From positions 1 through 64,000 of the IMG/VR virus record IMGVR_UViG_3300000956_000001: a stretch of 64,000 nt of DNA, one strand, 5' to 3'. Shown here in pieces: positions 1-64,000 of this stretch. The notes below the pieces were generated by a model. That model was not told where the DNA came from and did not search any database. It worked only from the letters and a program-made list of their open reading frames with translations. The stretch is from a virus. The position numbers were made by a program, and so were the translations under genes. How positions within the stretch are numbered: position 1 is the stretch's first letter; each line of letters begins with the position of its first letter.

Positions 1-2
1 AG

Positions 3-3000
3 CGCGCCACGGCGACTCTCTCCGATGGCTCCGTTGTTGCAATGGTTCCTGACACGAACATCGCAGCTATGGCTGGTGATGACGCCACGGGCACCCCAAA
101 GATTCGGTTCTACAAGTCTGACACGACTCGTACGACCTGGACGTTGAATTTCACCTACACTCCAAGTCCGCAGGCAATGTCCAGCACGAAGGCTTTTGTT
201 GGCAGCATGGTGTTGGACACTTCGAATAACATTCACCTCGTCTACCAGGGTACAGACAACAGTCTGAACTACGTGCCATTCACTTCCGGTTCAGGTACGT
301 GGTCAGCTGGAACTCTACAGTCGGTTGTTGCGGCAAACGCAGTCACCAACCGTTATCGCTCGATGGACATCGACGTTACGAGCACAAACCGACCTGCGAT
401 TATCGTATACGAGTCGAAGGCGTCTGCTGGTCCGTCGGCGTGGACTCGTGTGTATATTCGTAACGACAACGGCACCACCTGGCGCAAGGCGCATGAGTAT
501 GACCATGCAACAGGCGCCGGTGGTAGCATCCCGATCTACACTGGCTCCGAAGATGTTTCCATCAGTTGGAACGCAGCTGGCATTTCAAGTAACGTCGGAC
601 AGCTTCTCATCTACTACACTCGAATTGGATTCTTCTACGACCACGGCGACATTATCGCCGAGCTGAGTTACAACGTCAATACTGGCACGGATAACAGTGC
701 GACGGTGCTCGGCACGTGGCCGAAGTTCAATCAGGACCAGGGTGGCGGTCGGCGCGGCTGGATCTTCAAGACTAACAATGACAAGTGGCAGGTGGCACTC
801 GTTGTTGGTCAGGTGCGTCCCTCGTTTCAGACCGCACGCTTGACTCATGGTGCATACAGTGCTCCATACGTGAACAAGACAACGACGAACATCTGGAATG
901 CAGAAGATCTGAATGGTGTCAGGTATACCATTACGCCTCGCATTCCTCAGATTGATTACAGCATCAATGCATACAATGCCATTGGCTGCGTTTATGCTGA
1001 CAATCGAGTGATGTTCGGCTTCCTCACGTCACGCACATATACTGTCGATTCTACGACGAGTTGGTCGCTGTCTAGCGTTGTTTTCAGGTACGACGACGCA
1101 GTGACAACCCAGGCCAGCTACGTCGACAACCAGACGCGACCGCTGGATAATTACTTCACCTACGGGCAGCAGCCTATCGGCGTCTATGGAGGTGGCAACA
1201 ACAGGAACCAGGCTGGTGACCTGAAGTTCAACTTCATGGGCCTGTATGGTTACTCTGGAAACAGTCAACTCAGTTCGGCTCGGAACATTATGCGAGCTGT
1301 TATTGACACCTTCTACGATCCGCCGACGAATGTTGGACCCACTCTGTCGGTTGGAAACGATACGCCAGTACTCCAGGTTCGCGTTCAGAATACCGCTCTT
1401 TACCCCAACATCAAGGGGAAGATCGAGTGGACACTGGCGCGCGACTCTGGATTTACTACGGATGTTCGACAGATCCTTCAGCCAGATAGCGAGTATCAGA
1501 ACTACGGTTCGAGTAACGCACTTGTTCCGCCAGCGTTCAATATCTCAATTCAGTTGAGTGGCGTTGGTGCGCAGAAGCTTTACAGTGGCACCTGGTACAT
1601 GCGTGCGCGCGTTGTGTCTGATCTGGGACAGGCGTCCTCGTGGTCGAGCACAACTTCATTCGTAGTGGCGCATGCACCATCAGCGCTGGCAAAGATTCCA
1701 TCTGCTGGCTCTCTTGTGCCATATGGATATTCTGGATCAATTGCTTTCAGTTGGAACATGAGTGACACGGAACCAACTGATGCACAGACTGCATATCGGC
1801 TTGTTATTCTTCGTCTTGACACCGGCGCGACGGTTCTGGATACTGGCAAAGTCCTGTCTAGTGTACAGTCGTCAGTGCAGACGATTTCGTCCGGACTTCA
1901 GGATGTAACGCTTCAGTGGAGCGTGTCGTTGTGGGATACAGATGACGTTCAGGGTCCATTCTCTAACCCTATCCAATTCACTACATCGGCGGCCCCCGTT
2001 GTCCGCGTGACGTCGCCTACGGACGGCGCAACCATCACCGCGGCGGCCCCCGTTGTTGCATGGTCCGTGACGTTTTCCGGCTCGCGCACGCAGAGGGCAT
2101 ACAAGGTATCAGCGATCATTGCTAATGCCCTTGACGTGTTTACGCGAACAGTTGGATCTGGCAGCTGGGGCAGTACATCAGATGGAAAGGCGTGGACTAC
2201 TGTAGCTACTGCCGATGGTAGCTACAGTGTTAACGGAACCCAGGGTGTACACACGCGATCAGCAATTGGTGCGTCCCTGGTTTCACTGCTCCCGTCAACC
2301 TATCTTAATAGTGACCAAGAGGTGAGCGGAACTACTGCTGCGCTTACTACTGGTTCTGGTGTGCAGCGATTTGGTCTTATCGCGCGCTACGTGAACAGTA
2401 GTAACTACTTCTCTGCTGATGTACAGTTTAATGCTGACAACAGTATGGGGGTGCGAATTGTCAAGGTTGTTGGTGGCGTAGAGACTCTTCTTGGTGCTGT
2501 CAATCCTATCTCTGGATTTACTTACGTTGCCGGTGTCCGATACAACCTTCGATTCAAGGTGTCTGGCGAAAACCTGTACGCAAAGGTGTGGCCAACAACT
2601 GGCAGCCAGCCTGCCTATTGGCACGTCTCGGTTACGTCGTCGGTGCTGTCTGCCGCTGGGTATGTGGGTCCATTCTCGCGTTGGGACGCTGGCGTTACGA
2701 CCGCCCTGCCCTCGACCACCAACTTCGATAACTACTCAATGTACGACTCGGACAATCCCGTTGTTCTTGCAACGAGTAATTGGATTCAAGATACTGCTGG
2801 GACCTACGCATTCCCAACCAATATCTTGGCGAATAACGGTTACTACCTTCTCTCGGTTGACGTGCAGGACTCTAATGGCATGCAAGGCCAGGATTCAATT
2901 GGAGTACTGACTTCCTGGACACCGCCAGTAGACGCTACGTTCGGTGTTTCAACTGATGCTTTCGGTGCGACAGTAACCTGGACCAATGCCGGTGTGGATG

Positions 3001-3656
3001 TTGACTTTGTTGCATGGCGTGTGTATCGTCGGTATATGGTCACAGAACTTGCTGACCTAGACGATGACGACACAGCTAACACCTGGGTTCTCATATACGA
3101 GAACACTGACGCGGCATCGAGCTACAGTTACAAGGACTATCTTATTCCCTGTAACACGGCAGTTGACTACACGGTAGTGCAGGTCGTCGACCGATTCGGT
3201 AGCATTATCGAGTCGCCAATTAGCTCCTTTACTACGGTAACGTCGCCATCTGATCGTTACTACTTCATCCCAACCGTTCCAATCGGAACGATCGCAGCAT
3301 ACGAAGCTTCAAACGTTATCGACGATAACTATACAGACGAAGTCGAGAACGAGACGCTTCATATCCTTGATCGCGGACGACAGGTTCAGGTGGGTGACGA
3401 TCTGGGAGCTACTGGAACACTCCAGATCCAACTGCGCAATCCAGTGTCTGCGCGCGGGGACCGACAGTTCCTCCAGAGGCTCGCCAGCACGAAGAACCTT
3501 GGCGTGTGGATGAAGACTCCATTCGGGGATGTCCGTTGCGTAAAGTTCCTCCCAATTCAGGTTCGATACCTGGCCGGAACTGGTACGACGGAACTTTCTG
3601 ACCTCACCATTCCATATGTCGAGATCATCACTGACCCTTCAATCACTCGATCGTAG
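3..3656 (+). CDS. Minor tail protein, 5' end outside the window
   Basis: The frame is open from the first bases of the window with no stop before the ATG at 42, so the gene starts upstream; 1217 residues are visible. The first ~400 residues are beta-rich with repeated Trp/Asp-containing blades resembling a BNR-type propeller. Then come fibronectin-III-like segments (about residues 430-660) and a jelly-roll, LamG-like module (about 700-905, with a GSGSWG.TSDGKAW start). The C-terminus (GRQVQVGDDLGATGTLQIQLRN) looks like a tail-assembly domain. It is followed 6 bp later by another tail gene and is probably a host-contacting tail fibre or baseplate protein. Tail role is likely; domain names are by eye. 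Confidence 0.8.
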   Translation, partial: RATATLSDGSVVAMVPDTNIAAMAGDDATGTPKIRFYKSDTTRTTWTLNFTYTPSPQAMSSTKAFVGSMVLDTSNNIHLVYQGTDNSLNYVPFTSGSGTWSAGTLQSVVAANAVTNRYRSMDIDVTSTNRPAIIVYESKASAGPSAWTRVYIRNDNGTTWRKAHEYDHATGAGGSIPIYTGSEDVSISWNAAGISSNVGQLLIYYTRIGFFYDHGDIIAELSYNVNTGTDNSATVLGTWPKFNQDQGGGRRGWIFKTNNDKWQVALVVGQVRPSFQTARLTHGAYSAPYVNKTTTNIWNAEDLNGVRYTITPRIPQIDYSINAYNAIGCVYADNRVMFGFLTSRTYTVDSTTSWSLSSVVFRYDDAVTTQASYVDNQTRPLDNYFTYGQQPIGVYGGGNNRNQAGDLKFNFMGLYGYSGNSQLSSARNIMRAVIDTFYDPPTNVGPTLSVGNDTPVLQVRVQNTALYPNIKGKIEWTLARDSGFTTDVRQILQPDSEYQNYGSSNALVPPAFNISIQLSGVGAQKLYSGTWYMRARVVSDLGQASSWSSTTSFVVAHAPSALAKIPSAGSLVPYGYSGSIAFSWNMSDTEPTDAQTAYRLVILRLDTGATVLDTGKVLSSVQSSVQTISSGLQDVTLQWSVSLWDTDDVQGPFSNPIQFTTSAAPVVRVTSPTDGATITAAAPVVAWSVTFSGSRTQRAYKVSAIIANALDVFTRTVGSGSWGSTSDGKAWTTVATADGSYSVNGTQGVHTRSAIGASLVSLLPSTYLNSDQEVSGTTAALTTGSGVQRFGLIARYVNSSNYFSADVQFNADNSMGVRIVKVVGGVETLLGAVNPISGFTYVAGVRYNLRFKVSGENLYAKVWPTTGSQPAYWHVSVTSSVLSAAGYVGPFSRWDAGVTTALPSTTNFDNYSMYDSDNPVVLATSNWIQDTAGTYAFPTNILANNGYYLLSVDVQDSNGMQGQDSIGVLTSWTPPVDATFGVSTDAFGATVTWTNAGVDVDFVAWRVYRRYMVTELADLDDDDTANTWVLIYENTDAASSYSYKDYLIPCNTAVDYTVVQVVDRFGSIIESPISSFTTVTSPSDRYYFIPTVPIGTIAAYEASNVIDDNYTDEVENETLHILDRGRQVQVGDDLGATGTLQIQLRNPVSARGDRQFLQRLASTKNLGVWMKTPFGDVRCVKFLPIQVRYLAGTGTTELSDLTIPYVEIITDPSITRS

Positions 3657-3662
3657 GCGAGT

Positions 3663-4889
3663 ATGGCTACTACTGTTACCACCTACGTTCCACCTGTTCA
3701 TACAGTTGGACTGCCACCTGATGATGTGATCAATGCGCTTACCGCAGGTGTTGTTAACATCAAACGATACGCTGCCCTCTATGAGGCAGATGCTGTGACT
3801 CCGTTTGCCATTGACAACTTTGATCGTCGTCTTGCGGATGGCAGTATTACAGTTGACATGAATCGTGACGAACGTCGCATGTGCGACTTCATGTTCGACA
3901 ATAATGACTTTGCGTTGAATCTTGACCCATTCGGAGGATTCTACTACGACAAGATTATCAAGGCGTTTTGGGGTATCGAGTATTATGACTCGACAAATAC
4001 TCTACAGCGTTGGGAGACTCAAGTCGGAGAGTTCATGATCGACAGGATCGATCAGGATAACTTCCCAAATGCAGTCAAAGTTACTGGTCGAGACTACACA
4101 AAGAAGTGTCTTGTCAGTCAGATCTTGAACTCCGTTCAGTTCAATCCAGCGACGCCGGTCGAGGAGATCATTCGTGCGCTGGCTGCAAATTCTGGCGTCA
4201 CGAAGTTTCGACTTCCGTATACTGGCCTTTCGTTTACCGAGCCAGTAGTATTCGATCCTGGCACCGCGCGCTGGGAAGTAATGAAGCGCATCTGCGATTC
4301 CGTTGGTTATGAAGTTTACTTCACGGCGGACGGATATCTCACCATGCGTCCCTATCAGGATCCAACCACAAGTCCAGTCACCTGGGTGTTCAAGACTGGC
4401 AGTGCTGGTACCCTTGTCAAGTACAAGAAGTCCACAGAAGATTCTCTAATCAAGAATCACTGCGTTGTCATTGGTGCCGCACAGACTGATGATACTGGTT
4501 TTAGTACTGTTGCATTCGGCGAGGCGCGCAATGATGATCCAGCCTCGCCTACGCGTATTGGAGTCCCCGGAACTCCTGGCGGTCTTGGTGACAGGGTTGA
4601 TCTGTTCAAATCGCAGTACATCACCCAGCAAGATCAGGCGCAGGCGGTAGCCGAGGCGCGCTTGAGTATCTCCGGACTTGAGCAGTTTAATATTTCCTTC
4701 GAGTCAATGACCATTCCGTTCATTGACGGTGGAGATATCATTCACATCGAAACTGACAATGAGAGCATCTACACTCCGGTTCGCTTCCTGCTAGCAAGCT
4801 TTGCATTGCCCATGCAGCTCGGAAGTATGAGTGGCACGGCTAGGCGTGTAACTCTTGTTGGCACCAAGCGTAAGTATGGGACTTACTAA
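3663..4889 (+). CDS. Minor tail protein, baseplate-hub-like
   Basis: 408 residues, starting 6 bp after the previous tail gene. The order of features (an early strand-rich domain with the segment VGEFMIDRIDQDN, then VTGRDYTKKCL, a central helical segment, and a C-terminal insert of beta strands) resembles phage baseplate-hub/minor tail proteins that cap the tail tube. Its stop overlaps the next start as TAATG, so the two genes are translationally coupled. No catalytic motif was seen. Tail assignment rests mainly on context and general pattern; the exact hub role is a guess. Confidence 0.7.
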   Translation: MATTVTTYVPPVHTVGLPPDDVINALTAGVVNIKRYAALYEADAVTPFAIDNFDRRLADGSITVDMNRDERRMCDFMFDNNDFALNLDPFGGFYYDKIIKAFWGIEYYDSTNTLQRWETQVGEFMIDRIDQDNFPNAVKVTGRDYTKKCLVSQILNSVQFNPATPVEEIIRALAANSGVTKFRLPYTGLSFTEPVVFDPGTARWEVMKRICDSVGYEVYFTADGYLTMRPYQDPTTSPVTWVFKTGSAGTLVKYKKSTEDSLIKNHCVVIGAAQTDDTGFSTVAFGEARNDDPASPTRIGVPGTPGGLGDRVDLFKSQYITQQDQAQAVAEARLSISGLEQFNISFESMTIPFIDGGDIIHIETDNESIYTPVRFLLASFALPMQLGSMSGTARRVTLVGTKRKYGTY

Positions 4890-7327
4890 TGACGAGTTCA
4901 TTTGCCCACCTTGGTGTTGCCGCAGAGGTTCGCGACATCATTGGCGAGGTTGCCAAGAGGGTAGTTTCACAGCAGGCTCCACGTCCCAACTACGGGCGAG
5001 TCATCAGTGTTAACTCTTCTGCACTGACGGCTACAGTATGGTTCCCAGGCGACGAGGCTCCTGTCTCGGTAAACCTGTTTCCGAACACAATCCCAGGTCA
5101 GTGGCACGAGCGCTTCGGCTTGGGTTCCGGTGCTGGTATTACAAACACGTCGTACTTCGGCTACGGATCACAGGTTGCCGTTCAGGACTTTGACGGCAAG
5201 GTGTTTATCACCCAGGTGTTGACGGGTGGCGTGCTGTCAGCAGATGCCAAGATGTTCAACGCGAGTGTAGTCAGCCAGGAGGCAACAGAGATTGCTGCCG
5301 ACCAGGCCGGCTTCCCGGTACAGGTCATTGGCGAACCTTACGAGACGCTGATTAACTGTCACGTGAATAACGATTCGCTGCCCGATGGTGGAGCAATCTC
5401 GTTTGGGCCATTCACGACCCTCAACTCCGAGCTTCCTGGAATTGGCTGGATTGAGATCTCAGTAACAGAACTTGCTGGAGCTTCAAAGTACTTCAAGTTG
5501 CCAATCAATGCAATCAGAGACTTCGAGCATACTGGCGGTACAGGTTTTCTTGACTCTTGGTTCAGGGTTGTTCCAGAGCAGTCAGTAACTGACAATGCCG
5601 GTGTGGTTGTCGACTTCGACTTTGACTTCTCCATTAAGCGTACCGTCTACGGCAACGTCGACGAGTTCTTCCCTGACAACGAACTCTGGATGCGTGTCGT
5701 CAAGCGAGGCGCGGCATGGACTGGACTCAATTGTAAAATTACAATTCGGGCCACCAATATACAACGAGGACGCTCGCTATCTGGTCGCGAGTTGTTCATG
5801 CAGGAATCACTCTCGTCTCCTCCGGACGCGAAGGGTTACGTTGGATTCCATAATGCGCAGATGGTTTTCCGTGACTTTGATGACTACGGAGTACTTGACG
5901 ACTTTGGTCGCACTGTTGCCGGAACCTGGGGAACATCAGATTCTGGTCCAACGTGGCTAGTGCGCACGGGCGTCGCAAGTAACTGGGGAGTTGATGGATC
6001 GGCTGCGTATATGAGTTTCAATGGAAACTTCTCGCAGACGATTACGCTACAGCAGAGTAACATCCTGAACACCGACACATACTTTGACGTATGGTCTGCC
6101 GTGGTTCCGACTGGTGCTGAAATTCAGTTCATTCACACTAGTCGGTGGGTTGACAGTAACAATCATTACGAGTTCAAGATAATCTTCCAGACGGCAGGAA
6201 CAATTACTCTTAGTTTCATTAAAGCTGTCGCTGGCGTCTTTACGGCTATCGGATCTGATCTCAACACTGGCATCACGTTTACTGCGAATGAACGGCTTCG
6301 CGCAAGAGCCCGAATTAACGGATCTGCGCTGTTCATGAAGATCTGGAAGCCTGCATCACAGCGCGAACCCGACTGGATGAAGATCGAGATTGACTCTAGC
6401 CTTGGAGCTAATGCTGGTAACTTTACTGGCTTCATTGCATTCCCAGGTGGAGCTAACAGCAATACGAAACCATTCAAGGTGTTCGTTGACAAGGTTCGCG
6501 CTTCACTGTACGACAAGGGTCAAGACAACAGCGGTGCCCAGTGGCATACCGGCCCGTGGCGGAGCGGCCTGCTCCGTATAGCCGACAGCCTGCAGAAGAC
6601 ATGGATCTCCAAAGGCAGTATGAGCTGGGATGGCTCATACTTGAAATGGACGCAGAGTCTGTACTTTGGTGGGATTGGTCAGCATCGTCTTGGTCTAGGA
6701 GCTGGCTCGACAATGATGCAGTCACCGCCATCAGGGTTCGGCATTCCTGTCGTACCAAATGGTGGCAGTGTAACCGTCACGGGCTCTGGTATTCCGCTCG
6801 CGGTAGGCGAGGCCTTGTATTGTGCGATTCAACCAGGGCAGACCTGGGAAAACCTATACGAGTATTTGTTCATTGTTAGTGCAACATCAACACTGAATTT
6901 TGATCTACCAGAATGGGCAGTACTGATTGCATCGCGAAGTGATTCGTCTTCGCTTGGTCCTGACCTTCGTCTAGGCAACGGTCAGGTTCTTGACAGGTGG
7001 CGCACGCCTTCCTTTGCTACTAACTGGTCTGACTACGGTAGCCCTTTTGAAGTTGGTGGCTATCGAATGGAAGCCGGCAATATAGTAAGACTCAGAGGAC
7101 TCATCAGGCACACTACCTCCTCGGCTACGGGCACCATGTTTACTTTGCCATCTGGATTCCGTCCAGCAAATACTCATCTCTTTACTGTGACATCCGCTGC
7201 GACTATCAACGGCAGCAGCCGTGTCGATGTGGACTCAAGTGGTAACGTTACTGTAATTACACACAATGCAAACGGTGGATCTTCTTATGTATCACTTGCG
7301 GAGATATCATTTGAAGCAGCATTCTAG
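4889..7327 (+). CDS. Minor tail protein / tail fibre with LamG-like module
   Basis: 812 residues. The first ~100 resemble an OB-like baseplate domain (RPNYGRVISVNSS, then VWFPGDEAPV). The middle (about residues 325-550) is a jelly-roll module with the same opening pattern as in the gene at 3-3656 (DDFGRTVAGTWGTSDSG, later FVDKVRA). The C-terminal ~120 residues (YRMEAGNIVRLRGLI, then LPSGFRPANTHLF) look like the trimeric tip domain found at the end of many phage fibres. It probably binds the cell-surface glycan. It is the last structural gene before the lysis genes, 90 bp upstream of the holin-like gene. Confidence 0.78.
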   Translation: MTSSFAHLGVAAEVRDIIGEVAKRVVSQQAPRPNYGRVISVNSSALTATVWFPGDEAPVSVNLFPNTIPGQWHERFGLGSGAGITNTSYFGYGSQVAVQDFDGKVFITQVLTGGVLSADAKMFNASVVSQEATEIAADQAGFPVQVIGEPYETLINCHVNNDSLPDGGAISFGPFTTLNSELPGIGWIEISVTELAGASKYFKLPINAIRDFEHTGGTGFLDSWFRVVPEQSVTDNAGVVVDFDFDFSIKRTVYGNVDEFFPDNELWMRVVKRGAAWTGLNCKITIRATNIQRGRSLSGRELFMQESLSSPPDAKGYVGFHNAQMVFRDFDDYGVLDDFGRTVAGTWGTSDSGPTWLVRTGVASNWGVDGSAAYMSFNGNFSQTITLQQSNILNTDTYFDVWSAVVPTGAEIQFIHTSRWVDSNNHYEFKIIFQTAGTITLSFIKAVAGVFTAIGSDLNTGITFTANERLRARARINGSALFMKIWKPASQREPDWMKIEIDSSLGANAGNFTGFIAFPGGANSNTKPFKVFVDKVRASLYDKGQDNSGAQWHTGPWRSGLLRIADSLQKTWISKGSMSWDGSYLKWTQSLYFGGIGQHRLGLGAGSTMMQSPPSGFGIPVVPNGGSVTVTGSGIPLAVGEALYCAIQPGQTWENLYEYLFIVSATSTLNFDLPEWAVLIASRSDSSSLGPDLRLGNGQVLDRWRTPSFATNWSDYGSPFEVGGYRMEAGNIVRLRGLIRHTTSSATGTMFTLPSGFRPANTHLFTVTSAATINGSSRVDVDSSGNVTVITHNANGGSSYVSLAEISFEAAF

Positions 7328-7417
7328 CATTGGAAAGAATGGCAAGTAAAAGCTGTACGGATGCCCATGATGCACCTATCCTAGATATGCGTAAGCCCAA
7401 CGGACTAGGAGGTCTAC

Positions 7418-7771
7418 ATGGGTAGCGTTGAAGGTATCCCGAGTGATCCAGGCTTCTGGTGGAAGCTGGTTAATCTCAATCCGACGTTGTGGCGAGCATT
7501 GATTGTTGCCACCATCGCGCTGCTTGGCGCGGCGGGCATCGCGGTGAATGGGTCTATCGAGGATTCACTATTCCTGTTTATCACTGCATTGGCAGCGATC
7601 ATTCAGGGTGTATGGACTCGCGGTTCTGTGACCGCAAACCAGAAGGTGGTTGTCTACAAGCCGGATCCAATCGGCGAGCCTCGCAATCTTCAGCCCGGTC
7701 CGTCGGTAAGTTACGAGGAGACGCGAGTCAATGCTGCTGCGCAGGCAACAGTAGATCCGGCGAACATGTAA
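7418..7771 (+). CDS. Putative holin / small membrane protein
   Basis: 117 residues with two predicted membrane helices (residues ~24-43, ALIVATIALLGAAGIAV, and ~48-66, LFLFITALAAIIQGV) and a polar C-terminal tail. A strong Shine-Dalgarno (AGGAGG at 7409) precedes the ATG by 4-5 bases. Position between tail genes and a probable endolysin, plus the two-helix topology, are what one expects of a class II holin that lets the endolysin reach the wall. No sequence motif defines holins, so the call rests on topology and context. The stretch 7371-7386 just upstream carries a CCTATCCTAGA motif that elsewhere forms early promoters. Confidence 0.6.
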   Translation: MGSVEGIPSDPGFWWKLVNLNPTLWRALIVATIALLGAAGIAVNGSIEDSLFLFITALAAIIQGVWTRGSVTANQKVVVYKPDPIGEPRNLQPGPSVSYEETRVNAAAQATVDPANM

Positions 7772-7780
7772 GGGAGCGCC

Positions 7781-8782
7781 ATGGCATCTCAGGCGTACTA
7801 TGACTGGGTCAGGGCGGGCAAGCCGTACAATCGGTCAGCCCCTGTCATGCAGCTTCGTGATGTTTTGCGAAGCCATGGCTACACTGTCTACGACTACCCT
7901 GACGAAGCGCATCAGAAGGCCAACCTTCCACAGGACCACACTGCGTACTCGGCTACAGGTTGGCCGGTCTCATCGCCTCGCTGGTGGGCATTCGGGATTG
8001 ATCAGATGCCCGGCAAGGGTGGCATGAGTGACCTCGCTGATGTCGCCATGCAGATCATCAAGGACAAGGACGCTGGCGTTCCTGGGACCGAGTGGATCAA
8101 GTACATCAACTGGACTGACAAGTCTGGCAAGTGCTGGCACACATCCTGGAAGCCGAATAAGTCAACAGTTCCGAGTGACGACAAAGGCCATAATCATATC
8201 AGCGGACGATCGGACTTTACGTCCCGCACGACTGTGAAGTATGATCCAGTTGCTCGTATGCGTGGCCAGGTAACAACAGGAAGGCAGGACGAGGATATGG
8301 CGATCATCGCACGCGGACCTGACGGCAAGGTGTATTTCTGCAGTGCAAATCGATCGTACCCCATCCCCGAGACTTCGGTTGGCGACAGGGTCTACCTCGC
8401 AGGTCAGGGTGCGTATTTCCTGGCTCGTGGTCCGGTTGCTGGCGATGCCGAGTGGGAGAAGGGCGGCATCATTCGCAAGGGCTGGTCAGAGAACATCTTC
8501 GGGATCGTCGACACCGGCGATCTTCAGTCAACGCGTCCTCACGGGTGGGCACTTGCCACGCGCGTTGAGGCGATGGCTAAGATGATGCCAAAGTCGCAGA
8601 CTGGCGAGGATATCAAGATGGTGTCAGCCATCGAGGCGGGTGCCAGCGGTGGTGACGCAGCCCTTCCGGTCGACGTCGCAACCGTGAAGGCTGGCGTGAC
8701 GGCAGCGCTCAAGGACGAGGAAAACCAGGCTGTTCTGGTGGATACCGCTTTCCGCGGTTCACAGAAGGCTGAGCAGGAGTAG
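7781..8782 (+). CDS. Probable endolysin (peptidoglycan hydrolase)
   Basis: 333 residues, 9 bp after the holin-like gene. The N-terminal ~165 residues contain DHTAYSATGWP, FGIDQMP and later GHNHIS. The spaced His/Asp and the final H-x-H are consistent with a zinc peptidase of the M15/LD-carboxypeptidase type that cuts cross-links in the cell wall. After a linker (about 170-185) the C-terminal half (GPDGKVYFCSANRSYPIP onwards) is a separate small domain, perhaps wall binding. Genome position next to a holin-like gene and spanin-like genes supports lysis. The catalytic family is tentative. Confidence 0.62.
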   Translation: MASQAYYDWVRAGKPYNRSAPVMQLRDVLRSHGYTVYDYPDEAHQKANLPQDHTAYSATGWPVSSPRWWAFGIDQMPGKGGMSDLADVAMQIIKDKDAGVPGTEWIKYINWTDKSGKCWHTSWKPNKSTVPSDDKGHNHISGRSDFTSRTTVKYDPVARMRGQVTTGRQDEDMAIIARGPDGKVYFCSANRSYPIPETSVGDRVYLAGQGAYFLARGPVAGDAEWEKGGIIRKGWSENIFGIVDTGDLQSTRPHGWALATRVEAMAKMMPKSQTGEDIKMVSAIEAGASGGDAALPVDVATVKAGVTAALKDEENQAVLVDTAFRGSQKAEQE

Positions 8783-8784
8783 TC

Positions 8785-9207
8785 ATGATTCTCTTGCGGT
8801 CCGGAGAGTGGATACCACTCAAGGAACACCTCGAAGCTCTCCGGACCGCGGAGCGTCGATTCCAGGAAGAACGCGATAGGCGATATGCCGAGGTTAACAC
8901 AGAGCGCGAGAAGGCACTCAAGATCAAGGAGACGGCCGATCTCGCTGCACTACAACTCGCGCGCGAGATCCAGACATACAAGGACGAGAAGGCAAACGAG
9001 TTGCGAGAGCAGATCTCGTCCGAGCGTGGATTGTATGTCACCAAGCAGGAACTTGGAGCTCTTGGCGAAAAGTTTGATGCAACGATAACACCCCTTATGG
9101 CATATGTGAATGCGAATCAGGGGCGTGGAGCGGGAATCAGTACAATTATAAGTTACGCGATTACCGTCGCGAGTCTTGTTGTTGCGGTGTTTGCTGTACT
9201 TAGATAG
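8785..9207 (+). CDS. Coiled-coil protein with C-terminal membrane anchor
   Basis: 140 residues: a long charged coiled coil (about residues 15-85, rich in Glu/Arg/Lys), a short globular part (YVTKQELGALGEKFDATI), and one C-terminal membrane helix (about 115-138, IISYAITVASLVVAVFAVL). It starts 2 bp after the endolysin stop. The topology is common among actinophage lysis-cassette proteins of unknown function, possibly holin- or spanin-like. No motif identifies it further. Confidence 0.7.
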   Translation: MILLRSGEWIPLKEHLEALRTAERRFQEERDRRYAEVNTEREKALKIKETADLAALQLAREIQTYKDEKANELREQISSERGLYVTKQELGALGEKFDATITPLMAYVNANQGRGAGISTIISYAITVASLVVAVFAVLR

Positions 9208-9228
9208 AAGTGTTGCGGGGAGGGGTTC

Positions 9229-9573
9229 GTGGGCGAGACCCTGAAAATTCTACTGGTAGGAAGTGGGTTTCTCGGGGGAATCGTTGGGCTAGCGATCTAT
9301 GCAGCACGACTCATCTACACAGGCAGACTGGTGCCACGTAGTGCGCTGGAAGATCGAAAGAACGACTTTGCCGACCAGATTGCTCGCGAACGTGCAATCA
9401 GTGATAGCTACAAGCTTGCATCCGAGAACAACGCCGCTGCACTCCAGAAGCAGGCGGAACTCATGGAGAAAGTTCTGGACGAGCAGAAGCTCATTAAGGA
9501 CTTCATCATGGGACTCAAGCGAGCCATGGAGCTGAACCAGCAGGAACAGCGACGGCTCCAAGGGAGACCCTGA
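9229..9573 (+). CDS. Membrane-anchored coiled-coil protein, lysis cassette
   Basis: 114 residues, GTG start at 9229 preceded by GGGGAGGGG. One N-terminal membrane helix (about residues 6-25, ILLVGSGFLGGIVGLAIYAA) is followed by a long amphipathic helix ending in Gln/Arg-rich sequence. Inverse in topology to the preceding gene (anchor at the N- rather than the C-terminus), so the two could form an Rz/Rz1-like or holin/antiholin pair. That pairing is inference from topology and adjacency. Confidence 0.65.
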   Translation: MGETLKILLVGSGFLGGIVGLAIYAARLIYTGRLVPRSALEDRKNDFADQIARERAISDSYKLASENNAAALQKQAELMEKVLDEQKLIKDFIMGLKRAMELNQQEQRRLQGRP

Positions 9574-9575
9574 AT

Positions 9576-9818
9576 ATGAGATTATGGCCTTGGCGAACGA
9601 AGACGGATAAGGAATCCGCCGTGATCGTTGATCCAGAGGATCAGGAAACTCGCAGGCAAGAAGCTCTGCGCGCGGTAGAGGCATCAAGGCACGCCGTCGC
9701 CAGGGTACACCAGGCAGTCCCAAAGGTTGAAGCGCACAGGCGCTCAATGTCACAACTAAGAGCGGACAATGGCCTCGCCGCCATTATCCTCGATGGGTTT
9801 CGTAAAGGGCACGCATGA
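9576..9818 (+). CDS. Small charged protein of the lysis cassette
   Basis: 80 residues starting 2 bp after the previous stop; its own stop overlaps the next start (9815). Basic/aromatic N-terminus (MRLWPWRTK), then a helical Ala/Arg/Glu segment (residues ~27-60) and ADNGLAAIILDGFRKGHA at the end. Not recognised; no membrane segment. Conserved placement within a tight operon supports it being real. Confidence 0.65.
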   Translation: MRLWPWRTKTDKESAVIVDPEDQETRRQEALRAVEASRHAVARVHQAVPKVEAHRRSMSQLRADNGLAAIILDGFRKGHA

Positions 9819-10156
9819 GCACGGTTGATCTCGTACTGAAGTTACAGCCAGTAGTGGCTGCTACATTTGCGCTGGGCTTCGTGCTCATCTACGCGTTCCG
9901 TGGCAGGTGGTGGAAGTCAGCTATTGGACGTCACATGATGGCGTTCATGATTGGCGTACTCGTCATCCTGGCGGTTGGCGTTCTCGTAAGGTTCTTCCCG
10001 GACCTGGAAAATATCAAGTGGATCAGATTTTGGTGCTGGAATCTCATAATCGTCATCATGGGGTGGCGGTTCTGGCTGGCGTTCCGAGTGTTCGTACTGA
10101 AGAACTATCCAGACTTTGCCGATCAGGATGCCGAGAAGGCCACAGAGCACGAGTAG
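9815..10156 (+). CDS. Multi-pass membrane protein
   Basis: 113 residues with three hydrophobic segments (about 12-29, 42-62, 70-92), the last rich in Trp/Phe, and a short acidic tail. It overlaps the preceding gene by 4 bp and is the last + strand gene before the bidirectional terminator at 10164-10206. Unknown function; a place in the lysis operon suggests a holin-like or envelope role. Confidence 0.68.
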   Translation: MSTVDLVLKLQPVVAATFALGFVLIYAFRGRWWKSAIGRHMMAFMIGVLVILAVGVLVRFFPDLENIKWIRFWCWNLIIVIMGWRFWLAFRVFVLKNYPDFADQDAEKATEHE

Positions 10157-10163
10157 CAAGAAG

Positions 10164-10206
10164 CAAGAAAACGCCGACCCTCATGGCGAGGAGTCGGCGT
10201 TTTCTT
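10164..10206. terminator. Bidirectional intrinsic terminator between converging operons
   Basis: A perfect 15-bp stem (10164-10178 pairs with 10192-10206) with a 13-nt loop. The stem carries AAAA/TTTT at its base on both strands, so it can stop the + strand late operon and the - strand early operon alike. It overlaps the last codons of the - strand gene ending at 10181. Confidence 0.9.
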
Positions 10207-10474
10207 GTATTGCTTTGCCTGCTTTAGCTGCGGTGTATGCGGCTAGGTGACTAGCGATATTGGCCCACAGCGACATCAACGCGACCCATAGAACGCTATC
10301 CTTCCACCACACCAATGTCGGTATGATGGCGATAGTCCAGAAGATGGTCAGTATTAGATGCGCCTGCGGTTCGTACTTCTTCAGAAGTTCTGCTGGTCCC
10401 GAACGGGCGATGCGCTGGGCTGCTGATGCACGATGGCGACCACAAGTTCCATCGGGGTCTGACACATCAGACAC
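10181..10474 (-). CDS. Two-helix membrane protein
   Basis: 97 residues as drawn, with two hydrophobic helices (AHLILTIFWTIAIIPTLVWW and VLWVALMSLWANIASHLAAY). Its first ~30 codons overlap the zinc-ribbon gene at 10381-10569 in another frame, so the true start is probably later, near ELLKKYEPQ, but no ATG/GTG/TTG is present there. Last gene of the - strand region before the shared terminator. Function unknown. Confidence 0.55.
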   Translation of the reverse strand: MSDVSDPDGTCGRHRASAAQRIARSGPAELLKKYEPQAHLILTIFWTIAIIPTLVWWKDSVLWVALMSLWANIASHLAAYTAAKAGKAIQENADSSP

Positions 10475-10569
10475 GTGAAGTCCTGCTGCATGACGCCCTT
10501 GACTTTCCGTGTGTGAATTTCGTAGCTACCCTTGCAGCCATTCGGGCACCTCATGTTTGATTCATTCAT
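10381..10569 (-). CDS. Small zinc-ribbon protein
   Basis: 62 residues with two cysteine knuckles, CPNGC near residue 8 and CLMC near residue 33, separated by a beta-hairpin-like stretch: the shape of a zinc ribbon. Its ATG overlaps the stop of the Cas4-like gene by 4 bp (ATGA), so it is co-translated with it. Partner or nucleic-acid target unknown. Confidence 0.72.
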   Translation of the reverse strand: MNESNMRCPNGCKGSYEIHTRKVKGVMQQDFTCLMCQTPMELVVAIVHQQPSASPVRDQQNF

Positions 10570-11729
10570 GTCTTCTTCATCACCTTTACTTGAGGATCGC
10601 CCTGCTTGTAGCTGATCGCCGTATTCATGAGGCTAGCCTGTGCTGGACCGAGTCGCGGATCCTTGCGCAACGCATCCAGATCCCCCAGGTTAAGTCTACC
10701 GTAATCCTTCATCAGTTCCGGACCAATGATTGCAGACATGAGATCTCGATCGATGACTCGCTTTTTTGGAGCAACCACAGTTACCTTGTGGCGATCGAGA
10801 TCGAACTCAGTCATGTCCTCTTCGAGTGCATGCTTCATCATTGCAAGCTCGACGTCATCAATCGTTGACTTGATCGCTTCGACTTGACCCTTGAGCTGGT
10901 ACAGGAGTTCAGCCAGCTGTTCGATCGACAGCGTGAAGATGCCGCCCGCGCGCAGGTTGGATTGCAGTGCTTCGCACGTAAACCGCTTCGGACAGTACCG
11001 GCAGCCCTCGTTCAGTGTTTCCGGCGGATCCTCGAACGGAGTGTCTACGATGCGCTGAAGTTCCGCCATGAGGAACTTCCAGGTGTTGATGTTGTCCTGT
11101 TTGGTGAACAGTACGGCGACCCGCTCGTAGCGGAGGAAGTCGAACTGAACCCAGATTTCCTTTGCGTCAGGGAACTTGATCTGAACAGCGAGTGCGTACA
11201 GCTTCGGTTGGATCTTGTACTTCAGATCTTCCGGCTTGAGTGGCGTACGTTGCGACTTGTAGTCTACTACTCGGTAAACTCCTTCATCAAGCTTGTCTAG
11301 GCGGTCAATGATGAAGTTGCACGGCATTTCATAACGGACGTTATCAATCCAGTAAGGAACAACAAAGGTTTCCTTGATTTCACGAGAGATGATCTCGTTG
11401 TCAAGGATGTCATTCTGGATGTCGTTGCGGCCGTACCACTTCTGAAGGATGGCAAGACCATCATGCCACCATTCACCCTCCATGGGCTGACCCACGAATG
11501 TGAGTGCCCAGCCCTTCATGTAACCTTCGAGGAGGCGCTCCCATTCCCAGGCCATCGTTGCGACGTATTCTGGTTCGAGGAAGTACTCGAGTGCATAATG
11601 GAGCGTGGTACCAAGCCAGGCAGGCTCGCTGCCCTTGCCGGTACCACGCTCCATTGCTGTGGCCTTGAATCGGGCCATGCATTCGGCGGCGGTAGTCAGC
11701 GACGATGCACTGATGGACTTAGGAATCAC
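10566..11729 (-). CDS. Cas4/RecB-family PD-(D/E)XK exonuclease
   Basis: 387 residues. RecB-type nuclease motifs are in order: GTTLHYALE (about residue 40, metal-binding His), IIDRLDKLDEGVYRVVDYKSQ (about 140-160, the D...DYK catalytic core) and IQPKLYALA (about 170). A cysteine near residue 17 plus the cluster CRYCPKRFTC (about 243-252) would hold the 4Fe-4S cluster of Cas4/AddB-type enzymes. The C-terminal ~120 residues are an extra helical domain. Such phage enzymes resect DNA ends for recombination-dependent replication; no Cas1, Cas2 or CRISPR array is nearby, so a CRISPR role is unlikely. Confidence 0.88.
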   Translation of the reverse strand: MIPKSISASSLTTAAECMARFKATAMERGTGKGSEPAWLGTTLHYALEYFLEPEYVATMAWEWERLLEGYMKGWALTFVGQPMEGEWWHDGLAILQKWYGRNDIQNDILDNEIISREIKETFVVPYWIDNVRYEMPCNFIIDRLDKLDEGVYRVVDYKSQRTPLKPEDLKYKIQPKLYALAVQIKFPDAKEIWVQFDFLRYERVAVLFTKQDNINTWKFLMAELQRIVDTPFEDPPETLNEGCRYCPKRFTCEALQSNLRAGGIFTLSIEQLAELLYQLKGQVEAIKSTIDDVELAMMKHALEEDMTEFDLDRHKVTVVAPKKRVIDRDLMSAIIGPELMKDYGRLNLGDLDALRKDPRLGPAQASLMNTAISYKQGDPQVKVMKKT

Positions 11730-11959
11730 TGACCCACGTACCCATTGCGCTTGTCGTAGAGTGCGGCTCCGACACTGCGACGGTCGACACCTTCAGGTAC
11801 GTCGCACATCCCGAACTCTCCCTCATGGTCGTGCCACGGGTCATTAGGATTCTCGCCTGACTTGAGTGGATGTGCGTGATACACGCCACTCAGTGCCTTA
11901 CCGTGGCGGTGAAACATCTCCTCGGGGTATGCGACAACTTCGACGCGTTCGACTTTCAC
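11726..11959 (-). CDS. Hypothetical protein
   Basis: 77 residues, GTG start at 11959 that overlaps the upstream stop as GTGA and overlaps the Cas4-like gene by 4 bp at its end. His/Asp-rich middle (HRHGKALSGVYHAHPLK, then DPWHDHEGEFGMC) could bind metal. Not recognised. Confidence 0.65.
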   Translation of the reverse strand: MKVERVEVVAYPEEMFHRHGKALSGVYHAHPLKSGENPNDPWHDHEGEFGMCDVPEGVDRRSVGAALYDKRNGYVGQ

Positions 11960-12135
11960 TTCTCCTCATCCTCCGGAACGAACTCGATCGAGAGGATCTG
12001 CGACGTCGGGATCATGAGCATGGTGCCTTCATCCTGATCGAAGGAGGTGTAGGAACCATTCTCGGTGATGAGCGTGCAGTCAACCTCGTAGGTCCTGTAC
12101 ATCGGACCTGCGGTCATGACGCTGTATTTTCTCAT
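11956..12135 (-). CDS. Small hypothetical protein
   Basis: 59 codons. Reads MRKYSVMTAGPMYRTYEVD and ends EFVPEDEEK. It is joined to both neighbours by 4-bp overlaps (ATGA at 12132-12135, GTGA at 11956-11959), which is strong evidence for a translated gene. Looks like a small beta-rich protein. Function unknown. Confidence 0.7.
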   Translation of the reverse strand: MRKYSVMTAGPMYRTYEVDCTLITENGSYTSFDQDEGTMLMIPTSQILSIEFVPEDEEK

Positions 12136-12383
12136 ACTGTATTCTCGTTTCCGTGCGCATGCAGAACAGTACGCTCGAGTTCTGCACGAAGATCTGATGC
12201 GAGTTGTGGTAGGTCATTCTCGCATGCGTCTGCATACGCAGAGAGTGCTATTCTGGCGTACGGGTCCTGAGCATAGTCAAGAACAAAGTAACTTGCTCCA
12301 TCTTTGTCGCCACCTGGTAGATCGCGACCATCAAGACGGCGAGTTTCAAATTTCGCGTACATTCCGTCGCGAGGCTTTTTCAT
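12132..12383 (-). CDS. Hypothetical protein
   Basis: 83 residues; its start overlaps the WhiB-frame stop (12380-12382) as ATGA and its stop overlaps the next ATG. N-terminal half is polar and glycine-rich (KFETRRLDGRDLPGGDKDGASYFVLDY), C-terminal half helical. Not recognised. Confidence 0.68.
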   Translation of the reverse strand: MKKPRDGMYAKFETRRLDGRDLPGGDKDGASYFVLDYAQDPYARIALSAYADACENDLPQLASDLRAELERTVLHAHGNENTV

Positions 12384-12826
12384 GCCTGTTGCTCCTTGGG
12401 CTCCAGCTGATTTCCGTGTGTGGAGCGAGTGCGACGCTTGCCGCCCCAGATGCCAACTCTCGCACCCGCCCTGTCAGCGTAGTCATTACATTCGGATCGT
12501 ACCGTGCATCGCATGCAGTACTGAAGTACTGCTAGTTCGCTGGTTTCTCCGCGTCCTGGGAAGAAGAGATCAGTGCTGCTGGAAGCGGCTCCAACTCCCA
12601 GGCAGGCGGCGGCTGAAATCCAAGGCTCGTCGACAAGCTGAGGGACGGATCCGACGGGCTCGATTCCTTCTCCGCAGATGCAGGGGTGACCGGCTCGGCC
12701 GACAGGGAACTCGGATGTGTTGGGTTCGCTGGCTCCGTCGGGGACGGGGGCGTCTCTGAGGAACCGCTTCCGGAGTCGCTCGCACTGTCGGTTGCAGACG
12801 AGGTCACAGCTTTTGGGTCCACATCA
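12380..12826 (-). CDS. WhiB-like Fe-S domain lacking its own start codon (probable -1 frameshift product)
   Basis: This frame is open from a TGA at 12824-12826 to the TGA at 12380-12382. Its C-terminal ~70 codons read as a WhiB domain: W-ISAAAC, then TDLFFPGRGE, YCMRCTVRSEC and GVGIWGG-like GARVGIWGG. The four cysteines are spaced C-x28-C-x2-C-x5-C. There is no ATG, GTG or TTG anywhere upstream of the domain in this frame. The 0-frame gene at 12532-13101 overlaps it and carries a slippery CCCAAAA at the very start of the overlap, so the protein is probably the C-terminal part of a fusion. WhiB proteins bind a 4Fe-4S cluster and sigma factor and regulate transcription. A sequencing indel is the main alternative. 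Confidence 0.75.
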
Positions 12827-13101
12827 GCTGGAGTCTCAGCTTCCTGCGTCTCTGCTGCATACTTCGCTGCGTTCTCGGCGATGATCTCGTGGGCCGTCTT
12901 CTTCTCGATCACTGGTTCGACCTCAGCCAGAACCCGAGGACGCACGTCGCGCACTGCATCAGCAGTGCGCGACGGCGCGAAGATCATGATGGGGATAACC
13001 TCTGTCGCCTTTTCGGAGGGTGGCGGCGTTGGCACCGTACTGCCCGTTGCGACTGATACTGCCATGCTGTACGGCTTGAGTTCACGCGGCTCGTTATCCA
13101 T
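12532..13101 (-). CDS. Upstream frame of the WhiB-like gene (unshifted product)
   Basis: 189 residues if read without frameshift. The first ~97 (up to PADVDPK) have ordinary composition, including a helical VLAEVEPVIEKKTAHEII segment. The rest is almost pure Ser/Pro/Thr/Ala/Glu, which looks like the shadow of the overlapping WhiB frame, although a disordered tail is possible. SD AGGGAAG lies 5-10 bases before the ATG at 13101. A -1 shift at 12811-12817 would join residues 1-97 to the cysteine-rich WhiB part, giving about 240 residues in total. Confidence 0.68.
   Translation of the reverse strand: MDNEPRELKPYSMAVSVATGSTVPTPPPSEKATEVIPIMIFAPSRTADAVRDVRPRVLAEVEPVIEKKTAHEIIAENAAKYAAETQEAETPADVDPKAVTSSATDSASDSGSGSSETPPSPTEPANPTHPSSLSAEPVTPASAEKESSPSDPSLSLSTSLGFQPPPAWELEPLPAALISSSQDAEKPAN
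12811..12817 (-). promoter_or_regulatory. Candidate -1 ribosomal frameshift site, C CCA AAA
   Basis: In the 0 frame the codons GAC CCA AAA form the heptamer C-CCA-AAA, which fits the X-XXY-YYZ rule for tandem -1 slippage. It sits 6 bp after the last stop of the -1 frame (12824-12826), exactly where a functional site has to be, and leads straight into the WhiB-coding frame. I could not identify a clear downstream pseudoknot by eye. Confidence 0.6.
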
Positions 13102-13110
13102 GATGCTTCC

Positions 13111-13860
13111 CTAGAACATTGCCTCCTCTGCCGTATCGAACTTCTTCTTCGCGATCTCATAGTTGTGCGCGCTCAGTTCGATTGACACGCAGGAGCGCTT
13201 TTCTGCTCTCGCTGCGCGTACCGTACTTGAACTGCCACCGAAGGGATCAACGATGAAGTCGTTGGGCGAGGTGCTGTGACGAATGAGTTCGCCAAGGAGT
13301 GCGAGTGGCTTCTCGTGGGGATGGATGAGGTCCTGCGGTCGCACCTGTGGATACCGGAGTACCCCGTTGCGACGTTCTGTGGATCTGGGCCGATTCCCCT
13401 TCTTAAGGAAGATGATGAACTCGTACCCAATGCCCCATCCATCGAGGTACCCCATCCCCGGGCCATCTTTCTCCCAGATCAGCGGGCTGCCTACTCGACG
13501 AAATCCGTGACGCCCCAAATCATCCGTTACCTGAAGCCATTCCTTCAATACCTGCCCAGACGTGAACACGTACAGATCCGCGTTATCGGCGGTTTTTGGC
13601 AACAGGCTATCCATCACGGAATTAAAAGTTGCGATGGCAATTTCAGGAGTCTCGTCATTCGCGATCTTTCGTGCGTTCGCCTTCCCCTCTGCTGTTGTCG
13701 CCATGTTGCTCTGATTGTTCACTCCGAATGGCGGATCGGTAATCACGCAGTCCACTGAGCCCGGGTGGAAGCGCTGACATAGCTCGATCGAGTCGCCGTT
13801 CCAGATCTGTTGGAACAGGGGCTTGGGTCTTGGCGTTGTCGGCTCTGCCAGTGTCGTCAT
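13111..13860 (-). CDS. DNA methyltransferase (N6-adenine or N4-cytosine)
   Basis: About 249 residues from the ATG at 13860, which has CGGAG 6-7 bases upstream; an earlier in-frame ATG at 13917 is less likely. Motif IV is VITDPPFG near the N-terminus, and the SAM-binding motif I is VDPFGGSSST near the C-terminus followed by SIEL. This order (catalytic before SAM-binding) is that of the beta class. No restriction endonuclease is adjacent, so it is probably an orphan phage methylase protecting phage DNA or marking it for replication or packaging. Confidence 0.88.
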   Translation of the reverse strand: MTTLAEPTTPRPKPLFQQIWNGDSIELCQRFHPGSVDCVITDPPFGVNNQSNMATTAEGKANARKIANDETPEIAIATFNSVMDSLLPKTADNADLYVFTSGQVLKEWLQVTDDLGRHGFRRVGSPLIWEKDGPGMGYLDGWGIGYEFIIFLKKGNRPRSTERRNGVLRYPQVRPQDLIHPHEKPLALLGELIRHSTSPNDFIVDPFGGSSSTVRAARAEKRSCVSIELSAHNYEIAKKKFDTAEEAMF

Positions 13861-14104
13861 CTTCGGCTCCGAGGGTTTCTTTTGGCAATGATCTGAGTGC
13901 GGCGCCCAAGAGGGCAAGCGGATTAAGTGCCTTGACTGGGAATCCCGTTATCCGTGTGCGCGCCAGTCCGAAGACTCCTTCTCCTCGGTCCGCGTAGGCG
14001 AGCACTGTATAATCAGCGAGTTCACCCTGGTTTCTGAGTTCAGTCTGTGTGATTTGGATATCACCAACGAATCTGCCGTTTTCATCGTGCAGTATGACTT
14101 TCAT
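13655..14104 (-). CDS. Hypothetical protein overlapping the methyltransferase
   Basis: 149 residues. The first ~80 (HDENGRFVGDIQITQTELRNQ, then LARTRITGFPVKAL) look like an ordinary small folded protein. The last ~68 codons run in the +1 frame over the start of the methyltransferase and become Arg/Ser/Pro-rich, so the tail may be little more than read-through to the first available stop. Starts with a 4-bp overlap to the gene upstream. Not recognised. Confidence 0.6.
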   Translation of the reverse strand: MKVILHDENGRFVGDIQITQTELRNQGELADYTVLAYADRGEGVFGLARTRITGFPVKALNPLALLGAALRSLPKETLGAEDDDTGRADNAKTQAPVPTDLERRLDRAMSALPPGLSGLRDYRSAIRSEQSEQHGDNSRGEGERTKDRE

Positions 14105-14502
14105 GGAGTCACAACGTACCTGACGCTGCCGTTGACGTTCATCGACTTGATGATGTTGGCGTAAACAGATACCGCACCAGCGTAGGCAACGACAGCATAA
14201 CCATCGTCTGGGAACTCGACGGTCATCTGCTTGAGGTAAACAAGCAGATCGACAACCTCTTCCAGGGCATCCTGGCGCGAGTTGCGCCCGTTGTTGGCCT
14301 GAAGAATGGTGCCATGCTTGTTCAGGCCATACGCTTTCCGGTAGCGTAGGTAGTCGAGCATCTGGGCCTTTGTCATGTCGCTAACCCTTAGGTGTGCGAG
14401 CATGTGTCCTCGAAGGTCAATGCACACCAGGTCATGCATTGAGGCACCGCCATTGGGCACCGGAGCGGGTTCGCCGTTGACGTAGTCAGGAGTGTCAGCC
14501 AT
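14101..14502 (-). CDS. Hypothetical protein with helical EEVVD segment
   Basis: 133 residues. A helix near residue 78-92 (ALEEVVDLLVYLKQM) recalls the metal-binding helices of MazG-like nucleotide pyrophosphohydrolases, but the second acidic motif needed for that family is not evident. The C-terminal part (AVVAYAGAVSVYANIIKSM) is hydrophobic and helical. Overlaps the RusA-like gene by 1 bp and the next gene by 4 bp. Unknown function. Confidence 0.62.
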   Translation of the reverse strand: MADTPDYVNGEPAPVPNGGASMHDLVCIDLRGHMLAHLRVSDMTKAQMLDYLRYRKAYGLNKHGTILQANNGRNSRQDALEEVVDLLVYLKQMTVEFPDDGYAVVAYAGAVSVYANIIKSMNVNGSVRYVVTP

Positions 14503-15020
14503 CAGATCATGTTCCCCAGGTCTGGAATGTCTTCGATTTCTGCGCGGGCGGCTACCCAGTTGTGACCAAGAATTGCAGGCTCGATGCCTCCGGATGTATC
14601 TGGACGATGTACGATGATGATGCCAGGGTTAACGTTACGATCCTGCTCCACGATCGTGGACTTGATTGTCGTTACCAGTCGGTCATTCTGGAACAGGATA
14701 CCCTGCAGGGCGTCCTCAAGTCCCTTCTGAAGATTCGTCGCGTCGGCAGCATGACGCCTACTGGTCCGTCCAGTGGGCGTCTGATACTCCTCCAGCTTGC
14801 GCCAGAAGTAGAATTCCAACTCTGAGCAACCATCGTGCAGTACTGTCATGTACTCTTTGCACAAGTAATCGCGCACGGCTCGTTGGTAGTCAGCAAGCGA
14901 CGAGTTCTCGCCTACATACGGTACGTGTTTGCCGCCGCGAACCGTTGTTCCAAGTGGACCGATAGCCCAGGGTTGCGGATTGATACCTGTGATTCTGTAG
15001 ATCATCTCACCTGTAAGCAA
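14502..15020 (-). CDS. RusA-family Holliday junction resolvase
   Basis: 172 residues (an ATG at 15005 is an alternative start). The signature DATNLQKGLEDALQGILFQND (about residues 93-113) matches the RusA pattern of conserved aspartates (D-x-x-N-L-x-K...D-A-L-x-G...x-D) that bind magnesium. The early segment INPQPWAIG also fits the family. It would resolve four-way junctions made during recombination-dependent replication, working downstream of the Cas4-like nuclease and the helicase in this region. Confidence 0.82.
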   Translation of the reverse strand: MLTGEMIYRITGINPQPWAIGPLGTTVRGGKHVPYVGENSSLADYQRAVRDYLCKEYMTVLHDGCSELEFYFWRKLEEYQTPTGRTSRRHAADATNLQKGLEDALQGILFQNDRLVTTIKSTIVEQDRNVNPGIIIVHRPDTSGGIEPAILGHNWVAARAEIEDIPDLGNMI

Positions 15021-15383
15021 TTACACCAGCTCCATCAACGGTGGTTTCTGATCAGGCAGGTAGTAGTATACACTATACCCGCATGATAGTGCAAGTTCGA
15101 GTTCGGTTCGCGCGCCTATCGATTTCGACCACCCAGGCATCAGAATAATGGAGTTGCACGTCATTAGAAGGTTGACAGCGTGCGCCATGTATGAACTGTT
15201 GCTTCGTGCGGCGCGCTGGAATTCAGTCTCGTCCTTGAACTTCGAGTGCGGCGAGGCAATTTCGAGCATGTGGTCTTCGAGTTGCCGCTTGGCCTTCTCA
15301 AATCCATCGTAGTTAAAGTTTGGCAGGCCCGTCATCGGACCTGCCAAATAGAACTTCTTTCTGATCATTTCACTCGCATTCAT
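15021..15383 (-). CDS. DUF4406-type nucleoside deoxyribosyltransferase-like protein
   Basis: 120 residues. Opens with KKFYLAGPMTGLPNFNYDGF, the hallmark of the DUF4406 / nucleoside 2-deoxyribosyltransferase-like fold, followed by a conserved SPHSKF segment and SIILMPGWSKSIGARTELELA, which corresponds to the substrate-side Glu helix. Phage members are thought to act in nucleotide metabolism or on modified nucleotides. The enzyme reaction is not established. Stop is adjacent to the RusA start and its start overlaps the upstream stop. Confidence 0.8.
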   Translation of the reverse strand: MNASEMIRKKFYLAGPMTGLPNFNYDGFEKAKRQLEDHMLEIASPHSKFKDETEFQRAARSNSSYMAHAVNLLMTCNSIILMPGWSKSIGARTELELALSCGYSVYYYLPDQKPPLMELV

Positions 15384-17020
15384 TAACCCTCCAGTTCAGC
15401 TTCGATCACCAGCCTATCGAGACGAACCACGTAGACTGGACGTGTGAGATCTACTTCATAATGCGCGCGGTCGAGACGAATCTTGAATGTAGGAACTTGC
15501 GCTGCAACTACACTGCCGTCAACGAGGCTAGTGTATCCGAATCGTTCGGAGCTGTGAACCGCTCCAGGCGTAAGCGTCTGCGTTATCGGCGAACCGAGGG
15601 AGATGCTACCGAAGCGCTCCGTTGTGTCTGATGTGCCAGGTGATAGAGTCACCGCGCCTGGTGCGAGCGATGCCGATCCGAACCGCTCCTGGCCCGGAAT
15701 TGTGCCCGGCGTGACGGTCACAACGGGGGCGCCTAGAGCCACGCTCCCGAATGCTTCCCCCGATTGGGTAACACCGGGTGCCATGGATACAGCACCGGGC
15801 GCCAGCAGTGCTGAACCCGTACGCTCCTGCGATGCAGACGAACCAGGTGATAGCATCAATACGCCGGAGTTGAGAACCGACGTACCGAACTGCTCGCCTA
15901 CGGGCGCCACTCCTGGTGTCAGTGTCACTGATCCGGGTGCGAGTGCAGAACTACCGAACCGCTCGCATGACCTACTCGTGCCCGGCGCAAGGTTGACAGC
16001 ACCCGGCGCAAGTACCAGAACTCCGAATCGCTCGCCCGACCCAGACCCACCGGGGGAAAGGTTTACAGTACCAGGCGCAAGAACGTTTGTGCCGAATCGC
16101 TCGCCCGTAGCCGAGACACCTGGCGTTACTGTTGCTGCGCCCGGCGTTAGCGTCGGACTGTTGGCTCGCTCCTGACTGCGAACACTTCCAGGAACAAGCA
16201 GGGCTGTTCCAGGTACAATGACAGGCGATCCGAAGCGCTCTTCCGTACGAGCAGTTCCAGACAGAATTGTTACGAGTCCTGGAACAAGGATCCCACCAGT
16301 GGTGCGCTGGTCGCCACCATCCATCGTGCCTGGTGTTACCGTCTGACTTCCGCCACCCGTTACTGCAGGCGTGACAACAATGCGGATGATGATGGATTCT
16401 TCAAAGACATCGCTGTTCGTCCACACCGCCGTTGAGATCGCACCAGCAGTAGCCTGAACTGCCCTGCCGAGTGCAAGTCTCATGTTGTTGTTGCCGTCCG
16501 CACCCTGGATGTCCTGAACTTCAGTCCAGGTCAGTCCAGATGCGGGAACAGTCCAATTAGCAACATCAGGACTGAACTGCCGAAGGGCAGCGAAGTCCAT
16601 AACGAGGCCATCGTCAGTAGTGGAAGTAACCGACGGCGGTGTATGGTTGGTGCCAGGCGCGCTCTGCAGTGAGGCTACAGCGTTTGTGAATGTAGTTCCA
16701 TCTGCACCACGAACGAGAGCGCCAATGCACGACGTTCGACCAGAACTGCATGTCCAAGTATACGTCGTACTGGCAGCTGGATTCTTCTTCCACCAAGCAC
16801 GAATGGCTCCACCGCCTGTGGCGATAGAGTTATCTGAAACGCTAAATTCGGTCCAGGTAGCATCAGGCTTTGTCATGGCATCTGCATTTGCAGACCCAGC
16901 AATACAGACTACAAGATAGTCATTCGTTGTTGGGTTTGCATCTGTGGTGACGCCCTTGCCAATGTTGCCACCGTCGCCTTGTACTGAGGTATACGAGGTG
17001 ACGACACTTGCTGCAGTCAT
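15383..17020 (-). CDS. Virion-like protein with twelve 23-residue repeats
   Basis: 545 residues. Residues 1-217 form a beta-rich domain (TSYTSVQGDGGNIG, then GLVMDFAALRQFS) like those of phage decoration or fibre proteins. Residues 238-495 are a run of about 12 units at almost exactly 23-residue spacing, consensus ERFGSxxLAPGAVxLxPGxSxSx, a likely beta-solenoid. The last ~50 residues (KIRLDRAHYEVDL, VYVVRLDRLVIE) form a small beta domain. No enzymatic motif. Lies with two other virion-type genes in the early strand, far from the tail operon. Could be a head fibre or surface protein. Confidence 0.72.
   Translation of the reverse strand: MTAASVVTSYTSVQGDGGNIGKGVTTDANPTTNDYLVVCIAGSANADAMTKPDATWTEFSVSDNSIATGGGAIRAWWKKNPAASTTYTWTCSSGRTSCIGALVRGADGTTFTNAVASLQSAPGTNHTPPSVTSTTDDGLVMDFAALRQFSPDVANWTVPASGLTWTEVQDIQGADGNNNMRLALGRAVQATAGAISTAVWTNSDVFEESIIIRIVVTPAVTGGGSQTVTPGTMDGGDQRTTGGILVPGLVTILSGTARTEERFGSPVIVPGTALLVPGSVRSQERANSPTLTPGAATVTPGVSATGERFGTNVLAPGTVNLSPGGSGSGERFGVLVLAPGAVNLAPGTSRSCERFGSSALAPGSVTLTPGVAPVGEQFGTSVLNSGVLMLSPGSSASQERTGSALLAPGAVSMAPGVTQSGEAFGSVALGAPVVTVTPGTIPGQERFGSASLAPGAVTLSPGTSDTTERFGSISLGSPITQTLTPGAVHSSERFGYTSLVDGSVVAAQVPTFKIRLDRAHYEVDLTRPVYVVRLDRLVIEAELEG
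15536..16309 (-). repeat. 69-bp tandem coding repeat, about 12 units
   Basis: DNA behind the 23-residue repeats. The Glu-Arg-Phe-Gly positions fall at residues 261, 284, 307, 330, 353, 376, 399, 422, 445 and 468 without a single slip; one residue is inserted before the last unit at 492. The units are diverged in sequence, so selection rather than recent duplication keeps the period. Confidence 0.88.
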
Positions 17021-17052
17021 CCACGCTCACCTACCTTCGAGGCGAGAGCGGA

Positions 17053-17922
17053 TTAGAGCTTGAAGATCTTGTACGGACCGTTGTCGAAGGTGACGCCAAC
17101 CGGTCCGCCGTTCGTGGTCAACGGGAAGTTCGAGCTGGTAATCGGTGCGAGCGCGCGATTACCAGCTGCGAGAGCGTTCGCCAGGGCCGACACCGTCAGC
17201 GTGCGATCACCAGCGTTTGCGCCTGCGGTAAGTGTTGCTGTGCGACCATTGCTGAATGCCAGTACGGCACCGTTAGGGATCGCGTTGGTCAGCGGATCGA
17301 CGGCGACGCTGGTTGCGGAACCAGCCGCAGCAGCAGCAACGGTCACGATGTGCTTGCCGGTCAGGTATCCGATGATGCGTGAGGTTGACGGAGTGCCGGT
17401 GTCCTTGTAGATGACAATCAGTCGCACGACGTTGCCACCAGCTACAACAGACCATGACGGGTCAGCAGCGTCAGCGACACCAGCAACAACTGTCTTGGTA
17501 CCCAGTGTCTGGTCGGTACCGACGATGCAGGCGCTCACGTCATCGTACATGTCGCTGACGGTCGAGGGTCCGTAGTTGACGGCATAGCCGCCGGAAGTGT
17601 ATGCGCTGATGCCGACAACGTTGGTACCCAGAACGGGATCGGTCAGTTCGAACGTGTTCGCTGCCTGGTTCGCGATCTTCCAGAGACCGTTCGCGGCAGT
17701 GTTGCCGCCGACGTTGTCGATGTAGACGAGGTCACCGTTTGCAAAGCCATGCGCCGTGCAGGTGACTACGATCGGAGTCGCAGCGGTTGCGCCAGTGATT
17801 GCCTTGATCGCAGTGTCAGTGGTTGCGACCGGATCGAGCAGGCCGATCTTAATGGTGTCCGTGTCCCAGTCGATAGATCCATCCAGGAACCCCTGGCGAC
17901 CAAGCTCTGTCAGTCCGTTCAT
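17053..17922 (-). CDS. Virion-like protein with FCCH-type beta module
   Basis: 289 residues. Residues ~45-95 (PIVVTCTAHGFANGDLVYI, then NGLWKIANQAANTFELTD) match the small beta module, similar to the first-catalytic-cysteine-half domain of E1 enzymes, that recurs in phage tail and decoration proteins. The Thr/Ala/Val-rich remainder ends in FDNGPYKIFKL. Reads as a structural protein. It is 3 bp after the gene at 17925 and 33 bp before the repeat protein, forming a three-gene block. Confidence 0.7.
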   Translation of the reverse strand: MNGLTELGRQGFLDGSIDWDTDTIKIGLLDPVATTDTAIKAITGATAATPIVVTCTAHGFANGDLVYIDNVGGNTAANGLWKIANQAANTFELTDPVLGTNVVGISAYTSGGYAVNYGPSTVSDMYDDVSACIVGTDQTLGTKTVVAGVADAADPSWSVVAGGNVVRLIVIYKDTGTPSTSRIIGYLTGKHIVTVAAAAAGSATSVAVDPLTNAIPNGAVLAFSNGRTATLTAGANAGDRTLTVSALANALAAGNRALAPITSSNFPLTTNGGPVGVTFDNGPYKIFKL

Positions 17923-17924
17923 GC

Positions 17925-18281
17925 TTATGCTCCTACCGGGCGCGTGGTCGAGAGACTGATAAGTACGTTGCCTTCCATGATCCTGAAAGGCTCGCCGGTT
18001 CCGTCAATGACATACAGGTCGTATACGCCAGATGTCACGTTAAGTTCTGCTGTTCGCGCACCTGGAACATCAACGAGTACCTCGCCCAGTGCACCATTAA
18101 TGGAGATTGTACCATCTTCGGTGGTATACTCAGCCAGAACGGTCGCCGACAACTTCTTGGTGCGGATCTGCATCTTGGCGGTCCAGCCAGTCAGTGGCTT
18201 GGCAACGCCAGCGACCAGTACGGCAACTGTGAATTCCAGTTTGCCGTACTGGTCGACCTGAAGATTTCTGGTTTCCGCCAC
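17925..18281 (-). CDS. Small beta-sandwich virion-like protein
   Basis: 118 residues of alternating beta strands (LEFTVAVLVAGVAKPLTGW, AKMQIRTK, GTISINGALGEVLVDVP, GVYDLYVIDGTGEPFRIMEG). This pattern resembles N-terminal domains of phage baseplate/receptor-binding subunits (BppU-like). First gene of the virion-like block, 31 bp downstream of the sliding-clamp gene. Function by pattern only. Confidence 0.62.
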   Translation of the reverse strand: MAETRNLQVDQYGKLEFTVAVLVAGVAKPLTGWTAKMQIRTKKLSATVLAEYTTEDGTISINGALGEVLVDVPGARTAELNVTSGVYDLYVIDGTGEPFRIMEGNVLISLSTTRPVGA

Positions 18282-18312
18282 GCAATCAGGTTAGTGCTGT
18301 GTCACGGTACGG

Positions 18313-19434
18313 TCAACTACTGGACGGTGCCATTTCCCTGCGCGGAGCAACCCAGGCCTCATACCCAGAATCTCCGTCGATGCACACTGGAATCATGACA
18401 TTGCTTGGATTATACTTGAGCTTCACACTCGCATTTGGCGCGTGATTGAGCGCATCAATGAGCATTCTTGGTGTGAATAGGATCTTGATGCGAAGATGAT
18501 CGGCCTGTCCAGTAAGATCAATCTCGTCGCCGAAGAGTCCGATGTCCTCGTTCTGCATGAATACGGCGAGACCGCCACGTCCGATGTAGATACTGAGGAT
18601 TGGAGCACGATCTGCACCAGCGAATTGAACTGCCCTGTTAATGCGATCCAGCAGATCGGTACGATCGAAGCTCACCTCCTCCTCGTAGGCGAGCGAGGTG
18701 ATCCTGTGAACGGGAGGCATTTCGCCACCGAGCTTAACGACTTGGATCTGTGTGTAGTCGTCAGGCATAGCGACGAACATATTACCAGTACTGCCAACCA
18801 GCACGTCACCCATCTGCTTCATGAGCGAGCCGATACTCCATGCTGGGATGACCATTGGTTCCTTGAGGTCAATCTCGCATGGAACGCGCGCGACCTTGTA
18901 GCGATCTGTCGCAAGCATGTGCTGCCCGTCGATGAGCACGCCGTTCAGTGGTGCTGGACCTTCCTTCGACGCAGCCCACTCTACGCGAGTGATGTTGCCA
19001 CCGAAGTTCGGCGCATTGACGAGTTCGAGCGCATCTACCACCGACCACTCGGGATAGAACGGGTTCTGGTTTAGATTGAGCTGAACCTTCATTCGACCCG
19101 ATGTGATAATGACAGGCCCCTTGCCGTCCCAGGTAAAGGTAACCTGCTTGCCGGTCGTGGCTGGGAGTGTGCCGATGACGCCAGCAAGAAGCTGACTTGG
19201 AAGGCGCCAACGACAAGGATCACCTTCGCACACGTTCGTGTCGATTACCTCGACGTAGAACGTCTCGACATCAGTTGCGCGGATGACACAGGGAGCATCA
19301 GTTCCAGGTGCGATGTCGAAGATAATGCCAGCTGCCTTGTCGAATGAGCTGCCCACCTTTGCTGGGGCCACGCGCGCAGCACGTTTCAAGGCATCCGCGA
19401 TTGTTCCAGCTTCGAACGTGACCCTTGTTGTCAT
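18313..19434 (-). CDS. dnaN: DNA polymerase III beta sliding clamp
   Basis: 373 residues from the ATG at 19434, which overlaps the upstream stop as ATGA; a longer in-frame extension to 19500 lies inside the upstream gene and is rejected. Three repeated clamp domains are recognisable: FEAGTIADALKRAARV at the start, GVLIDGQHMLATDRYKVAR in the second domain (the typical G-v-l-l-...-a-T-D-r-y/h-r-l), and FTPRMLIDALNHAP with a final MIPVCIDGDSGYEAWVAP in place of the usual C-terminal motif. It would tether the replicative polymerase to DNA; no polymerase is in this window. Confidence 0.87.
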   Translation of the reverse strand: MTTRVTFEAGTIADALKRAARVAPAKVGSSFDKAAGIIFDIAPGTDAPCVIRATDVETFYVEVIDTNVCEGDPCRWRLPSQLLAGVIGTLPATTGKQVTFTWDGKGPVIITSGRMKVQLNLNQNPFYPEWSVVDALELVNAPNFGGNITRVEWAASKEGPAPLNGVLIDGQHMLATDRYKVARVPCEIDLKEPMVIPAWSIGSLMKQMGDVLVGSTGNMFVAMPDDYTQIQVVKLGGEMPPVHRITSLAYEEEVSFDRTDLLDRINRAVQFAGADRAPILSIYIGRGGLAVFMQNEDIGLFGDEIDLTGQADHLRIKILFTPRMLIDALNHAPNASVKLKYNPSNVMIPVCIDGDSGYEAWVAPRREMAPSSS

Positions 19435-19664
19435 ACCTGGGTTTCGTCTTTCTGGTCGATGACCGGCTCTTCTACTGTGCTGCGTATGGCCACGACGCAC
19501 ACAATCTCGTCTACGCTGATCGTGTGAAGTTTACGCGTCCAGTCTTCCGGCGTGTTCCACTTCATTCGAGTGAGATCGCCAGTCATCTCGTTGCGAACTG
19601 TGCCGATGTAGTCGCTGTCCACGACTACCTTGGCGCCGCTCTTGAATGTGATTTCGAGCTTCAC
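19431..19664 (-). CDS. Hypothetical protein
   Basis: 77 residues, coupled at both ends by 4-bp overlaps (to the clamp and to the zinc protein upstream). Short beta strands (LEITFKSGAKVVVDSDYIG, HTISVDEIVCVVAI) suggest a small beta barrel. Not recognised. Confidence 0.68.
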   Translation of the reverse strand: MKLEITFKSGAKVVVDSDYIGTVRNEMTGDLTRMKWNTPEDWTRKLHTISVDEIVCVVAIRSTVEEPVIDQKDETQV

Positions 19665-19978
19665 GTGTTGCTCCGTCCCGCCGTTGCTTGACTAAGCCAT
19701 CCCTTAATTATCTCAGGAGTAGGAATAACCTTGCCCTCCTCTACGTCTATGAGCAGGTAGCACGCCGACACTTCTTTGTGACCTAGAGGATCACCACAGA
19801 AGTGACAGGTGTGTCGATCGTAGTTGCATCGATCGCAACAATTATACGAGGGATGCTCGCCACCACACACCTGACAAAGGCCGAGAATCCACATAGCCTT
19901 GTCGTATTGAAGACCGCGAGCCTGAGCTTCTACGGCAGCAGCCACAACTTCGACGGCAATCTTGAATTCGCTAGACAT
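19661..19978 (-). CDS. Cysteine-rich zinc-binding protein
   Basis: 105 residues. Eight cysteines and several histidines cluster at residues ~35-73 (CQVCGGEHPSYNCCDRCNYD, then HTCHFCGDPLGH), enough for two zinc sites. Helices flank the cluster. Overlaps the exonuclease end by 8 bp. Likely a nucleic-acid or protein-binding adaptor; function unknown. Confidence 0.68.
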   Translation of the reverse strand: MSSEFKIAVEVVAAAVEAQARGLQYDKAMWILGLCQVCGGEHPSYNCCDRCNYDRHTCHFCGDPLGHKEVSACYLLIDVEEGKVIPTPEIIKGWLSQATAGRSNT

Positions 19979-20660
19979 CGAGACCAGGCAGTGGATCCAT
20001 ACTACTCACGTCCTCGGGAATGCTGCAGTTGAGGAAATTCTCGTAGTAAAAGGTCAGCTCGCGAAGTGTCGCCATCATGTCGTCGCGCACGCGGTGTTTG
20101 GCGTTGGCCTTCTGGAACTGAGGCATGAGCTGCATCTCTGCGAACAGGCCGGGGTTAGCCTGACGACAGACTTCCTTGATGGCGCTGACGTCAGCGTTGC
20201 GGTAGGTGAAGAATTCGTGCGCAACGCTGAGATCGGCAGCCCAGAAGTCCCTGTCGAATGCGACCGACGATCCGGTCATAGGAAACTTTCCAGCTTCAAG
20301 ACCGCAGATCTCTGTGAGCCATTCCCAGATAGCCAGAGACACGAAGGTGGGACTGTAGTCTCCGTACTGCTTTCCGAGTCGGTGATGAATGAACTCGTAA
20401 CCTTCGGGAAGTGCGCGAACCTCGGCGGCAAGTCCGTTCTCGACATGCATCTTTCGCACGAGATCAGAAGCGGTTGCGAAGGCGTCCTCCCAGCCCTCTG
20501 GGGCAACCAGCCACGAATTGACCGCCAGAGGGCTCAGCCACCGGTCGACGATCGTGACGCCGACTTCCAGAATGGCGTCCGTAGTCCAGTCGAGACCTGT
20601 GGTTTCGGTGTCGACGACAACATATGCCGCCTTGCTCGGGTCAATCAGATGTGTTGTCAC
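19971..20660 (-). CDS. DnaQ-like 3'-5' exonuclease (DEDD family)
   Basis: 229 residues from a GTG at 20660, chosen because any earlier start would run through the HTH gene that ends at 20641. Motif Exo I is VVVDTETTGLDW with ILEVGVTIVD following. Exo II is around GSSVAFDRDFW. Exo III is HRVRDDMMATLREL with the conserved His/Asp. This is the proofreading/oligoribonuclease fold. It may proofread for a phage polymerase located outside the window or recycle short oligonucleotides. Confidence 0.82.
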   Translation of the reverse strand: MTTHLIDPSKAAYVVVDTETTGLDWTTDAILEVGVTIVDRWLSPLAVNSWLVAPEGWEDAFATASDLVRKMHVENGLAAEVRALPEGYEFIHHRLGKQYGDYSPTFVSLAIWEWLTEICGLEAGKFPMTGSSVAFDRDFWAADLSVAHEFFTYRNADVSAIKEVCRQANPGLFAEMQLMPQFQKANAKHRVRDDMMATLRELTFYYENFLNCSIPEDVSSMDPLPGLDV

Positions 20661-20889
20661 GGGGTTTGTTTGGTCCTTCCGCAAGGTATCGGTTGACTTC
20701 TGCCTTGGAGATTCGCCAGCCCTTACCTGGCTTGATTGCAGCGATGCGTCCGTCTCGACACATCCGCTGCACAGTGGCCTGCTGAAGACCGAGGATAAAT
20801 CCAACTTCCACGGGTTCGTAGAGTCTATCCTTGCCCGATAGCAGGTCTTGCGGGTCAGGTCCGGTGCTGGCAGTCACAACTTGCTCCAC
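20641..20889 (-). CDS. Excisionase-like helix-turn-helix protein
   Basis: 82 residues, GTG start at 20889. A winged HTH of the MerR/excisionase type: LYEPVEVGFILGLQQATVQRM forms the first helices, then GRIAAIKPGKGWRISKAEVNRYL gives the wing and final helix. Proteins like this bind DNA at attachment sites or early promoters. A tyrosine recombinase is encoded at 27172-28014, so a recombination-directionality role is possible but unproven. Overlaps the exonuclease start by 20 bp. Confidence 0.78.
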   Translation of the reverse strand: MEQVVTASTGPDPQDLLSGKDRLYEPVEVGFILGLQQATVQRMCRDGRIAAIKPGKGWRISKAEVNRYLAEGPNKPRDNTSD

Positions 20890-20953
20890 CCCTGCATGAG
20901 CTGTGGTCGCCCATCTTGCAGGCTTCGCAGATGAACTTCAGAATTCTCTTCAT
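20855..20953 (-). CDS. Mini cysteine-rich protein
   Basis: 32 residues (MKRILKFICEAC, then HSSC and SCDCQHRT). Five cysteines and two histidines suggest one zinc site. It lies right after the mini membrane gene ending at 20955 and overlaps the N-terminus of the HTH gene in another frame. Small size keeps confidence modest. Confidence 0.5.
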   Translation of the reverse strand: MKRILKFICEACKMGDHSSCRGGASCDCQHRT

Positions 20954-20954
20954 G

Positions 20955-21047
20955 TCACGGCCTGTCGTAGATGAGGAAGTAGCACGGAGTTGTCACGATA
21001 ATAGCAACAAGAAGAAACCACAGGAACATCCTCAGTGCTCTTATCAT
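20955..21047 (-). CDS. Mini membrane protein
   Basis: 30 residues, a single hydrophobic helix (MFLWFLLVAIIVTTPCYFLIY). Its ATG overlaps the helicase stop by 4 bp (ATGA), which supports translation. One of about 18 such mini membrane proteins on this strand. Confidence 0.6.
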   Translation of the reverse strand: MIRALRMFLWFLLVAIIVTTPCYFLIYDRP

Positions 21048-22495
21048 GTGACGTACTCCTTTGTACGAAGTGCCTTCAGAATTGCGCGCGTTACCTGGGC
21101 ATCTTCGATAACCCTGTCGAACTCTTTTGACTTTGCCTTATTGATTGCTTCGACGCGTTGCTCTGCGGTGCCGCGTGTGATGAAGTCAGTTACCTGAATC
21201 GGCTGCGTGAGGTCCGCTCCGATACGGTGTAGCCTGTCAACTGCCTGCTGGTTCAAGCCAGGAACAAATAGGCGATCTACACGGAAGGCGTTCCTCGACC
21301 ACGTCATGTTGAGCCCTACGCCAGCAACCTGCGTCATGCAGATAAGAACGCCAGCCTGCGGTAGACTGCCCATCTTCTTGACGATATCTTGTCGCTCGTT
21401 CGGCGGAACATCACCGTGGAGCTGCATATTAGGAATGCCGACCTTTGTGAATCTATCAACAAGACACTGAATCACTGGTCGAAAGCGTGTGAAAATGACA
21501 ACCTTCTCGTCACGCATAACCAGTTCGCTTGCGCGATCCACCACCGCGTCGAGCTTGTAGCTATCGTCGGGGTAGCCGAGGGTCGCTGGCGTAGCGCAGA
21601 TCTGAAGAATCCGCATAAGGCGCAGCATGGGATCTTCGGTGTCGAAGTTCTTTTCGCTTGGATCAACATTGGCGATCTCAAATTCTTCCTCTGCCTGTTC
21701 GTACAATGCAAGCTGCGCTGGGTGCAGATCCACAAGCACCTGAATGTACTGAACTTCGGGGAGGTCGAGAACATCCTTTTTGAGTCTACGAAGCATAACC
21801 TGATTCAGGATGCCGTGGAGCTGCTTTCCGTTCTTGTGGCCCGTGACAGTCCTATTTTTGAAACCACCCATTACACAGTAACGGTTCCTGTATGCGTAAT
21901 AGTTGGGGAAGAACTTCGGCGCGATGCGATTCAGCATCGGCCACAGTTCGGATACGTTGTTGAGCACCGGCGTACCTGTGAGGCAGATAGAACGATCGCC
22001 TTTTAGTGCGAGGCATGCCTTTGTGCGCTTGGCCTCGGGATTCTTGATCGTATGCGCCTCGTCGAAGATGAGCATTCGCGCGTTGAGCACATTCAGTTCG
22101 GCGAGATGGGTTTCAACCTGCTCGTAATTGACAATCAGGATCTTCGGCTTTTTCCACAGTGCGAACTCGACGATCTGAGCGGTGCGTTCGATTGAGGTAA
22201 GAGTACGTGGTCGTCCAGTTCTCGGGCTGTACTCTTGTCCCAGAATCTTGTACGGGATGCGCGTGAACTTTTCGATCTCGTCGGCCCAGTTACCACGAAG
22301 CGAGACAGGACATACCACGATGCACGTGTCACCCTGACCGGTAAACACGTCACCGATGAAGACAGTCAGAGCCTGGAGCGACTTCCCTAGTCCCATGTCA
22401 TCGGCCAGCAGGGAGCTGTTCCAATGCATGAGCTGACGGATGCCCTCGACCTGATGGGGGTAGTAGACTACCTCATCCTTCAGGTAGGGCTCCAT
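21044..22495 (-). CDS. SNF2-family DNA helicase/translocase
   Basis: 483 residues from the ATG at 22495 (MEPYLKDEVVYYPHQ); the in-frame extension to 22585 overlaps the upstream gene and has poor composition. Superfamily 2 motifs in order: Q-like YPHQVEGIRQL; Walker A DDMGLGKSLQ; IVVCPVSLRGNW; DEAH Walker B; LTGTPVLNNVSELW; then the second RecA domain with VVIFTRFRPV, LHGDVPPNERQ, and the arginine-finger motif QQAVDRLHRIGADLTQPI. SNF2 enzymes move along duplex DNA and remodel DNA-protein complexes. In phages they are thought to help replication or recombination forks. Confidence 0.92.
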   Translation of the reverse strand: MEPYLKDEVVYYPHQVEGIRQLMHWNSSLLADDMGLGKSLQALTVFIGDVFTGQGDTCIVVCPVSLRGNWADEIEKFTRIPYKILGQEYSPRTGRPRTLTSIERTAQIVEFALWKKPKILIVNYEQVETHLAELNVLNARMLIFDEAHTIKNPEAKRTKACLALKGDRSICLTGTPVLNNVSELWPMLNRIAPKFFPNYYAYRNRYCVMGGFKNRTVTGHKNGKQLHGILNQVMLRRLKKDVLDLPEVQYIQVLVDLHPAQLALYEQAEEEFEIANVDPSEKNFDTEDPMLRLMRILQICATPATLGYPDDSYKLDAVVDRASELVMRDEKVVIFTRFRPVIQCLVDRFTKVGIPNMQLHGDVPPNERQDIVKKMGSLPQAGVLICMTQVAGVGLNMTWSRNAFRVDRLFVPGLNQQAVDRLHRIGADLTQPIQVTDFITRGTAEQRVEAINKAKSKEFDRVIEDAQVTRAILKALRTKEYVT

Positions 22496-22829
22496 CGACT
22501 TCCGGGGGGCTGCCACTGGGTGTCCTCCATGTTCCGATGTGCCAAGTTCCGCAGAAGTTGTCGTAGTAGGCACTCTTGCTTCCATTGCGCCTGGCGGCTT
22601 CGAGTCCCTCTTCGAGGGAGAAGTAGTGACGCTTCTCCTTCAGCGGGAACTTCCACTTTACGACGTGCTGGCGAGGCCATTGCTCCTGTGGGATGTCCAG
22701 AGGGTCTATCATCCCAGCGCACTTATAGCTACAGTACAGACCCTTGATGATATACAGACAGAGATAGTTCCGGCACTTAAAGCATCTAATCCTGTTCGGA
22801 TAGCGGTGTGCCGAGCCGGTCTTTTGCAA
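22473..22829 (-). CDS. Hypothetical cysteine-containing protein
   Basis: 118 residues. N-terminal CFKCRNYLCLYIIKGLYCSYKC resembles a compact zinc knuckle; a second half (KEKRHYFSLEEGLEAARRNGSKSAYYDNFCGTWHIGTW) looks like a small alpha-beta domain. Overlaps the helicase start by 22 bp and the gene upstream by 44 bp. Not recognised. Confidence 0.65.
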   Translation of the reverse strand: MQKTGSAHRYPNRIRCFKCRNYLCLYIIKGLYCSYKCAGMIDPLDIPQEQWPRQHVVKWKFPLKEKRHYFSLEEGLEAARRNGSKSAYYDNFCGTWHIGTWRTPSGSPPEVDGALPEG

Positions 22830-23373
22830 TGCGTGCCTCCTCTCCGTCAGAATGACCCTCGTAGTACTCGTCCAGGTTGGCTTCGAGCTTCTCCAACTCT
22901 ACAGGGGAAAGGGTAGATTCTCCATCCAGTCCCTGCCGGTACCCGAGATCATAGGAGACGTGACGATCACTGAAGATGCCGTCGACGTACGCTGTCTTGG
23001 GATCTTCGGCGAGCAGCGTTTCGTAATCCGGCTGGTCGATCGCAAGACCAGCGCGCATCTTCGAGATGCAATCCCGACACGCCAGGCGTCCACTACGTGA
23101 CCGCAGGACAGCGCTATCCTTTTTCTTCCCATGCACCCACGAAGTAATTTCCTCGTGCGTGTCGGGATCGCTTGGATCGACACGGCGCTGACAAAAGCAG
23201 CACTGGTGCCGTGTCGTAAGATCAGGTTCCTCTTGTGTAACAGCGTTTTCTTCATGTGCCTCGTCTCCGGAGGGAGGATCAAACAAGGCTTCCTGGCAAG
23301 TTTCCAGTACCTGATGGTATCCAGTACCGATGTCAATCGTGGGCGAGTCCGTCGGTCCAGTGGACGGTTCCAT
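22786..23373 (-). CDS. Hypothetical protein with split zinc knuckle
   Basis: 195 residues. An acidic N-terminus is followed by CCFCQRRVDPSDPDTHEEITSW and, ~30 residues later, ACRDCISKM, a spacing typical of a treble-clef or zinc-ribbon site. The C-terminal third is helical and acidic (VELEKLEANLDEYYEGHSD). Function unknown. Confidence 0.65.
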   Translation of the reverse strand: MEPSTGPTDSPTIDIGTGYHQVLETCQEALFDPPSGDEAHEENAVTQEEPDLTTRHQCCFCQRRVDPSDPDTHEEITSWVHGKKKDSAVLRSRSGRLACRDCISKMRAGLAIDQPDYETLLAEDPKTAYVDGIFSDRHVSYDLGYRQGLDGESTLSPVELEKLEANLDEYYEGHSDGEEARIAKDRLGTPLSEQD

Positions 23374-23518
23374 CAGCGTCTACTCTCATCCCAGGTCCGA
23401 TTACTGCTTCAGTGAATGGATCGCGCACCTGCTGGAGGACAGGCTCGCCGGACGGTGCGTCGGGATCGAAGAACTGACTTACGTCAAAATCCCTTTGTTC
23501 GGGCGTCAGCTCGGCCAC
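23333..23518 (-). CDS. Small hypothetical protein
   Basis: 61 residues, acidic, with Pro/Asp-rich sequence (SQFFDPDAPSGEPVLQQV) and a C-terminal GMRVDADGTVHWTDGLAHD. Its ATG directly overlaps the upstream stop by 1 bp (23518). Not recognised. Confidence 0.62.
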   Translation of the reverse strand: MAELTPEQRDFDVSQFFDPDAPSGEPVLQQVRDPFTEAVIGPGMRVDADGTVHWTDGLAHD

Positions 23519-23880
23519 TAGATGCCGTGCATCGAGGTCTCGTGCGCCGTGCTACCACAGGTCAGGCACGCCTTGTGCTTGAGTTGCAGGTAGACCGACA
23601 GCTGGCCCGACAGGTAGTGCGGAAACACTGTGTCAGCTTGCGTTGCAAGATGCTGCATGAGCGTGAACAGCGTGTACGTGTGTTCAGCGTTCATCTCTCT
23701 CATCATGCGGTCGATCGAGGCGCGCAACTCTTGCGCCTGTGCATGCGCGCGATCGTGGGCTTCTTGCTGAGCCTTGATGAATGCAGCTGGTCCCACGATT
23801 ACCATTTCTCCGTCACTGTGCGTCTCGATGTCTTGATCATTCTCTTCGTTTTCATCTGGAACGTCGGCATCTTCGCTCAT
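23518..23880 (-). CDS. Hypothetical protein, coiled coil plus CxxC
   Basis: 120 residues: an acidic disordered N-terminus (residues 1-25), a long helix (AFIKAQQEAHDRAHAQAQELRASI), and a C-terminal CLTCGSTAHETSMHG that could bind zinc. First gene after a hairpin, with a -10-like TATGAT at 23901-23906 on its upstream side. Function unknown. Confidence 0.65.
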   Translation of the reverse strand: MSEDADVPDENEENDQDIETHSDGEMVIVGPAAFIKAQQEAHDRAHAQAQELRASIDRMMREMNAEHTYTLFTLMQHLATQADTVFPHYLSGQLSVYLQLKHKACLTCGSTAHETSMHGI

Positions 23881-23909
23881 GATTTCCTGTCTTGTATGGT
23901 ATCATAGAG

Positions 23910-23947
23910 GCTGGCCCGGTAGCCACACACTCGACTACCGGGCCAGC
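23910..23947 (-). terminator. 13-bp stem-loop between the SSB-like gene and the next operon
   Basis: Perfect inverted repeat (23910-23922 pairs with 23935-23947), GC-rich, 12-nt loop. It follows the stop of the gene at 23966 on the - strand. There is no T-run on that strand, but GC-rich hairpins without U-tails are common terminators in streptomycete phages. Confidence 0.7.
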
Positions 23948-23965
23948 TTTACCTTGCAGTGCGAA

Positions 23966-25111
23966 CTAGAAGGGCAGTGCCTCGTCGTCTCGGGCACTGC
24001 CAACGACTGGCGTTGAAGGTGCCGAAGTCGTCGGGAACGGCATACCAGCAGGCTCGACCACCAGGCCAGTAACTACTGGCGCCGGAGTCACGACGACGGG
24101 CTGTGCCGCCTGCGCTGCCTGTGCAGCAGCCTGGTCCCGCTGCCACTGCTCGAATGCCGCGCGCTGTGGATCGACGGCGGGCTGGGCGGGCTGGACAGGT
24201 GCTGCCGTCGACGGTTGCACGACGGTCTGCTGTCCAGGAGCCCAGCTGTTGTTGCCGAAGCCAGCATTGACGTTCTGCTGAGCGATGTTCTGACCGGTCA
24301 CGTTCTCCTGCTGCTTGTCGTCGTCGTCGTTGCGCGGCGGACGAGTCACATAGCCTCGAACCTGAAGATAGTTCTGCTGGTACATCGGCCAGAGTCCCTG
24401 GTCGGTGCGCCCTGTTGCCACCATGGTCGGAACGTAGTACTTGTTCTTACCACGCATCTGTGCAGTAAGGCCCCACCTGCCGCGGATGGCAAAGGCGGGA
24501 AGCTCCTGTCGGTGGATGCTTCCGAAGAACGACTTGCTGATGTTGATACTGGAGCGCTGGGCAGTGAACAGCGCGAGCATCGATGGCTCGTTACCCTCGG
24601 ATGCGTAGAGGAGTACGATGGCGTGCTGCTGGCTGCACCAGGTCTTCTTGCCGTCTGGGTGACTTCCCCACGTAGCGAGGCGACAAGTTGAGCAGGGAAG
24701 CGTCGTGCGTCCCGCCTCGTTCTTGGCGAAGTCGTTCGGATTCCAGCCGGTTGCCTGCCAGGGGAAGGCCTCCAGCGGGTCTTTGCTTGTGGTGTTCGGG
24801 TAGCCAGCCGAGTTGTCGACCGAGCGACACATCGGCTTCTTCTTGGTGCTGTCGTCCATGATGGCGGGCCACAGCACCCGCTGCTTCACGAGACCCAGCG
24901 GAATGACCTCGATAACCGGGTAGGCCAGCTCCGGTGCAAGGCTGTCGACGTAGCCACCCATCTCGTGATTGATCGAGAGTCGTGGGAGCTTGAGGTCTTC
25001 GACACCGAAGTCCTCAAGGCCGGTCACAGAGTCGTCATACACTCCGGGACCAACCAGATCGGTACCTGGCTCTGTCACGTTTTGTCCGTTCTGCCGTTTT
25101 GTCTGTTTCAC
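23966..25111 (-). CDS. Putative single-stranded-DNA-binding protein with SSB-type acidic tip
   Basis: 381 residues. Residues ~40-250 form a folded domain with a cysteine pair (LPCSTCRLATWG) and strands such as LPAFAIRGRWGLTAQM. Residues ~265-370 are a disordered Gln/Pro/Ala linker (QQNVNAGFGNNSWAPGQQ, later QWQRDQAAAQAAQ). The protein ends ARDDEALPF, which matches the DD-x-[IL]-P-F tip by which bacterial SSB recruits replication and repair proteins. The architecture (domain, flexible linker, acidic tip) is therefore SSB-like although the core does not show an obvious OB-fold signature. Could instead be a recombination mediator. Confidence 0.65.
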   Translation of the reverse strand: MKQTKRQNGQNVTEPGTDLVGPGVYDDSVTGLEDFGVEDLKLPRLSINHEMGGYVDSLAPELAYPVIEVIPLGLVKQRVLWPAIMDDSTKKKPMCRSVDNSAGYPNTTSKDPLEAFPWQATGWNPNDFAKNEAGRTTLPCSTCRLATWGSHPDGKKTWCSQQHAIVLLYASEGNEPSMLALFTAQRSSINISKSFFGSIHRQELPAFAIRGRWGLTAQMRGKNKYYVPTMVATGRTDQGLWPMYQQNYLQVRGYVTRPPRNDDDDKQQENVTGQNIAQQNVNAGFGNNSWAPGQQTVVQPSTAAPVQPAQPAVDPQRAAFEQWQRDQAAAQAAQAAQPVVVTPAPVVTGLVVEPAGMPFPTTSAPSTPVVGSARDDEALPF

Positions 25112-25146
25112 AGGACTTGTGTGGTTCTGGCGTTACTGTACGCGGA

Positions 25147-25605
25147 TTAGTACGGCCATTCCTGAGCGCCGACCTGTGCGACCGTTGAAGCTTCCTTCAC
25201 GGCAGAGAGGTACTTGAAGTACCCACCCAGTTCGTTAAGGCGAGCAACATGCGCGCGGTGGTTGTACTCCACCGACTTCACCTGAGCGTTGATAGCGTCA
25301 CGCCGCGCCATGGCGTCGAGCCGGAGCCGGTTGAGATCCACCAGTTCCTGGCTGTGTGCGTAGGCGAGCTTGATGTGACGCTCGAACTCCGTCGGACGCA
25401 TCTCCGGATTGTTGAGCGACTCGTAGACGAGGATGTCCTGGCGCTTCCGCTCAATGTCGGCATCCAGGTTCCGCGTCTCGGTCTCGAAGTTTGCCTGCGT
25501 ACGGTAGAGATCCGCGAGCTGCGAGGTAAGCTGCTCCGCCTCAATCCAGGTGCGATGGACTCCGAGCTTGTCTTCCGCGTACGAGATTGCCCTGTTGCTT
25601 CCCAT
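25147..25605 (-). CDS. Coiled-coil protein from a leaderless promoter
   Basis: 152 residues, almost entirely helical (LTSQLADLYRTQANFETETRN through LRLDAMARRDAINAQV). A near-perfect promoter (25612-25641) ends 6 bases before its ATG, so transcription should begin at or next to the A of ATG and the message is probably leaderless. Function unknown; as the first gene of this promoter it may be made early and strongly. Confidence 0.72.
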   Translation of the reverse strand: MGSNRAISYAEDKLGVHRTWIEAEQLTSQLADLYRTQANFETETRNLDADIERKRQDILVYESLNNPEMRPTEFERHIKLAYAHSQELVDLNRLRLDAMARRDAINAQVKSVEYNHRAHVARLNELGGYFKYLSAVKEASTVAQVGAQEWPY

Positions 25606-25611
25606 GCGCCT

Positions 25612-25641
25612 ATCCTAGATCGCAGGATACCGGCATGTCAA
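25612..25641 (-). promoter_or_regulatory. Sigma-70-type promoter, TTGACA-N18-TAGGAT
   Basis: On the - strand, TTGACA (25641-25636) and TAGGAT (25617-25612) are 18 bp apart, and the -10 box is 6 bp from the ATG at 25605. This is a consensus -35 with the streptomycete-type -10. Confidence 0.85.
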
Positions 25642-25684
25642 CCTATCGCCACGAAAAGCATGTTATCGGCGCGGCTCGGCTACG

Positions 25685-25978
25685 TCAAGCAAAGTGGGTC
25701 ATCGTTTGAATCTTGATACCACGACGCTTACACCAGCGGACGAACTCGCTAACATTGACACGCCAGTCAGGTCTCTCGTCCGCCGGTGCGATGTTGACTG
25801 CGTCCATCTGATGTGACGCCTTGATGCCAGACGATCTGCCTGCGTAGTACAGGTAGGTATTCATGAGGTGCGTTTCACTGATGTTCAGCATCGAAGCAAG
25901 CTGGTCCGTAGTGAACAGGAAGATCACTGGCGGTAGGCCGACGCTTTGGCCGGTCATTCCCGAGTCAGGCCTGCCCAT
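25685..25978 (-). CDS. Helix-turn-helix DNA-binding protein
   Basis: 97 residues. FTTDQLASMLNISETHLMNTYL (residues ~22-43) is a helix-turn-helix; the C-terminal RPDWRVNVSEFVRWCKRRGI resembles the last helix of excisionase-type winged HTH proteins. Overlaps the upstream gene's stop by 1 bp. Probably a transcriptional regulator or accessory recombination factor; target unknown. Confidence 0.7.
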   Translation of the reverse strand: MGRPDSGMTGQSVGLPPVIFLFTTDQLASMLNISETHLMNTYLYYAGRSSGIKASHQMDAVNIAPADERPDWRVNVSEFVRWCKRRGIKIQTMTHFA

Positions 25979-26937
25979 CAGAAGAAGCCCTTCATGCGCT
26001 TATCTGCCTCGCGCTTCGTGCGGTAAGTTGCGACTTCGAGTCCGAGCTTCAGGACGTTGTCATTGAAGCCCATAAATCGCATTGGCTTGGTGCCGATCAT
26101 GGCGAACCCCTTGTCGGCCCAGCGATTGAGGACTGAATAAATCGCGCCTTGACTCGGGGAGTTCTCTGCGTCGATCATGAGCGAGATTGCGTCAGTAGTA
26201 AGCAACTCCCAGGGAAGGAACCCGTCCAACCAGAGCTTACAGACGATCTCAACGTTCGAATCCAGCTCGCCGCGTCGTCGACGCTCGCCCGTCTCTTCGC
26301 GCTGCGACTCGTCGGCCTCCTCGCCAAGAACCCTCACGCGCACGAGGTTTGCCAGCTGGTCAGACACCTTCGGAGATGCAATCAACTGGCGGTACATGTG
26401 GTACGGGTCTGGCGGAATCACCGTGACGTCATTACCGGCGGGCAGGATTGTCACGCGCCCGGTGCCCGATTTAACGGCCTCCACGATGTCCCTAACGGCC
26501 GTATCCGGCATGTCGTTGGGTAGGGTGACCGGCGATGAAGCAACGGCCTCCATGGCCCGTACCGTGGCAGCCAATGCATGACACCAGCAAGTACATGTTG
26601 CTCCACTGAATCGCCAGACGTATTCTCCCTGGCAAGACTGCATGAGTGTACCCAGGTAGCTGAACGTTTTGCTTCCCTCGTGGGCACCGTTGGCACAGTG
26701 TCCAGTCACGTAAGGGAACTTAGTCCCCGGAGGATACTCGTCTACGGGCGCGGTCTTCTTCGACTTCGCGGGCGGCGTTGAATCCACTGCAAATGCCTGT
26801 GATGGGATATTCGACGAGAGGTCCGGTAGCGGGAGAAAGGTCGAAGGTTGTGTCGGCGTGGGCAGAGGAAAGTCGAGTACTACCTCCGTCAGCCTCTCGT
26901 CCGTCGACACCGAGCTGTCCACCGGAAACGGGAACAT
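25978..26937 (-). CDS. Hypothetical protein with cysteine motif and helical C-terminus
   Basis: 319 residues from the ATG at 26937 (GGGGAG 4 bases upstream); an in-frame extension reaches 27003. A Pro/Ser-rich N-terminus precedes a segment with GHCANGAHEGSKTF and TCTCWCHALAA, which can bind zinc. The C-terminal ~110 residues (LWLDGFLPWELLTTDAISLM, then GAIYSVLNRWADKGFAMIG) look like a winged-helix domain. Possible DNA-binding protein. Its start overlaps the gene at 26720-27172 by over 200 bp. Confidence 0.65.
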   Translation of the reverse strand: MFPFPVDSSVSTDERLTEVVLDFPLPTPTQPSTFLPLPDLSSNIPSQAFAVDSTPPAKSKKTAPVDEYPPGTKFPYVTGHCANGAHEGSKTFSYLGTLMQSCQGEYVWRFSGATCTCWCHALAATVRAMEAVASSPVTLPNDMPDTAVRDIVEAVKSGTGRVTILPAGNDVTVIPPDPYHMYRQLIASPKVSDQLANLVRVRVLGEEADESQREETGERRRRGELDSNVEIVCKLWLDGFLPWELLTTDAISLMIDAENSPSQGAIYSVLNRWADKGFAMIGTKPMRFMGFNDNVLKLGLEVATYRTKREADKRMKGFF

Positions 26938-27172
26938 CGTACTCCCCAGGGATTGACTTGATGAAGAAGATCTCTTCGATGCGAGTGACGTGCATGCCTT
27001 CATGTGTTGCCCACTCGCGAATGTTCTCGTAGTTCAGAGCATCCATTACAATGCTGTGATGAGCGCCCGCTCGGTCCGTGCACGTAGGCGAGAAGGCGCA
27101 CGCACCAGCCTTTTTATCGTCAGGGCTGTGCATGACTGGCGGTAGCAGCTTGAATGTCACGATGAAATGCAT
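26720..27172 (-). CDS. Hypothetical protein
   Basis: 150 residues. The first ~80 (MHFIVTFKLLPPVMHSPDDK, ACAFSPTCTDRAGAHHSIV, HEGMHVTRIEEIFFIKSI) look like a genuine small alpha-beta protein. The rest runs in the +1 frame over the start of the gene at 25978-26937 and may be read-through to the first stop. TAATG overlap with the recombinase gene upstream. Confidence 0.6.
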   Translation of the reverse strand: MHFIVTFKLLPPVMHSPDDKKAGACAFSPTCTDRAGAHHSIVMDALNYENIREWATHEGMHVTRIEEIFFIKSIPGEYDVPVSGGQLGVDGREADGGSTRLSSAHADTTFDLSPATGPLVEYPITGICSGFNAAREVEEDRARRRVSSGD

Positions 27173-28014
27173 TACTTGTTTCCACTCTCGCGCATCTCAT
27201 CGAACGTCATGCCGATGTAGCGCATTGTCGTGTTGACGTCAGCGTGACCGAGCCATCGCTGAAGAAGTGTGATGTCTCTTGTTTGCTTGTACAGAACCGT
27301 CGCGAATGTCGCGCGCAGGTCATGACTAGCAACTGGACGAGATATGCCAGCCCTGACGCCCAGCTCCGTAATGAATGATCGCGCACCACGGTCACTGTAG
27401 TTAATCAGTCGCTCACGTCCGGAAATCTGAACGGCGATGATCTGCGGTGCCAGGAACGTGAAAGCTCGATTCGTCACCGGGATGACTCGAAGCTTCTGCC
27501 CCTTACCCCACACGCTGATCGATAGTCCCGAAAGATCGATGTGACTATCTTTCAGCTCTAGAGCTTCATGCATGCGAAGTCCCTCGCACCCGAGTAATGC
27601 GACAAGTGCTCGCTTCTCGTCAGTGTCGCATGCAGCGAGCATCTTGTTGAGATCATGTTCGCGATTCGGAAGGGGGTGCGCCTCTGCGGTTGGAACGGCT
27701 GGAAGCTTGTAACGCTTCAGGACGTCGCCCTCAAACCCCAGGTATTCCTTCAATGCCAGGATGCTCGCCTTGCGTCGACGAATCGTCATCGGAGCCAACT
27801 CGATATCCGTCGACAGCTTCAGCCATGTCGCTGCCAGCCTCGGCAGGTCCTCCACCTGAAAGGACTTGACCCCCAATTCCTTGAAGAGCATCTTGATATC
27901 GCTGGAGTACGCCTTCACTGTGTGCACCGACCGGGAGAACTGAACGTCGGACAACCAAAGTCGGAAGCCCTCGATATCCTCGGTCGTCAGAGTCGTCACC
28001 TGTGGCATAGTCAT
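27172..28014 (-). CDS. Tyrosine recombinase (XerC/D-like integrase)
   Basis: 280 residues: an N-terminal SAM-like DNA-binding domain (FRLWLSDVQFSRSVHTVKAYSSDI) and a C-terminal catalytic domain with the full set of active-site residues: Arg in GCEGLRMHEAL, Lys in GKGQKLRVIP, H-x-x-R in SHDLRATFAT, His in LGHADVNTTMRYIG and the nucleophilic Tyr in the same motif. Length and layout are of XerC/D type. It could integrate the genome, resolve dimers or act on the inverted-repeat cassettes at 49.5-56.3 kb; no attachment site was identified, so its substrate is open. Confidence 0.92.
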   Translation of the reverse strand: MTMPQVTTLTTEDIEGFRLWLSDVQFSRSVHTVKAYSSDIKMLFKELGVKSFQVEDLPRLAATWLKLSTDIELAPMTIRRRKASILALKEYLGFEGDVLKRYKLPAVPTAEAHPLPNREHDLNKMLAACDTDEKRALVALLGCEGLRMHEALELKDSHIDLSGLSISVWGKGQKLRVIPVTNRAFTFLAPQIIAVQISGRERLINYSDRGARSFITELGVRAGISRPVASHDLRATFATVLYKQTRDITLLQRWLGHADVNTTMRYIGMTFDEMRESGNK

Positions 28015-28297
28015 TCCGTGCTTTCTCGTCTAGAGCCCTTACGATAGGCTCGGCTAGATCGGTGGCAACAAGCACTGCGAATCTGAATGCAGCAAGCTCT
28101 GGCAAGGTCAGCCGCGATAGGTCGATTACCGTGGTCGAGTTCCCTCGCGTGAGCGCAACGCAGATATGATCGTAATCGTCTTTGTCTATCTTGGGAATAT
28201 TGACAGAGACCTGATGCCAGGGAAGTCTACACCAAACGGCACGAGAGGCCTTGCTGAAAACATTGCCAGGTTTACGCTGTCCATTACTGATCTTCAC
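27731..28297 (-). CDS. Hypothetical protein overlapping the recombinase
   Basis: 188 residues. Residues 1-95 (PWHQVSVNIPKIDKDDYDHIC, STTVIDLSRLTLPELAAFRF) look folded. The last ~94 codons overlap the recombinase in the +1 frame and are Gly/Ser-rich, so the true product may be functionally confined to the N-terminal half. Overlaps the upstream zinc gene by 4 bp. Confidence 0.58.
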   Translation of the reverse strand: MKISNGQRKPGNVFSKASRAVWCRLPWHQVSVNIPKIDKDDYDHICVALTRGNSTTVIDLSRLTLPELAAFRFAVLVATDLAEPIVRALDEKARNDYATGDDSDDRGYRGLPTLVVRRSVLPVGAHSEGVLQRYQDALQGIGGQVLSGGGPAEAGSDMAEAVDGYRVGSDDDSSTQGEHPGIEGIPGV

Positions 28298-28548
28298 TTC
28301 ATGTTCCCTTCGGCGGCGCGAACACGCTCAAGTGCTGGTGACTGCATGCCCGGTGCGCCACTGTATGCAGGACGTATGTAGTCCTCGTCTACCTCGATGC
28401 ACTCGTCGCACAACCATCCGACGGTTCGAGTTCGAAGCGTCTTGGCGCCAGCACCCATGGTTGTGAACGCGATCTTCTTGGCAGTTAGAAGCTCGCGGAG
28501 CGTTTTGCGAAGACAGACGGAACACTTATACTCTGAATAGCCAGGCAT
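28294..28548 (-). CDS. Small zinc-ribbon protein
   Basis: 84 residues with paired knuckles, CSVCLRK near residue 9 and CDECIEVDEDY near residue 47, flanking a basic helix (TLRELLTAKKIAFTT). SD AGGGAAG precedes the ATG. Probably binds nucleic acid; otherwise unknown. Confidence 0.7.
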   Translation of the reverse strand: MPGYSEYKCSVCLRKTLRELLTAKKIAFTTMGAGAKTLRTRTVGWLCDECIEVDEDYIRPAYSGAPGMQSPALERVRAAEGNMK

Positions 28549-28562
28549 GACTTCCCTAGGGA

Positions 28563-29687
28563 TTAATCGATGTCAATCAGGGCGAGTGCCAATTCGCTAG
28601 CCCTGTAACAGGGGACGCACTGATTATAGTACATGGTGGTCATCACCTGCGCGAAGACTTCATTCAACGGATCGGGCTGGTTTCGATTCAGGAAGTTCCT
28701 GAGCATCTTTGTTGTTCCGTAGTTGTGAATCGGTGCCGTGCAGCCGTGATTTCCGCCAGCAGTCAGATCTAGGAACGCGCTCACGACATCGATCTGCTGT
28801 TTTGCAGCTGGCTCTGTGAGCATGTCGTTCTCGATCATATCAAAGACCCAACCGAGAGGGTCTACACCGTACTCTATTACTTCCTGCTTCGTGAAGTACT
28901 GTGTCACAGGATCCGGACGGAACGTCTGAAGGCAGACAGTCAGCTCTCGATAGTCGTTCCCCTCCCAGTCGGACACTGTACCGATAGTACAGGCGACACG
29001 GTGGAGGATATTACCAAAGAAGGGTAGAGCGACCTTCATCCAGCCAAGACCAGCATTGTGCTGGATGGTGTTCCAGAGCATCTCTACACCGCCGCGCGTA
29101 CGAATGAAAGATCTCACTGTTTGGCAAAAGTAAGCATCATTGCACGAGCACTTAAATGCAACCTCTGGAAGTTCAACGTTTGCGGGGGTGGGTAGGACTT
29201 GGGGCGAGACTATGTGTTTGCCAGGCAATGCAGGTGACCGTGCGCTGGGTGGCGGCATGATTGGTTTGTCCTTTGGCAACTGAGTTTCTATGTAAGGCTT
29301 GAAGCGCAGTGCCGAGACTGCACGTGTGACCTTGCCAGTACGTTCGAGTTGTTTGAATTCCTTGTCAAGCCTGTCATACATTGCTGACCTGTACTCGTCT
29401 ACCAACCGAGAATCAGCTCCATACGGGACCACGTGACTTGAACGTAGAACCTCCCAGACGGCTCTGTACTCTGCCAGCTCGCGATGACCGAGGAGCCAGT
29501 ACCTGACTGCAGGCTCGCCAGGGAAAGCATCCGTTTCGATGTAAGCCTCAAAGCGCTGTCCTACCTCATTAACCCAGTATCGATTAATGTCGCGAGGGCC
29601 GATGACTGTCGATTTGGTAGTGCTGAACGATACTGCGAGAACTTCCTTTAGATCCTCCTCGGTGTGGTACTTGCGTTTAATTGCCAT
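28563..29687 (-). CDS. Large hypothetical protein
   Basis: 374 residues. N-terminal ~120 are basic and helical (KRKYHTEEDLKEVLAVSFS); a proline-rich linker at ~140-170 (PPPSARSPALPGKHI) leads to a second domain with CSCNDAYFC and, near the end, CVPCYRASELALALIDID. The C-terminal domain is mostly helical with many aromatic residues. No motif recognised. Overlaps the next upstream gene by 40 bp. Confidence 0.65.
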   Translation of the reverse strand: MAIKRKYHTEEDLKEVLAVSFSTTKSTVIGPRDINRYWVNEVGQRFEAYIETDAFPGEPAVRYWLLGHRELAEYRAVWEVLRSSHVVPYGADSRLVDEYRSAMYDRLDKEFKQLERTGKVTRAVSALRFKPYIETQLPKDKPIMPPPSARSPALPGKHIVSPQVLPTPANVELPEVAFKCSCNDAYFCQTVRSFIRTRGGVEMLWNTIQHNAGLGWMKVALPFFGNILHRVACTIGTVSDWEGNDYRELTVCLQTFRPDPVTQYFTKQEVIEYGVDPLGWVFDMIENDMLTEPAAKQQIDVVSAFLDLTAGGNHGCTAPIHNYGTTKMLRNFLNRNQPDPLNEVFAQVMTTMYYNQCVPCYRASELALALIDID

Positions 29688-30064
29688 TCCAGTCGCCTCT
29701 GTTTCCAGATTAGAATGCGAAGTCGGTCCGGAGGGATCAACATCAGGTCTTTATACTTCTCCATGTCATCAGCGCACATCAGTCCGCCCATGCATAGAAC
29801 TTCCAGCGCGCGTCCGAGTTCAGCGTCCTCGGCGGCAGCTTCCTGCACCTTCGACGTTTGCTGTAGAGCAGTTCGTGACGGCAGAGTTGGTGGCGATACC
29901 ACTGTAGGCAGCGCCCTCATCACGAACTTCTTTGGTTCCGGAGGTGTCTCGGATTTCACAGTCTTAGCGGGCGCCCTGATGACCTTCGTCTTTGGCTTTG
30001 TAGCTATGCACGTACAGGGCATGCTACCGCAGAACATGCACGGATCGACCGTCATGCGTCCCAT
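29648..30064 (-). CDS. Hypothetical cysteine-rich-start protein from a leaderless promoter
   Basis: 138 residues. The N-terminus CMFCGSMPCTC can bind zinc; a Lys/Pro/Thr linker follows; the C-terminal helix set (DMEKYKDLMLIPPDRLRILIWKQ) looks like a small folded domain. The promoter at 30071-30099 places its -10 box 6 bp before the ATG, so the transcript is probably leaderless. Function unknown. Confidence 0.7.
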   Translation of the reverse strand: MGRMTVDPCMFCGSMPCTCIATKPKTKVIRAPAKTVKSETPPEPKKFVMRALPTVVSPPTLPSRTALQQTSKVQEAAAEDAELGRALEVLCMGGLMCADDMEKYKDLMLIPPDRLRILIWKQRRLEWQLNASTTPRRI

Positions 30065-30070
30065 ACGGGT

Positions 30071-30099
30071 ATCCTAGCACTACCTATCGTAATATGCAA
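30071..30099 (-). promoter_or_regulatory. Promoter TTGCAT-N17-TAGGAT, leaderless
   Basis: - strand boxes TTGCAT (30099-30094) and TAGGAT (30076-30071) are 17 bp apart; six bases separate the -10 from the ATG at 30064. The -10 is embedded in TAGTGCTAGGATA, a 13-mer also found at 37.43 kb and 58.85 kb. Confidence 0.8.
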
Positions 30100-30439
30100 G
30101 CCCGTCCTTATCGCGACGTTCGTATAGCACTTCATCGCTAGCTCGCAAAACTTCGAGACGATCAATCTCGTCGCAGATCCTTGTAGCCCAGGCGGCCCTC
30201 TTGTCTGCAGGTATTCTGTTCATAGAGCCGTACATAAGCTTGCGTTCGAGTCGTTCGATATCGCGAGAGATCTTCCATCGCATATGCTGTTGCGGATGTT
30301 TCTTCGTGTCGAACTGTGGACACACGCGAAACCTGCCGATCTCGCATTTGCACTGATTGCACTGTTCGCACCATTTGCCGCAGTACAGACACAGTCCGAT
30401 TCCAGACTGGACAACGTGATAGCGTTCCATCACGAACAT
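30080..30439 (-). CDS. Zinc-cluster hypothetical protein
   Basis: 119 residues. A dense cluster CLYCGKWCEQCNQCKC (about residues 17-32) plus VCPQF gives at least six zinc ligands, followed by a basic helical C-terminal half (RWKISRDIERLERKLMYG, then ICDEIDRLEVLRA). Possibly an RNA- or DNA-binding protein. Starts 1 bp into the upstream stop. Confidence 0.68.
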   Translation of the reverse strand: MFVMERYHVVQSGIGLCLYCGKWCEQCNQCKCEIGRFRVCPQFDTKKHPQQHMRWKISRDIERLERKLMYGSMNRIPADKRAAWATRICDEIDRLEVLRASDEVLYERRDKDGLAYYDR

Positions 30440-31302
30440 CAGAACATCGCAATCGGGAACATCGCCTCGTCATCCTCACTCGGCGTAGGGCCAGCGATAG
30501 TGTTGATGCGATTCACGGTGACTCCAAACATACTGGCCAGATCCTCAGGGCGCATGCCCTGCTTGTGAATGCCGTCCTGGATCATCGTGCGCTCGGCTAC
30601 GGTGAAGTCTCGGACTGGCGTAAGGATATCGGCCTTAGGCTTCACAGTCTTCTTGGCTGCCTTCAGCGGCGCGCGTGTCTTAACCGGCTCAGGTTCGGGC
30701 TTGGCGTAGGCGAGCGGCGCCGCGGGGTAGTAGTTGTAGCCAGGCGTTGCCTCCCAGGGGATTTGCCCTGTGCGCATCTGCCAGCGCTTGTGCGCATGAA
30801 GAAGGATGTCGTCACGTGAACGGAAGTATGGAATCGACATGAATGCAAGGCACATTGCGGTTCCGAATGCCTCATGCTTTGCTTTGAGTTGACCCATCTC
30901 GGGAAGATTCAAATCCAGAATCCTGTCGATCTGCCCATCCAGTAGATCCCACATCTTCTGCAGGACGGTCTTGCCGGACGGCATCATATCCGGCTTAACT
31001 TCAGCAGGACAGATATGACCATCCAACTCGCGACATGCCGACTCCTCGGTGCTGCCGTACGCGACAGCCATACACTCAGTGTTGGCATCACAGAAGTACG
31101 TGTAGTGATATCGAACGTCAGGGCCAATCCTGACAGTCGATTTGGTGATGCCCCTGGGAGGAGTTGCCCAGAAGGTCTCGCGGTCGAATCCCATTCTCAT
31201 CTCCCAGAACATCTTGCTTGGCTTGCCGCAGGAAGGGTGGACCCACCATTGATCTCCAATGTGAGCCCACCCCGACTGGGTATCGCATGTGCAGTACATC
31301 AT
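30439..31302 (-). CDS. Hypothetical protein with C-terminal helix-turn-helix
   Basis: 287 residues from the ATG at 31302, which overlaps the stop of a mini membrane gene as ATGA; a GTG at 31317 is the alternative. The N-terminus has scattered Cys/His (YCTCDTQSGWAHIG, then HPSCGK). The middle is helical, a Lys/Pro linker follows, and the end (FTVAERTMIQDGIHKQGMRP, EDLASMFGVTVNRINTIAG) is a clear HTH. Probably a DNA-binding regulator. Confidence 0.7.
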   Translation of the reverse strand: MMYCTCDTQSGWAHIGDQWWVHPSCGKPSKMFWEMRMGFDRETFWATPPRGITKSTVRIGPDVRYHYTYFCDANTECMAVAYGSTEESACRELDGHICPAEVKPDMMPSGKTVLQKMWDLLDGQIDRILDLNLPEMGQLKAKHEAFGTAMCLAFMSIPYFRSRDDILLHAHKRWQMRTGQIPWEATPGYNYYPAAPLAYAKPEPEPVKTRAPLKAAKKTVKPKADILTPVRDFTVAERTMIQDGIHKQGMRPEDLASMFGVTVNRINTIAGPTPSEDDEAMFPIAMF

Positions 31303-31379
31303 CCCAGCAATTTCCACGCCGCCGCCACGAGAACGATAACCAGTGCGGCCAGCTGTAAGAATCCACGCCAGTGTCCCAT
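31299..31379 (-). CDS. Mini membrane protein
   Basis: 26 residues with one hydrophobic helix (LQLAALVIVLVAAAWKLLG). Stop overlaps the next ATG by 4 bp. Supported only by overlap and composition. Confidence 0.5.
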   Translation of the reverse strand: MGHWRGFLQLAALVIVLVAAAWKLLG

Positions 31380-31382
31380 TAC

Positions 31383-31598
31383 CTACTCCGTCCTATCCCT
31401 GCGCGCGTCCAGTACGCGACACCGTGCTGCCAGAATTTCGGACGGGCTGGCGCTGAGAAGGATTCGCCGTGCCGAACGGCGGGCCATCATGCCATGGAAC
31501 TTCTTGCTTGCAGCATCAACTGACCAAATGAAACCGAGAACGACGAACATCCAGACGATGACGATGAGATACCAGATGAGTTCAGGTGCGGTCGGCAC
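31383..31598 (-). CDS. Membrane protein with basic tail
   Basis: 71 residues: one N-terminal membrane helix (LIWYLIVIVWMFVVLGFIWSV) followed by an Arg-rich cytoplasmic tail (MMARRSARRILLSASPSEI, then RVLDARRDRTE). SD GGAGGAA precedes the ATG. Unknown function. Confidence 0.68.
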   Translation of the reverse strand: MPTAPELIWYLIVIVWMFVVLGFIWSVDAASKKFHGMMARRSARRILLSASPSEILAARCRVLDARRDRTE

Positions 31599-31607
31599 GA
31601 CTTCCTC

Positions 31608-32066
31608 CTATTCCAGTTCGTCATCCTCGGCGAACTCGTCCTGCGGTTCCTGTTTCTCGAGATCTTTGATGCGATCCTCGGCACTGCGGTGTCGGTGGCC
31701 GAGGTCCACGTGCGAGATGTTGTCGTGCATGAGTCGTGCTGTTGGCTCGTCCACCGCATTCAGAACACTCACCAGGATGCCGTGTCGATCCGCGAGGTGC
31801 TGCTTCACGCTTGCGTCAGCAGGAATGACGCGAACCCAACGCTTTACGACACGCTTTTTGCGGATGCGTGGGCTCTCGACGCACGATTCAATCTCGATAA
31901 GCCTGACGATCTGGGTGTTGCCGTGAACACGAATAGCAACGCCATCCGCGCTCACGGCCAGAATCTTGCCTTCGATCTGAACCGCGTCGTCAGCCTGACC
32001 GAGGCTGAGGCGCATCACCACGTACTTCTTGAAGTACCGGTGCAGGTCATTGATGTGTACTGGCAT
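31608..32066 (-). CDS. Hypothetical protein
   Basis: 152 residues. The N-terminal ~70 (VVMRLSLGQADDAVQIEGKI, VSADGVAIRVHGNTQIVRLI) resemble a small beta-barrel (Sm/SH3-like); a basic stretch RIRKKRVVKRWVRV follows; the C-terminal third is acidic. Starts immediately after the CobT-like gene (1-bp gap). Might act with that gene or bind RNA; not recognised. Confidence 0.66.
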   Translation of the reverse strand: MPVHINDLHRYFKKYVVMRLSLGQADDAVQIEGKILAVSADGVAIRVHGNTQIVRLIEIESCVESPRIRKKRVVKRWVRVIPADASVKQHLADRHGILVSVLNAVDEPTARLMHDNISHVDLGHRHRSAEDRIKDLEKQEPQDEFAEDDELE

Positions 32067-32067
32067 T

Positions 32068-35010
32068 CTACCTCGCTGTCAGGATTTTTCCGATGAATTC
32101 AATCACCTTGATGACGTCTTCGTCGGAATCCACTCGAACTGTAGGCAAGCCATACCTCGATGGTGAATCAGTCTGGATGCCGACGCAGACGAGGTGAATA
32201 CCCTGTCGCTTGTATTCCTTGATCTCACGCTCAAGAATGACGAGTTCTTCATCCTTGTTCGCGGCTGGCATCTGACCATCCGTGAAGTAGATCACGATTC
32301 GGTCGGTTGCCCTGTGCTGCATTGCGATTTTGCGGTAGTACTCGAAGCTGTGACCGTCGAGGTTGTCACTGATCGGAAGTACGCTCGCCAGCTTCTCCTT
32401 GGCGGCATCATTCCACGCCTCGTGTTCCTCCTTGAACGGAAGGAAGTAGTTGTAGAACTGCGTACCGCTACCCATGGGCCGGAATGGCTTCAACGGAGAA
32501 GGGAATGCGCTGTGCATATAGCCAGCCCACGGCACGCCGACGCGAGTCAACAGATCCGACAGGCCGTGCATAATGCGCTTGATCTTCTCGTTCCGCATGT
32601 TGCGGTCCGTGCTGAATGAAGCGTCGCCACCCAGGATCACGAAGTAGTCTCGCTTTGCAGGGACGACCTTCTTCTGGAACAACCTTGGATCATTGACCGG
32701 CGCTCGTCTACCCAGCACGCGGGTGTTGATGCGACCAGACTTGCGGTTGCGGTCGTGTGCTGCGCGGAGGTTGTCATCGAAGACGCGGCGTGACTGTAGT
32801 ACGACACGTCCGATGAGTGATTCCGCAGGGGCGAATAGCTCTGGCAAATCCTCAATGGCGCAACCGTGATGCTGTGCCGCCATGGTCGGATCCCACTTGA
32901 TCCCCCAGTGTGGGTACTCTGCTATCTCGTTGCCAGCGACTTCGATGCTGGGCGCATCGAACTGCCCAACCTGGTTGATCGCCAACTCGAGAACCCGTAG
33001 GATCTTGTAGTCGTAGTCCTTGCCATCCTCGTAGCCGAGGATCTCGGTCAGATCGTCGTCGGATAGCGTGTCCAGTAGGCCGTCACGATCGCCAGCACCG
33101 TGAACCAAGAACTTGGATAGGTCCCGTGCTACATCGTCCGGGGTGCCGTGATCCATGTCGGATGAAGCATCCTGCGCCTGGCTCTGCGTTGGGGTCGGCA
33201 TCGGACCGTGCTGCTGCGAGCCAGCACTGCCGAAGATGTCCTCCTGGTTGTCGATATCCCAGGGGTTGTCCGACTCTAGATCCAGAGGGTAGTCAGGCTC
33301 CCCATCTTCGGCCTCGACCTCAGCATCAGAGTCGCTATCGCCGTCTGAGGCCACAACCTCGTCACTTCGATCATCTCTTGCTGTCGGCTCGACATCCCGT
33401 CCAGCGCATGACTCTGATGGAATGATCTCTCCGTCAGCACCCACTTCCGATGGCGCCTCGTTCCCGGCATTGCCGACTTGACTTTCCAGTTCACCGCTCC
33501 CCTGAACTGTCGCACCTTGCTCACCCGACCCACTGATACCAGCAGCGTCGGTCGAGTTGGATTGCGCATCAGATGACGAATCAGCCATGCCTGCTTCAGG
33601 GCTGGAACCCTCTCCAGGAACGTCTCCTCCAGCTGATGCGCTGTCAGACACGGACGGATCGCCTTCACTGACCTGATCGCCAGGTGATCCCCCGGAGGAA
33701 GGAAGTGATGTACCGTCATCTAGTCCTTCACCTCCACTACCAGCCCCCGCTCCTTCAGATCCTCCAGTAGAATCTGCATCGCCCGAATCGCTTCCCCCTG
33801 GACCTGAATCAGTTCCGTCGCTTCCCGAATCGCTGTCGCTTGTTCCTGGATCAGCTGATCCTTGCTCGCCAGCTTCGCTCTCAGGTCCTCCAGAGCCATC
33901 ACTGACCGAGTCATCGGTACCGGAGGAGGATCCGGAATCTCCTTCGCCGGTGCCGGAATCCCCAGGATCCCCGCCGGACTCAGGCCCGCCCTCGCCATCG
34001 CCTGCCTCATCGCCAGACCCCTCGGCGTCTCCATCGTCGCCAGTTTCGCCATTTCCCTCAGGCTGAGGCTCGGCTGGGGGGTCCACAGGATCCTCAGGTT
34101 CGCGGACACACTTCGGAACCAAGCAGAAACCAAGTTCCTGCGCACGTCGGAACACCTCCAAACTCAATACGAAGATGCCGTGCGCATCCTCGACAAACAG
34201 TGCTCGATTGCAGATGTTGATGATCTTACTGTCAGCCAGCGCAATCTGCACATCAGGATGCAGTGTGTCCTGCGTCTGATAGTTTGCGGCTACCATCTGC
34301 AGGCCGATCATGAACTGCGAGTCGAGTGGCGCCTCTGACCAGGACAGATACTGATCGATACCGACCTCGGAGCCCTCAGTAAGGAGGCGCTCCATGTTCA
34401 TCGTGAAGATGTGCTCCATGCCGGGCCGCGCCGTGAACGTCATCCGATTGACTCGACAGTCCTCAAGTACATTGAAGATCATCGGAAGGTACGGATTGAG
34501 CACGTTCAACAGGGTCATCGAGTCGCACGTCCGGCTGCGCACGTAGCCGAGTTCGTTGCGAACAAAGCTCCAGTGCTCGCAGTCATAGTGATGCCACTCG
34601 TTGATGTATTCTTGAGTCAGATCGAAGGACTGTCTTGAAGCCTCAATCTGCGTCTTGCCAGCAATATGCGCAATCTCATGGAACAGGTAGAAATCGATAA
34701 CCTCACGGATCTGGCACGCCTGACATACCTGTTTGCCAGAAGCATCTCGTTCACCACACTTCGAGCGAAGATGGGGCGTCTTGGACGCAAGCCCCAATGG
34801 CGGCCGAATGAAGATCTTGTTGCCCTTGGTGTGCGGAGTGTCGGTTGTGATCTCAACCTGCACCTTGGCGTTACCCGTCGCAGTGCGCGCGAAGTGAACG
34901 AGCTGTGGCATCATGCCACGAAGAACCTGAACGGCCTTCCATGCAGTCTCTTGTGCGGTAGGATCAAATCCAGGCACTCCCCTACCGCTCCTAGACCTTG
35001 CCCTTGCCAT
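32068..35010 (-). CDS. CobT-like protein: zincin-type domain plus acidic linker plus VWA domain
   Basis: 980 residues from the ATG at 35010, which has a strong SD (GGGAGGTGATC); the 18-codon extension upstream lacks one. N-terminal ~330: a metallopeptidase-like domain with FHEIAHIAG (HExxH) and Cys pair CQACQIRE. Residues ~330-640: an extremely Gly/Ser/Asp/Glu-rich disordered region. C-terminal ~250: a von Willebrand A domain with MIDAS residues in GGDASFSTDRN and FTDGQMPAA. This is the layout of CobT-type partners of MoxR AAA+ ATPases, and such an ATPase is encoded at 35543-37171. It probably acts as the substrate adaptor in that pair rather than in cobalamin synthesis. Confidence 0.82.
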   Translation of the reverse strand: MARARSRSGRGVPGFDPTAQETAWKAVQVLRGMMPQLVHFARTATGNAKVQVEITTDTPHTKGNKIFIRPPLGLASKTPHLRSKCGERDASGKQVCQACQIREVIDFYLFHEIAHIAGKTQIEASRQSFDLTQEYINEWHHYDCEHWSFVRNELGYVRSRTCDSMTLLNVLNPYLPMIFNVLEDCRVNRMTFTARPGMEHIFTMNMERLLTEGSEVGIDQYLSWSEAPLDSQFMIGLQMVAANYQTQDTLHPDVQIALADSKIINICNRALFVEDAHGIFVLSLEVFRRAQELGFCLVPKCVREPEDPVDPPAEPQPEGNGETGDDGDAEGSGDEAGDGEGGPESGGDPGDSGTGEGDSGSSSGTDDSVSDGSGGPESEAGEQGSADPGTSDSDSGSDGTDSGPGGSDSGDADSTGGSEGAGAGSGGEGLDDGTSLPSSGGSPGDQVSEGDPSVSDSASAGGDVPGEGSSPEAGMADSSSDAQSNSTDAAGISGSGEQGATVQGSGELESQVGNAGNEAPSEVGADGEIIPSESCAGRDVEPTARDDRSDEVVASDGDSDSDAEVEAEDGEPDYPLDLESDNPWDIDNQEDIFGSAGSQQHGPMPTPTQSQAQDASSDMDHGTPDDVARDLSKFLVHGAGDRDGLLDTLSDDDLTEILGYEDGKDYDYKILRVLELAINQVGQFDAPSIEVAGNEIAEYPHWGIKWDPTMAAQHHGCAIEDLPELFAPAESLIGRVVLQSRRVFDDNLRAAHDRNRKSGRINTRVLGRRAPVNDPRLFQKKVVPAKRDYFVILGGDASFSTDRNMRNEKIKRIMHGLSDLLTRVGVPWAGYMHSAFPSPLKPFRPMGSGTQFYNYFLPFKEEHEAWNDAAKEKLASVLPISDNLDGHSFEYYRKIAMQHRATDRIVIYFTDGQMPAANKDEELVILEREIKEYKRQGIHLVCVGIQTDSPSRYGLPTVRVDSDEDVIKVIEFIGKILTAR

Positions 35011-35056
35011 GCGATCACCTCCCTTTTCACTGACACTCGGTACTGACACTCTAGGG

Positions 35057-35087
35057 GGTGCCACGGAGCCTGCCGATCCGTGGCACC
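35057..35087 (-). terminator. 11-bp hairpin before the CobT-like gene
   Basis: Perfect stem 35057-35067 / 35077-35087 with a 9-nt loop, between the acidic protein and the CobT-like gene. No U-tail; could be a terminator, attenuator or processing site that sets expression of the large gene apart from the ATPase. Confidence 0.6.
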
Positions 35088-35103
35088 TGACTAGTGGGTC
35101 AGG

Positions 35104-35370
35104 CTACATGTTTGCGACGGCGCCGAGCGTGTCGGTTGTCGGAGCTTCGTCGTCGTCCTCGGACTCGACGTCGTCATCCTCGTCATCTTCGTCATCCGCC
35201 TGGGGCACGTCGGCGAAACGTCCGATGAGGTCGATCTCCTCGTCGGTGTAGACGGGATGGCCGTCCTCGATCGCCAGTCGGTCGAGGCCGCCGACGAGGT
35301 CCCCGAGGGTCTGCAGCTCGTCCTCGCCGAGGTCCTCGATCAGTTCGTTGAGTGCGCGCGGATCCTTCAT
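35104..35370 (-). CDS. Small acidic protein
   Basis: 88 residues from the ATG at 35370 (overlapping the upstream stop as ATGA). N-terminal half is helical (LNELIEDLGEDELQTLGDLV); the C-terminal third is nearly all Asp/Glu (ADDEDDEDDDVESEDDDEAP). A nucleic-acid mimic or an adaptor for the MoxR/CobT pair is possible. Function unknown. Confidence 0.68.
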   Translation of the reverse strand: MKDPRALNELIEDLGEDELQTLGDLVGGLDRLAIEDGHPVYTDEEIDLIGRFADVPQADDEDDEDDDVESEDDDEAPTTDTLGAVANM

Positions 35371-35540
35371 TCCATCTCCTCGTTGGTTGATGTGTCCACC
35401 TCGTAACCGGAGGGTACGGGTGCGTACGGGTCCAGGCACCAGGCCAGTTCGGGCGTGATCTCCGGCTCGGCCTTTGGCCTATGAAGTCTGGGCTCCCGGT
35501 CGTCGGGAAGGTCGCCCAGGATGTGCACGATACGAGGCAT
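35367..35540 (-). CDS. Small hypothetical protein
   Basis: 57 residues from the ATG at 35540, 2 bp after the ATPase stop; the longer in-frame extension runs back inside the ATPase and is rejected. Proline-rich (RLHRPKAEPEITPELAW, then DPYAPVPSGYEV). Coupled by overlap to the acidic protein. Not recognised. Confidence 0.62.
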   Translation of the reverse strand: MPRIVHILGDLPDDREPRLHRPKAEPEITPELAWCLDPYAPVPSGYEVDTSTNEEME

Positions 35541-35542
35541 TC

Positions 35543-37171
35543 TTACTCCGTGAAGTGAGAGTTGATAGTAGTTGTCATCGCCTCCCACTGCGCGGGTTCG
35601 AGCGCGTCTCCGATTGCCCGACGATAAGCCGTGACTGGATCGAAGTACCTCAGGGAGCGGACGAGTTTGATCTGATGACGAAGGCCCCAACTGGTGTGCA
35701 GAACGCCATTTGCGGCCGATTCACGAAGCTCCTTGGCGGCTGCCATGACGGACTTCATCTGCTTCTCCGGGACCACCCAACGGTCGCGCTCAACACGACG
35801 CTGGAGAATCTTGATCTCCAGCTCCTCGGGCGGATAGTCGAAGAACACATGGGACATGCGACTGTTATCGGCATCGGCAATCATCTGTGCGCCGACATTC
35901 AGTACGCCCCACTGAGGATTCATCGCCATGAAGAAGTAGCAGTCATCATGACGGTAGTACTTCTGGTCGTGCAGGTGGGCGAGCTTCAGGGTCTTCCGAT
36001 TGTCCATGAGTGGACGGAAGAGTTGCCAGATCTCTGCAGGTGCAGTGTTGGGCTCGTCGGCAAGCAGGATACCCGGCCTCGACCACCCGATTGGCAGCTC
36101 CCCGAGGTGAGCTACCGTCTCGCCGTTCTCGAAGAGCATCTTTCCTGCAACGCTATCGATCTCGGAGCTACCGTCGAGGCCGATATACCGGAATGGCGCC
36201 TGCATTTTCCAGGCGATCCATCGACCCATTTCGGTCTTGCCAGTACCGGCCGCTCCCCACGCAGCTGGCACCTCGTCCAGTTTCATGAACAGAACGGCGA
36301 AGGTGTACAGCAGTCCACCGTGATCTGCGTAGTCCTCAGGAGCCTCGCGATCACCAGTGTTCGGGATCAAGTCAAGGTCGTCATCATCGAACAGACGCTT
36401 CTTTGACTTGCCATCAGGCGTCAAGACCATGGCATCACGATCGAAGATGGGCAGGTATACAGGCTCCCCGTACCCCTTGGGGTCTTCGACCTTGCGCCAA
36501 GCGCGGATGCCTCGCTTGAGGCGCATTGCATCACTGACTGGACGATCGGTCTGGTAATCCTTGGGGTCGACGAAGTGTGTGAGTGATGACTCGTACTGTT
36601 GCGCGACGTCGATCTCGCCGAATGTTGCACTGTACTGCGGAAAGAAAACAAACGTCTTCAGTGGGTCAACCGGGCGGATGCCAACCTGACGTCGGAAGGT
36701 GCCGCACTTCTGTGCGTACAGATTCAGACGCGCGTTGGGCATAAGCGATCCGGTCGCTCGGCACAGACTGCCAGTCCAGCCGGTAACCTTCTTGACCTCA
36801 ACCTGGTCGACGTAGTTCACGCAGCTGATACAGTTCGGAGCGTCGCTTGCGTCCGGGAAGGATCGATGTGCCGACGCTGCCTCTGCATCCATGCCGACTC
36901 GCAGAATCGGTGCAGAGTTGGGACCAAGCGGCGTGATCTCGCCAGAGTATCCGAAGTCGCCACAGTTAGCGGCAATCTTCTTCAGAACCCTGCGACTTGT
37001 GTCGGCACCCTGCACTGGCTGGATGAGGGGCAGCATCTTGAGACCACAGACAGGCGAGGCGATGTTCGTCGACAGCGCATTCGTTTGAGCAGCGCCCGTG
37101 AGGAACGAGGGACACGTACGGCACGTGCGCTCGACTGTCGTTGGTCCAGTGGCGGTCGTGGCAGTAGTCAC
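35543..37171 (-). CDS. MoxR-type AAA+ ATPase with cysteine-rich N-terminus
   Basis: 542 residues. N-terminal ~200 hold several Cys pairs (CRTCPSFL, CISCVNYVD). The AAA+ core begins about residue 305: Walker A GAAGTGKTEMGRW, Walker B GILLADEPNTAP, sensor 1 FFMAMNPQW, and a C-terminal lid (SWGLRHQIKLVRSLRYFDP). The Walker B and AMNP-type sensor fit the MoxR/CbbQ branch. MoxR ATPases act with VWA-domain partners as chaperones or remodelers. Here two VWA proteins (32068-35010 and 39970-40767) lie within 5 kb. Confidence 0.85.
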   Translation of the reverse strand: MTTATTATGPTTVERTCRTCPSFLTGAAQTNALSTNIASPVCGLKMLPLIQPVQGADTSRRVLKKIAANCGDFGYSGEITPLGPNSAPILRVGMDAEAASAHRSFPDASDAPNCISCVNYVDQVEVKKVTGWTGSLCRATGSLMPNARLNLYAQKCGTFRRQVGIRPVDPLKTFVFFPQYSATFGEIDVAQQYESSLTHFVDPKDYQTDRPVSDAMRLKRGIRAWRKVEDPKGYGEPVYLPIFDRDAMVLTPDGKSKKRLFDDDDLDLIPNTGDREAPEDYADHGGLLYTFAVLFMKLDEVPAAWGAAGTGKTEMGRWIAWKMQAPFRYIGLDGSSEIDSVAGKMLFENGETVAHLGELPIGWSRPGILLADEPNTAPAEIWQLFRPLMDNRKTLKLAHLHDQKYYRHDDCYFFMAMNPQWGVLNVGAQMIADADNSRMSHVFFDYPPEELEIKILQRRVERDRWVVPEKQMKSVMAAAKELRESAANGVLHTSWGLRHQIKLVRSLRYFDPVTAYRRAIGDALEPAQWEAMTTTINSHFTE

Positions 37172-37201
37172 TGGAACCTCTCGGCTTGAGTTATATGGCT
37201 A

Positions 37202-37372
37202 TCAGGCGTGCAGGGCAACGTGAAGCAGACTCGGCTTGCGGGAACTCGGGTGAAGCTTGCCGAAGATCACGCGACCGAGGTAGTCGAGCTTCTCGATCAG
37301 CGTACCCTCCTCGCGCTTGACTACGAGCAAGACGGTTGCGGCAGCGGCCAGTACCAGGGACAACTTCAGCAT
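37202..37372 (-). CDS. Mini membrane protein
   Basis: 56 residues; N-terminal membrane helix or signal sequence (LKLSLVLAAAATVLLVVKR) and a basic C-terminal tail (GKLHPSSRKPSLLHVALHA). SD GGAG 6 bases before the ATG. First gene downstream of the promoter at 37429-37458, with about 50 nt of leader; probably heads the transcript that continues into the MoxR/CobT genes. Confidence 0.65.
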   Translation of the reverse strand: MLKLSLVLAAAATVLLVVKREEGTLIEKLDYLGRVIFGKLHPSSRKPSLLHVALHA

Positions 37373-37428
37373 AGCTTCTCCAAAGAAGGGTTACCGTTGT
37401 TGCATCGCAGGTGTTTCGCGATACGCCT

Positions 37429-37458
37429 ATCCTAGCACTAGGATCGACGGCAGTGCAA
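37429..37458 (-). promoter_or_regulatory. Promoter TTGCAC-N18-TAGGAT
   Basis: - strand boxes TTGCAC (37458-37453) and TAGGAT (37434-37429), 18 bp apart, with the same TAGTGCTAGGATA -10 context as the promoter at 30.07 kb. It faces the mini membrane gene and the MoxR/CobT operon. Confidence 0.8.
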
Positions 37459-37511
37459 ACGGATAAAACGGACAAAAGGGGTGCGTTACCGTTCCGTTAT
37501 AAATCACTGAG

Positions 37512-38003
37512 TTACAGAGTGAACGGATCGAACAAAATACCGCTTGCGTTTTGCGCCCCTAGCGTTGCAATGGGTGGTCGGACTATCGATGCGGGGATAT
37601 CGGCCGTCACCGTTGATTCTACCGGGCTAGCGGGGGGTGCCGTCGCGTACCGGTTGACGGGTGTCATGACGGATCGCGCTCTGGTCATGATGGTTTCCGA
37701 CATGGCACCGAAGGTAATGATTTCAGTGTCGCCAGGGTCATCGTAGGCGAGCAGTGCTGCGTACGACATATGGCCCCTGACGTACGTTACGATTGCCCCT
37801 TCGATGATTCGCTTGAAGGTCTTCCACAGGTTGAGATGAGACTGGCACGCCCATGCAGGCACGCCACTCTTGAACATGCCGACGGCTAGACTGTTGCACT
37901 CGGGCACCTCGCATGTGAGGTTCCGAATAGCAAACTCACGCCTTAGCTGGTCATCATCAACCAGGTCAAGTGTGTGTGCTCTTGATGGACGTGCGTATCC
38001 CAT
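37512..38003 (-). CDS. Hypothetical zinc-knuckle protein
   Basis: 163 residues. Residues ~30-60 contain LTCEVPECNSLAVGMF and ACQSHLNLW, a C-x4-C...C-x2-H arrangement typical of small zinc knuckles in actinophage proteins. The C-terminal half is Pro/Ala/Thr-rich. Function unknown. Confidence 0.65.
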   Translation of the reverse strand: MGYARPSRAHTLDLVDDDQLRREFAIRNLTCEVPECNSLAVGMFKSGVPAWACQSHLNLWKTFKRIIEGAIVTYVRGHMSYAALLAYDDPGDTEIITFGAMSETIMTRARSVMTPVNRYATAPPASPVESTVTADIPASIVRPPIATLGAQNASGILFDPFTL

Positions 38004-38006
38004 TGC

Positions 38007-38564
38007 TCACCTACCGAGTGCGGTATTGCAGACTTTGACCTTGCTGTCGTACGCGTTCTGTAGTTCCATGAACTCGTTCGTTGCTGTTCGAGTCTTTGAC
38101 AGTGCTGCATGTAGCTCGTTGCCTGCGCGGATAAGACCCTGATGATCTTTCTCAACGATGGCAACGCGTGCACGGCTGATGATATCGGTGACCTGACTGC
38201 TCTGCGTGTTGACAGAGTTCATCAGTGGCACCATCTTTAGTGCAGTGTCGAGTGCGTCTATGCAGTCTTGTGGTACGGATGGAGCTGTGACCGTGACCGT
38301 TATCGTCTTGGTTACCGTGACTGCTGGTGCCGGTTGACGATCTGGAAGTTCGGTTGGCTTGCAACCGCGACCACAGAAGAAGAACAGGATCGCGGTGAGG
38401 ACTAACAGAATGAACGCGAGGCAGCCACGCCCGTTTGAGGCAGATTGAGGTACCGTTTGATACTCTACGGTAGGAATGACGACTGTCGGAACATCACTGA
38501 ATTCAGGCGGCGTACTGTTCGCATTAGACCGGCGAAGATCATCGATGTTGAAGTCGTCATTCAC
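38007..38564 (-). CDS. Single-pass membrane protein with extracytoplasmic helical domain
   Basis: 185 residues: a polar N-terminus (~45), one membrane helix (GCLAFILLVLTAILFFFCG) flanked by cysteines, a Thr/Val-rich stretch (VTVTKTITVTVTAP), then a helical domain with two cysteines (DCIDALDTALKMV ... VKVCNTALG). Looks like a lipobox-less envelope protein with a periplasm-side domain; possibly superinfection exclusion, which is a guess. Confidence 0.68.
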   Translation of the reverse strand: MNDDFNIDDLRRSNANSTPPEFSDVPTVVIPTVEYQTVPQSASNGRGCLAFILLVLTAILFFFCGRGCKPTELPDRQPAPAVTVTKTITVTVTAPSVPQDCIDALDTALKMVPLMNSVNTQSSQVTDIISRARVAIVEKDHQGLIRAGNELHAALSKTRTATNEFMELQNAYDSKVKVCNTALGR

Positions 38565-38566
38565 GC

Positions 38567-39613
38567 CTACTCCTTTGGTGCGTCGACCTGGTCATCGGCC
38601 TTGTCATCAGACTCCGGGGTCTGAAATGTCGGCAGGTCGATCCGCGTTGCACTGACACTCGTATCCCTTGGCGGATGAACCGCACCGAGTTTGCCGTCCT
38701 TGCTGAACACCTCGGGCACCACCGGCAGATCGTCTGGGTTATCGAAGAAGGTGTTGCCCTCCGGGACCTTGAATTCCACAGTCGGATCAGCCAGAGACCG
38801 ATACTGACCCGACGGCCAACCGTACCCCGGACGGTTGAGGCGAGCGAAGTCATCGACGCCCAGGTCTACGCCCAGCTCTGTTGCATCAAAGGGCTCCAGA
38901 TTACTTACCTCGATGTGTGTGTCGTGCTCGGTCACCCGACGATGAACCTCAAAGAGTTCCCTGGGAAGATCCAGATCGGCAGGGAACTTCTTGTCAAGGT
39001 CAAGGTTATCTGATACGTAGTTCTGTGCCAGACTGTTCTTGACCTTTTTGTCATGGGGCTTTTCGGGCCGTTCTGCCTTGGGAATCGGAGGCCTCGGAGT
39101 GAACTCCAGCTTGTTAAGCCTTCCGATGTCAATCATGCGCGGCTCCACAACGAGCCTGCTTGTATATTCGCCTGACGGCATGTCATCTGGTTCATTAACG
39201 GTGACAACCTCCACCTCAGCTTCGGGTTCAGGCTGGTCTTCCAGGTGCGTCACCTCTGCGCGCGCAATCAGCAGCTCGCCGTGCTCGCCCGTGTCGGACG
39301 CACTGTCCAGCGGCGCCAGCTCCGGACCATCGTCGTGACGCAGCGAATCAGTATCGACGGGCGCCTCGGCTACCGGGGCCGAGGCGACAGCGTCAGGATA
39401 CTCCTCCATCTCCTCCCACACCTTGGCGTACATACCGTTCTGGATGACGGTGTGAATACCCCGACCCCCGAATCCGATCTCGATATCACCCCTATCGTTG
39501 ATGTGCCAGTGGTTAAACTCGTGAGGCTCCCAGATGACGTGCACTGGCGGGTGGCTAGACGGCTTGCCGTGCAGGAACGGATGCTCCAGTACGTGGAGCT
39601 TCGTGACCTTCAT
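38567..39613 (-). CDS. Hypothetical protein
   Basis: 348 residues from the ATG at 39613 (AGGAG 6 bases upstream); a 22-codon extension is rejected for lack of SD. The first ~60 form a small domain (HPPVHVIWEPHEFNHWHIND, GFGGRGIHTVIQNGMYAKVW). The rest is acidic and probably disordered with short conserved-looking blocks (GYGWPSGQYRSLADPTVEF). Not recognised. Confidence 0.66.
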   Translation of the reverse strand: MKVTKLHVLEHPFLHGKPSSHPPVHVIWEPHEFNHWHINDRGDIEIGFGGRGIHTVIQNGMYAKVWEEMEEYPDAVASAPVAEAPVDTDSLRHDDGPELAPLDSASDTGEHGELLIARAEVTHLEDQPEPEAEVEVVTVNEPDDMPSGEYTSRLVVEPRMIDIGRLNKLEFTPRPPIPKAERPEKPHDKKVKNSLAQNYVSDNLDLDKKFPADLDLPRELFEVHRRVTEHDTHIEVSNLEPFDATELGVDLGVDDFARLNRPGYGWPSGQYRSLADPTVEFKVPEGNTFFDNPDDLPVVPEVFSKDGKLGAVHPPRDTSVSATRIDLPTFQTPESDDKADDQVDAPKE

Positions 39614-39800
39614 CGCATTCTCCTGTCTCGTTTTGACAGACTGCCGATAACAAGTGCCTGGATAGATCCTGTTTGCCACGGCCCCCGGTGCACGCTACCA
39701 TAGAAGCACGCAAGCGGTACACGGTCGTAAGTGCCTAATGCGTGTCCGCTCTTTGGCGAGCAGCGGACGGTAATCTCGTTGATGTGCAGGGGTGCGCAAG

Positions 39801-39835
39801 GGCCCCCGTCAGGTCGTGGCAGCCTGACGGGGGCC
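39801..39835 (-). terminator. Strong 13-bp GC-rich terminator hairpin
   Basis: Perfect stem 39801-39813 / 39823-39835 with a 9-nt loop, just after the stop of the mini membrane gene on the - strand. The clearest operon boundary in this part of the window. Confidence 0.85.
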
Positions 39836-39843
39836 TCGCTCTC

Positions 39844-39966
39844 TTAAAGGAGAAGGAGCATGACTGGAATTACGACAAATACTGCGCACGCCAGGGCGAC
39901 AATCGTAATTACGATGGCGAGCAAGATGCTGTCGATACTTGGCTGCTCGTCATCATGTCCAGTCAC
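39844..39966 (-). CDS. Mini membrane protein
   Basis: 40 residues, GTG start at 39966 four bases after the VWA stop. Short acidic N-terminus (TGHDDEQPSIDS) followed by a long hydrophobic helix (ILLAIVITIVALACAVFVVI). Ends just before the terminator. Confidence 0.6.
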   Translation of the reverse strand: MTGHDDEQPSIDSILLAIVITIVALACAVFVVIPVMLLLL

Positions 39967-39969
39967 TGG

Positions 39970-40767
39970 TTACGCCCGAGTCAGGACGCCAGCCGCGAGA
40001 GCGGCCTGGGTCCAGGATGCCCACTCGACCAGCATGGCGTCGGCGAACTCTGCCTCAGAGCATGCCAGCAGGTCACGCTGGTACGTGCTGCGCTGGGTGT
40101 TGATGTTGTCGAGCAGACGCTTCGGGCCGGTGTATCGGTCCACGTAGTCGAACAGCTCGACGTGCCTGACGACGATCGGCTTGATGAAGATCGGGTAGCG
40201 CGACGTCTCCCAGAACAGGTCGAGCGTCTCGTCGTCGTACCGACGGTTCGAGTTGTCGCCGTCCGACAGGATCGCAGCGTGGATCGGCGCCTTGGCCTTC
40301 TTGCCGAGCTTGATGAGCGCCTTGAGTGGCTGACGCAGGTCCGTGCCGCCCATCCGTCGACGACCACCGAGTCGAAGCTCCCGCTCGATGATGCCTCGAT
40401 AGTTGCTCACGGAGGCTGTGATGCCCTCGTAGATATCCCCATCGAAGCCGATGACCGGAACCTGTCCGTCAACATCGATCTGGAGAACGAATCCCAGGTA
40501 GCGCTCCGCCATACGCTGGACGGCGCCCGAACTGTACTCGTTGGCCATTGAGCCGGAGTGGTCGACGATCAGAACGCCGTCCGCCTTGACGCCATTCTGG
40601 CCAGCCTTCTTGAGGCTGATGCCAGCGGCGCGCGCGTTCTTGGCGAGACCCTCGTGACCGGTCTTCTCCAGTGCCTCCAAGTCGATTGCCGACTCGTCGA
40701 CGTTGGGCCGGTAAATCAGCGGTGCCGAGTGGGCGACCGTGATCTTGTTGCCTGGCATGCCGAACAT
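39970..40767 (-). CDS. VWA-domain protein
   Basis: 265 residues from the ATG at 40767, which has GAGGAGG 4-5 bases upstream. MIDAS residues are intact: DHSGSM (D-x-S-x-S), GGTDL (Thr) and SDGDNSN (Asp). The fold continues with FGFVLQIDVDGQVPVIGF-like strands. Resembles phage VWA/TerY-type proteins. Likely a second partner of the MoxR ATPase at 35543-37171, although separated from it by a terminator and three genes. Confidence 0.82.
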   Translation of the reverse strand: MFGMPGNKITVAHSAPLIYRPNVDESAIDLEALEKTGHEGLAKNARAAGISLKKAGQNGVKADGVLIVDHSGSMANEYSSGAVQRMAERYLGFVLQIDVDGQVPVIGFDGDIYEGITASVSNYRGIIERELRLGGRRRMGGTDLRQPLKALIKLGKKAKAPIHAAILSDGDNSNRRYDDETLDLFWETSRYPIFIKPIVVRHVELFDYVDRYTGPKRLLDNINTQRSTYQRDLLACSEAEFADAMLVEWASWTQAALAAGVLTRA

Positions 40768-40880
40768 GTTCCTCCTCGTTGGGTATGGGGAACGCGATAG
40801 CCGAGACACCTCCTGAAACAGGCGGCCTCTTCCAGTCTCGACTACCGCCGCACTGGGCCTAATCCCTCCCAGTACAGACT

Positions 40881-40936
40881 CTAGTCACTGCTGCGTCAGC
40901 TTGACGGCCCAGGTTTCTCACGCCTGGTGTGACTAG
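40881..40936 (-). terminator. Stem-loop upstream of the VWA gene
   Basis: Outer 8-bp stem (40881-40888 / 40929-40936) with an inner CCAGG/CCTGG stem at about 40911-40927. It overlaps the stop of the gene at 40933, so it probably ends that transcript. Confidence 0.55.
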
Positions 40937-41274
40937 GGCTGCTTGTTGTTACCTTTACCGTTCCCGTGGGGCAAGCTCTCGGGAGCGATGCCGCCAGGAA
41001 CGTTGAGCCCCAGCATAGTGTTGACCACCTGCTGGATGCTGGCGTTCAGGATCGTGAATGGATCCTTGCGGAAGGATTCGGTACCAGGGTTCATGTACCG
41101 AAGTTCAACACTGCATGAGTCGACTGCACCTTCTGCGACACTCAGGGTATTGAGCAGGCCTCGAACCGTCTGGATATCGTTCGACTGGATCCGAATACCG
41201 CAGTTCTCAGTCTCGCCGGACTGAGCGCTCGGGTACCGGAAGTGCAACGTGCGCACGTTGTTCGGCTCGGTCAT
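40933..41274 (-). CDS. Hypothetical protein
   Basis: 113 residues; starts with strands (VRTLHFRYPSAQSGETENCG), then a helix (IQTVRGLLNTLSVAEGAV) and another strand pair, ending in a Gly/Asn/Lys-rich tail. 4-bp overlap with the gene upstream. Not recognised. Confidence 0.65.
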   Translation of the reverse strand: MTEPNNVRTLHFRYPSAQSGETENCGIRIQSNDIQTVRGLLNTLSVAEGAVDSCSVELRYMNPGTESFRKDPFTILNASIQQVVNTMLGLNVPGGIAPESLPHGNGKGNNKQP

Positions 41275-41651
41275 GATGTCTCCCGGTCTGGCGCGTCAAC
41301 CAGCTCGGACCAGACCGTGCCCTCTTCGTCCACGAGCTGGAAGTCCCAGTTCGTGTCGACTGATGGCTCGGCGTCGACGACGCCGAGGATGTCGTACGGA
41401 CTGGTGTCGTTGTGGATGAGCATGAGTCGCTCTTCGTTGACGGCATCCAGAATGTTCTCGACGTCGTGACCGATGCGACACGGAATAGTGGCGCTGTTCG
41501 CCCTTTCGGCCGACAGGTAGTTTCCCTTGTCGAAGTGCATGCGCTCCCGCATTACGAACTGCATGCTAAGCTCTTCGAGCGGAGGCGCACCATCTTTCAG
41601 CACGATGTGCTTGCCGAGGCGCTCCCGGAGGATCTTCTCGTAGTCCGTCAC
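41271..41651 (-). CDS. Hypothetical protein
   Basis: 126 residues, N-terminal helix (YEKILRERLGKHIVLKDG), acidic overall, ending WDFQLVDEEGTVWSELVDAP. Linked by 4-bp overlaps on both sides (mini membrane gene upstream). No motif seen. Confidence 0.65.
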   Translation of the reverse strand: MTDYEKILRERLGKHIVLKDGAPPLEELSMQFVMRERMHFDKGNYLSAERANSATIPCRIGHDVENILDAVNEERLMLIHNDTSPYDILGVVDAEPSVDTNWDFQLVDEEGTVWSELVDAPDRETS

Positions 41652-41755
41652 TTAAGTCCTTCCATCTGATTTAGTACGATGCCGAGCCAGATCAGTGCGA
41701 CGCCGAGGACGATCACACACAGTGCAAGGAAGAAGTTTCCTCCGTCACCTCGCAT
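41648..41755 (-). CDS. Mini membrane protein
   Basis: 35 residues with a single helix (FFLALCVIVLGVALIWLGIV). A good SD (AGGAGGCGAC) precedes the ATG at 41755 and the stop overlaps the next start. Confidence 0.65.
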   Translation of the reverse strand: MRGDGGNFFLALCVIVLGVALIWLGIVLNQMEGLK

Positions 41756-41763
41756 GTCGCCTC

Positions 41764-41967
41764 CTAGAAGTTAAGCTTGCCAGCCATCATGAGTGCAATG
41801 AGTACAAGCACGACGATTACCCACTTCGGCAGTGACACCCAGATGCGCCACCCAAGAACTGCGATAAACAGACATCCACCGACTACGCCCCAGAACCTCA
41901 TGCTTTCGTAGAACGGGACGTCTGGAGTGCCGATGGTGATGTCAGCCAGATACTGAATCTGGTTCAC
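41764..41967 (-). CDS. Two-helix membrane protein
   Basis: 67 residues with two hydrophobic segments (FWGVVGGCLFIAVLGWRIW and WVIVVLVLIALMMAGKLNF) after a short polar start. SD CCGGAGG lies upstream. Unknown function; part of a run of small membrane genes. Confidence 0.7.
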   Translation of the reverse strand: MNQIQYLADITIGTPDVPFYESMRFWGVVGGCLFIAVLGWRIWVSLPKWVIVVLVLIALMMAGKLNF

Positions 41968-41981
41968 CGGAGGAAAGCTCC

Positions 41982-42119
41982 CTACTTGGTAGCGGGTACG
42001 CAGGTCTCGCGCTTCGCTGAATCTTTACCTGCATTGTACCCGATGACTGCACCTGCGCCAAAGAAGATGATCAGAAGGATTCCAATCATCGTGGCAGGTG
42101 ATCCGTGCCGTTTCGTCAT
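41982..42119 (-). CDS. Mini membrane protein
   Basis: 45 residues: basic start (MTKRHGSP), one helix (MIGILLIIFFGAGAVIGY), polar tail with a cysteine. Begins 1-2 bp after the glycosylase stop. Confidence 0.62.
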   Translation of the reverse strand: MTKRHGSPATMIGILLIIFFGAGAVIGYNAGKDSAKRETCVPATK

Positions 42120-42120
42120 G

Positions 42121-42582
42121 TCACACCTTCAGGGGTTCGCGCCACTCGGGCCACACGTACGGAAGACCTGGCTTGACCTCTGGCCAGATGGCGCCGTAGT
42201 AGTTGGCGTCTTTCAGCACGAGGTTACTCTTGTGGCTCTGGTGGAATCCTTCGTGGCCGAGCCACCAGGGGGTGCCAGTATTGTTGGCCGGAGTCCAGAT
42301 CTTCTCGTACATGGCATCCTGGCACAGGTCTGCGATCTTGCCGCCCATGTTGTCTTCGTAGCCACGAACTCGCCACTCAGCGCACATTGTGAGGCCGTAC
42401 TCCATGAGTAGCCACTCGCAACCGCGCCACATGTTTATGACTGGATGGTTAGCCCAGCCACTCGTCAGACCCGCGAGTGTTTGCAGAATCTGATACGTCT
42501 CCACTCGCTGCTTCCCCAACCTCTGCCGGTCGAGAATAGTCGCTGTCTCGGAGAAACTCGCAACCGGGAGAAAAGTCTGCAT
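42121..42582 (-). CDS. Pyrimidine-dimer DNA glycosylase (Pyr_excise/DenV-like)
   Basis: 153 residues from the ATG at 42582 (SD CGGAGG). The family signature is clear: MQTFLPVASFSETATILD, RLGKQRVETYQIL, then GWANHPVINMWRGCEWLLMEYG, and PWWLGHEGFHQSHKSNLVLKD near the end. Members of this family cut DNA at UV-induced pyrimidine dimers, or are uncharacterised relatives of those enzymes. It would repair phage DNA before replication. An upstream in-frame extension overlaps the HTH gene and is rejected. Confidence 0.8.
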   Translation of the reverse strand: MQTFLPVASFSETATILDRQRLGKQRVETYQILQTLAGLTSGWANHPVINMWRGCEWLLMEYGLTMCAEWRVRGYEDNMGGKIADLCQDAMYEKIWTPANNTGTPWWLGHEGFHQSHKSNLVLKDANYYGAIWPEVKPGLPYVWPEWREPLKV

Positions 42583-43126
42583 GTGCAACCTCCGTGTTGC
42601 CGAGGAAGGTCTGGCCGCTATCACCAGCCCAGCGGTCGAGATCGCTGAGGTACTGGTTATTCAGCCACGTGTTGATGCGCAACTTCAGATCTTCGGCCAT
42701 GTGGATTGGTACCGGCATGAGATAGAACCCCAGTGCGCCAGCCCATTCTCGCAACGCACCGATGTACGGACGCGAATGACCAACCTCGTAGGCCGTGAAC
42801 TGATGAACCGCAAGGGTGGTCCACTGTGCCAGTGTTGTCAGGCGAATGAAACGCTTCCGTCGATACACTGTGAGGAAGTTCACGATCGGATCCAGCCTGT
42901 GTCTGACTCGATTCTGAGATGAGCCAGCAGGTTTTGTTTTCACCTCTTCGTTCGCATCTGGTCTGCGTGTTCCGCGCGCACTGACAACGCCTTCAGCCCT
43001 GAAGTGTGCGGTCACGATCATGCGGATTCTCTTCAGATCCTCTTGGCTAAGATCTTCGCCATCTTTGCGAGTGATGACAATCTTGCCGGAAGAACTGAGA
43101 TTGATCAGCCAGGCAGGAAAGGTCAC
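42449..43126 (-). CDS. Cro/C1-like helix-turn-helix protein
   Basis: 225 residues, GTG start at 43126 overlapping the upstream stop as GTGA. Residues ~90-140 (RFIRLTTLAQWTTLAVHQF, TAYEVGHSRPYIGALREWAG) form an HTH_3-type domain. The N-terminus carries KIVITRKDGEDLSQEDLKRI. The C-terminal ~45 codons overlap the glycosylase in another frame and look disordered. Likely a transcriptional regulator. Confidence 0.68.
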   Translation of the reverse strand: MTFPAWLINLSSSGKIVITRKDGEDLSQEDLKRIRMIVTAHFRAEGVVSARGTRRPDANEEVKTKPAGSSQNRVRHRLDPIVNFLTVYRRKRFIRLTTLAQWTTLAVHQFTAYEVGHSRPYIGALREWAGALGFYLMPVPIHMAEDLKLRINTWLNNQYLSDLDRWAGDSGQTFLGNTEVAHADFSPGCEFLRDSDYSRPAEVGEAASGDVSDSANTRGSDEWLG

Positions 43127-43230
43127 CAGTCGTTCCTTCCTCCGCCGCCCTTGCCTCGTCCGAAGATGAGGATCAGAACGATACCGAGAAGTCCGATACC
43201 ACCCAGGATGGCAGCAACTTCTGTCGGCAT
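43123..43230 (-). CDS. Mini membrane protein
   Basis: 35 residues, one helix (VAAILGGIGLLGIVLILIFG) and a Gly/Lys/Arg tail. SD GGGAG precedes its ATG; stop overlaps the next GTG. Confidence 0.62.
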   Translation of the reverse strand: MPTEVAAILGGIGLLGIVLILIFGRGKGGGGRNDW

Positions 43231-43259
43231 AACTCTCCCTTCGTTCGGTAATCCAGTGC

Positions 43260-43294
43260 GGTGCGTAGACGGAGGCTAGTCTCGCCTACGCACC
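43260..43294 (-). terminator. Hairpin with CTCGCCTACGCAC arm
   Basis: 9-bp stem 43260-43268 / 43286-43294 between the gene ending at 43319 and the mini membrane gene. No U-tail. One arm contains the over-represented 9-mer CTCGCCTAC. Confidence 0.6.
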
Positions 43295-43318
43295 GGGTCT
43301 GAGTCACCGACCGTCTTG

Positions 43319-43654
43319 TTACAGTGCAGCCAGCTTTGCGTCGAACTTTGCGATGCTGGCCTGCACCGATCTGACGATATCGCCGGGGTGATATACCTCA
43401 ACCTTACCAGCGAGCACGTCGATCAACATGACTTCCGTGTCGTGCTTGAGCTTGTTATCCTTCCAGACAAGCTGGCAGGCGCGGTATCGGTGACTGGCAA
43501 TCCTGCGCGCCTTGTCCAGTACGGCGACCACCTCGTCGGTGGTCTGGATAATCCAGGTCACGCCATACTCGTCGATGACGATGTCATCCTTGACGAGAGA
43601 TTGCGAATCTCGCACGACGAGGGGTTTGGGCTTCTCGTCTTCATCGAAGTGCAT
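43319..43654 (-). CDS. Hypothetical protein
   Basis: 111 residues from the ATG at 43654 (AAGGAG 6 bases upstream); an ATG at 43660 overlapping the preceding stop is the alternative. Strands such as DDIVIDEYGVTWIIQTTDEV and VWKDNKLKHDTEVMLIDV suggest a small beta domain (SH3/KOW-like). Not recognised. Confidence 0.65.
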   Translation of the reverse strand: MHFDEDEKPKPLVVRDSQSLVKDDIVIDEYGVTWIIQTTDEVVAVLDKARRIASHRYRACQLVWKDNKLKHDTEVMLIDVLAGKVEVYHPGDIVRSVQASIAKFDAKLAAL

Positions 43655-43656
43655 GT

Positions 43657-43755
43657 TCATCTCCTTGCAAACAGGACGATGCCCCAACAGATCACGGCAA
43701 TCACCCAGATGACTTTCGCGCCTGTCGGGATATCATGCGACAGTTGGCCAGTGAT
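43657..43755 (-). CDS. Mini membrane protein with apparent ATC start
   Basis: 32 residues (TGQLSHDIPTGAKVIWVIAV, then ICWGIVLFARR) with a good membrane helix. No ATG/GTG/TTG lies in frame at the expected place; the GGAGG of the upstream Trp-Arg codons sits 5 bases before an ATC at 43755. Either a rare ATC start or a degraded gene. The stop overlaps the next ATG. Confidence 0.45.
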   Translation of the reverse strand: MTGQLSHDIPTGAKVIWVIAVICWGIVLFARR

Positions 43756-43757
43756 TT

Positions 43758-43853
43758 CTACCTCCAGGGCTGATAGACAACGATAATGAAGAATAGGACG
43801 CACAGTGCAGTCAAAATGAGGAACGTCTTGACTGCACGCTTCAGCTCGTCCAC
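43758..43853 (-). CDS. Mini membrane protein
   Basis: 31 residues from a GTG at 43853 (DELKRAVKTFLILTALCVLF). A longer in-frame reading up to 43949 overlaps the neighbouring mini gene and its extension is Arg/Gly-rich, so it is rejected. Confidence 0.52.
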   Translation of the reverse strand: MDELKRAVKTFLILTALCVLFFIIVVYQPWR

Positions 43854-43855
43854 GA

Positions 43856-43939
43856 TCAGGCAGTCCAGGCCACGATCAGAACGATGGCGACCACGACCGC
43901 CAGCCCGCAGAGAATCTTGAATGCAGTGTACGGGCGCAC
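43856..43939 (-). CDS. Mini membrane protein
   Basis: 27 residues, GTG start at 43939 overlapping the upstream TAG (TAGTG). Hydrophobic helix ILCGLAVVVAIVLIVAW. Confidence 0.52.
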   Translation of the reverse strand: MRPYTAFKILCGLAVVVAIVLIVAWTA

Positions 43940-44298
43940 TACTTGTCACCCCGCGTCCGGAAGATACTGTTCAGGATGGTACGGCGACGCTTGCTGAATT
44001 TGTTGTTCAGTCGCCGATCCTCGCGGTTCTGATCGTCCGGCTCCACTGTCTCGGTGTGCGTGTGGCTGTCGTGCTCGGGAACCGTCAGGAACACGTCGGA
44101 CCGCGTGAAGATAGCGTTCAGTCCCTCGCGGCTGATCGAGCGAGCCTCGTGGTTGGGCTTGATGCCCTCGCCGCGACGAATTCGGTGACTGATGTCCGAC
44201 TGCTGGGTCTTGCCGTGCAGACCCTTTTTGTTCTTCGCCGTACGATCCTTGGCTCGCGTCCGCTCGGTGCACGGCTTGGCCTTCTTGGGGGTGTTCAC
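43939..44298 (-). CDS. Basic hypothetical protein
   Basis: 119 residues, GTG start at 44298 overlapping the upstream stop as GTGA. Strongly basic ends (TPKKAKPCTERTRAKDRTAK and NKFSKRRRTILNSIFRTRG) flank a His/Thr/Asp-rich middle. May bind nucleic acid. Not recognised. Confidence 0.62.
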   Translation of the reverse strand: MNTPKKAKPCTERTRAKDRTAKNKKGLHGKTQQSDISHRIRRGEGIKPNHEARSISREGLNAIFTRSDVFLTVPEHDSHTHTETVEPDDQNREDRRLNNKFSKRRRTILNSIFRTRGDK

Positions 44299-44381
44299 TT
44301 GGTGATCCTCCAGATGATGACGAACATACCCGCACAGAAGGCGACTGTACAGATGATACCTTCGATCTCAATGGCTGTCAT
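44295..44381 (-). CDS. Mini membrane protein
   Basis: 28 residues (IIC TVAFCAGMFVIIWRITK region is the helix). Coupled to both neighbours by 4-bp overlaps. Confidence 0.58.
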   Translation of the reverse strand: MTAIEIEGIICTVAFCAGMFVIIWRITK

Positions 44382-44473
44382 CTGTGACCCTTCCGATCGA
44401 GATAGATGACAACGCCAGCACCAGCCAGGGCAACGATAACGCTACCAATGCAGATGTACTGCCAGGTGTACAT
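44378..44473 (-). CDS. Mini membrane protein
   Basis: 31 residues (helix ICIGSVIVALAGAGVVIYL, then basic tail). Its ATG overlaps the upstream stop (TGATG) and its stop overlaps the next ATG. Confidence 0.58.
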   Translation of the reverse strand: MYTWQYICIGSVIVALAGAGVVIYLDRKGHR

Positions 44474-44934
44474 CAGGCGTCTGCCTTAAGTCCATCCCTG
44501 CGACGACGCGCGTTGACGATGGCAGCGGCATTCTCACGCTCACGCTCGACCAGGCGGGCACGCTCTGCCTTGTTGTGCATGCGTCGCGTCTCGTTGCGCC
44601 GGTCACGCTTCGCTCGAAGTTCGGCCTTCGCCGACTCCAGGCCGCTGGGGTGCGCGGCCAGACGCTTGATACTCACGCCCAGGAAGGACTTGCCGGAGGG
44701 CTTACCTTTGCCGGTCAGCTTGTTGCCGTCGGCGCTGTACCGGCGAGTCGTCGTCGTGTTGACCTTCTCCAGGACGAAGATCTTCTCGCTGTCCTTGTTG
44801 CTCGGGTCACGTGGCAGCCAGATACCACGGGGGTCCTGGATGACGGCCATTTCCTGCTTGAACGCCTTGCCATTACGACGCTTGGAGTTCCGCGCGCCCC
44901 GCTCTTTCTTGGGCTTCTGCTGCGCACTCGCCAT
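44473..44934 (-). CDS. Basic, Arg/Lys-rich hypothetical protein
   Basis: 153 residues from the ATG at 44934 (GGAGG 11 bases upstream); a GTG at 44946 is the alternative. Basic N-terminus (KPKKERGARNSKRRNGKAF), a central beta-like part (RDPSNKDSEKIFVLEKVNT), and a long basic helix (ELRAKRDRRNETRRMHNKA). Ribosome- or nucleic-acid-binding is plausible by composition only. Confidence 0.62.
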   Translation of the reverse strand: MASAQQKPKKERGARNSKRRNGKAFKQEMAVIQDPRGIWLPRDPSNKDSEKIFVLEKVNTTTTRRYSADGNKLTGKGKPSGKSFLGVSIKRLAAHPSGLESAKAELRAKRDRRNETRRMHNKAERARLVERERENAAAIVNARRRRDGLKADA

Positions 44935-44976
44935 GACGAGTCGCACCTCCCTCTCTTGTCTGCTCTTGACCGCTTG

Positions 44977-45102
44977 CTAGTTGGGTCGACCAACCAGGAC
45001 GCCTGCCAGAAAGATACATATGGCCAGACATACTGAACCTGATCCAATCAGGTACCAGCATACCATCTCGTTGTTACCGAGGGCGTCGAGCATCTTGTTC
45101 AC
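44977..45102 (-). CDS. Mini membrane protein
   Basis: 41 residues from a GTG at 45102 (ATG at 45093 also in frame). Helix YLIGSGSVCLAICIFLAGVL. Lies directly downstream of the tRNA-like element. Confidence 0.55.
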   Translation of the reverse strand: MNKMLDALGNNEMVCWYLIGSGSVCLAICIFLAGVLVGRPN

Positions 45103-45151
45103 TGTTTAGTTGGCCTTCCCACCGCTTGCGTCTGTAGCTGAGCTGGCTACG

Positions 45152-45275
45152 TACCGTCGCGAGGAGTCGAACCTCACCTCCTGGTCGCACTCGCCTACCC
45201 CGAACTTATAGGCGAGCGACTGCACCCTGCTAACGCTGACAGGGCGACCAGTGTTTTGCTACTAAACTAGACGGC
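45152..45275 (-). tRNA. tRNA-like RNA with a 61-nt structured insertion in place of the anticodon loop
   Basis: - strand, 124 nt. Acceptor GCCGTCT pairs with CGACGGT (one G-U, one mismatch at the base). U8-A9 are present; the D stem is GTTT/AAAC; the anticodon stem CTGGT/ACCAG is intact; the variable loop is GAGG; the T arm TGAGG-TTCGACT-CCTCG is canonical. The seven-base anticodon loop is missing: instead 61 nt fold into CCCTG/CAGGG and an 8-bp CTCGCCTA/TAGGCGAG hairpin. No anticodon can be assigned and no CCA is encoded. It could be a tRNA with an unusual insertion or a tRNA-mimicking ncRNA. Confidence 0.6.
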
Positions 45276-45308
45276 TACCCTGGGTTTCGCGTCGCCGATC
45301 AGGACGCG

Positions 45309-45416
45309 CTACACCCAGATAGGAATGAGTGTGACGGACAGATTGACGGCGAGCCAGATGATTATGGCTGTGTCAACCTTGATCCGAGTTGCCGTGCTGA
45401 TTTGCCAGTTTTTCAT
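45309..45416 (-). CDS. Mini membrane protein
   Basis: 35 residues (KNWQISTATRIK, then TAIIIWLAVNLSVTLIPIW). Upstream of the tRNA-like element on the same strand. No clear SD. Confidence 0.45.
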   Translation of the reverse strand: MKNWQISTATRIKVDTAIIIWLAVNLSVTLIPIWV

Positions 45417-46192
45417 GACGATCCTGACTAGAACGCCTGAACAGAGTATTTTTTCGGATACAGACAAGCCCTGGCACTCGCTTGGGAGACGTTGTGCCAG
45501 GGCTTACCCTCGTGCCGCTACATGTGCCTGACGGACTGTTACGCTTCACAGGCTTCCACTCAGGCTAGCCATAGAGGCCGTGCCGACTCGTACGGCGACC
45601 GGTTCCCCTTGCTGCTTGTGGTGCTCCCTTGGTTGTAACCCGACTTGGATGCGTACCTCGGGATTGCGCCTCCACCAGTCCGTCAGGACTTGTCTTGCCA
45701 CATAGCCAATACCCCGCAGTGGGCATTGATGGGCTGACCAATCAGAGTCAGAGGTTTGATCAACACACTGACTAAACGTGACTGGTCCGCAGGTGTGTCT
45801 ACTTGCTAGCTCGCCAGGGTGACGCCAGTCAAGGCGCCGCTTTGCGCAGGTAGCCGCCAACTGGTCAGCCCGAGGGTTGCATCACGCTGGTGTAATGCGC
45901 TGACACTTCAACCTAAACAGGCCCTACCCGTCTGCAATAGTCGGTGCACGCCTGCCGTTTGTCGCTGGCCCGTTCGGGGTCCAGCCCAGGTGGTCTGCCC
46001 ATTTCCCAGTTTTTTCGTTGGCCCTGACTAAGGCCGGTTCATCCTTCCTGTTCTCGGACGTTTCCGTCTCCGAATACAGGGGTCCAACCAGACGCCTTGA
46101 TCAGGGCCGTACGCGTGATGCAACCTTCGCGCTAACCAGGTGCTCGTCTACCGGCTAACCGTTCCGTTGTGCGATGCGTGATGGTGCCTGTA

Positions 46193-46289
46193 GCCCGCTA
46201 GGATCGACGCTGACGACCGTTTGTGGCGGTTGCTAGGGTGGGTAACCCCCGTGCGGTGTAACGCGCTACGGGCGATCCTAGCGGGCTTT
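46193..46289. ncRNA. Structured element closed by a 15-bp stem
   Basis: AGCCCGCTAGGATCG pairs with its exact complement ~65 nt later. Inside are a GGGT/ACCC hairpin with loop GGGTA and a CCCGT/ACGGG-type hairpin. Forms a compact multi-branched fold; part of the putative large RNA. Confidence 0.55.
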
Positions 46290-46678
46290 GTGCAGTGTTA
46301 CTGTGCGGACTCGACCAGTCACGTTTGGTAACCTCACGTGACAGAGGTAAGCGCGGCAGGATTCCGGCCTGTCGTTCTCAGGACTGCTGGACTCCGGGGG
46401 TCGCAATGACCCATACTCCGGTTTTCCCAGGCGGAACCCTGCCGCTGGTTGGACCCATCGTGAGTCAGTCACGTAGCGTTGCGTCGAGTGCGTGCGGGAC
46501 CTAACCGATGATAGCGCGGGAGCTATGTCGATCAGTACGGACGCACTGGGAGGCGCGGCTTGATGGCTGGCGTTGATGTGTCCGCTGACGGGACATCGGC
46601 TGGGAAAGGTGGGTAACCCTGACCGATGTACCGCCAGCGCACACATCACACTGTGTTGTTAGGCAGCGTGATGGTGCC

Positions 46679-46715
46679 CCTGGACGCCTGATCCTGCATG
46701 GGCCAGGCGTCCAGG
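46679..46715 (-). terminator. 12-bp hairpin downstream of the Ala/Glu-rich gene
   Basis: Perfect stem 46679-46690 / 46704-46715, 20 bp after the stop at 46735 on the - strand. Likely separates the highly expressed gene from the structured RNA region. T-rich sequence follows on the + strand side. Confidence 0.65.
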
Positions 46716-46734
46716 TTTGTTGCCGTGGTGCGGA

Positions 46735-47850
46735 CTAGGCGACCTTGCGAGCGCCGCCCACGCCGCCATCCTGGGCGGGCACGATGCCTTCCAGGTTGAA
46801 CTTGGGGCTGGACAGGGCGGCCGTGATGGCACCCGAGCTGGCGTTGCCGTCCGGGTACTCTTCCGTGCGAGTCTTCGCAATCTGGCCCGTCTTCAAGAAG
46901 GTGCCGACCGGCACGCTCGCGAAGACCTCCTGGATGTGCGACTTCACGCTGCGCTTCGGACCCGTGTAGGCGTCACGCGTACCCGTGCTGGTGGCGGTAC
47001 CGGCTGCCTTCGGCGCACGAACCTTCGCGACGTTGCCGCCACGACCGTGCGCGATCTTGGCCGCGTTCTTCACGACGACGTGGACCTCGGGCGCCTTCGG
47101 CTCGCGGGCCGCGTACGCCTCGTCCGTCTCGTCGGTCTTCTTGCCCTCGGTCGCCCAGGAGTTGTGGTCGACCTCGTACGCCTGCCACGCCTTGACCTCG
47201 GGGGCCAGCGACTTCGACAGCTCCTGGACCTTCGCGGTCCAGTCGGGGCTCACGCCCTCGCCCGGGGTCAGCATGGAAACCGCCAGGTAGAACGCGGAGA
47301 CCTTCTCGACGTGCGCCTGCGTCGGATCGACCGGAGGCTTGACGACCTGCTCGCGCTGGGCGGTTGTGGTCTTGACCTCGGCACCGAGATCCATGTAGAC
47401 CTTCGCCTTGGAGGCGTTCAGCTCCTTGGTGAGCGAGGTCTTCATCCCGGTTTCGAGGAAGTCGCGGGCCTTCTTCTTCAAGCCCGGGGTCGGCAGGGCC
47501 GCGTAGGCCAGCTTGACCGGTGCGACGTTCACCGTGGGGACGTCGCCGGTCGTCTGGTCGCGCGCCTCGACGGCCTCGTTGACCTTCGCCTCGAACTCGG
47601 CGAACAGCTTCGCGTGCTCCGCCTCGGTGGCAGCCTGCTCGGCGGCCAGCTCCTCGGGGGTCTTCGTCGGGCCGGTCGCGGTGTTGGCGTCCGGCGTCTC
47701 GGGGGCCTGCGGGGTTTCCAGGTTTTCGACCGGAGTCGCAACCTGCTCGGGCTGCGACTCGGTGGCCATGCCCGGAAGGCTGGACATCTGCTCGGTGGGC
47801 TGCGTGACCTCTTCGGCCGAAGCCGTGGTCACGTCATCCTGGTCACGCAT
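46735..47850 (-). CDS. Abundant-type hypothetical protein with C-terminal winged-helix-like domain
   Basis: 371 residues. N-terminal ~110 are Glu/Thr/Pro/Ala-rich and disordered; residues ~110-260 are helical (KLAYAALPTPGLKKKARDFL, STAKVQELSKSLAPEVKAW-like); a basic stretch (HGRGGNVAKVRAPKAAGTA) links to a C-terminal domain (SVKSHIQEVFASVPVGTFLK, GAITAALSSPKFNLEGIVP) resembling a winged helix. Codons end almost only in G or C, unlike neighbours, and two consensus promoters stand in tandem upstream, so high expression is likely. Possibly a DNA-organising protein. The antisense frame is open too but reads Leu/Arg/Gly-rich and is a shadow. Confidence 0.78.
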   Translation of the reverse strand: MRDQDDVTTASAEEVTQPTEQMSSLPGMATESQPEQVATPVENLETPQAPETPDANTATGPTKTPEELAAEQAATEAEHAKLFAEFEAKVNEAVEARDQTTGDVPTVNVAPVKLAYAALPTPGLKKKARDFLETGMKTSLTKELNASKAKVYMDLGAEVKTTTAQREQVVKPPVDPTQAHVEKVSAFYLAVSMLTPGEGVSPDWTAKVQELSKSLAPEVKAWQAYEVDHNSWATEGKKTDETDEAYAAREPKAPEVHVVVKNAAKIAHGRGGNVAKVRAPKAAGTATSTGTRDAYTGPKRSVKSHIQEVFASVPVGTFLKTGQIAKTRTEEYPDGNASSGAITAALSSPKFNLEGIVPAQDGGVGGARKVA

Positions 47851-48008
47851 GATGACTCCTCGTCGATGTGATGTGGTGTGCGTCGTTTGAAACTGTAGTG
47901 CATCGGGTCTGTTCCGTCAACCCCCGTGGCAGGGATTGTGGATCCGATCTAGCAGGCCGACGGTATGGCTCCCCGTTATCGGCTCGCTGTTCCCGTCCCG
48001 ATGCATTC

Positions 48009-48037
48009 AGTCTAGCACATCGTTTCGGGTAGTGCAA
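48009..48037 (-). promoter_or_regulatory. Promoter P1, TTGCAC-N17-TAGACT
   Basis: - strand TTGCAC (48037-48032) and TAGACT (48014-48009), with GTGC before the -10. About 160 bp upstream of the gene at 46735-47850. Confidence 0.8.
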
Positions 48038-48088
48038 CTGGCGTGTTGTGCAATTTCAGGGTTTTTCATGGCTCCCCTACTAGGCCGA

Positions 48089-48117
48089 AGTCTAGCACAC
48101 CATGCGATGCTAGTCAA
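48089..48117 (-). promoter_or_regulatory. Promoter P2, TTGACT-N17-TAGACT
   Basis: - strand TTGACT (48117-48112) and TAGACT (48094-48089), same GTGCTAGACT -10 block as P1, 80 bp upstream of it. The pair explains the likely high expression of the gene at 46735-47850. Confidence 0.8.
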
Positions 48118-48195
48118 CTGGGCCGTTGTGCTGTGTTGCTGTGTGCATGCGCCAGGTAACGCTGCCCGTAGGCGAGCGTGCTGGGTCATGCTGCG

Positions 48196-48259
48196 CACCG
48201 TAAACAGGGATCGAACCTGCCTGCTGGGTACCAGCCAGCGCCCCACCAGGGGTCACGAT
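48196..48259 (-). tRNA. Shortened tRNA-like element, possibly tRNA-Thr (GGT)
   Basis: 64 nt on the - strand. Acceptor ATCGTGA/TTACGGT pairs over 7 bp (two G-U). The anticodon arm is GCTGG-CTGGTAC-CCAGC, with U33 and a GGT anticodon. The T arm is GCAGG-TTCGATC-CCTGT. The D arm is reduced to CCCC-TGGT-GGGG and the variable loop to 2 nt, so it is either a mini-tRNA, a decaying tRNA or a tRNA-like ncRNA. No CCA encoded. The stretch 47851-48310 otherwise holds only the two promoters. Confidence 0.45.
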
Positions 48260-48310
48260 GTCACCTGAACGGACGGATAGGCGTCCAGATGAAGGTCTGA
48301 CAGTGAAGGT

Positions 48311-48649
48311 CTAGCCGTACAACCCGTCACGATTGTTGGGCCAATTGGGGCTCATGACTGCGGCCATGGCATCACGACCTGCCTGCTCGGCAGCGGGTGA
48401 CATGCGAGGAGGCTCGTTGATGGCTTCGATGTCGGTCTTGTTCATGTCGCGAATCACCCAGGGCCAGTTGCCGTGGGCGAGTCCGTCTGCAATCGCACGG
48501 GCCAGGTAGATCGCCTGCGTTCGCAGAGACATGCCGTCGGCAGCCATCCGGTTGACCTGCTCGGCGCAGTACGCCTGGTCACTGCCCTTCGGCGCGTACG
48601 ATTGCAGAATCGTCAGCAACTCGTACATACGATCGTGATCTGTCTTCAT
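48311..48649 (-). CDS. Helical hypothetical protein
   Basis: 112 residues from the ATG at 48649, with the AAAGGTGGGC leader that recurs before many genes to its right. Mostly helical (HDRMYELLTILQSYAP, CAEQVNRMAADGMSLRTQAI), with a tryptophan pair NWPWVIRDM. Not recognised. Confidence 0.68.
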   Translation of the reverse strand: MKTDHDRMYELLTILQSYAPKGSDQAYCAEQVNRMAADGMSLRTQAIYLARAIADGLAHGNWPWVIRDMNKTDIEAINEPPRMSPAAEQAGRDAMAAVMSPNWPNNRDGLYG

Positions 48650-48793
48650 GCCCACCTTTCCCGTTAGACGCGGTGCTGATCGGCTGTGCTACCGCAACAC
48701 TAGCAGGTGTTTCCCGTTTTGGCAACTCCCCGGATATTGCGTACCCGGCTCCTCGTTACCTGCGTAACGCACCCGCCTGTGTGGCGTGCGTCT

Positions 48794-48822
48794 AGTATGG
48801 CATCAGGTGGACGCGTTGTCAA
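48794..48822 (-). promoter_or_regulatory. Probable promoter, TTGACA-N17-CATACT
   Basis: - strand TTGACA (48822-48817) with CATACT (48799-48794) 17 bp downstream, extended into CATACTAGAC. About 145 bp upstream of the gene at 48311-48649. The rest of 48650-49045 holds no gene that I can see. Confidence 0.5.
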
Positions 48823-49045
48823 CGTGTCCTAGTGGATAGATTGCCCGTTGGCACATATGGCATCTGACCTGCTGTTATGCTAGACCAGGCGCCGGTAATG
48901 TCCGAATTGCCAGATTTTACCGTCTTGCCCGACTAAGAGGGCTTTGCGTAGTGAACGCCACCTTTGAGTGAGAGTGCCTCACTTGTGACGACATGCACGT
49001 AGATGCCCTGTGCAGGTGCAATTGCCTCTTTGCAGTGTATACAAG

Positions 49046-49438
49046 TCATTTGTCCGTTTTGTCCTTCTTGCGGGTCTTTCTGGGCTTAGTTGACTTTGCG
49101 TGCTGTAGCCGCTGCAATGTGTTCTTTTCGATCTCAATCATCATCAAAGCGGCATTTCGGACTTCCGGGGTAAAGGGTCCAGTGTACCCCATAGTGAACA
49201 GAACGGCTTTTGCAGCCATATCGTTCTGTTCGCGGCGAGAGAGAGACTTCTGCACCGGAGCCGAACTTTTGCGCTCAGACTTCCCATCCTTGGATGCCTC
49301 ACCACGGATGATGACAACTCGGCTACAGGGGAGCGAATCGTCACCATCCGTGGTAAGGCGGACAACGATACCAATTGGGGCAGAGCTAGACTCGCGCACC
49401 AATTCGTAGTATCTCGCCTTATCAGGATCAAAGAGCAT
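49046..49438 (-). CDS. Hypothetical basic-tailed protein
   Basis: 130 residues from the ATG at 49438 (SD AAAGGTG). An N-terminal domain (ARYYELVRESSSAPIGIVVR, CSRVVIIRGEAS), a helical middle, and a Lys/Arg/Thr-rich tail (KSTKPRKTRKKDKTDK). Outside the inverted-repeat array, but with the same SD style. Not recognised. Confidence 0.65.
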   Translation of the reverse strand: MLFDPDKARYYELVRESSSAPIGIVVRLTTDGDDSLPCSRVVIIRGEASKDGKSERKSSAPVQKSLSRREQNDMAAKAVLFTMGYTGPFTPEVRNAALMMIEIEKNTLQRLQHAKSTKPRKTRKKDKTDK

Positions 49439-49487
49439 ATCGCGCACCTTTCAGGTTTTACCAGTCATGTGGCACTAACAGGGTAAA

Positions 49488-49869
49488 ACATTACAGTTGC
49501 ACCATATCAGGGCATATGACTCAAAAAGGACATACTACCTGGTAACTACTTCCATGACCTCAGTCTGGCGAGCGATCTCAAATTCGGCAATGTTGCGCTT
49601 TCCAGGCGTACCGGGCGAAGCGGACATACACTGCGTAACGGCTTCAAGTGCATCCTCGTACGTATCCCAGGAACACTTCCGATTCCAGTACAATTCCCAC
49701 CAGATGCCACTTCCGTCCCCATCCAGGTAATTCACCCGGAAGCAGACATCAGGTTGATACTTGCGCAAAACGCGCAACTCGGGCTGTTCAGACATCTCGG
49801 ACATAACCCACCTTCCCAGACTTTCGGGGTAGACGAGACATATGCCCCCATAAGGTACAACTGTGATGT
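49488..49869. repeat. Cassette 1 inverted repeat (arms 49488-49522 and 49835-49869)
   Basis: 35-bp arms, about 29/35 identical in inverted orientation. They enclose the single gene 49535-49804: the left arm starts 13 bp after its stop, the right arm 31 bp before its start. Confidence 0.82.
49535..49804 (-). CDS. Cassette 1 hypothetical protein
   Basis: 89 residues, SD AAGGTGG. RVLRKYQPDVCFRVNYLDGD, then GIWWELYWNRKCSWDTYEDA and a helix AVTQCMSAS suggest a small alpha-beta fold. Only gene of cassette 1. Function unknown. Confidence 0.65.
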   Translation of the reverse strand: MSEMSEQPELRVLRKYQPDVCFRVNYLDGDGSGIWWELYWNRKCSWDTYEDALEAVTQCMSASPGTPGKRNIAEFEIARQTEVMEVVTR

Positions 49870-49935
49870 TAATCTGGAATCGTCATAGATGCACCTGATG
49901 CGCGCATTCCGGAGGTTACAGACTAAACGGACATA

Positions 49936-50025
49936 CTACTTAGATGCGTAGTAACCAGTCACGATGACTGCAAATACGACCCAAGCGACGATGAAGCCAA
50001 ACCAGAACTTCTGGCCATTTGTCAT
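49936..50025 (-). CDS. Mini membrane protein in cassette 2
   Basis: 29 residues (KFWFGFIVAWVVFAVIVTGY). Its ATG overlaps the upstream mini gene's stop by 4 bp. Confidence 0.58.
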   Translation of the reverse strand: MTNGQKFWFGFIVAWVVFAVIVTGYYASK

Positions 50026-50099
50026 CTTGTCACCACAAACAACACGAAGGCCGCCCATAGTACCATCAGTACAAAGGCGGCAAAAAGAAGCTTAATCAC
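50022..50099 (-). CDS. Mini membrane protein in cassette 2
   Basis: 25 residues, GTG start at 50099 adjoining the preceding stop (IKLLFAAFVLMVLWAAFVLF). Confidence 0.55.
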   Translation of the reverse strand: MIKLLFAAFVLMVLWAAFVLFVVTR

Positions 50100-50642
50100 T
50101 CATTCCTCCTCAAAACGGACAACCTTCGCGCCGCCGTCATCTGTCTCCATTACCGTAGGAAGCAACAGATGGCCACGAACCGTAATGCTCTGGTCATCCT
50201 TGCCCTTGTTGCGCAACTGCCACTTTTTGTTAGCAACGCGACAAGAAGGGCACCTGCACCCATACATGGAGTAAGACAGGTAATTGCCGTGACTCGTCCA
50301 ACTCGGTTCGAAACGGATAAACCAGTCCCAGCACCAGGTTTCGATGCATTTCGGGCAGATACTCTGGTAATCCGCATCGGCGTCATGAGCACACGTAGTG
50401 CACACATCTGTCGAGACGATGACATTACGCCCGTAAGGCGCGATAATGCGCCTTCTGGGCGCATTCACCGAAGGGGGACGAACGTCCTCATTCAGTGCAA
50501 TGTGCACGATCTGCCCAACTTGGACATTACGCCAGTCAATCTGGCGATTCACTCCGCCGATGACAAACTGGTCGTACTCGCCCTTCACGTCAGATTTCGG
50601 GGCAATCGTCTGGTATTGAACAGATGACGATCCTTTTCCCAT
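50100..50642 (-). CDS. Cassette 2 zinc-binding hypothetical protein
   Basis: 180 residues, SD AAAGG. Central CTTCAHDADADYQSICPKCI and later YSMYGCRCPSCRVANKKWQL give at least seven cysteines for two zinc sites. N-terminal beta segment (DQFVIGGVNRQIDWRNVQVG). The GCRC-PSC-R pattern is a recurrent actinophage motif of unknown role. Largest gene of cassette 2. Confidence 0.68.
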   Translation of the reverse strand: MGKGSSSVQYQTIAPKSDVKGEYDQFVIGGVNRQIDWRNVQVGQIVHIALNEDVRPPSVNAPRRRIIAPYGRNVIVSTDVCTTCAHDADADYQSICPKCIETWCWDWFIRFEPSWTSHGNYLSYSMYGCRCPSCRVANKKWQLRNKGKDDQSITVRGHLLLPTVMETDDGGAKVVRFEEE

Positions 50643-50753
50643 TTTACACCTTTACCCTTTATCAGGCATCAGGTGCATTTATGACGATTCCAGATTATTA
50701 GTGCCAACTACACTGAACCCACTATTAGGGGCAGAACGGACATCGCAGACATG

Positions 50754-51272
50754 TCAGTCTTTCGTGTCGTACCAGACATGACCGTGCTCATCTACGTGAG
50801 CTGGCTCATCCAGGACATGCTGTGCATCAGCGTTGCATTGCGTCTCATATGGTGACATTGCACCACACAGTGACGTTTGGGGCGCTTCGACACATTTGGA
50901 CACGGGAGTCATGCGGTAGCTTACGTGCATCAATACGAGGATTTCGCACGCATTGCGCAACTGCCGCAGAAGGGGCAACTGTTCCGAAACGTAAAACCGT
51001 CGCAGAGTGTCATCATCGTCCTCATTCATGCGATACGACACATAGTCGACACCGCTCTCATTTGTGACGATTCGGACATACCCGACGATGTGCTCCATCT
51101 GGTTTTGGTCCGACTCGTGCCAGATGCACGTATCAGACCAAACGCCCGCCCATGGGCCCTCTTGTACGGTTACGATCGGCTTTGCCCAGATTGCACCGTA
51201 ACGCGTCATTTGACGGACTGCGGTATCTTTGTCGTCAATGACCCTGTTGTGCGAGTTGTGCGAGTTGTCCAT
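50754..51272 (-). CDS. Cassette 3 hypothetical protein
   Basis: 172 residues from the ATG at 51272 (SD AAAAAGGTGG). N-terminal strands (RYGAIWAKPIVTVQEGPWAG, YVRIVTNESGVDYVSYRMNE), a central helix, and a C-terminal part with cysteines (TSLCGAMSPYETQCNADAQH). Its upstream sequence is now the left arm of the inserted cassette 4. Unknown function. Confidence 0.65.
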   Translation of the reverse strand: MDNSHNSHNRVIDDKDTAVRQMTRYGAIWAKPIVTVQEGPWAGVWSDTCIWHESDQNQMEHIVGYVRIVTNESGVDYVSYRMNEDDDDTLRRFYVSEQLPLLRQLRNACEILVLMHVSYRMTPVSKCVEAPQTSLCGAMSPYETQCNADAQHVLDEPAHVDEHGHVWYDTKD

Positions 51273-51334
51273 CTCTCCACCTTTTTCAGGTTTTAGCACT
51301 GGATGCCCTACTAAGGGACGAGACGCGCGGTTGC

Positions 51335-51595
51335 CTACGGTTGTACCTTTCGTCCGCCCTGTGGCGATTTGTCGTCGTCTGCTACCTTGTGTCCGTATTG
51401 GATCACAAAGTCGTAGATGTCCGATTTAATCAGCGTGCGGCTAAGCAGTAGGTGCGCCAGAATTGCACCTCTTCCGGGCCTTTTGTCCTGATCAGGGTAT
51501 TCTGGGGTGATTGCGTTACAAATCTGCGCAACCGTCATGAAGTGCCCGTATTCGTGACCTTTGAACGCATTGAGAATGTGGTCCCGGATTGTCAT
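51335..51595 (-). CDS. Cassette 4 hypothetical protein, winged-helix-like
   Basis: 86 residues; start overlaps the upstream stop (TGATG). IRDHILNAFKGHEYGHFMTV, AQICNAITPEYPDQ and AILAHLLLSRTLIKSDIYDF resemble a small winged helix. Function unknown. Confidence 0.65.
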   Translation of the reverse strand: MTIRDHILNAFKGHEYGHFMTVAQICNAITPEYPDQDKRPGRGAILAHLLLSRTLIKSDIYDFVIQYGHKVADDDKSPQGGRKVQP

Positions 51596-51963
51596 CAGAT
51601 GTGCGGTCCGTCCAGATGGTCGAAGATGTCCGATTTGAGGTAAACCGCCATCATCAGGACCGATTGGAGTAGTCCACCCACGTTCTGGCCGTGATCGTCC
51701 ATTGATCCCTGTTCGGCACCACTGTCCACGATGAGGCTAATTGCCTGCTCTGCGGCCTTTTCGTAGTTAAGGTGCATGTCTCCGGTTTGGACCAATTCGC
51801 CCAGTTCGTTCGGATCAAGAAGATTGTCCGGAAGAGGCTGATTGTCCAGATCGCGCCGAAGGACCAACAACGCACCATATGCGGTGAAAATGGCCTTTTC
51901 GATGTCATCGCGGAGAAGCTCACGTTCTGATGCGGTAAGACGCGAGTTGCGTGTGTTTCCCAT
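51595..51963 (-). CDS. Cassette 4 helical hypothetical protein
   Basis: 122 residues from the ATG at 51963 (SD AAGGTGGGC). Mostly helical (ASERELLRDDIEKAIFTAYG, NYEKAAEQAISLIVDSG, VGGLLQSVLMMAVYLKSDIF). Not recognised. Confidence 0.65.
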   Translation of the reverse strand: MGNTRNSRLTASERELLRDDIEKAIFTAYGALLVLRRDLDNQPLPDNLLDPNELGELVQTGDMHLNYEKAAEQAISLIVDSGAEQGSMDDHGQNVGGLLQSVLMMAVYLKSDIFDHLDGPHI

Positions 51964-52173
51964 TTTGCCCACCTTGGCGACTAAGTGTGAAATGCGCACC
52001 TCGTCCCATAGTAGGGCATCCAGTACCATTCTTGACAGAATATGACGTTACCTTACATATTTTGACATATGCCAGTTATGTCCGATTCTGCCCCTAATGG
52101 TGGGTTCAGTGTGATTCATACGGCTTGTTAGTAACATCCCAAATCGTCTGCTATGCACCTGATGTCTGATTTG

Positions 52174-52371
52174 CTAAACAGTGACCGGTTTGCCCGTTTT
52201 CAGGTCAATCATCTCGGTTTGTCGTGTTAGAGGTGCAACTGTCCGCTTCGGGGGATTCTTCCCATTTACCCGCTGCGTGAATGTCTGACCGCATGTGTCA
52301 CACATTCTGCGGATATGGGTACCTGTGCCCGGTAGGTGAGTCACCTCCCTATTGCAGTGCATGCGTACCAT
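52174..52371 (-). CDS. Cassette 5 small zinc protein
   Basis: 65 residues. MHCNREVTHLPGTGTHIRRM and CDTCGQTFTQRVNG give a Cys/His set resembling a zinc ribbon (like NrdR-type N-termini). The 9-mer CTCGCCTAC lies just upstream of the ATG. Confidence 0.62.
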   Translation of the reverse strand: MVRMHCNREVTHLPGTGTHIRRMCDTCGQTFTQRVNGKNPPKRTVAPLTRQTEMIDLKTGKPVTV

Positions 52372-52417
52372 TCTCGCCTACCCGTGCTAGTTGGTGCCGT
52401 TTGTCCAGTTTGTGACG

Positions 52418-52612
52418 TTACTTGGTGATACCTTTCGGTATCCACCGAGGTGTGGTGCAAACGTAGCATTCGCCACACTTGTACCACGTGTCCGAGTATC
52501 CGCAATCCTGGTCGAAATCCCACCATCCAGGCACTTCGCCCAGTTTGATGGACTTGTCCGTTTTGCGGTTCCTGACAACGTTTCTGATAGCATTGCGCAG
52601 ATTGATACCCAT
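52418..52612 (-). CDS. Cassette 5 small hypothetical protein
   Basis: 64 residues from the ATG at 52612 (SD AAAGGTGG). Basic start (GINLRNAIRNVVRNRKTDKS) and a C-terminal WYKCGECYVCTTPRW with a CxxC-x2-C set. Unknown function. Confidence 0.62.
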   Translation of the reverse strand: MGINLRNAIRNVVRNRKTDKSIKLGEVPGWWDFDQDCGYSDTWYKCGECYVCTTPRWIPKGITK

Positions 52613-52750
52613 TGTACTGATTCCACCTTTTGTCCGTGTTGCCCGTTTTAAGGGGTTTGTGAACACCAGGTGCATAGCAGACGATTTGGGATGTTGCAGA
52701 CTGAATCACCATTTACGTGCCAGTTGTCGCACATTATGCTGGTTTGTCCG

Positions 52751-52840
52751 TTAGTTCACAATCTGGATAACTAAGGACGTTATCCAGAGAATGACTAGAA
52801 CTACCCAGATTGCTAGGGCTATCCCGGTGTGTGGCTTCAT
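52751..52840 (-). CDS. Mini membrane protein in cassette 6
   Basis: 29 residues from the ATG at 52840 (KPHTGIALAIWVVLVILWI). Upstream extension to 52963 is in the neighbouring gene and rejected. Confidence 0.52.
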   Translation of the reverse strand: MKPHTGIALAIWVVLVILWITSLVIQIVN

Positions 52841-52859
52841 GTCCGTTTTGGTCCTTATG

Positions 52860-53024
52860 TTACCGAGTGTACAGTTTGCGACCCTTGCGCACCAGGTACA
52901 CATACATACCGTTAGCCCGCTGAAAACGCAAATGCGTGACTTTGGGTCCGATGAGGTATCCACCCCAGTTGGTCCATTGGCACGTCATGCACTCATTGTC
53001 TGCGATGTCCGAAATGCTAGACAT
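52860..53024 (-). CDS. Cassette 6 small hypothetical protein
   Basis: 54 residues (SSISDIADNECMTCQWTNWG, then LRFQRANGMYVYLVRKGRKL). Small beta-like protein with one CxxC. Starts 6 bp after the previous stop. Confidence 0.6.
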   Translation of the reverse strand: MSSISDIADNECMTCQWTNWGGYLIGPKVTHLRFQRANGMYVYLVRKGRKLYTR

Positions 53025-53030
53025 GTGCGA

Positions 53031-53471
53031 TCAGAGCGCCTTGCACACGTTCTGGGCGAACCATTCCCATGCGTCCCGTTGCCAGGCGACAGGTCCGAAG
53101 TGGTACGTCCAGTGCGGAAGGTACGGTTCGGCCATCTCTGCCACGATTCCGGTAAAGCTGTGCGCGTATGCACCGATACCGATCAGATCGCCCGGCATGT
53201 CGATAATGCCCTTGGATGCCCGATATGAGGGGTTGTATTCCGAGACGACCCAAAAGACCAGTGCGGTATTGATTGCCCGCATTGCACCTCTTGGGTCGGT
53301 TGCGTGGAAGAGCTGGAATGCCCGTCCCATGCGACCTTCGCACAGTGCGTGATACATTGCGGCATTTTCCCGCATTGTCGCACCTGAGTGCATTTCCAGG
53401 ATTACGCCTTTTGGCTGGTTCGTCCCGTTGGCACCGTTCGCGAAGGTTTCCTTGATTGTCACAGTTGCCAT
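53031..53471 (-). CDS. Cassette 6 hypothetical protein
   Basis: 146 residues from the ATG at 53471 (SD AAAAGGTGGG). Helical core (ATMRENAAMYHALCEGRMGR, GAMRAINTALVFWVVSEYNP) and a Trp-rich C-terminus (LPHWTYHFGPVAWQRDAWEW). Not recognised. Confidence 0.66.
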   Translation of the reverse strand: MATVTIKETFANGANGTNQPKGVILEMHSGATMRENAAMYHALCEGRMGRAFQLFHATDPRGAMRAINTALVFWVVSEYNPSYRASKGIIDMPGDLIGIGAYAHSFTGIVAEMAEPYLPHWTYHFGPVAWQRDAWEWFAQNVCKAL

Positions 53472-53600
53472 GATTCCCACCTTTTGTGTGTCTTGCCCGT
53501 TTTAAGGACAACTGGCACATAAAAGGTGATTCAGTCTGCTATGGTTCAAACGCCCTACTAGGTGCCTGATGAGCTGAATGTGCTGGATGTCTGGGTTGTG

Positions 53601-53987
53601 CTAGTCCATCCAGAGTGCGAAGTTTCCGTCGATAACGCCATAAACAGCCTGGTGTGTACGGTTCTGTCCGTATTTTTCCAGTTTGTCGTATTCGAGCGTT
53701 ACGACCCAGTCTGAGTCGTCACAGTGCCTTAGGCACCCATAACCGCACTTATCATCGTGAATGTGCCGTCCGTTACCATCTGTGACGTTTAGCACCCTTA
53801 CGGACGTGATGTCGTAAAGGGGCCAGTTGTCACGAAAGTACTGAACGGGCCACATGTCCGAATACTCCGGATCGCACCGAAGTTCCAGACTGTACACATT
53901 GCGCTGAATGAGGTCTTTGCGGTAATGTTCCAGAATGTCCCCGAAAGGTGCATCTGGCCGCTCCGCCACCGTCCGCGTAGCCTGCAT
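53601..53987 (-). CDS. Cassette 7 hypothetical protein
   Basis: 128 residues. Strand-rich (QRNVYSLELRCDPEYSDMWP, YDITSVRVLNVTDGNGRHIH) with CGYGCLRHCDDSDW in the middle; ends GVIDGNFALWMD. Possibly a small metal-binding beta protein. Unknown. Confidence 0.65.
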   Translation of the reverse strand: MQATRTVAERPDAPFGDILEHYRKDLIQRNVYSLELRCDPEYSDMWPVQYFRDNWPLYDITSVRVLNVTDGNGRHIHDDKCGYGCLRHCDDSDWVVTLEYDKLEKYGQNRTHQAVYGVIDGNFALWMD

Positions 53988-54000
53988 CGGTTTGTCCGTT

Positions 54001-54417
54001 TCAGCCCGTGATGGTGTTGATGTCTTTGTTGCCCATCACGCGCACACTGCGTGCAAGGTCCGAAAGGAGCTGCTTGACCGTTGCGACCGGAAAGCCCTCA
54101 TTGAACGGACTGTCCATCAATTTCCGATTGTCCGAGATGAACCATTCGTCCAACATGACCCCGTAATCCCAGAATGTCCGGTTATACACCGGGCCGCTCG
54201 AAGTGTGACCGTATGTCCGGCCGTAAGGGAACATGTAGAGAGTGTCCCTTTCGTCCGTAATGTACGTGAAGTCGCCGATCGTCACAAAAGCCCGATCGAT
54301 GACAGTTTGCGAGTCACATCCCATTCCAGCCAGATTGGCCGCAATGTAGACTTCGTCCGCATAGTCACGCTTCATGGTGCTAAGTGCGCTATGCGTCGGG
54401 ATGGTCGACTTGTCCAT
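54001..54417 (-). CDS. Cassette 7 hypothetical protein
   Basis: 138 residues from the ATG at 54417 (SD AAAGGTGGGC). Contains YADEVYIAANLAGMGCDSQT, FYIT-like FTYITDERDTLYMFPYGRTY and a C-terminal helix (ATVKQLLSDLARSVRVMGNK). Not recognised. Confidence 0.65.
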   Translation of the reverse strand: MDKSTIPTHSALSTMKRDYADEVYIAANLAGMGCDSQTVIDRAFVTIGDFTYITDERDTLYMFPYGRTYGHTSSGPVYNRTFWDYGVMLDEWFISDNRKLMDSPFNEGFPVATVKQLLSDLARSVRVMGNKDINTITG

Positions 54418-54502
54418 TTTGCCCACCTTTGATGATGTCTGATCTAGTTTGCCCGATCAGGCACCTAGTAGGGCGTTTGAACCATATAAGCCGTATGGGT
54501 AG

Positions 54503-55026
54503 TTTCGCGCTGAATGACCTATTAGTGGTCGAATGTCTGTATTACCTGTATTGCGTGTAATGCCAGTTTTTACCGTGATGTCCGACTAAGATGCTAGTCG
54601 ACCCCGTTTTCCGATCCGTCGTAAACGCGCGAGATGTCCTGCATGTCCTCAATGGACTCGATGACCTGCATGCGTGCCATGTCGCGCTTGTTGGTTTTGA
54701 TCCATTCCACGCAGTACTTCACGGTTTCGCCGTTGTCGACCCAGATTTCGTAAATGTCCGTTGCGAGTTGGTCTGGGTAGGCGATGGCGATTGCAGCCAA
54801 GAACGCCGCATGTGTCACCTTGTAGGCGTTTCCACCCGCAATGTCACCATCCGGGCTGAATGCCACAGATGAGTGGACCTGTCGCATAAGTTCCGCGAAG
54901 TCGGTCTTGCGCGTTTCGCCACCAATGACCGGAATGTCCAGTTCTCGCATGATGCCCACCTTGTGTGTGATGTCCGAATTGCCAGTTTTAAGGCATTCGA
55001 CCACTAATGGGCCATTCAGAGCGAAA
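54503..55026. repeat. Cassette 8 inverted repeat (arms 54503-54535 and 54994-55026)
   Basis: 33-bp arms, 30/33 identical inverted. Encloses one gene (54594-54950). Confidence 0.86.
54594..54950 (-). CDS. Cassette 8 hypothetical protein
   Basis: 118 residues from the ATG at 54950 (SD AAGGTGGGC). ETRKTDFAELMRQVHSSVAF, then NAYKVTHAAFLAAIAIAYPD and YEIWVDNGETVKYCVEWIKT suggest an alpha-beta fold. Unknown function. Confidence 0.65.
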   Translation of the reverse strand: MRELDIPVIGGETRKTDFAELMRQVHSSVAFSPDGDIAGGNAYKVTHAAFLAAIAIAYPDQLATDIYEIWVDNGETVKYCVEWIKTNKRDMARMQVIESIEDMQDISRVYDGSENGVD

Positions 55027-55028
55027 TG

Positions 55029-55140
55029 CCCCCTAACATTCCAGAATCACCCGCTTCGGCCCGTGTAGAGCCGTAATGTCTGTCCGGTCCCGAAATGAGG
55101 GGACCTAAGCACATTTGGGTGATTCTGGATGCCTTGGGGG
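55029..55140. repeat. Cassette 9 inverted repeat, empty (arms 55029-55052 and 55117-55140)
   Basis: 24-bp arms, about 18/24 identical with a perfect 12-bp inner block. Only 64 bp lie between them and no gene. Looks like a cassette that lost its gene. Confidence 0.65.
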
Positions 55141-55142
55141 TA

Positions 55143-55793
55143 GTATGCGCTGAATGCCCTATTAGATGACGGTTGGGGTGGGTGAGTCCGTTTTGCCTGT
55201 TAGATGCCGTATCCGTTGTCTGTCGCGATTGTGTCGATCAGTTCGACAAAGGTACAAAGCCCTTTTTGGTAGTTCTGGTACATCTTGCGGATTGCGTCAC
55301 CGTTCGGACCGTCTTCGCCCGTTTTGCGCAACCAGAACCCAATTGCCATACGAACAGACCATTCGTACCAATAGTGCGAACTGTGCACATGGTCCGTGAT
55401 GTCCGTCTGTTCCCACAATTCGTACATCTGGTCCCACTCGTTACCTTCGTCCCAGATTTCCTCGGATGAGACGTAAAGGGCCAATGCGCCCGTTTCGCAC
55501 CAGATGTTGTACTGCTCCCGATCCATGACGTTCTGGATGATTTTGCCCTCATCGCCCATATGCCAGACGGTTCGGGTGCCTTTGTCCAGAACGTAACGGA
55601 ATGTCCCCAAGGGACCGTCTTGTCCGATTTGGCCCAGAATGACCAATTCCTTGACGAATGAGACGGGAGGAGTCATAAGACCCGTGTTGCCCATTTTGCC
55701 CACCTTTTCCCTACTAAGTGCGGTTTTGTCTAGATAAGTCCGTTTTGTACTCATCTACCCTAACCGTCACCTAATGAGGCATTCAGTGCATAC
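55143..55793. repeat. Cassette 10 inverted repeat (arms 55143-55186 and 55750-55793)
   Basis: 44-bp arms, 37/44 identical inverted; all seven differences are transitions. Encloses one gene (55200-55694). Begins 2 bp after cassette 9. Confidence 0.9.
55200..55694 (-). CDS. Cassette 10 hypothetical protein
   Basis: 164 residues from the ATG at 55694 (SD AAAAGGTGGGC). Strands early (VSFVKELVILGQIGQDGPLG, TVWHMGDEGKIIQNV), then a long helical Trp/Tyr/Glu-rich part (NEWDQMYELWEQTDITDHVH, RMAIGFWLRKTGEDGP). Not recognised. Confidence 0.66.
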   Translation of the reverse strand: MGNTGLMTPPVSFVKELVILGQIGQDGPLGTFRYVLDKGTRTVWHMGDEGKIIQNVMDREQYNIWCETGALALYVSSEEIWDEGNEWDQMYELWEQTDITDHVHSSHYWYEWSVRMAIGFWLRKTGEDGPNGDAIRKMYQNYQKGLCTFVELIDTIATDNGYGI

Positions 55794-55798
55794 CTACC

Positions 55799-56346
55799 GG
55801 TTCGTCATGATGTGCCCTATTAGGGCCTGGATGTCTGTTTTCGTGTCAGTTGTACTTTTCGTCCGTGACGTCGCAAATCAGCGGGTTCTCACCGTTCGTC
55901 CCGATTGCCCATACCTGAGCACGATACGGGTCAGTATTGGTGATTACGCGCCCGAATGTCGCATCTGACTTGTATTCGCCATACACGTGGATTTCGGTGA
56001 CTTCGACCGTTTCGCACGTCTTGACCAGTTCTTCCAGTTTGTCCAAATTGACCGCTACGTACCCACATGCCCAGCATGACTGACACACCCGGATAAGTCC
56101 CATTGTGCCGGAAATGACTGGAATGCCCGCGAAGTCCGTTTTGAACTCTTCGAGGCAAAGGCCGCATTCGTCGTGGTAAGTCCGAATTCCGTCTTCCGCG
56201 TTGAAATCGACGGAAGTGACCGTAATGACTGTCATGATAGCTGTGCCCACCTTTAGGTTGTTTTGCACTGGAATGTCGCTGATGTCCGTTTCGGTCTTTC
56301 ACAAGATGGACATTCCAGGCCCTAATGGGGCACACCATGCCGAACC
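55799..56346. repeat. Cassette 11 inverted repeat (arms 55799-55835 and 56309-56346)
   Basis: 37/38-bp arms with three mismatches and one 1-bp gap. Encloses one gene (55846-56235). Last cassette of the array. Confidence 0.88.
55846..56235 (-). CDS. Cassette 11 zinc-binding hypothetical protein
   Basis: 129 residues from the ATG at 56235 (AAAGGTGGGC upstream). CGLCLEEFKTDFAGIPVISG and VCQSCWACGYVAVNLDKLEE form a CxxC...CxxC(xxC) zinc site; the C-terminal half is strand-rich (VEVTEIHVYGEYKSDATFGR). Unknown function. Confidence 0.66.
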   Translation of the reverse strand: MTVITVTSVDFNAEDGIRTYHDECGLCLEEFKTDFAGIPVISGTMGLIRVCQSCWACGYVAVNLDKLEELVKTCETVEVTEIHVYGEYKSDATFGRVITNTDPYRAQVWAIGTNGENPLICDVTDEKYN

Positions 56347-57342
56347 ATCGGCAATCTATCCACTATGGACAAGTCAAACAACAATGTGACACAAGCCCCT
56401 AAAGGCGCCTAAACCGCATAATTGCAACTGATACACCCTTATATGGGGCAATTTCAGTCTAAAACGGACATTTCCCAGTTTTACCGTCTTTGCCCACTTT
56501 AGTACCGTCTACCCACCTTTGTCGCGTTTGCCCGTCTTTGGTGCCGTCTTGTCGTACTTGTCGGCTACGCGGCATCTGGGGGCCTTTGCCCGGGATGTCC
56601 GTTTCAGTGCGGTTTAGTTGTCAATCAACCCGTGTCGCCAAGCGTGGCGCCTAGCGGCCGTGCTGTCGTGCGGGTGGTGCCCCACTAGCCTAGCACCCCC
56701 CTAGGCGCAGAGCTCGGACAAATCGGACTTATCACGATAAGAACGCCCGCCTGAAATGTCCGTTCTGGCCCACCTTGCCCCGGTATGACATCGGCCGAAA
56801 GTACGATATAGGTCTGACCGTTCGGGGGATGGACGAACTAATGCGGCATCTCGGCTACGCCCGCCCATATCGGCCCAGAATCGGACATAAAGACGGCCGG
56901 ATAAGTCACGATAAATCGTCTTAAAACGGACAGGGACATATCACCTCAAACCGTCTCAAAACGGGCACGGACATACCGCCTGATAGCACCTCAAAACGGA
57001 CGTGATGGCCCTAACCCCGGTTGACCTGCGAAAACGCCGTAGGATCGCCGTAGGGGCGCTAGAATTGGCCGATGCATACCCGTGCCCCCAACGGGCGTGT
57101 AGGCGCGTCAGCGGCGGCGCTAGGGGCCTTAAATGGCCGATTCCGCTAGCCCCCACGGGTGGGCGGGTAGGTGGGCAAACGGGGGTGTAGTAGGCCAGAT
57201 GGGGCAGTGTCGTGATATATCATCTTAAATCGGACATCTGACGATATAGCGCTGAATGGTACGAGATTGGGGGAAAGAGGGGAATGTCCGATTTATCATC
57301 TTATGTTGTAAGGGGGCGTAAGATAGGGGGCTATGCGCGCAA

Positions 57343-57546
57343 GTCCACTGTGGACAGATGGGATTCATGATCTTCTATATTCAAGATCATGAGAGCGTGA
57401 CGATCTTGAATATAGAAGATCGTAAGAGTGTGACGATCTTCTATATTCAAGATCGTCTATCATCACTGATCTTAGATATTCAAGATCATGAGAGTGTGAC
57501 GATCTTGAATATAGAAGATCATGAATGAGATCTGTCCACTGTGGAC
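57343..57546. repeat. Iteron array in a large inverted repeat
   Basis: Five copies of a 20-bp near-dyad (GATCTTCTATATTCAAGATC or its complement) start at 57369, 57402, 57435, 57468 and 57501, i.e. every 33 bp exactly, in orientations F, R, F, F, R (the fourth has three changes). The ends, 57343-57374 and 57515-57546, are a 32-bp inverted repeat (28/32) that begins with the palindromic GTCCACTGTGGAC. Typical of an initiator- or ParB-like binding region. Confidence 0.88.
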
Positions 57547-58141
57547 TCACGCATAGACGATCATGGATGGCTCAGCTACGGGCAAGTCGGACATTGGGGA
57601 CTTAGGTGGAGATTGTGGGGGATAGGGTGATATTGAGGTGAAAAGTCCTAGGTTTCGGGAATCTGGGGCTATTTGTGTATAAGGGGTATCTGGGGGACAA
57701 GTCGGAAATTACATATCATATGGCATATATCGCTCTTTGTCGTTGATCTGGTAAATGTCCTGGTTTGGGTGAAAATGGCGTTTTCGGTAGACTTGTCGCT
57801 TGTGTGCAGAATGCCCGCATAAAGGCGACATATACGGTATATACGTCATGGGCCTTATATCGGACTTGTGCCCTATGACTGATAATGACCTTTTATTACA
57901 CTTTGTCCGTTTAGGGCCCGGCTAGACTCGGACAAGTCGGACATGTCGCATATAGGCGCTCATCTGGGGCAAATGCGACAGGGGCGGGCAAAGGGTGCCG
58001 ATAACTTATATTATCGGCAGACGGATATATCGTGACAAAGTAGGACAAATCGGACTTGTCCACCATGCCCGAGTTGGGGGGTATGAGAAAATTGTCGGGG
58101 GGGTGCGCGCGAGCGCCCTCTGTGCCCTGTCGCTACTTATG

Positions 58142-58232
58142 AAATTTTTACGAGGGCATGATCAACATAAATCTGGCTATACCATCTGTCACCTCCCGAT
58201 ACACACAAAATTTTTACGAGGGCATGATCAAC
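58142..58232. repeat. 25-bp direct repeat
   Basis: Two exact copies of a 25-mer beginning AAATTTTTACGAGG and ending GATCAAC, at 58142-58166 and 58208-58232, spacing 66 bp (six helical turns). Binding-site or recombination-site candidate. Confidence 0.85.
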
Positions 58233-58747
58233 TATACCTGTCAAATCTTTGTCCACCTGCCCAGAAGGCGAAACCAGCTCAGCCACCTAGGATTCGCACT
58301 GAAGTACGTAACGCCACGTAATGAGTAACGGAGACGATAGGGGGTATCGGTGACGGTCCCATGATCGTTTGCCACGAAACCTAAATGGCCTGTGACCTGC
58401 ATATATATAGGGTTTAGGGGTTTAGGGGGTTTTAATTTTAAAAATCTAATATACCTAGCTCTGACTTGGTTTTCGTCACTGTCCGTAGACGCTGGGTGGT
58501 GGGGGAGCATCTTGGGGTATAGACCCGTATAAGATGGTTTGCCAATCTGGTTGGGTGTGGGGGCTTATAGGCGAAAAAAACCCCGGAACCCCTAAACCCC
58601 TATTTGATCTATGTTTTCGCAGGTCAAAACCCCTCCCGAAACCTCCGCCGAAACCCCCCCCGAAACCCCCCTATGATCATCTAGACAGCGTCCCCGAAAC
58701 CGATAACGTCCCCGAAACCCCTCGGCAAACGGAAAAAACGGACAGAG

Positions 58748-58797
58748 CGATGGCCCGGTCCGTGAGATCTGCAGTGTCTCGCGCGGCCGGGCCATCG
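58748..58797. terminator. 11-bp stem-loop in the C-rich region
   Basis: CGATGGCCCGG (58748-58758) pairs with CCGGGCCATCG (58787-58797); the loop itself contains a GAGA/TCTC dyad. It lies downstream of the - strand primase operon and may terminate it. Confidence 0.6.
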
Positions 58798-58849
58798 TCT
58801 GAAATATGTAGTTATCAGGGGTTGTGGGGACGATCCCCGAAACCTACGA

Positions 58850-58862
58850 AACCTATCCTAGC
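58850..58862 (-). promoter_or_regulatory. Orphan TAGTGCTAGGATA element
   Basis: Same 13-mer as the promoters at 30.07 and 37.43 kb, right after the stop of the gene at 58864, but without a TTG-type -35 box at 17-18 bp and without a gene downstream. A weak promoter into the non-coding region or a relic. Confidence 0.35.
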
Positions 58863-58863
58863 A

Positions 58864-59637
58864 CTACGGTTTCGGGGATTCGGGGGTTTTGGATTGCGTC
58901 CCCGAAACCCCCGTGATCGTTGCGTTGACGTACTCGGGTACGTCGGGTCGGTAGGTGAGGTGCAGGAACCTGTAGAGTTTCAGGGGGGTATCCAGCTGAA
59001 TATAGGGGGTTGACTCTTGGGTTGGAAGTACTGGACGGTTCGTCTGATGGGTATAGACCGTCCAGGCAAACAAGAGTGGTTCGATCGCTGCGTACTGAGG
59101 AACCGACAGCTTCAGCTGGCTGTAGCGTGCAGTACGGGAGCTAACTGTCGGCTTCAGGCCCATTCTGACCAGGCGAAGCTGGGATGTTTCGTTCTGTGCA
59201 TCACGTCTCGCACGCCTGCAAAGAGGTCCCTTGCAGCCCTGCCTGTAGGTGAGTGACGTGCCATGCGTGCTGCTGTAGTCGGGATCTGCCAGCTCTGAGG
59301 CAATCAGATCCAGAACGATGACGTGTCGTTCTGGAATATAGAACCCCAGTTTCGGTACCCTGACACAGCGTTCGTGTTCTGTGAAACGGATGCTGAGTTC
59401 GTTCGGTGCGAGCTTAAGCGTCCTAGGAAGCCGCTCTGCTTTTCCAAGAGGTGGTTGGATCACGAGCATCTCTCTCAGTGGAATTGATGAAAGACTGACT
59501 TGAGTAGTGACTGGCTTGTGGTTGTGACGCGCGCCAACTGAGTTAAGGTCGAAGTGCGGATTCGCGAGACTCGTGAAGTCAGTCATCTCGTCCATCGTGC
59601 CATACTCGGCCCGGTAGCCCTGCATGCCCTTACTCAT
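58864..59637 (-). CDS. Hypothetical protein with HGT...GC...CR motif
   Basis: 257 residues from the ATG at 59637 (GTG at 59640 also possible). Middle segment STHGTSLTYRQGCKGPLCRR follows a Cys/Arg-rich pattern seen in many actinophage proteins, of unknown role. C-terminal residues ~185-235 (PQYAAIEPLLFAWTVYTHQT, LKLYRFLHLTYRPDVPEYV) form a helical domain. The last codons are written in the CCCCGAAACC repeat. Coupled to the primase-helicase by overlap. Confidence 0.66.
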   Translation of the reverse strand: MSKGMQGYRAEYGTMDEMTDFTSLANPHFDLNSVGARHNHKPVTTQVSLSSIPLREMLVIQPPLGKAERLPRTLKLAPNELSIRFTEHERCVRVPKLGFYIPERHVIVLDLIASELADPDYSSTHGTSLTYRQGCKGPLCRRARRDAQNETSQLRLVRMGLKPTVSSRTARYSQLKLSVPQYAAIEPLLFAWTVYTHQTNRPVLPTQESTPYIQLDTPLKLYRFLHLTYRPDVPEYVNATITGVSGTQSKTPESPKP

Positions 59638-61613
59638 CACGCACTCACCGCCACTCCCGGAGCAAGTGTATAGGCAGACGTCGGGCGGCCTCCGTTGGGT
59701 CCGGGCGGCACCTTCATCTCGATCAACATCCCCAAAACTACAAGATTCTCGAGATTTTTGCGGAACTTCCCAATAGAACTGTTTTTGCGCTTCATTACCT
59801 TGTAAAGCTCGTTTGCGGTTGGTCCTCGGCCAGGTCCTGTCATTCTCATCACATGACGCAGAATCAGATCATTCTCGTCCGACTCCTGAGACGCTGCGAT
59901 CTCGGTCTCGACGATTCCGTAGGTCTCAATCACGTGCGGGAACAGGCTGAGAACGCGAATCACGATGTCAGCAGTGATGACGTCGCTGCCTTCGTTAATT
60001 GCGAAGAGCAAGAACAGCTTCTTCATCATCAGATCGAGACGCTGTGTGATCGCTACGTCATTACGCTCACGCTGAGGTACGTACACTTTGTGAAAGAAGG
60101 TGTCCCATGCGTTCTCCCCGAGGCGCTCCCAGGTGACAACTTCGTGTGCGCGCGTCTTCATGTTGATCCCGGTCAGGATACTAGCCGCCCTGTCGAGATC
60201 AATTCGAGTGCGGTTAATGCTGAACGGCTTCTTTGGAGTGCCTGAAACGAATGCCCAGCGGTTGGCAAAGCCGCTATTGTCGTCCCCCTGGGTAATGAGC
60301 GTCCGAATCGACTTGAACTGCGTCGTAGTGATTGCGCTACCGAAGGGGCGCTCCGCACCGATGTTGCCGTGCGTCATCGACGTACTGGACAGCCAGCGCG
60401 GCGAATCGTACAGATCCATCAGTGTGGTCTTGAGTGTTGACCCTTGACGGTTGTTCTTGCCGATCAGGGTCGCAAGTTCCTCAAAGTCGACCAGTGCACG
60501 AATGAATGGCCAGCTACCGATAACCTTACCGGTGCCAGGGTCCACCATATCGTGCTGGAACTGCTTGATGAGTACCTCGCCCGACTGGATGCCGTTAAGA
60601 TACTGAGCACCGAACGGCGGCTGGTCGTCCCGCCTGTAGGGGAGCGCCTCGTGAATCAGGTTCGTCAGGTGTCGCTTCGACTTGGACTTGCCGGTACCGG
60701 TGCCGCCGACGAGGCAGACAAAGAGGTTACCGGCAACCTGAGGACTATCTTCGAGGGTTCGCATCCCCCCAACGGCCAGTCCGAGACCGAGAAGGCCGTT
60801 CCAGAAGTGAAATTCTTCCGGACTGTCATCCACACTTGTGGCGTCGAGATAAGTTCGGAGGAACGTATCCTCTGGAACAATATCCCGCCAGGCGATTCCT
60901 GGGTGCTGTCGGTTGGCGTTGAGGTCATTTGTGAGCTTCAGCTCCTCCGCTTCAGACCCTTCGGCCGTGTAGATGACGTTCTCGTTGTTGCTCTGGTCAG
61001 ATCCGGGCTCCGTGACGGTTGTTACTGCAATTGGCAGCTGTGGCGTCTGAACTACGAACGGATCGCCAGCAATGCCCTTTTCGATCCTAAGACCGAAGAA
61101 GTCGCCAATCGCCTCACGAAGAGCCCTGAAGCTGGCAGGATCGGCCTTATAGCCAGGCACCGGGTAGCCGAACCGCCACGCAGCGATATCCCAGATGTCT
61201 CCACCGCCACACTTGGCACAGTTGAAGACGTTCTTCTCGGTGTTGAGCCAGCAGCTTGGGTCGTGGTCGGGGTGTGCAGGGTTCGGACACCGAACCTTGA
61301 TGCTGTCTTTGCGGCCGCCGGGATTACAGTGGCCCTTGTCGGCCCACTGGTTGTAAGCGTCCACGATGCTGATCATCGCGATAAAGTCGTCCAGAACGCG
61401 CTGCTCTGGACTGATCTGCGAAACCTTGTCTTCTTCTTCGCTCATATCGGGAATGAACTCCCGATACTGAGCCATGAACATGTCGCCCTGCTGAGCTTCA
61501 TATTCTTCATAGCCACGCTTCAAGCGCAGCTTGTACGCAAACGTCGTCTCGCCATCGAGCTGCTGCTGCTCAGCTTCCCATTCGGCGCGGGACTTGTGGT
61601 CCAACCATCCCAC
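59637..61613 (-). CDS. Primase-helicase with CHC2-type zinc finger and P-loop domain
   Basis: 658 residues. Residues ~95-150: VRCPNPAHPDHDPSCWLNTE and VFNCAKCGGGDIWD, a C-x4-H...C-x2-C zinc finger of the CHC2 primase type. Residues ~265-560: a P-loop ATPase with Walker A GGTGTGKSKSK, ALVDFEELATLIG as Walker B region and ITTTQFKSIRTLI as sensor-like strand, matching DUF3987-type phage helicases. C-terminal ~90: winged helix (TANELYKVMKRKNSSIGKFR). No polymerase active site of its own is visible; the AEP-type protein at 62029-62913 probably supplies it. Confidence 0.8.
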   Translation of the reverse strand: MGWLDHKSRAEWEAEQQQLDGETTFAYKLRLKRGYEEYEAQQGDMFMAQYREFIPDMSEEEDKVSQISPEQRVLDDFIAMISIVDAYNQWADKGHCNPGGRKDSIKVRCPNPAHPDHDPSCWLNTEKNVFNCAKCGGGDIWDIAAWRFGYPVPGYKADPASFRALREAIGDFFGLRIEKGIAGDPFVVQTPQLPIAVTTVTEPGSDQSNNENVIYTAEGSEAEELKLTNDLNANRQHPGIAWRDIVPEDTFLRTYLDATSVDDSPEEFHFWNGLLGLGLAVGGMRTLEDSPQVAGNLFVCLVGGTGTGKSKSKRHLTNLIHEALPYRRDDQPPFGAQYLNGIQSGEVLIKQFQHDMVDPGTGKVIGSWPFIRALVDFEELATLIGKNNRQGSTLKTTLMDLYDSPRWLSSTSMTHGNIGAERPFGSAITTTQFKSIRTLITQGDDNSGFANRWAFVSGTPKKPFSINRTRIDLDRAASILTGINMKTRAHEVVTWERLGENAWDTFFHKVYVPQRERNDVAITQRLDLMMKKLFLLFAINEGSDVITADIVIRVLSLFPHVIETYGIVETEIAASQESDENDLILRHVMRMTGPGRGPTANELYKVMKRKNSSIGKFRKNLENLVVLGMLIEMKVPPGPNGGRPTSAYTLAPGVAVSA

Positions 61614-61619
61614 CCATCT

Positions 61620-61766
61620 TCAGTTGTTGGTGCTATTCCTTAGCTCTTCGTACTTTTCAAGTATCTCAGCTAGCGTTTTAACAACTGTACCGTTACGGCT
61701 GTGCTTCTTGCCAGCTCGCTCGTCAAGTATGTCGATGAGCTCTTGTGGGATATCTTCTGGACTCAT
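61620..61766 (-). CDS. Small helical protein
   Basis: 48 residues from the ATG at 61766, one base after the upstream stop. Helical (DIPQELIDILDERAGKKHSR, then VKTLAEILEKYEELRN). The longer in-frame extension overlaps the gene upstream and is rejected. Unknown. Confidence 0.58.
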   Translation of the reverse strand: MSPEDIPQELIDILDERAGKKHSRNGTVVKTLAEILEKYEELRNSTNN

Positions 61767-61767
61767 C

Positions 61768-62022
61768 TTATCCCCAGGTGATACGAGTGCCCATTGCCCG
61801 GTGGCCGATCTTTTTACGGCCCTTGTGTGGGTTTCGAAGAATGGCGCCAAGCAAGATGACTGACTTGATCCGACCGTTGATCTTGCGCGTACTCCAGAGG
61901 AATCGACGGCACGGCTTCTTCTCTTCGGCAGTGCAGATCGGGCAGGCCTTGAAGACCTCCCAGCTTGGCTGCTCGAAGTCTGGTTTATTCTTGTAGCCAG
62001 GGAGTCGTCTAGTTGTTGCCAT
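61768..62022 (-). CDS. Small basic protein with cysteine knuckle
   Basis: 84 residues, basic, with CPICTAEEKKPCRRF near the middle. May bind nucleic acid. Sits between the two primase-type genes, so a replication accessory role is possible. Not recognised. Confidence 0.62.
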   Translation of the reverse strand: MATTRRLPGYKNKPDFEQPSWEVFKACPICTAEEKKPCRRFLWSTRKINGRIKSVILLGAILRNPHKGRKKIGHRAMGTRITWG

Positions 62023-62028
62023 TCCTCA

Positions 62029-62913
62029 TCACTTCCAGTAATTCGTAGTAGTAAGCGCGTCGAGAGCGTCGCGCGGCGTCAGAGCCTGTGAACCATAGTT
62101 GGTACGAAAGTCGAGGAAGAACGTCGGATCCAGGGGATTCTTGAGGTTCCGACCCAGAGGGAGCCGACAAAGGTTCCCGAAGCCCTTCTTCTCCAAGGCA
62201 ACCTGCTTGGGGAAGACTTCGACCGTCATGCACTGGTAGCTGAGTTCCTCGTCGATGGTTCCGTTGTGAGCGTTGACGATCTTGTGCTTAAAGAAGTTAT
62301 TGCCCCTACTCGGGGCAAAACAGCCGAGATTGTCCAGAATCATCTGTGCGCCATCGCGAACATCTTTGGCTGGCATGAGGCCAGTGAAGCCGTACACATG
62401 CACACCCTTGTTGCCGGTGTACGTGGCAGCAACTGGGATCTCAAGCTCGCGAGATACTGCGCTGGCGAGCTTCTCGGCAAGCATGCGCATCTGCGTCTTG
62501 AGGTACTGCCGCTGAAGTCCCAGACTCCGATTGAGCCAGTCTTCGCGCGGGTTGGTCGGGAAGAAGTTCTTGTACACGCCGTCCGAGTCACAGTCGACCG
62601 GCAGTACCAGCTGTTCGTACGTCTCTGGATGCTGAGGGTCCGGCTTGTCCAGATCGATATCAAAGACGAACAGCTTGCACTGGTCATCCTTGTTGAGCAG
62701 ATAGTGACCGTAAGTTGCATCACTGTTGATATGCGCCAACAGATGCTTCATACCGAAACCACTGTCCGGAGTGATGACTGCCGTTCCGTCCGCAGTCCGA
62801 TCCACGGCTGGCTGGTATGCGCCATCAGCTCGCTGCGTTGCGCGCACATCAGGTCGTGCGATGAAATTCTTAGCGAACAGCTTTGCGATTTCTTTCTGCT
62901 GATCGATGTCCAT
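62029..62913 (-). CDS. Archaeo-eukaryotic-type primase (TOTE/AEP-like)
   Basis: 294 residues. The catalytic acidic pair sits in KLFVFDIDLDKPD (residues ~85-97); YTGNKGVHVYGF (about 165-176) corresponds to the S/T-G-x-x-G-x-H motif of AEP primases; LCRLPLGRNLKNP (about 247-259) is the third conserved block of this branch, seen in TOTE-type AEP domains. It would synthesise primers for phage DNA replication together with the zinc-finger/helicase protein three genes downstream in the same operon. Confidence 0.8.
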   Translation of the reverse strand: MDIDQQKEIAKLFAKNFIARPDVRATQRADGAYQPAVDRTADGTAVITPDSGFGMKHLLAHINSDATYGHYLLNKDDQCKLFVFDIDLDKPDPQHPETYEQLVLPVDCDSDGVYKNFFPTNPREDWLNRSLGLQRQYLKTQMRMLAEKLASAVSRELEIPVAATYTGNKGVHVYGFTGLMPAKDVRDGAQMILDNLGCFAPSRGNNFFKHKIVNAHNGTIDEELSYQCMTVEVFPKQVALEKKGFGNLCRLPLGRNLKNPLDPTFFLDFRTNYGSQALTPRDALDALTTTNYWK

Positions 62914-63064
62914 GGATCTCCCAGGTGCATTCCGGAGGTGCCCGAAAAATCGCTACTTCGGACTGGGTTTATCGGGCAATATGGCCGTTGACGTGCGAAA
63001 ACGTCGCGGATCAGTAGGTTACCATGCGTCAATATCCACATGCAACTCTCGGGGTGTTATCGGC

Positions 63065-63093
63065 TGGACAGAACAGAGTTTATGGTGTATAGT
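63065..63093 (+). promoter_or_regulatory. Promoter TGGACA-N17-TATAGT, leaderless
   Basis: + strand TGGACA (63065-63070) and TATAGT (63088-63093), 17 bp apart; the ATG at 63099 follows the -10 by 5 bases. An overlapping alternative is TTATCG-N18-TATGGT (63057-63086). Start of a + strand unit divergent from the primase operon. Confidence 0.7.
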
Positions 63094-63098
63094 GGCCG

Positions 63099-63242
63099 AT
63101 GACGGAGCAGCCCAGGTGCGACGTCGCTTGGTGCCCACTGCCGACCTCCCCAGGACCCTGCAGAAGCGCGCGCCACGAAACGCCGGTCAACCCTTCCGGA
63201 GGGGGGAAGACCGGCGTTTCTGTCTTTCAAGCTAGTCGTTAA
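63099..63242 (+). CDS. Mini cysteine-containing protein or small RNA
   Basis: 47 codons (MTEQPRCDVAWCPLP, then SPGPCRSARHETP). The C-x4-C-x8-C...R/H pattern resembles the zinc-knuckle peptides of actinophages. However, a terminator hairpin (63177-63220) lies inside the frame, upstream of the stop, so most transcripts may end before the stop codon and work as a ~130-nt RNA instead. Confidence 0.4.
   Translation: MTEQPRCDVAWCPLPTSPGPCRSARHETPVNPSGGGKTGVSVFQASR
63177..63220 (+). terminator. Intrinsic terminator, 12-bp stem
   Basis: GAAACGCCGGTC (63177-63188) pairs with GACCGGCGTTTC (63209-63220), GA-rich loop, followed by TGTCTTT on the + strand. Ends the short transcript starting near 63099. 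Confidence 0.8.
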
Positions 63243-63335
63243 CTACGCGCTTATGTGCGCGCGTCATGTGTTAGCGGTAGCGTTGCCGTCGGGGTAACCT
63301 ATGCCAAAGGTCCCTATAGCCCGTAAAGGCCAACA

Positions 63336-64000
63336 ATGACCGACCTCTGGTTTCGTAATCCACAGTCTTGCCTTTCCGTTCTGGCCGAAGAAGGTATCTC
63401 TAAGATCACTTGGACCAGGCAGCATCTCGGAAGACTCAAGACGGACGGCATCATGCCTGTTCGTCAGTTCTACATGAGTACGCCAGTGCGACCAAGGATC
63501 ATGCTGATCGGTATTCAGGGAAGTTCTGAGTACACCATATGGGATCGCTTTGATAAGCCTACGGCGGTGTATCCTACATGGTCTGGCAAGGAAGACCCAA
63601 TCGAGGACCTGTACGACTTCATTCGGCGTCCGGTGGGCGAGAATGAAGTGATGTGCTCGAATAGGGAGATTCCTTCTAGCATGAGGCCCGTTCTGGGTCA
63701 GCCGCACAGGGTAGTTTTGCATAACTGTCCGTCTAGCGTCTCGGGCGTTGGCAAGCAGTTCTGGCTCCGCATGTCAGGGATCCAGCAGGAGTTTCCGAAT
63801 GTCGAGCTATTTGTCAACGGAAGTAAGTCTTTCAGTACGGTGTTTGGCCTGAGGTTCAAGGCCGGAGATATTGGGCTATCGGATCTCGGTGATTCGAATC
63901 AGCACATCACTCTTCCAAATGGCATGACGATCAAGTTGAACGAAGGAGAGCTTCGAAAGCTATTCCAGTGGGAAGACTGGATCAAGGCGTTGGGCTTTAC
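63336..64000 (+). CDS. Unidentified protein, 3' end outside the window
   Basis: The frame opens at the ATG at 63336 (SD AAAGG 7 bases upstream) and runs without a stop for 221 codons to the window edge. Notable segments: WTRQHLGRLKTDGIMPVRQF, RPRIMLIGIQGSSEYTIWD, RVVLHNCPSSVSGVGKQFWL, ITLPNGMTIKLNEGELRKL. It looks folded and alpha-beta, but I recognise no family. An antisense frame (63264-63722) is a shadow. Confidence 0.72.
   Translation, partial: MTDLWFRNPQSCLSVLAEEGISKITWTRQHLGRLKTDGIMPVRQFYMSTPVRPRIMLIGIQGSSEYTIWDRFDKPTAVYPTWSGKEDPIEDLYDFIRRPVGENEVMCSNREIPSSMRPVLGQPHRVVLHNCPSSVSGVGKQFWLRMSGIQQEFPNVELFVNGSKSFSTVFGLRFKAGDIGLSDLGDSNQHITLPNGMTIKLNEGELRKLFQWEDWIKALGF

Follow-up and report, generated by a model that had tools for sequence, protein, structure and literature searches.

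A WhiB-like protein of actinophages apparently produced by −1 ribosomal frameshifting at a conserved slippery heptamer

How can a phage produce a WhiB-like protein from a reading frame in which the WhiB domain is not preceded by any start codon? The question is raised by a locus on the minus strand of a 64,000-nucleotide stretch of viral DNA (positions 1 to 64,000 of the IMG/VR record IMGVR_UViG_3300000956_000001), which is referred to as the window. A first-pass annotation, made from the sequence of the window alone, had proposed that the protein is made by −1 ribosomal frameshifting within an overlapping gene, and this proposal was followed up by a comparison with related phages.

Overlapping frames, domains and gene neighbourhood in the window

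The frame-0 gene starts with an ATG at position 13101 and, read without a shift, encodes a protein of 189 amino acids (12532–13101, minus strand, as are all features of the gene given below), in which an N-terminal part is followed by a Ser/Pro-rich tail. The WhiB domain is encoded by another frame, which overlaps this gene and is open between 12823 and 12380. As stated in the first-pass annotation, the slippery heptamer CCCAAAA (12817–12811) follows the last stop codon of the WhiB frame, a TGA at 12826–12824, at a distance of 6 nt. The heptamer is read C_CCA_AAA in frame 0, its context being GAC CCA AAA in frame 0 and CCC AAA AGC in frame −1, and lies between the two overlapping frames in the classical X_XXY_YYZ phase for a −1 shift. 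Shifting at this site is predicted to fuse 95 frame-0 residues, encoded by the N-terminal codons common to both products (12817–13101, with a frame-0 third-position bias in relatives), to a frame −1 extension of 145 amino acids plus stop codon (12380–12817), which is reached only via the shift. The phase bears out the proposed joining of upstream residues to the Cys-rich and WhiB segments and gives a fusion protein of 240 amino acids. The frame-0 tail 3′ of the slip site (12532–12816) comprises 94 codons and is dual-coding.

The WhiB frame had been described as lacking any start codon. This is correct for the region ahead of the domain, where no ATG, GTG or TTG is found in the window, but not for the entire frame, which contains one ATG (12514–12512). 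Since this codon is located inside the domain, past the second of the four WhiB cysteines, it can not yield a whole WhiB domain.

The WhiB domain (12434–12622) is recognised by the Pfam model PF02467, which matches residues 161–222 of the 240-residue fusion with 39.1 bits at a cut-off of 23.6; a further PF02467 score is 42.4 bits. All features previously read from the translation, namely the four Fe-S cysteines, the tryptophan, LFFP and GIWGG, are present in the fusion, and both the family signature C...C-x2-C-x5-C and the G-[IVM]-W-[GA]-G turn are invariant in 24–25 members. Moreover, the WhiB part matches the WhiB/WhiB1 structures 8dy7, 5oay and 6ono in profile comparison (E-values of 1e-16 to 4e-12) as well as in fold. 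By analogy with the family, it would bind a [4Fe-4S] cluster and region 4 of sigma-A. In addition to the four cysteines of the WhiB domain, the frame −1 part contains four further invariant cysteines (Cys8, Cys12, Cys46 and Cys48 of the extension) in a C-x3-C ... C-x-C-G-E-G module (12674–12796). This module is absent from the Pfam WhiB model and is likely to form a metal site. An AlphaFold2 model of the frame −1 part reached a pLDDT of 66–67 and is usable for the WhiB part only, not for the Cys module. In the N-terminal part, the alignment displays a loosely conserved P-(V/I)...D-F-R-P motif, represented by RDVRP in the window.

Upstream of the gene is an N6/N4 DNA methyltransferase gene (13111–13917, minus strand, PF01555), and downstream a gene for a Cas4/RecB-like PD-(D/E)XK exonuclease (10566–11729, minus strand, PF12705), which is the neighbour in relatives as well. 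The order DNA methylase, frameshifted gene, Cas4/RecB exonuclease is common to many relatives; the upstream methylase is also found in TIN4, GTE7, ReqiDocB7, Demosthenes, Woes and Perlina, and is replaced by a RusA gene in GordDuk1, Camerico and Jumbo. Elsewhere in the window, three genes situated near each other on the minus strand (32068–35064, 35543–37171 and 39970–40809) were assigned by reading their translations only. One product, of 998 residues, combines an extended low-complexity region rich in Gly, Ser and Asp with a VWA-like C-terminus; the others are an AAA ATPase (MoxR-like) and another VWA-like protein, and the three genes possibly represent a phage system of the MoxR-VWA type. 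In the protein encoded at 15383–17020 (minus strand), repeats of the type LAPG.V.L.PG....ERFGS occur many times, and a fibrous or structural role in the phage is probable. A region of short genes harbors simple tandem DNA repeats, translated PKPPPKPPPK (58534–58900).

Conservation of the split gene and the heptamer in relatives

In a single genome, the A4 homopolymer of CCCAAAA is a typical site of error, and a base missing there from sequencing or assembly would split one ordinary gene in just this manner. Relatives of the gene bear directly on this explanation. With the window protein alone as query no close viral relative was found, and the window displays no similarity to phages at the DNA level. 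Searching 50,697 phage records by tblastn with the frame −1 part, about 140 records were matched, mostly from Gordonia phages but also from phages of Tsukamurella and Rhodococcus, so that the hosts of these relatives are soil actinobacteria. For profile searches N-terminal sub-alignments were used, the whole alignment of 25 rows being too diverse. The relatives examined comprise 13 phage lineages of Gordonia, Tsukamurella and Rhodococcus and 8 metagenomic viruses; the loci read are those of GordDuk1, Camerico, GMA3, RobinSparkles, Diabla, Jumbo, TIN4, GTE7, ReqiDocB7, Demosthenes, Woes, Chelms, Orchid, Perlina, PokyPuppy, Hollow, Linetti, Poland, GordTnk2, GMA7 and Kvothe. Every locus read has a frame-0 ORF upstream and a WhiB frame, together with a canonical heptamer placed exactly in −1 phase. 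The heptamer is CCCAAAA in six phage groups (GordDuk1/GordTnk2, Camerico, GMA3, RobinSparkles/Orchid, Jumbo and ReqiDocB7/Perlina) and in the 8 metagenomic viruses, and a different canonical heptamer, CCCTTTA, in the remaining phages read, including Diabla, TIN4, GTE7, Demosthenes, Woes and Chelms.

A DNA pattern around CCCAAAA retrieved 13 stretches from IMG/VR, all 13 of them true members and 8 metagenomic. Since this pattern presupposes the heptamer, a codon-blind search of IMG/VR was added with the peptide patterns PK[RS]L[IV]C[TS]G[IVA] and PFRC[TN]G[IV]C, allowing all synonymous codons. The heptamer, either CCCAAAA or CCCTTTA, is present in 12 of 12 and 10 of 10 confirmed relatives from these searches, a total of 22 that overlap the loci read and are not all independent. 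An IMG/VR scan with a CCCTTTA pattern returned unrelated matches among its results too. When the fused Diabla protein was compared with the 50,697 phage records, it matched as two pieces spanning exactly 3n−1 nt in each of the 60 best records, none of which contains an uninterrupted version of the gene. Homologues with an unsplit gene or without the heptamer were looked for, and none was found among the relatives; both frames and the heptamer are retained in every relative examined. Judged by this conservation, the arrangement of two frames and a heptamer is far beyond chance. More than 20 independent lineages, among them many isolate phages that were sequenced separately, are split at this very base, and the split is also found at the different heptamer CCCTTTA. 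A sequencing error is refuted by these relatives, and its probability can be regarded as negligible.

In 84,980 bacterial and archaeal genomes the peptide patterns revealed no relative, and the fused gene therefore looks phage-borne. It encodes the only WhiB of its phage in 10 of 11 relatives checked, and likewise the only one in the record of the window. Besides the frameshifted gene, the RobinSparkles group possesses another WhiB gene of the ordinary kind, which has a frame of its own (gene 55, locus L004, 432–803).

In public databases the two halves are described separately. Homologues of the frame-0 product are annotated as hypothetical protein or as "endonuclease" (PHROG 6890; also PHROG 14812), a label that is found in RefSeq as well as in PHROGs; the frame-0 proteins tested gave no Pfam or NCBIfam match, and hence no recognisable nuclease domain. 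The WhiB half is annotated as a truncated WhiB or missed. PHROG 11832, a family of 33 residues listed with unknown function, represents the end of the WhiB domain, split from the frame-0 families, and an example of the split annotation is locus L005 (2199–2621 and 2696–2797). Dozens of deposited genomes are thus wrongly annotated at this gene, whose family is common among sequenced Gordonia phages.

In several phages annotators have placed separate WhiB starts, as would be expected if translation of the WhiB frame began independently at a hidden or non-canonical start within it and the overlap were a coincidence. However, most members lack an ATG, GTG or TTG ahead of the domain (14 of 24), and in the others the starts are mostly located at or beside the first tryptophan of the domain, without a good Shine-Dalgarno (SD) sequence. 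Moreover, conservation of the frame −1 protein already begins at the proline encoded by the heptamer, and an internal start gives no reason to retain the rare codons of the heptamer. Independent initiation is consequently very unlikely.

Codon choice, selection and candidate stimulatory signals

The rarity of these codons can be estimated from the codon usage of the window, which gives a chance of 0.0036 per gene for encoding P-K-R as CCC AAA AGR and of 0.0064 for encoding P-F-R as CCC TTT AGR. TTA, the frame-0 A-site codon of the CCCTTTA type, is used for none of the 590 leucine codons of the window and is almost never used in the exonuclease genes that neighbour the locus in ten relatives. 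In a protein tree calculated without the residues of the heptamer, end branches of 0.5–1.5 per site separate most members, and the heptamer type changes once (98/96 support).

Substitutions between close relatives are found mainly at frame-0 third positions before the heptamer and at frame −1 third positions after the frame-0 stop, while they are spread across codon positions in the overlap in between. Diabla and Woes, for example, differ at positions 1, 2 and 3 by 15, 11 and 38 substitutions before the heptamer, by 8, 7 and 9 in the overlap, and by 2, 2 and 15 after the frame-0 stop, the last values referring to 59 codons of the WhiB frame. Judged from this pattern, purifying selection acts on the WhiB frame beyond the frame-0 stop. 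The missing start codon could also indicate a decaying pseudogene, with the WhiB half cut off by an old frameshift. This reading is refuted by the substitution pattern, and all eight cysteines are invariant across deep divergence, leaving it barely conceivable. The frame-0 tail has a length of at least 46 codons in 20 of 20 members, which is rare under random synonymous codon choice: a test on minimum tail length gave about 1e-5 for 12 distinct members, and a Fisher test on tail length was not significant (p 0.19). Selection on the tail of the short product, too, is suggestive only.

Across the family, the average energy of SD-like 8-mers peaks at −4.9 at position −12, compared to a mean of −1.4 (s.d. 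1.3) over all positions. The peak corresponds to 8-mers starting 15–11 nt before the heptamer; the motif recurs 7–15 nt upstream of it in most relatives, and the internal SD of the window itself is weak. The folding z-score of the family is lowest just 3′ of the heptamer (−0.9 versus about −0.2 elsewhere). The downstream structure is modest and has no common shape among relatives, with a hairpin directly 3′ of the heptamer in some of them. The internal SD-like sequence of most relatives and, in some, the downstream hairpin probably stimulate the slip.

Slippage of RNA polymerase would join both frames equally well. Transcriptional slippage typically needs long homopolymers, well above 3–4 bases, whereas the runs present here consist of only three or four A, or of three T in the CCCTTTA type. 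In addition, the full X_XXY_YYZ phase is kept, including the CCC part, which fits slippage of two tRNAs. A transcriptional origin of the second frame is hence extremely unlikely.

Proposed mechanism and comparison with known systems

The WhiB frame could in principle be reached by a route other than a ribosomal slip. A programmed −1 ribosomal frameshift nevertheless explains the gene with a probability that we estimate at about 0.94, and the comparative evidence strongly supports this part of the initial proposal. Support is provided by features established by comparative sequence: two frames, a conserved heptamer, the −1 phase, constraint that switches frame, and the lack of starts. Ribosomes would start at 13101 and translate the N-terminal part. 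Most of them would read CCA AAA in frame 0 and release the short protein with its Ser/Pro-rich tail. A fraction would slip back by one base, with the P- and A-site tRNAs presumably re-pairing on CCC AAA, and enter the frame that has no start of its own. The resulting minor form of 240 residues would combine the shared N-terminal part, the C-x3-C/C-x-C module and a [4Fe-4S]-type, sigma-factor-binding WhiB domain. In this way, the efficiency of the slip would set how much WhiB product is made during infection relative to the product without WhiB, and would limit, as the first-pass annotation had also suggested, the dose of the long form, which may act on sigma-A-dependent promoters of host or phage. 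By analogy with gp49 of mycobacteriophage TM4, the long form probably redirects host transcription.

More doubtful is a regulated switch, in which slipping at the rare AAA/TTA codon together with the internal SD would sense the state of the infected cell, and an eight-cysteine WhiB with two metal sites would be directed or antagonised by the N-terminal part. Lytic actinophages would then exert translational control over host sigma-A promoters. The gene offers a direct way to test how the dose of a sigma-A-contacting Fe-S regulator is controlled by a lytic phage, and Diabla, a phage of Gordonia terrae 3612, represents a ready laboratory system.

To our knowledge, most of the established frameshifts that are conserved among tailed phages belong to tail assembly chaperone genes. 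In the literature searched, which was not exhaustive, no published report of a frameshifted WhiB or of this gene as frameshifted was found. No such case appears in the WhiB census of actinophages (PMC8612146), nor in the phage frameshift survey PRFect (PMC10885494) and, as far as searched, a NAR review (PMC5009743). While −1 frameshifting and WhiB proteins are each known, a start-less regulator reached only by frameshifting and conserved across distant actinophages seems to be new.

Among phage proteins, gp49 of TM4 and gp53 of Hammy likewise possess a WhiB domain with four Fe-S cysteines, and TM4 gp49 has been reported to down-regulate host whiB2 and to inhibit growth (as cited in PMC10700055). 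Both are encoded by short genes that stand alone and possess a start, whereas the gene described here has no such start for its WhiB frame and adds an N-terminal part and a second four-cysteine module. In comparison with actinobacterial WhiB/WhiB1, the structural matches span the WhiB domain only, and the bacterial proteins have neither the C-x3-C/C-x-C module nor a frameshift.

With dnaX of E. coli the gene family shares a heptamer and an SD-like sequence upstream of it, which is weak in the window; the slip of dnaX is stimulated by a downstream stem as well. In contrast to dnaX, where the slip leads to a shorter product, slipping here would add an entire Fe-S domain. A parallel in layout is found in lambda G/GT and the tail assembly chaperones of actinophages, in which a −1 slip at X_XXY_YYZ, conserved over distant phages, gives short and long proteins with a common N-terminus. 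Unlike these tail morphogenesis genes, the gene is situated in a non-structural, replication-type region, and its deeply conserved frameshift would yield a transcription regulator instead of a tail assembly chaperone.
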